A stretch of 16,366 nt of DNA from a candidate division CSSED10-310 bacterium (GTDB lineage: Bacteria > CSSED10-310 > JAFGDC01). The stretch is taken from contig JAFGDC010000403.1 in the NCBI GenBank assembly GCA_016932295.1, forward strand, positions 1 to 16,366, written 5' to 3'. The translations under genes were made by a program, and so were the position numbers. The notes below the pieces were generated by a model that was not told the origin of the DNA, did no database searches, and worked only from the letters and a program-made list of their open reading frames with translations. Below, piece after piece: positions 1 to 16,366 of the stretch (its first letter is position 1; each line of letters opens with the position of its first letter).

Positions 1-1
1 A

Positions 2-1408
2 CGCCTGCGGATCGTCCTGCTCCTCATTGCCCTGGCCGGCGGGATAGCCGCGTTCGCGCATCAGCATGACAGGATCACGGTGTCTCAATCGTTTCGACTG
101 GAAACCTGGCGAACCGCCGCCCGGGCCGCGGCCGCCGCGCCATTGTTCGGGCACGGACCGGGTCGTTTCCCCGTCGTGTTCAGCCAGTACCGGGCGCCGG
201 ACTACCTGCGCCATTTCAGGCATGCCATGAACCTGCGGCACGCCCATCAGGAGTACCTGGAAATCCTGTGCGAAACCGGTGTCGTGGGGCTGGGGCTGGC
301 GGCATTCGTTCTGCTGGTGGCGCTGTTTCATCGCGCTGCCGCACGGCACAGCGATCCATCAGGAGCGGCGGCGCTTGTTCCGCTTGAAGCCGCGCTGCTG
401 GCGGTGCTGACGCACAACCTGGTGAGCGTGAACCTGCGGGATGCAACAGTCCATCTGGTCTTCTGGTTCTCGCTCGGCATTGTCACCGCCGGCGCCCGAC
501 GGCGCGCGGACCGGCCTGGTGACCGCCTGGCGGCCGCCGGCTGCCTGGTCATCCTGGTAATCCTCGGCATGACCACGACCATCGAGGCGCGGCGATTCCG
601 ATCGGAACGGCTGCGGGCGAAAGCCGCGGGCGCCGCGGACACGGTGACCGGTCACGAAACTGCAATCAACCTGCTCCGCCAGGCGGTGCGCCGGGATCCC
701 GGCAACCTCTTCGCCGCCTATGACCTGGGAGCGGAGCTTTACGGGGCGGGACGATTCGGGGAGGCGGCGGACACCTATCTGGCCATGGTCAGGATCGATC
801 CCTTCCATCAGCAGGCACCCATGAACCTGGCGCAATCACTGTACATGGCGGGGCACCCGGGGGAGGCCGCGGACTGGGCGAAACGAGCACTCCTGCATGA
901 GGACACGGAGGTGAACCGGTACAGTCTCGCTTTGTTCCTCGATCAGGCCGGAGATCAAGGCGCCGCCGCCGCATATGCCGAAGCGTACCGGTTGAGTGCG
1001 GCGTATGAACGGGAATATGACGCCCGGCGCCGCCCCGCAGGCCGGGGCATGCGCCAGGTCACGCCGCGGGAGCAATCGACCATACACGATATTCAGGCCA
1101 TGGCGTTGCTCCGGTTCGCGAGCCTGGAAGCAGCATCGGAACTGCACGCCGGTGACAAGGCGGCAACCCTGATCGAAACGCGCCTGGATGAACTGGCGGT
1201 CGAACAACCAGATGCGTTCACGATCAATGCCGCCCGGTATGCAGCCTACCTTGTGCTGGACCGCGGGGATCTGATCGATTTGCTGCTGGATTCCATGCAG
1301 GCCGAAGAACGGCGATTGTTCCTCGACTACGTGGCGGCGGTCTGCGGCAGGGCCGGGGACACACGGTGCGCCGGGGATGCACGGCGGCGGCTGAATCGGA
1401 ACGCATAA
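2..1408 (+). CDS. O-antigen ligase/Wzy-type membrane protein with C-terminal TPR region (5' end missing)
   Basis: The frame is open from base 2, so the true start lies before the window; the GTG at 80 is internal. The visible 468 residues begin with a hydrophobic helix (RIVLLLIALAGGIAAF), then a soluble stretch with W and PLFGHGPGRF, then HAHQEYLEILCETGVVGLG at about residues 80-98, followed by three more hydrophobic segments. This order, with the His-rich HxHxxYLExxxExGxxG motif, is the signature of the C-terminal half of the Wzy_C/O-antigen ligase family, which joins or polymerises glycans from undecaprenyl-diphosphate carriers at the periplasmic face of the inner membrane. From about residue 220 the protein turns soluble and carries at least two TPR-like helix pairs (RRDPGNLFAAYDLGAELYGAG; RIDPFHQQAPMNLAQSLYMAG). 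Ligases with a TPR tail are common in non-model Gram-negatives. Ligase, polymerase and protein O-glycosyltransferase cannot be told apart here. Stop TAA at 1406-1408. Confidence 0.8.
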   Translation, partial: RLRIVLLLIALAGGIAAFAHQHDRITVSQSFRLETWRTAARAAAAAPLFGHGPGRFPVVFSQYRAPDYLRHFRHAMNLRHAHQEYLEILCETGVVGLGLAAFVLLVALFHRAAARHSDPSGAAALVPLEAALLAVLTHNLVSVNLRDATVHLVFWFSLGIVTAGARRRADRPGDRLAAAGCLVILVILGMTTTIEARRFRSERLRAKAAGAADTVTGHETAINLLRQAVRRDPGNLFAAYDLGAELYGAGRFGEAADTYLAMVRIDPFHQQAPMNLAQSLYMAGHPGEAADWAKRALLHEDTEVNRYSLALFLDQAGDQGAAAAYAEAYRLSAAYEREYDARRRPAGRGMRQVTPREQSTIHDIQAMALLRFASLEAASELHAGDKAATLIETRLDELAVEQPDAFTINAARYAAYLVLDRGDLIDLLLDSMQAEERRLFLDYVAAVCGRAGDTRCAGDARRRLNRNA

Positions 1409-1539
1409 TCCGGCAGTCCACGAGAAAAGCGCTGGTGGCTTGCGTGACTTGGGTGGCTCGGGAAGTCCTGATGACTCTCCTCATCCGGAAAGAAATGTGG
1501 TATGGGAAATACATGGCAGCATCAAGAAGGAGCAACAAC

Positions 1540-2034
1540 ATGCTGGTTCCAACGATCATACTGGGTGTCATCGCGGCGATCCTGTTGGGGATCGGCATGC
1601 TGCAGGGCGGACAGGAACATGTCAAAGGGCTGCGGGCGGCATACCACATGACCGTTGGAGTGTTACCCCTGCTCATCTTCGCCTTCATCATCGCCGGGAT
1701 GGTTCAAATTCTGCTGCCCCATGAGATGATGGCGCGCTGGGTGGGCGCGGAATCAGGCTTGCGGGGGATTGTGATAGGCACCGTGGCAGGTGGCCTGGCG
1801 CCAGGCGGGCCCTATGTCAGTCTGCCGATAGCGGCCGGATTGCTCAATGCCGGGGCCGGTCTCGGCACCATGGTGGCGTTCCTCACCGGCTGGTCTCTTT
1901 GGGCCGTGAGCAGACTGCCCATGGAGGTTGGTATTTTGGGATGGCGGATCACCCTGGTCAGACTGGCGTGCACGTTCTTCTTCCCTCCCATCGCCGGCCT
2001 GATCGCTCAGTATTTCTTTTCCTGGGTGAAGTAA
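1540..2034 (+). CDS. half-length permease, YraQ/ArsP (DUF318) type
   Basis: A 164-residue membrane protein. The ATG at 1540 is chosen because AAGGAG lies at 1527-1532, seven bases upstream; an in-frame start at 1366 would overlap the previous gene and add a charged, non-hydrophobic leader. Hydrophobic segments lie near residues 3-21, 39-59, 73-103, 108-123 and 137-160. The motif LAPGGPYVSLPI (residues 86-97) and the FLTGWSLW segment match the predicted-permease family that includes YraQ and ArsP, whose members usually have about 300 residues in two similar halves; this one is about one half. It may dimerise to make a full pore. Substrate is unknown; some family members export organoarsenicals, but no arsenic genes are seen nearby. 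The 131-base gap from the previous gene holds no convincing promoter, so co-transcription with it is possible. Confidence 0.7.
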   Translation: MLVPTIILGVIAAILLGIGMLQGGQEHVKGLRAAYHMTVGVLPLLIFAFIIAGMVQILLPHEMMARWVGAESGLRGIVIGTVAGGLAPGGPYVSLPIAAGLLNAGAGLGTMVAFLTGWSLWAVSRLPMEVGILGWRITLVRLACTFFFPPIAGLIAQYFFSWVK

Positions 2035-2042
2035 CTTCAGGT

Positions 2043-2068
2043 AAAAAAACCGGCCCTGATGGGCCGGT
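2043..2068 (-). terminator. intrinsic terminator of the DUF4397-type gene
   Basis: Read on the minus strand, an 8-bp GC-rich stem (ACCGGCCC with GGGCCGGT, 2049-2056 and 2061-2068) and a four-base loop are followed by a run of seven T (the A run at 2043-2049 on the plus strand). It lies 31 bases past the stop of the minus-strand gene. On the plus strand the same hairpin has no T tract after it, so it would stop the convergent permease transcript only weakly. Confidence 0.85.
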
Positions 2069-2098
2069 CGTATCAGCAGACAGAAATTTCGTCAGTCG

Positions 2099-4252
2099 TC
2101 AAAAGCCCGGGGTTCCCAGGCTGTGCACCGAACCCAGTTCCGGTGCGGTTTTGCGCGCATCGATCCTGACGGTGGTGCCGTCCATCAACTGCGCGAGCAG
2201 GAAAACGGATCGCACACCCTCAACGTTCCGCCCCATGAGTTCACTACCATCGATCGGGAAGCGGCGCTCACTGACGGCAAAGACATTGGCCACGGTGCCC
2301 GGCGGCAGGGCCGGCACGTCGAACAGCAGGTCGGCGCGGCGGTCGTGGTTGACATCGAGACCGATGGTGTAGTTCTTGGCGACAAGATCCATGAAGGTAC
2401 CCGCGGCACCGTAGGCGAGATTGCGCCACAGCGGGATCCGGCCCCTGGGAGTGACCAGCATGATGTCTACCGGCCCGATACCGTAGGCGGTGTGAATAGC
2501 GCTCAGGGAGACATCCTGGCTGAGACCGGGGTGGCTGTCGTTCAGAAACAGCACCTGGAGGTCGCCGCGACCGGCCTCGCCGAAGATCACGGCGGTGTAG
2601 AACCGGTCGGGGAAGAACATCATGTCGCGCAGATTGAACACACTGGCGCCTATCCCGGCACCGGCGGGAGCAAGATCGAGGTCATAGAGATCGCCCTGCA
2701 GCTCCAGGTATCCGGTGCTCTCCGTGAACGCCAGGCCGCTGACGGCAACCGTACGCCCGTCCAACCACAGGTCGACATCCGGAACATCGGAAGAAAGGTG
2801 AATCACGCGCAGGTATGAAACGAAGGGCTTGGGATTGATCCGCAATGTATCGCCGTCCCGCAACTGCAGGACCAGGAAGATCTTGTCCCGGGCGATGCAG
2901 TCGGCGTCGCCGCAAGTGTTGTCACCGGGAGATACTTTGCGCACTGCGAAAATAGTGGCGACCTCACCCAGGCCAAGCCGCGGCATCTGGTACACCCATT
3001 CGGCGTAACCATCGGCATCGCCGTCAATACCCAGCATTACGGGTTCACCGGTCAATTGGATGTAATCCGAAACCTCTCCGAAGCCAAATCCTTTCATAAG
3101 GGGCATGAATTCCCAATTGTCCGTATCCATCACCCCGATGCTTACCTTGCCGACACCGGCGGCGGTGTGTGCGATGCGTATCTTGGTAGTGGTAATAAAG
3201 CTCGAATCGAAGTCATCCTCTATGGCCAGAGCCTTGATATCCGCGTTCAGATCATAGGCGACGGCGGTATAGGAGTGACCGGGGGCGAGGTAAATGCCAT
3301 CGACGGTGAGCAACGGCCGACCGACATTGGCGCTGCTCTCCACCACGTCGAACCGGTAGACGTCCGAGGGTAATTCCAGGTACCTGGTGCCGGTCAGGAA
3401 GGTCAGCGATTCCGCCGCCAGGATGGATTGGTCGATATAGACGTCGACCATGGGTGTGTCGGGTGAAAGATGCAGAACGCGGAGGTACGCGGACTGCCCG
3501 GCGCGTGGTTCCAGGCGGACCACGTCGCCCGTCGTCAACTGAACCATCAGCACCACCCGGTCGCCGTCATTGACGACGAACACATTGACGGAACTGCCGG
3601 CGGGCAGCGCGGGGATATCGTATACGAGGTCCGGAACCGTATCCCCGTCCACATCGATTCCGACCACCTGCGGCACGGCGTCAAGCCCGACATATTCACC
3701 CGCCTCACCGTAAGCGAGATCCTTGCCCATCAATGTCGGAGCGCCAGCCAGGGGAAGCAGCCAGACATCCACCAGCCCGATATCGGTCGCCGTGTGGATG
3801 ACACGCAATTCCACATCGGAAGTGGTAATCCGGGTGAAGGAATCCTCCAGGGTCAACCCCCTGATGTCCTCCAGGAACCCGTACGCAACAGCCGTATAAA
3901 ACCGGTCCGCGCCGAGATCCAGGCCCTCGAACTTGAGCACTCCGTCACCGGCGTTGGCGCCCGCGGGGGTTACCACAAAGTCATAGGAACCGGCCGGAAC
4001 GCGGAGGAATTCGGTACCCTGCGCGAATTCCAGGCCGCTCACCACCAGGCTGCCATTGGCGTAAATGTCCACCGCCGGAGCATCGGGCGACAGGTGAACG
4101 GCGCGCACATTGGAGGCGAAGAGATCCAGAGGCTGTTCGATCGGCATATCCACCGGCGGCGGCGCGACCACCGCCGCCTGCAGGGAGACAGTGCCCGGCA
4201 ACAGGACCAGGACCAGGATCAGTGAACGATAGCGCTTCAGCAATGTCTTCAT
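2099..4252 (-). CDS. secreted protein with three long DUF4397-type repeats
   Basis: A 717-residue exported protein. The start is the ATG at 4252 because AAGGAG sits six bases upstream and the product then opens with a classic signal peptide (MKTLLKRYRS, a hydrophobic core, likely cleavage after LQA at residue 26). An in-frame ATG at 4285 lacks such a site. The mature part is three repeats of about 205-220 residues (about 47-250, 256-475, 480-700). Each opens with a LRVxHLSxDxPxVDxY/LxxG-type strand pair, has a FYTAVAYG-type strand, then a second module (xRxIHTAxxIGxVDVxL...GIDxxxDxxxDLVYDxPALPxG...VxxxxQLxDGxTxRI). The first module matches the DUF4397 family of extracellular beta-sandwich domains, function unknown; the second looks like a diverged copy, giving six modules. 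Repeat II has a short Cys-bounded loop (C447, C451). No sortase, PEP-CTERM or other C-terminal anchor is visible, so a periplasmic or released protein is likely. It is transcribed alone. Confidence 0.8.
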   Translation of the reverse strand: MKTLLKRYRSLILVLVLLPGTVSLQAAVVAPPPVDMPIEQPLDLFASNVRAVHLSPDAPAVDIYANGSLVVSGLEFAQGTEFLRVPAGSYDFVVTPAGANAGDGVLKFEGLDLGADRFYTAVAYGFLEDIRGLTLEDSFTRITTSDVELRVIHTATDIGLVDVWLLPLAGAPTLMGKDLAYGEAGEYVGLDAVPQVVGIDVDGDTVPDLVYDIPALPAGSSVNVFVVNDGDRVVLMVQLTTGDVVRLEPRAGQSAYLRVLHLSPDTPMVDVYIDQSILAAESLTFLTGTRYLELPSDVYRFDVVESSANVGRPLLTVDGIYLAPGHSYTAVAYDLNADIKALAIEDDFDSSFITTTKIRIAHTAAGVGKVSIGVMDTDNWEFMPLMKGFGFGEVSDYIQLTGEPVMLGIDGDADGYAEWVYQMPRLGLGEVATIFAVRKVSPGDNTCGDADCIARDKIFLVLQLRDGDTLRINPKPFVSYLRVIHLSSDVPDVDLWLDGRTVAVSGLAFTESTGYLELQGDLYDLDLAPAGAGIGASVFNLRDMMFFPDRFYTAVIFGEAGRGDLQVLFLNDSHPGLSQDVSLSAIHTAYGIGPVDIMLVTPRGRIPLWRNLAYGAAGTFMDLVAKNYTIGLDVNHDRRADLLFDVPALPPGTVANVFAVSERRFPIDGSELMGRNVEGVRSVFLLAQLMDGTTVRIDARKTAPELGSVHSLGTPGF

Positions 4253-4351
4253 GATGTTCTCCTTCACAATGGTAATGGTTGTCATGTTTCGGAGACGCTT
4301 CGATCGCGGCAGCCTGCCCGCTGAACCGGGTGACCGTCAGCGTCTGAACGC

Positions 4352-4402
4352 AGAGTAACAGAACGCCGAAAGCTTGTCAAGAATATTTTTAATTTTTCTT
4401 AG
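4352..4402 (-). promoter_or_regulatory. sigma70-like promoter with AT-rich upstream element
   Basis: On the minus strand a perfect -35 TTGACA (4380-4375) is followed after 17 bases by TACTCT (4357-4352; matches TATAAT at three positions including the key first two T/A and last T). Immediately upstream lies an AT-rich block (about 4381-4400) with A and T tracts like an UP element, standing out from the GC-rich surroundings. It would give a 5' UTR of roughly 95 bases before the ATG at 4252. Confidence 0.6.
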
Positions 4403-4734
4403 ACATTCCTTAGCGACCCTTCGATGCGATTCGTTTCCCAAGGACTTCCCTTTTTCGACACGAAATCATACTTGCCATGCAGTGCATCCAATAAATGAGA
4501 CAGCTCCACAGGTGCCGCAGATATTTTAACTACCGATAGAGAGAACAATTGTTTAACATGTGTCTATTATATATCTTCTCCCCCCGGTGCGCGGTTTCAC
4601 CATGTTTTTCGACAAGTCATGACGATTCACGCCCGCGGAGCCACCAATCCGGTGCCGGGCGAACTCGCGAGGCGCCACGGATATCACGGGATGGCGACGG
4701 GCGGTTGCCTCTCAGAAAAGGATCTTTATTGTGC
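4403..4734. other. intergenic stretch with no supported gene
   Basis: The first part (to about 4580) is AT-rich for this genome; the rest is GC-rich. The longest forward frame starting with ATG in its second half (4619-4738, 39 codons) has no ribosome binding site and runs into the promoter at 4735. A TATTAT hexamer at 4565-4570 could be a -10 box, but the -35 at the right distance (AGAACA) is poor. I recognise no riboswitch or small-RNA family here. Confidence 0.5.
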
Positions 4735-4764
4735 TTGACAATCAGTTGACTGACCATGCATAGT
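4735..4764 (+). promoter_or_regulatory. sigma70-like promoter for the leader ORF and ABC exporter
   Basis: A perfect -35 TTGACA (4735-4740) and CATAGT (4759-4764, four of six matches) are separated by 18 bases. Transcription would begin near 4771, just before the strong ribosome binding site of the 18-codon leader ORF. Confidence 0.55.
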
Positions 4765-4789
4765 AGGCCCGACTTCAAGGAGGAGTTCG

Positions 4790-4846
4790 ATGAGTATGCG
4801 ACGCGGACCTTATACAAGGAGAATCTTCAGCAACCTCAGCGCCTAA
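4790..4846 (+). CDS. 18-residue leader peptide ORF upstream of ABC exporter
   Basis: ATG at 4790 follows an AAGGAGGAG block (4778-4786) by three bases, the strongest ribosome binding site in the window though tightly spaced. The ORF encodes MSMRRGPYTRRIFSNLSA, a basic 18-residue peptide, and stops with TAA at 4844-4846. It sits about 20 bases after the predicted transcription start and 160 bases before the first exporter gene. Too short for a domain match. The position, the strong site and the RNA pairings downstream suggest a regulatory leader whose translation controls the exporter. Precedent: the heterodimeric exporter BmrCD of Bacillus subtilis is controlled through the leader ORF bmrB. 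The alternative is a chance ORF next to a chance purine run. Confidence 0.5.
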   Translation: MSMRRGPYTRRIFSNLSA

Positions 4847-4854
4847 CAGGGCAG

Positions 4855-5005
4855 CCGGGGGGAGAAGTGTATCCTCGGGTCTGGTCGTGTACCTGATTCC
4901 CATCTGAGTGTTCCCATTCACAACCAGCGCGAACGAGAAAAGGACAGCTTCCTTCCCGGCATGCCGATGGCATGTGCCAACCATCACCCACAACGGGAGG
5001 GAAGC
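4855..5005 (+). promoter_or_regulatory. candidate translational attenuator: SD-sequestering stem with a competing pairing
   Basis: Bases 4947-4958 (GCTTCCTTCCCG) pair with 4994-5005 (CGGGAGGGAAGC) over 12 consecutive positions with a single G-U pair. The second arm contains the Shine-Dalgarno GGGAGG (4995-5000) of the exporter gene, so this stem would hide it. The 35-base loop carries a smaller hairpin (CATGCC, GAT, GGCATG; 4960-4974). The first arm can instead pair with 4855-4867, nine bases after the leader stop codon, over 12 pairs with two G-U and one bulged A (4863); that would free the Shine-Dalgarno. This is the two-state arrangement of erm/cat-type attenuators. Pairings were found by eye; no energies were calculated. 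Confidence 0.5.
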
Positions 5006-5006
5006 G

Positions 5007-6800
5007 ATGTTCACCATAATCAGACAGTTCCTGGCCTTGATGGGCCGGCAACGAAAAACCTATTTTCTCGCAGGGGCAGCCCTGATGGTCGCCACCGGCT
5101 TCCAGCTCGCCTTCCCCTGGGTATTGAAACGAGCCGTCGATGCCATTTCAGCCGGCAGCGTGGCCTTGTCGTATCTTGCCTGGCTGAGCGGACTGCTGTT
5201 TGCCGCAGCGCTCCTGGAGGGGGTGTTCACGTATCTGAAGAGCCGCTGGTCGGCACTGGCCGCCGAAGGCACCGTACGCGATCTGCGCAACCGTATCTTC
5301 CGGCGGCTGATGCTTCTGCCGTTCACTTCTCACAACGATATGGAGAGCGGCGACATGATCCAGCGCGCCACTTCGGACATCCAGACCATCCAGCGCTTCC
5401 TGGCCAACCAGGTGGCTGAGGTGGCCCGCACCATCTGCCTGCTCGTGGGAGTAAGCGCGCTCTTGTTCACCCTGCATCGTACGCTGGCCATGTATTCTCT
5501 CACCATGCTGCCGCTCATTTTCGGGTTCTCGTTCTATTTCTTCGGCAAGATCCGCGATCGTTTCGAGCGGTTCGACAAGGCCGAAGCGACGGTCACCTCG
5601 CGCCTCCAGGAGCACCTCTCCGGCGTCCGTGTGGTCAAGGCTTTCGCGCGGGAGGCACATGAAATGAGCCTATTCACCCGGGCCAGTGAAGACATGGCGC
5701 GGGAGGACATCAAGCTGGCGCGGCTGCATGCAATTTTCTGGCCGGCATCGGACCTGCTGTGCATGCTGCAGGTGGTACTGGTGCTGCTGGCCGGCGGATT
5801 GAAGGTTCTATCGGGCGAGATCAGCCTTGGTGCCTTCGTGGCCTTCAATACGTATATCATGTATCTGGTCTGGCCGGTGCGGCAGGTTGGTCGCTTGCTG
5901 GGAGAAATGGGACGAGCCTCGGTATCGTTGCGTCGGATCAGGGAAATCCTCGGCATGCCGGAAGAGCGCCTGACCGAGGGCGCCGGCGCCGATGGGGAAT
6001 TCCGCGGTGCGGTGGAATTCCGCGACGTCGGGTTTTCATACGGACGGGATCGTATCCTGCGGGACATCTCGTTCCGCGTCGAACCTGGGCAGACGGTAGC
6101 CGTGCTGGGCGCCACCGGCGCCGGCAAGACCACCATGATGCATCTTCTCGGCCGCTACTACGACGATTACGACGGGGCCATCTATATTGGTGGCCGCGAA
6201 CTGCGGAGGTTCACCAAACAGGAGGTGCGGTCACGGGTGGGGATAGTGCTGCAGGAACCATTCCTGTTTTCGCGGTCCCTGCGTGAAAACATCGCGTTCG
6301 GCGCACCCGGGGCCAGTCACGCCGATATCCGCGCCATGGCCGTGCTCGCCGCCGTGGATGAAGTCATCGGCGAGTTTCCCGACGGCTACGAAACCATGGT
6401 GGGCGAACGCGGCGTGACGCTTTCCGGCGGCCAGAAGCAGCGCGTGGCGCTGGCCCGCACCCTATTGGCACACACCCCGATCCTGATTTTGGACGACACC
6501 ACCTCGGCACTCGACAGCGAAACCGAGGCGGCGGTCTGCGCCGCCATTCGCGGGTGCGTGGACGGCAGAACCACCTTCATCATCACCCACCGTCTCAGCA
6601 CGGCGGCGGGAGCTGATCGCATTCTCGTGCTGGACCAAGGACGGCTGGTGCAGGACGGCAGCCATGAGGAACTGATCGCGTGCGGTGGCATCTATCGAAG
6701 CATGCACGAACGACTTTGCGACCGACAGGCACAATTAAAGAAGGAATTACGCCATGACAAGGCATGGAAATATCGAGCAGGAATTCGACAGGCGATTTGA
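5007..6800 (+). CDS. heterodimeric ABC exporter subunit with degenerate ATP site (type IV fold, BmrC/TM287-like)
   Basis: A 597-residue half-transporter: about six membrane helices in residues 1-310, then an ATP-binding domain. The ATG at 5007 is chosen for GGGAGG at 4995-5000; a GTG in frame at 4908 has no such site and adds a non-membrane leader. Motifs: Walker A GATGAGKT (368-375), Q-loop Gln416, signature LSGGQ (472-476), Walker B ILILD ending at Asp496, H-loop His528. The residue after Walker B is Asp497 where the catalytic Glu is normal. That loss, with an intact LSGGQ, is typical of the subunit that supplies the non-hydrolysing site in heterodimeric exporters. With the next gene it should form a lipid or drug/peptide exporter in the inner membrane; substrate unknown. 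It overlaps the next gene by 47 bases and is probably translated with it, with expression possibly gated by the attenuator upstream. Confidence 0.9.
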   Translation: MFTIIRQFLALMGRQRKTYFLAGAALMVATGFQLAFPWVLKRAVDAISAGSVALSYLAWLSGLLFAAALLEGVFTYLKSRWSALAAEGTVRDLRNRIFRRLMLLPFTSHNDMESGDMIQRATSDIQTIQRFLANQVAEVARTICLLVGVSALLFTLHRTLAMYSLTMLPLIFGFSFYFFGKIRDRFERFDKAEATVTSRLQEHLSGVRVVKAFAREAHEMSLFTRASEDMAREDIKLARLHAIFWPASDLLCMLQVVLVLLAGGLKVLSGEISLGAFVAFNTYIMYLVWPVRQVGRLLGEMGRASVSLRRIREILGMPEERLTEGAGADGEFRGAVEFRDVGFSYGRDRILRDISFRVEPGQTVAVLGATGAGKTTMMHLLGRYYDDYDGAIYIGGRELRRFTKQEVRSRVGIVLQEPFLFSRSLRENIAFGAPGASHADIRAMAVLAAVDEVIGEFPDGYETMVGERGVTLSGGQKQRVALARTLLAHTPILILDDTTSALDSETEAAVCAAIRGCVDGRTTFIITHRLSTAAGADRILVLDQGRLVQDGSHEELIACGGIYRSMHERLCDRQAQLKKELRHDKAWKYRAGIRQAI

Positions 6801-8547
6801 TGGGACGGTATGGCGCCGGGTGATGGGGTTGCTGGTCCCCTATCGCCGGCGGTATACCGCCATAGTGGCTTCAATGGCGCTGATGGCCGCCGTGGAGGTG
6901 TGTTTCCCCCTGGTGGTGAGGCACATCATCGATGCCGGCGTGATCCCCGGCGACCGCGGGGTCATCTATCAGGGGGCGGCGGGCTATCTCATCCTGGTGA
7001 TTGCACAGGCGGTCATCGTCTGGGCGTTCATCGACGGCTGCGGCAGGGTCGGCGCCCGGGTCATGCGGGATCTGCGCCAGCAGGGATTCACCCATCTCCA
7101 GCGCTTGTCTCTCTCGTTCTTCGACAAAACGCCCAGCGGCTGGATCATGGCGCGCCTGATGAGCGACTCGCAGAGAGTAGGCGAGACCATCACATGGGGT
7201 GCGGTGGACTTTATCTGGGGACTCACCATGATGGCCCTGCTGGCCGCCACCATGCTCACCGTGCACTGGCGACTGGCGCTGCTGGTCCTTGTCCTGGTGC
7301 CGGTCATGCTGGCGGTCTCCATGTCCTTTCAGAAACGCATCCTGCGGATGTACCGGCGGGTGAGAAAACTCAACTCGGAGATAACCTCCAACTACAGTGA
7401 GAGCATTGACGGTATCAAGGTGATCAAATCCCTGGGCTGCGAGCAGTGGTGCGCGGATGAGTTCCGGCAATTGTCCGGGACCATGTTTCAGGACTCCTTC
7501 CAGGCGGCGCTGCTCAATGCGCTGTTCCTGCCGATTATCCACGTCCTTGGCATCACCGGCACCGCCCTGGTGGTTGCGGTGGGCGGGCATTACGCCACCG
7601 GTGGCGGCCTGACGGTGGGAACCATGGTGGCGTTCATCTCCTACACCCGCCGTTTCTTCGATCCCGCCACCGAAATCGCCCGGGTATTCGGTCAACTGCA
7701 GGAAACCCAGGCTTCCGCGGAGAGATTGTTCGGCCTGCTCGACACCTCCCCGGAAATCATCGATACCCCCGCGGCGGTTGCGGGCGGACGCATACGCGGC
7801 GCCGTGACATTCGACCGGGTGAATTTCTCCTATACCGGCCGGGAGCAGGTGCTGCATGATTTCTCACTCACCGTGGAACCGGGCGACACCATCGCCCTGG
7901 TGGGTCCAACCGGCGGGGGCAAGAGCACCATAGTGAACCTGCTGTCCCGCTTCCATGAGCCGAACTCGGGCAGCATCCTGGTGGACGGTGTTGATCTCAG
8001 GGAGCGAACGATCCACTGGCTGCGCTCCCAGATGGGTATCGTCCTGCAGACGCCACGCCTGTTTTCCGGATCGATCCGTGACAATATCCGATACGGCAGG
8101 CTCGAGGCGACGGATGGCGAGGTGGAGCAGGCGGCCGGGCGCGCCGGTGCCCATGGCTTCGTCACGGCGCTCGAGAATGGGTACGAAACCCTGCTGCATG
8201 ACGGCGGAGCGCCCCTTTCCACCGGCCAAAAACAGTTGATCTCCCTCGCTCGAGCCATCCTGGCGGACCCGGCCATTCTCATCATGGACGAAGCCACCTC
8301 GTCGGTGGACCAGGAGACCGAGCATGACATCCAGACCGCGCTGGAGGCATTGCTGCAGGGCCGGACAAGTTTCATCATAGCGCACCGGCTCAGCACCATA
8401 CGCAATGCCGATCGCATCCTGTTCATCGAGAACGGCCGGATAGTCGAAGCCGGCACGCACCATGAACTGCTTGCCAGGCGCGCGCGATACTGCGCCATGC
8501 ACACCCGGCAGTTCCTCGGCGAGGACCTGTCGGAAGCGTTGCCATGA
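6754..8547 (+). CDS. heterodimeric ABC exporter subunit with catalytic ATP site (BmrD/TM288-like)
   Basis: A 597-residue partner of the preceding subunit. The ATG at 6754 lies inside the end of that gene, with AAGGAA (6741-6746) seven bases upstream. The membrane domain covers about residues 15-330. Motifs: Walker A GPTGGGKS (384-391), signature LSTGQ (488-492, not the canonical LSGGQ), Walker B ILIMD at 508-512 followed by catalytic Glu513, H-loop His544. The changes complement those of the partner: this Walker A/B plus the partner's LSGGQ make one complete ATP site, while this LSTGQ faces the partner's Asp497 site. This pairing is seen across obligate heterodimeric exporters such as BmrCD and TM287/288 and supports an AB dimer over two homodimers. 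Substrate cannot be read from sequence. Stop TGA at 8545-8547; a terminator follows at once. Confidence 0.9.
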   Translation: MTRHGNIEQEFDRRFDGTVWRRVMGLLVPYRRRYTAIVASMALMAAVEVCFPLVVRHIIDAGVIPGDRGVIYQGAAGYLILVIAQAVIVWAFIDGCGRVGARVMRDLRQQGFTHLQRLSLSFFDKTPSGWIMARLMSDSQRVGETITWGAVDFIWGLTMMALLAATMLTVHWRLALLVLVLVPVMLAVSMSFQKRILRMYRRVRKLNSEITSNYSESIDGIKVIKSLGCEQWCADEFRQLSGTMFQDSFQAALLNALFLPIIHVLGITGTALVVAVGGHYATGGGLTVGTMVAFISYTRRFFDPATEIARVFGQLQETQASAERLFGLLDTSPEIIDTPAAVAGGRIRGAVTFDRVNFSYTGREQVLHDFSLTVEPGDTIALVGPTGGGKSTIVNLLSRFHEPNSGSILVDGVDLRERTIHWLRSQMGIVLQTPRLFSGSIRDNIRYGRLEATDGEVEQAAGRAGAHGFVTALENGYETLLHDGGAPLSTGQKQLISLARAILADPAILIMDEATSSVDQETEHDIQTALEALLQGRTSFIIAHRLSTIRNADRILFIENGRIVEAGTHHELLARRARYCAMHTRQFLGEDLSEALP

Positions 8548-8552
8548 GAGGC

Positions 8553-8590
8553 GGGGGCGGGGCAATCCCCGCCCCCCGATTCTTTCGTTT
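8553..8590 (+). terminator. terminator of the ABC exporter operon
   Basis: A perfect 10-bp stem (GGGGGCGGGG 8553-8562 with CCCCGCCCCC 8567-8576) with loop CAAT starts five bases after the exporter stop codon and is followed by a T-rich but interrupted stretch (8580-8590). The stem is very strong; the T tract is imperfect. Confidence 0.75.
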
Positions 8591-8630
8591 CAGGCACCGC
8601 GCCGAGGGAGTTGGTGTGCGCACTTCAACC

Positions 8631-8660
8631 TTGCATTTTTATTCGGTACTATTTTATACT
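8631..8660 (+). promoter_or_regulatory. promoter candidate for the giant PKD gene
   Basis: TATACT (8655-8660, five of six matches to TATAAT) lies 18 bases after TTGCAT (8631-8636, three of six). The region is AT-rich compared with its flanks and lies between the terminator and the giant gene, giving a 5' UTR of about 145 bases. Confidence 0.4.
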
Positions 8661-8732
8661 CTGAATCATTAGGATCTAGATTGAACTGGTGGGTGTCGTC
8701 AAGCATTCCGGTCTTCCACACCCGGATTCACA

Positions 8733-8813
8733 ATGGGTATGGCCATGAAGAACGATTGCGGTACGGTGGTCATCATCATTAAATCAGTTGGTTTTTTACG
8801 GAGGTTGATGTGA
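8733..8813 (+). CDS. possible 26-residue upstream ORF overlapping the giant gene's start
   Basis: ATG at 8733 opens 26 codons (MGMAMKNDCGTVVIIIK then SVGFLRRLM) ending at TGA 8811-8813, which overlaps the GTG start of the giant gene (8810-8812). Such overlap allows translational coupling. There is no good ribosome binding site for it and no recognisable product, so it may be chance. Confidence 0.2.
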   Translation: MGMAMKNDCGTVVIIIKSVGFLRRLM

Positions 8814-11800
8814 AGAGATCTTTATCTGCAGCACTGGTTGCAACGGCCCTGCTGGTCGCCTGTTCGATGGTTGGAGCACAACCATCCGCGACCCCCGAGC
8901 CAACCTGGACCACAAGTCCGGAACCGACCCGGACGCCCAGCCCGGAACCGACGGTGACGCCGGAACCGACGCTCACGCCGACGGTGACAGTCACGGCCAT
9001 ACCGTGGAGTGACACGTTCATCATCGCCACGGACGACAACGGCTTAATCTATTATGCAGCCTGTGACGGGCACGGCGGGTTCACGGATTATCGCTTCGTC
9101 CAGCACATCGCCTATAATGATGCCTTGCGTGGTGCCGCCATCAACGATTTCGACGGCGACGGGGATCTCGATTTCGTCACCGGCCGGCGCAACGGTTCCT
9201 ATATCGACTATTACCTGTTCCTCAATGACGGCGCGGACTCCTTCACCTGCGCGAGCCTGGCGGGAACGCTTTCCTATTCTTCACCGATGTACGGCATGGC
9301 CAGCGGTGATCTCGACAATGACGGTCACCAGGACTTTATCGGGGGTTCCGGCGGCAACCAGGTGGGGATTTTCCTCAACAACGGCGACGGCACCTTCACC
9401 GGCACGCCCCTGACGATCGCCAGCAGCGGCCGGGATATCGACACCGCCGATTTCAACAATGACGGCAATCTCGATTTCGTGCGGGGCCATTATAGTACAG
9501 GCTATCTTTACGTCTACCTCGGCAACGGTGACGGTACGTTCGATGCGGGCACCTTGATCTATGATGTGGGCTCCGATCCTTACGGCGTGGCGGCCGGCGA
9601 TTTCGACGACGACGGCGACGTGGACATCCTGGGCATTTCCGGCAGCAGCGGCGACACCATGTTCGCCCAGAACAACGGGGACGGCACCTGGACCGAGGCA
9701 GGCTACGTCGCGACGCTCGATCCCGGCAACCATGCCGCGTACGACGCCTTCGATTTCAACAGCGACGGCATGATCGACATCGTGGCGAGCGACTATTCGG
9801 GACGCAACCTTTGGTACTATCCCCGCACTGGTGCCGTCACCTTCGGTACCCGTGTCCAGATCAACACCTCCGTCACCAACGGCTATACACTGGGCATCTC
9901 CGCGCCGCCATGGGGCCAGATGCCGTACGGCGTACCAACGGGCTGGCCGCTGGCGGATATCACACCGTCACATCAGACCATCGCCAAAAATGGCCTCGCC
10001 GCCTTTGACGGCAGCGGCACCACTGATCCCGGCGGCGGTATCTCGGGCTGGGAGTGGACCTTCGGCGACGGCGGCACCGACAGCGGCGTGAACACCACAT
10101 CGCACACCTACGTGGACGAGGGCGTGTTCACGGCGCGGCTGACCGTCACCGATACGGACGGCAACGCGGCGGTGGAGCCGGCCGAGGTCATCGTGGAGGG
10201 CGACGACCCGGTGGCCGATGCCGGCGGCCCCTACACCTTCGATGAAACGTACGCCAGCGGCGGTATCTACACCGTCCAGCTCGACGGAACGGGTTCTTCC
10301 GACACGGAAGGCCTAGTCTCCTACACATGGGATACCGACGCCGACTTCGGTGACAATTTCGATGACGGCAACGCCGACGGCTGGTGGGTCTCCACCGGCG
10401 CATGGTCGGTGATCGACAATGCCTACAACCAGAGTAATACCAGTCTTTCGCGGACCGATACCTACCTGGACGACAACAGTGCACATCTGACCGATTTCCG
10501 TGTCGATGTCGATGTCACCATCAACGGCGGTGGCGGCCAGGAAGTGCATATCCTGTTCCGCGCCAGGGATCTGCACAACTACTACAAGTTGCTCTTCAGA
10601 GGCCGGAGTTCCGACGACATATTATTCTACCGGGTGGCGAACGGCGCCAATACCAACCTGTGTGAAAACGACCTTTACTGGGATGTGCAACTGAGTCATG
10701 TCTATCATCTCACCGTCGAGGTTCGTGGGAGCTTGTTCCTGGCCTACATCGACGGCAACCTGATGTGCGTCGCCCGGGACACCACATACAGTGAGGGCCT
10801 GATCGGCCTGTCCACGTACCAGACCGATGCCACGTTCGACAACTTCCAGGTCAGCTCCCTGGAGAGCAGCGATGCGCAGCCGACCTTGCGGTATTATGCC
10901 GGTACCTACCCGGTGTCGCTCACGGTCGAGGACGCCGCCGGGCAATCGGATACCGATGCCACCACGGTCACCTGTTCGGTAAGCGCCGGCCCTGCGGCCG
11001 ATGCCGGAGGACCGTACGTCCTGCCTGAAAGCGTGGCGGATTGCGGGGCCTGGATGATTCCCTTCGACGGCAGCGGATCCAGTGACGATTACGGGATTTT
11101 TTCCTACCTGTGGGACTTCGGGACAGACAGCTTCGATGGTGCTGAAATCGATGCCGCGAAATGGGAATGCTCGGACAACGTGGTACAGAATGACCAGATC
11201 ACCATCAGTGGCGCGAGCGCCTGGGGAAACCGTTATTGCTTCACGCGGAAAGCCATGGTGAGAAGCGAGGGCCAACGCATCGAAGTGTCGGTCTGCCCGG
11301 TAAGCGGCAACTTCATGATCGGCTGGAAGGACAACAACGCGGGGACGAGTTATACGGACATGCCTTACGCGCTGTATTTCTATAGTGGCACTCTCTATGT
11401 TTATGAAGACGGCACCTCGCGGGGCAGCATCATTCCTTACAGCTTCAGCACCTGGTACGATATCAAGATCGAGCTGAAAGGCGGCGCCGGCGCCATATAT
11501 TATTTTAAGGAATCCAGCGCCACGGACTGGTCGACGATCTATGACTCGAATTACTCCTCGGAATCGCCGTTGCGACGGGGGCTGGTGGTCAATAGCGGCG
11601 CTCAGACCATGGACAACTGGCGCGAATTGGCGGCGGGTGAATCCGGCGAATACTACCTGTACGAATCGTGCAACCTGACGCTGACGGTCACTGACAATGC
11701 CATGCAGACCGACACCGACCTCACCACGGTGACCCTGTCCCCCGGCAGCGCTCCGGTAGCGGAAGCCAACGGTCCATATGCAGTAAACGAAGCCGCCGCC

Positions 11801-14800
11801 GCGGGCGGGTTATGGACGGTCATCTTCTCATCGGCCGGAACCACCGATGACAACGGCATCTGCTCGTATGAATGGGATTTCGATGACGGCGGCACCAGCG
11901 CGGAGGCGAATCCGACCCATGCGTACGCGGCGACCGGTACCTACAACGTGAGCCTCACGGTCCACGACCACGCCCTGCAGAGCCACACGGACACCGCGGA
12001 GGTGACGGTGGCGCTCAATGATCCACCGGTTGCCGACGCCGGTCCCGATCAGAACCTGGACGAAAGTGATGCCGTCCAGGGGCAGTGGACGGTGCAGTTC
12101 GACGGTTCAGGTTCGACAGACGACTATGGCATCTACGACTATGAGTGGGATTTCGGCGACGGTGGTTCCGGATCCGGAGTCAACCCGACCCACGTGTACG
12201 ATGCCATCGGGATATACCTCGTCACACTGACGGTCCGGGACAATGCCCTGCAATCGGATGACGACACCATGACGGTCACCGTCTCGGCCAACGATCCCCC
12301 GGTGGCCGACGCCGGCGGCCCCTATACCGCGCTGGAGGGTGATGCGGTGGACGGCCACTGGACCATTCCACTGGACGGCACCGGCTCGACGGACGACGTG
12401 GAGTTGATCGCCTACGCGTGGAATCTCGGCCGTGACACCTTCGACGGCACCTATCTCGACGCCGAAAAATGGTACGCCTCCATCGGCATCACCCAGGACA
12501 ACGCGCTCCGGATGGTGGGGGCCAGCAGTTGGGTGCACTTCTGCTTCAGCAGGGACAGCTACCCCAGGAACCGCGGCATGTTTATTCAGGCCAAACTGAT
12601 GGCGGAAGGCAGCGTCACCTGCATGTGGGGATTCAAGGATGAAACCACTGGCAACAGCTACACCAACCTGCCGTACGCCGTTTATCTCAACGGAACATCC
12701 CTGCTGATCTACGAGGACGGCAACAACCGCGGAACCGTCGGAAGCTTCTCGGCGGGCGTCTGGTACGATTTCAAAATCGAGCTGAAACCCACCGCGGGCG
12801 CTTTGTACTACTACCGGGAAAGCGGCCAGCCGACCTGGACGCTGCTCTACGATTCCGACTACTCGAGCGAAGCGCCGCTGCGCAAAGGCACGGTCGTCAA
12901 CGGCGGGACCGTGTGGCTGGACGATTTCGAGGAAACCACCGCCGGAGCCACGGTCGACTACAACGCGTACGGTGAATGTGATATCTCCCTGACGGTGTAC
13001 GACAATGCCGGCCAGTTCGATGTGGATACCACCACCTTCACCATCACGGGTTCGGACGACCCAATAGCCAATGCCGGCGGACCATATTTCGGCCATCTCG
13101 ATACCCCCATCGTCCTCGACGGCTCCAACTCCACCGATGACAACGGCATAGTCCAGTACCAGTGGACCTTCGGCGACGGCGCCACAGGTGGCGGCATTAA
13201 ACCCATCCACACCTATACTGAACTTGCCGGCTTCACCAAGCTGTGGGCGGTTTCCGCAACCGCCAGCAGTGAAATCCCCTCCAGTTACTCGGCCATGAAA
13301 GCCACCGGAGAACCCAATGTTACGTCATGCAGCGACAATGTCCAGGCCTGGAAGACCGCTGTTGCCGATGACGGCGAGCACTGGCTCGAGCTGACCTACG
13401 CAGAGGAAATTGACATCGGCACAATCCGCATCCACGAAACGTTCAATCCAGGTTTCGTGACCAAGATCGAAGGGTACGACAGCGGCGACAACCTAGTGGA
13501 GATCTGGACCGGAACCGACACCACTGCCTGCAACGACTACCTCACCGCCGTCATCGATCCTTCCTTCACCACCGATACCATCAGGATTTACTGCGATACG
13601 GATGTACCCGGCTGGAACGAGATCGACGCGGTGAGCATATCCACCGAGATCCCGGCACAGACCAGTTTCACCGCAACATTGACTGTCTTCGACGAGGCCG
13701 GTCATTCCGATTCCGACAGCACTTCCGTGTATCTCAGCACGCTGCCCATGGCGATCTGCGTGCCCTGGCAATTCGAGGGTGAGCAGGAAGTGCCGCACCC
13801 GGTCTGGTTCGAGGATACCGGCCGCACCACACAGAGCAAGACCGTGATCCTGAAGGGTACCGCCAAGGGAATAATGACGCCGCTGACCTACGAATGGGAT
13901 TTCGGCGACGGCTATTCCGACGGGCCGCACACGGTAACCGACAAATGGGAGATCGAGGCGACTCATCAATATACCGGCATCTCGGAAGGGCAACCCATTT
14001 CAGCCACGCTGATCATCCGTGACGGGGAAGGCCGGGAGGTCACGGACACCTATCCAATGCTGATGCAGCCCAAGTCGCTCGATGTGCAAGCCGACATGGC
14101 GGTGGATGACGGCTTGTGGTACATCCACAAGCAGCAGCAACGCACCAGCACCAATTACGGCTCCTGGTGGTACAGCACAACCTATTCTTGTTCCATCACA
14201 GGTTCCTCCATCCAGTCATTCGAAATCAACGGCCACCTGGAGCTCGGCGACCTCGAGGAAGACCCGTACGTGGAGACGGTTCTGTTCGGTCTGCGTTACT
14301 TGTTCACCACGCTGTACGCAACGGAGATCTCGGTGCAGGCCGGCGGTGATCCGGACAGCAATGGCAACGGCCTGGGTATCTCCGGCGATACCAACCGGCC
14401 GATCTACGAGGGCGGCATGATCATGGACGCCATCGCCGCCACCAACACGCCTGAGACCATCGTGGAAACAGGTGCGGCAAACATCGCAGGCCGTTCATAC
14501 CTGGATGTCCTGACTGACATGGTCGACATGTACGCCTACGGTCTCGACGATGCCGGCAGCAACCGCGGCGGTTGGCGCTACAGTTGGAACAGCGACGCCG
14601 ACAACTCGGCCTGCCAGTGGGCCGCCATCGGCATGACGGCCGCGGAAGACTACTTCGGCATCGCGATTCCCCAATGGATAAAGGATGAAAATCTGCTATG
14701 GCTGAATTACAGCCATAACACCACGTATGGTACCTTCGGTTACACGTCCGCTTCGGCCGGCTCCTACGGCTGGTTCTCCACCACCGCATCCGCCATGGTG

Positions 14801-16366
14801 CAGCTCGCTTTCGATGGGATCGAAACCACCGACCCGCTGTGGACCGGCGGCGAGGATTACTTTGCCAACAACTGGTCGAGCTTCTGGAGCGTCGACAACA
14901 CCTACGGATCATACGCGTTCGTCAAGGCCATGCGCCTGGCTCGGCCCAACCCCGTGATCACGCTGAACGCCACCGGTCTGGACTGGTACAACGATCCGGA
15001 TTACGGCCTCAAGAAGTACCTGGTCGGCGATCAAACCAGCAACGGGTCTTGGAACGCCGGCAACTGGCCGAGTTCGCACATCAACCTCAGCACTCCGTGG
15101 TCCGTCATCATGCTCAGTTCCTCGCTCTTCACCAGGCCGCCGGTATCGGTCATCAAGGCCAATGGGTCGAGCGTGAACGAGATGTATTGGGGCCAGGGCA
15201 TGGAGTTATGCTTCGACGGCACCGGGTCCTACCATCTCGACCCAACCAAGACCATAGTCGATTACGAATGGGACCTGGATGAGGACGGCATCTTCGACGA
15301 ATGCCTGACGGGCGAATGCTGCACCACCTGGACCGAACTCGGGGACTACCAGGTAGCGCTGCGGGTCACGGACAACTCAAGCCCGGTCCAGCAGGACACC
15401 GCGTACTGCCTGATTCACGTGGTGGAACCGCCCCATGCCCCCTTCTCGGTCATCGGCGGACCCTATTCCTGCACCGCCGGCCTGGCCGTCGAACTGGACG
15501 GCAGCGGCTCCTACGACATCGATCCCGGCGACTCCATCACCTCGTACTGGTGGGATCTCGACGGCCAGCCCTGGAATTTCGACACCTACCAGGGACCGGA
15601 ATATGCCACCGTCAACCATGTCTTCTCCACGCCCGGCACCGTGCAGATCGGACTCAAGGTCTGGGACGACGGCGTCTTCAACGATGACATCAGCATGGAC
15701 GACAACAGCTACACCTACGTGGTGGTGGAAGCCAACATCGCGCCGATTGCGGAAGCAGGCGGACCATACGAGGTCGACGAAGGCGTACAACTCCTGCTGG
15801 ACGGCACCGCGTCCTTTGACCCCAACGGCGATCCCATAGAGTATGCCTGGGATCTGGACAACGATAGCCAGTATGATGACAGCACGTCGGATCAGCCCGC
15901 CTCGACCTGGATGTCCGACGGCGTGTACCAGGTCGGCCTGGAAGTCACCGATACACTTCTGGAGGGCTACGACACCGCCCAGGTCACGGTCAACGATCTC
16001 GAGCCCACCGCCGCCATCGGCGGCGACGGTTCTCTCTATGTCAACCAGTCAGGCTCCTATTCGGCGGCCGGCTCCACCTCGTATCCCGACAGCATCGTGC
16101 TGTATGAATGGGACTGGGAATACGACGGCGTCACCTTCAATCCATCGGGTGATCAGGGTGTGGCGCAGACCCATGTGTGGGCATCGGCAGGCACGTACAC
16201 CGCCGCGGTCCGGGTGACCGATGCCGACGGCGATATGGACACCGCCTCCATGCCTGTCTCGGTCTCGGATCCGCCCACCGCCACGCCGACGCAGACCCCG
16301 ACCCAGACCCCCACCTTCACGCCCACCTCATCACCGACCCGTACCCCCACCACCACCCCGACGCCC
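8810..16366 (+). CDS. giant exported multidomain protein: FG-GAP propeller, 12 PKD-type domains (four nested), alpha/alpha toroid (3' end missing)
   Basis: The frame from GTG 8810 runs to the last base without a stop: 2519 residues and still open. GGAGG at 8800-8804, five bases upstream, fixes the start. The N-terminus (KR, then a hydrophobic core LSAALVATALLVAC) has a lipobox LVAC with Cys18 and Ser at +2, which suggests a lipoprotein sent to the outer membrane; cleavage after VGA by signal peptidase I is the alternative. Order: TP linker 28-63; FG-GAP/VCBS propeller about 66-380; PKD 1 (385-462); PKD 2 with insert (466-724); PKD 3 with insert (727-978); PKD 4 and 5 (981-1160); PKD 6 with insert (1162-1415); PKD 7 with insert (1416-1643); PKD 8 (1644-1755); toroid about 1757-2108; PKD 9-12 (2109-2486); TP linker from 2490. 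PKD calls rest on repeated AGGPY, LDGSGS, YxWDFGDG and HxYxxxGxYxVxLTVxD strands. Likely surface adhesion or glycan contact; no protease or glycosidase catalytic motif was recognised. Confidence 0.85.
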   Translation, partial: MKRSLSAALVATALLVACSMVGAQPSATPEPTWTTSPEPTRTPSPEPTVTPEPTLTPTVTVTAIPWSDTFIIATDDNGLIYYAACDGHGGFTDYRFVQHIAYNDALRGAAINDFDGDGDLDFVTGRRNGSYIDYYLFLNDGADSFTCASLAGTLSYSSPMYGMASGDLDNDGHQDFIGGSGGNQVGIFLNNGDGTFTGTPLTIASSGRDIDTADFNNDGNLDFVRGHYSTGYLYVYLGNGDGTFDAGTLIYDVGSDPYGVAAGDFDDDGDVDILGISGSSGDTMFAQNNGDGTWTEAGYVATLDPGNHAAYDAFDFNSDGMIDIVASDYSGRNLWYYPRTGAVTFGTRVQINTSVTNGYTLGISAPPWGQMPYGVPTGWPLADITPSHQTIAKNGLAAFDGSGTTDPGGGISGWEWTFGDGGTDSGVNTTSHTYVDEGVFTARLTVTDTDGNAAVEPAEVIVEGDDPVADAGGPYTFDETYASGGIYTVQLDGTGSSDTEGLVSYTWDTDADFGDNFDDGNADGWWVSTGAWSVIDNAYNQSNTSLSRTDTYLDDNSAHLTDFRVDVDVTINGGGGQEVHILFRARDLHNYYKLLFRGRSSDDILFYRVANGANTNLCENDLYWDVQLSHVYHLTVEVRGSLFLAYIDGNLMCVARDTTYSEGLIGLSTYQTDATFDNFQVSSLESSDAQPTLRYYAGTYPVSLTVEDAAGQSDTDATTVTCSVSAGPAADAGGPYVLPESVADCGAWMIPFDGSGSSDDYGIFSYLWDFGTDSFDGAEIDAAKWECSDNVVQNDQITISGASAWGNRYCFTRKAMVRSEGQRIEVSVCPVSGNFMIGWKDNNAGTSYTDMPYALYFYSGTLYVYEDGTSRGSIIPYSFSTWYDIKIELKGGAGAIYYFKESSATDWSTIYDSNYSSESPLRRGLVVNSGAQTMDNWRELAAGESGEYYLYESCNLTLTVTDNAMQTDTDLTTVTLSPGSAPVAEANGPYAVNEAAAAGGLWTVIFSSAGTTDDNGICSYEWDFDDGGTSAEANPTHAYAATGTYNVSLTVHDHALQSHTDTAEVTVALNDPPVADAGPDQNLDESDAVQGQWTVQFDGSGSTDDYGIYDYEWDFGDGGSGSGVNPTHVYDAIGIYLVTLTVRDNALQSDDDTMTVTVSANDPPVADAGGPYTALEGDAVDGHWTIPLDGTGSTDDVELIAYAWNLGRDTFDGTYLDAEKWYASIGITQDNALRMVGASSWVHFCFSRDSYPRNRGMFIQAKLMAEGSVTCMWGFKDETTGNSYTNLPYAVYLNGTSLLIYEDGNNRGTVGSFSAGVWYDFKIELKPTAGALYYYRESGQPTWTLLYDSDYSSEAPLRKGTVVNGGTVWLDDFEETTAGATVDYNAYGECDISLTVYDNAGQFDVDTTTFTITGSDDPIANAGGPYFGHLDTPIVLDGSNSTDDNGIVQYQWTFGDGATGGGIKPIHTYTELAGFTKLWAVSATASSEIPSSYSAMKATGEPNVTSCSDNVQAWKTAVADDGEHWLELTYAEEIDIGTIRIHETFNPGFVTKIEGYDSGDNLVEIWTGTDTTACNDYLTAVIDPSFTTDTIRIYCDTDVPGWNEIDAVSISTEIPAQTSFTATLTVFDEAGHSDSDSTSVYLSTLPMAICVPWQFEGEQEVPHPVWFEDTGRTTQSKTVILKGTAKGIMTPLTYEWDFGDGYSDGPHTVTDKWEIEATHQYTGISEGQPISATLIIRDGEGREVTDTYPMLMQPKSLDVQADMAVDDGLWYIHKQQQRTSTNYGSWWYSTTYSCSITGSSIQSFEINGHLELGDLEEDPYVETVLFGLRYLFTTLYATEISVQAGGDPDSNGNGLGISGDTNRPIYEGGMIMDAIAATNTPETIVETGAANIAGRSYLDVLTDMVDMYAYGLDDAGSNRGGWRYSWNSDADNSACQWAAIGMTAAEDYFGIAIPQWIKDENLLWLNYSHNTTYGTFGYTSASAGSYGWFSTTASAMVQLAFDGIETTDPLWTGGEDYFANNWSSFWSVDNTYGSYAFVKAMRLARPNPVITLNATGLDWYNDPDYGLKKYLVGDQTSNGSWNAGNWPSSHINLSTPWSVIMLSSSLFTRPPVSVIKANGSSVNEMYWGQGMELCFDGTGSYHLDPTKTIVDYEWDLDEDGIFDECLTGECCTTWTELGDYQVALRVTDNSSPVQQDTAYCLIHVVEPPHAPFSVIGGPYSCTAGLAVELDGSGSYDIDPGDSITSYWWDLDGQPWNFDTYQGPEYATVNHVFSTPGTVQIGLKVWDDGVFNDDISMDDNSYTYVVVEANIAPIAEAGGPYEVDEGVQLLLDGTASFDPNGDPIEYAWDLDNDSQYDDSTSDQPASTWMSDGVYQVGLEVTDTLLEGYDTAQVTVNDLEPTAAIGGDGSLYVNQSGSYSAAGSTSYPDSIVLYEWDWEYDGVTFNPSGDQGVAQTHVWASAGTYTAAVRVTDADGDMDTASMPVSVSDPPTATPTQTPTQTPTFTPTSSPTRTPTTTPTP
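8891..8998 (+). repeat. Thr-Pro-rich linker, N-terminal
   Basis: Residues 28-63 of the giant protein consist largely of TPEPT, SPEPT and TPT units, encoded by a degenerate six-base ACN-CCN pattern. Such linkers separate a membrane anchor from surface domains and are often O-glycosylated. It directly follows the lipobox region and leads into the propeller. Confidence 0.85.
9005..9960 (+). other. FG-GAP/VCBS beta-propeller region of the giant protein
   Basis: Five calcium-loop motifs of the D-x-D/N-x-D-G-x-x-D type recur about every 45-55 residues: DFDGDGDLD (113-121), DLDNDGHQD (167-175), DFNNDGNLD (214-222), DFDDDGDVD (264-272) and DFNSDGMID (315-323). Between them are FLNNGDGTF-like strands. 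This is the FG-GAP/VCBS integrin-like propeller, which usually has six or seven blades and binds calcium; blades at the two ends are probably too diverged to see. Confidence 0.8.
10355..10861 (+). other. insert A: LamG/ConA-like domain inside PKD 2
   Basis: Residues about 516-684. PKD 2 begins normally (DPVADAGGPY, VQLDGTGSSD, LVSYTWD) but its GDG-to-HTY loop is replaced by about 170 residues, after which the final strand resumes (YYAGTYPVSLTVEDAAG). The insert opens FDDGNADGWW, has alternating beta strands, LFRARDLHNYYKL-like and YIDGNL strands, and closes TFDNFQV. That pattern is common to LamG and DUF1080-type jelly rolls that bind or cleave glycans. No catalytic residues could be assigned. 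Confidence 0.55.
11126..11635 (+). other. insert B: beta-sandwich domain inside PKD 3
   Basis: Residues about 773-942. PKD 3 runs AGGPY, FDGSGSSDD, FSYLWDFGTD and is then interrupted; its last strand appears afterwards as YYLYESCNLTLTVTDNAMQ. The insert has a Trp-rich ConA/LamG-like pattern (SFDGAEIDAAKW, GWKDNNAGTSYTDMPYALYF, TWYDIKIELKG, SNYSSESPLRRG, TMDNW). It is a clear paralogue of insert C. Confidence 0.6.
12434..12943 (+). other. insert C: beta-sandwich domain inside PKD 6
   Basis: Residues about 1209-1378. It sits between IAYAWNLGRD and the closing PKD strand YNAYGECDISLTVYDNAGQ. It matches insert B through its length: TFDG..LDAEKW, GFKDETTGNSYTNLPYAVYL, VWYDFKIELK, SDYSSEAPLRKG and WLDDF, with no large gap. 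The two arose by duplication of a whole PKD-plus-insert unit or by copying of the insert. Confidence 0.6.
13232..13645 (+). other. insert D: discoidin (F5/8 type C)-like domain inside PKD 7
   Basis: Residues about 1475-1612. PKD 7 proceeds through QYQWTFGDG and HTYTELAG, then a different sandwich begins: ATASSEIPSSYSAMKATGEP, DGEHWLELTYAEEIDIGTIR, IHETFNPG, TIRIYCDTD, GWNEIDAVSI. Afterwards the PKD finishes with TSFTATLTVFDEAGHSDSD. The WLEL...ETFNPG...EIDAV pattern is that of galactose-binding-like discoidin domains. Confidence 0.6.
14078..15133 (+). other. alpha/alpha-toroid region resembling prenyltransferase/squalene-cyclase repeats
   Basis: Residues about 1757-2108, lying between PKD 8 and PKD 9. 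It is mostly helical, with repeated units pairing a hydrophobic helix and a G-x-W/F-G-Y turn: AVDDGLWYIHKQQQ...GSWW; RGGWRYSWNSDADNSACQWA; GTFGYTS...GWFSTTASAMVQLAF; NTYGSYAFVKAMRL; GSWNAGNWPSSHI...TPWSVIMLSS. This is the look of QW/prenyltransferase-type repeats in six-barrel toroids. The DxDD acid motif of squalene-hopene cyclase is not seen, and the exported setting argues against terpene cyclisation; a structural or binding role is more likely. Confidence 0.55.
16277..16366 (+). repeat. Thr-Pro-rich linker at the window end
   Basis: From residue 2490 the giant protein becomes TPTQTPTQTPTFTPTSSPTR-like and is still in this linker when the window stops. At the DNA level it is a degenerate ACN-CCN hexamer repeat. 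It resembles the linker near the N-terminus. Confidence 0.85.

Follow-up and report, generated by a model that had tools for sequence, protein, structure and literature searches.

Among described proteins, the closest counterparts of the one analysed here are RTX adhesins, in which, according to two reports, Ig-like domains are split so that a ligand-binding domain buds out with both of its termini on one side, and in which the presence of a split Ig-like domain has been used to recognise domains that bind ligands (PMC12077191, PMC10865825). Like AhLap of Aeromonas hydrophila, FrhA of Vibrio cholerae and MpIBP, as described there, the protein reported here has a discontinuous Ig-like domain of the stalk as host; it and its relatives differ in that the host is a PKD domain, in that one protein may carry up to five split PKDs and in that at least four types of insert occur. 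RTX repeats (PF00353) are missing from the precomputed Pfam list of a relative, P0003, and the C-terminus of the protein itself lies beyond the window, by which we mean the whole stretch of DNA analysed, of 16,366 nucleotides.

Three other systems bear comparison. The CBM66 module of Bacillus subtilis levanase (4azz, 4b1l, 4b1m) is attached to the levanase, whereas the CBM66-like domain here sits inside one of the PKDs of a large protein. A PKD of the archaeal surface-layer protein 1l0q (residues 311-391) is the best structural match to both flanks of a split unit from a related locus, L003, but unlike that unit it has no long insert. GhpA, the grappling hook protein of Aureispira (9fly, 9flw), provides the top Foldseek matches to our 1180-residue model, with TM-scores of 0.08-0.17 and an rmsd of at least 40, so the likeness is only that of strings of sandwiches.

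Results

Four PKD domains of a giant protein are split in sequence

The window ends in the gene for a giant protein that has a signal-like N-terminus and a TP-rich linker; P0003 (2570 aa) is 62% identical to it. The signal-like N-terminus (window 8810-8870) includes LVAC, which is not conserved in P0003 and which could be a lipobox. Profile annotation with Pfam gives PKD and FG-GAP repeats for this protein and overlooks the split hosts and the inserts. We built two PKD half profiles from family members and searched them separately: a first-half profile (N-half) of 45 positions, up to WDFG, and a second-half profile (C-half) of 37 positions, from just before the HTY strand. The cut was 8 bits, and weaker matches of 0.2-3.9 bits in the window protein were disregarded. 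The features are as follows.

8810..16366, + strand: giant protein, 2519 aa; last gene of the window, open at the window's 3' end
9308..9481, + strand: FG-GAP_3 repeat region (Pfam PF13517, E 1.8e-27; best among five stretches)
9953..10198, + strand: PKD 1, uninterrupted (N-half residues 382-419, C-half 429-463)
10208..10339, + strand: PKD 2 N-terminal flank, strands A, B, C (N-half 467-510, 53.5 bits)
10340..10882, + strand: insert A within PKD 2, CBM66-like ConA sandwich
10883..10972, + strand: PKD 2 C-terminal flank, strands E, F, G (C-half 697-721, 31.3 bits; model strand 227-230)
10991..11122, + strand: PKD 3 N-terminal flank (N-half 728-771, 55.0 bits)
11123..11641, + strand: insert B within PKD 3, ConA-like; no Pfam or PDB sequence match
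11642..11737, + strand: PKD 3 C-terminal flank (C-half 956-976, 20.6 bits; model strand 480-486, pLDDT <50 from model residue 488)
11753..12019, + strand: PKD 4, uninterrupted (half profiles)
12023..12292, + strand: PKD 5, uninterrupted (half profiles)
12296..12430, + strand: PKD 6 N-terminal flank (N-half 1163-1207, 58.0 bits)
12431..12949, + strand: insert B within PKD 6, second ConA-like copy
12950..13051, + strand: PKD 6 C-terminal flank (C-half 1381-1414, 20.8 bits; model strand 916-921)
13061..13216, + strand: PKD 7 N-terminal flank including HTY strand (N-half 1418-1455, 43.2 bits; model strands to 1001-1003)
13217..13654, + strand: insert D within PKD 7, resembling discoidin (F5/8 type C), placed in the loop that follows the HTY strand (below the Pfam cut-off for F5_F8_type_C, E 7.6e-05)
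13655..13729, + strand: PKD 7 C-terminal flank (C-half 1616-1640, 21.3 bits)
13727..15139, + strand: conserved family core, a variant PKD 8 (ICVPW..YEWDFGDG) with about 340 further residues that match no Pfam family (240 proteins at E <=0.001)
15137..16267, + strand: four more uninterrupted PKD domains (N/C halves 2110-2486)

The FG-GAP_3 stretch is likely a beta-propeller. Immediately upstream of the giant gene lie two overlapping ABC exporter genes (window 4908-8547). The window also encodes a 728-residue protein with three DUF4397 stretches (2099-4285, - strand; E 1.3e-72) and a short ArsP_1-like permease (1366-2034) that covers only positions 11-135 of the 294-position profile and is perhaps a half-size form.

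Above the cut, N-halves and C-halves alternate throughout the window protein, with one C-half after each N-half; the PKD inside the conserved core has both halves below the cut (3.9 and 2.8 bits). The opening and closing strands of PKD 2, 3, 6 and 7 stand far apart, as the original prediction held, at profile-end distances of 178, 171, 171 and 153 residues against 0-40 in intact PKDs, while PKD 1, 4 and 5, which had been called uninterrupted, indeed close at the normal distance, as do the four PKDs after the core. All eight flanks of the split PKDs were matched by the half profiles (20.6-58.0 bits), and flank-flank couplings were found. With the inserts removed and the flanks joined, a check proposed at the outset and made against the host families PF18911/PF00801, PKD_4 matched PKD 2 (E 5.9e-07) and PKD 7 (E 1.8e-15) above the Pfam cut-off, but PKD 6 (E 5.5e-05) and PKD 3 (E 0.071) below it.

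Inserts leave the modelled fold at two neighbouring loops

Our structure model covers residues 466-1645 (model number equals residue minus 465), and in it the two flanks of a split PKD are predicted to fold jointly into one domain. Strands of the intact PKD 5 lie at model 616-618, 627-631, 643-649, 655-657, 662-665, 669-679 and 684-693; those of the split PKD 6 lie at 707-710, 718-724 and 734-744 and, after the insert, at 916-921, 925-933 and 938-948. After the WDF strand, PKD 7 and the intact PKD 1 and 5 retain the GDG turn (PKD 4 reads DDG); in PKD 2, 3 and 6 the W remains and the insert stands in place of the turn. The inserts of these three had been thought to take up everything from the GDG turn to the HTY strand; the turn is lost, but an HTY-equivalent strand is retained (PTLRYY, GEYYLY and TVDYNA at model 227-230, 480-486 and 916-921), so that the insert replaces only the turn and the short strand after strand C. 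The insert of PKD 7, of about 146 residues, does follow the HTY strand (model 1001-1003), which itself lies inside the 153-residue gap, and this insert thus belongs to the next loop. As modelled, then, three inserts sit at one loop and the fourth at its neighbour: four split PKDs had been rightly predicted, and their single shared loop is right for three.

Modelling of the split units, the other check originally proposed, gave good pLDDT for the flank blocks of PKD 2 and PKD 6 but not for the C-terminal flank of PKD 3, most of which falls below 50. The low values (pLDDT <50 at model 488-497 and 499-539) take in the rest of that flank and much of PKD 4, a stretch poorly covered by most alignment rows.

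Identity of the inserts

Insert A is CBM66-like by both sequence and model, and its closest solved relative is the carbohydrate-binding module 4azz; no other insert here resembles the SacC module in both sequence and fold. Taken alone, it aligns to one complete solved domain in structural comparison, and it has a weak Pfam match to 3keto-disac_hyd (E 0.0031). CBM66 binds terminal fructosides. The two type B inserts, in PKD 3 and PKD 6, are ConA-like by model only, with no Pfam or PDB sequence relative above cut-off. Insert D scores 23.3 bits against F5_F8_type_C (E 7.6e-05), under the curated Pfam cut-off of 28.2, and is for this reason named discoidin-like only. The predicted set of three ConA-like domains and one discoidin-like domain is thus borne out by sequence and model for A and by the model for B, with the discoidin assignment at a score under cut-off. 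The discoidin and LamG-type families often bind ligands, and inserts resembling CBM66 and discoidin suggest carbohydrate or surface ligands.

Split PKDs recur across a family

A search with the core (residues 1640-2110) found 240 proteins at E <=0.001, of which 120 were listed. We analysed 125 proteins: P0001, P0003-P0122 and four from loci L001-L004. P0002, identical to P0001, was left out, and P0004 came from a separate search and lies outside the core family; the set is slightly redundant, since L001 is apparently the same protein as P0008 and L002 looks near-identical to P0030. The conserved part of the core (window 14060-15130) matched no Pfam family. One relative, P0116, lists PF00432 and PF13243 among its precomputed Pfam families, which we take as a hint of an alpha/alpha toroid for this stretch.

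The 125 proteins hold 1402 adjacent N-C pairs, with gaps of 0-40 residues in 1160, of 40-80 in none and above 80 in 242, a distribution that leaves chance no concern for split PKDs. Most long gaps measure 140-220 residues (219) or 300-400 (18). The remaining neighbour pairs are 1315 second-first, 167 second-second and 58 first-first, the last two kinds indicating that the profiles missed some PKD halves. The 242 inserts comprise 49 of type A (CBM66-like), 164 of type B, 17 of type G (about 365 residues; the L003 copy is without a Pfam family), four of type D (discoidin-like), one LamG (Laminin_G_3, E 1.3e-31), one unassigned and six others, which we read as missed halves rather than inserts. 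With missed-half cases removed, 91 of the 125 proteins carry at least one split PKD, and none more than five.

Of 263 matches to the A, B, G and D profiles, 233 have a first half directly before them and a second half directly after. Of the other 30, those in P0004 and P0006 lie outside any complete PKD, and the proteins P0021, P0070 and P0080 themselves start inside or near the insert; most of the remaining 25, read by eye and not counted by program, have PKD-like flanks that are below the cut or overlapped by the match. P0042 and P0047 have, respectively, two and three type A matches in one stretch. Type B also occurs free-standing, as the same ConA-like domain with no PKD half around it, in P0004 (29% identical), L009 and L010.

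Among the matches listed, source names for split-PKD proteins include Deferrisomatales, Thermodesulfobacteriota, Geobacter, Citrifermentans and Planctomycetota, as well as Nitrospirae, Gammaproteobacteria and tubeworm endosymbionts. In one phylum, type B is present in four of 297 genomes, including L003's own, and is nested in only one other (L008); the distribution is sporadic. P0029 is named 'dyslexia-associated protein' by its source, a misleading annotation that probably comes from a K319L-like PKD profile. Six relatives (P0077, P0089, P0096, P0111, P0115 and P0118) have a core interrupted, near residues 1777-1792 of the window protein, by about 140-155 residues, and PA14 (PF07691) is listed for each; this may be a further case of nesting, with another fold as host.

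One site is found empty and filled

The PKD directly before the core, compared in 124 proteins, is empty in 65, filled with type B in 30 and with type D in four, and missing or unclear in 25. Using 33 of the 65 empty units for training, we built a profile and compared its scores with those of the general PKD profile. It scored higher in 30 of 32 held-out empty units, in all 30 joined type B hosts and in three of four joined type D hosts (P0006 fails); among the other intact PKDs it did so in only 29 of 1094, and among the other split PKDs in one of 209. The hosts, once joined, thus look like one domain whether or not it carries an insert. In a quick tree built from 99 cores, the type D proteins (the window protein, P0003, P0005 and P0006) form one clade with support 100 and type B falls in two clades of 8 and 22, a single clade not being rejected (p-AU 0.468); gain and loss are not distinguishable in the number of changes.

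Discussion

We consider it likely that the four split PKDs are each one fold of two distant flanks around a complete sandwich, and that the protein is a PKD stalk with ligand-binding inserts facing outward. The nesting is well supported by the alternation of halves, the empty and filled site, the couplings and the models, least so for PKD 3, and a discontinuous Ig-like host with a complete insert is found throughout, most weakly for PKD 3 and PKD 7. The PKD chain would serve as the stalk, with a whole beta-sandwich domain budding from between two flanks, in three cases at the turn after strand C and in one at the following loop. Both ends of an insert would be held on one side of the split PKD; because they are fixed at one point, the far face would be free, directed off the stalk, where it could bind carbohydrate or other surface ligands. 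The inserts may in this way act in adhesion or substrate capture. The C-termini of P0003, P0005 and P0006, from the window's own clade, have a hydrophobic stretch followed by basic residues, which would fit surface anchoring. Some family members instead have an Arg-rich tail of the form ...SNEASATPxxRxRRR, and the two kinds of end are possibly two sorting signals.

If the nesting is correct, the inserts might still be structural or enzymatic, for instance stiffening the stalk as spacers or being left over from ConA-fold hydrolases. The faint resemblance of insert A to 3keto-disac_hyd, the glycosidase chains among the structural matches and the want of sequence relatives for type B and of a Pfam family for the type G copy would suit such roles; against them stand the carbohydrate-binding module nearest to insert A and the frequent ligand binding of discoidin and LamG-type families. 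The RTX adhesins also set a precedent for ligand binding, and we regard a purely structural or enzymatic role as rather unlikely, though to be kept in mind.

It is very improbable, in our judgement, that flanks and inserts simply stand in tandem, with the flanks as partial or degenerate domains that make no common PKD fold. PKD 3, with its weak joined score and low model confidence, is the best case for this, and the window flanks are without direct coordinates; yet halves alternate in the window protein, one site is known both empty and filled, couplings link the flanks, the flank blocks of PKD 2 and PKD 6 are modelled with good pLDDT, and in L003 a structural match spans the insert. That flank and insert make up one larger known domain, PKD-like at its ends by coincidence, seems scarcely credible: nothing was found in its favour, no Pfam match runs across any whole unit (the finding that would have counted against the original prediction), insert A is a complete solved domain by itself, and the free-standing type B domains already contradict it.

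We thus return to nested inserts on a PKD stalk. The idea that the PKD serves as a socket is strengthened, as relatives place other domains at the same position; what does not carry over from the original interpretation is one loop for all four, and the display is not new in kind, having been described for split Ig-like domains of RTX adhesins (PMC12077191, PMC10865825). In the literature searched, which lay mostly outside subscription journals, the apparently new elements are the PKD as host, several split PKD hosts per protein and a corresponding site that occurs both unoccupied and with differing domains in it. We lean slightly towards a broader reading in which the turn that follows strand C has served in evolution as a general socket, into which unrelated domains (two ConA types, LamG and a 365-residue domain of unknown fold, with discoidin one loop later) have been plugged across several phyla to give an array of exchangeable binding heads, one stalk position being empty, ConA-loaded or discoidin-loaded depending on the species. 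If this is true, a search for separated PKD halves would reveal many hidden binding domains in the giant proteins of environmental bacteria, the position of an insert would flag binding heads, and the turn after strand C would lend itself naturally to grafting a domain for display on a stalk.
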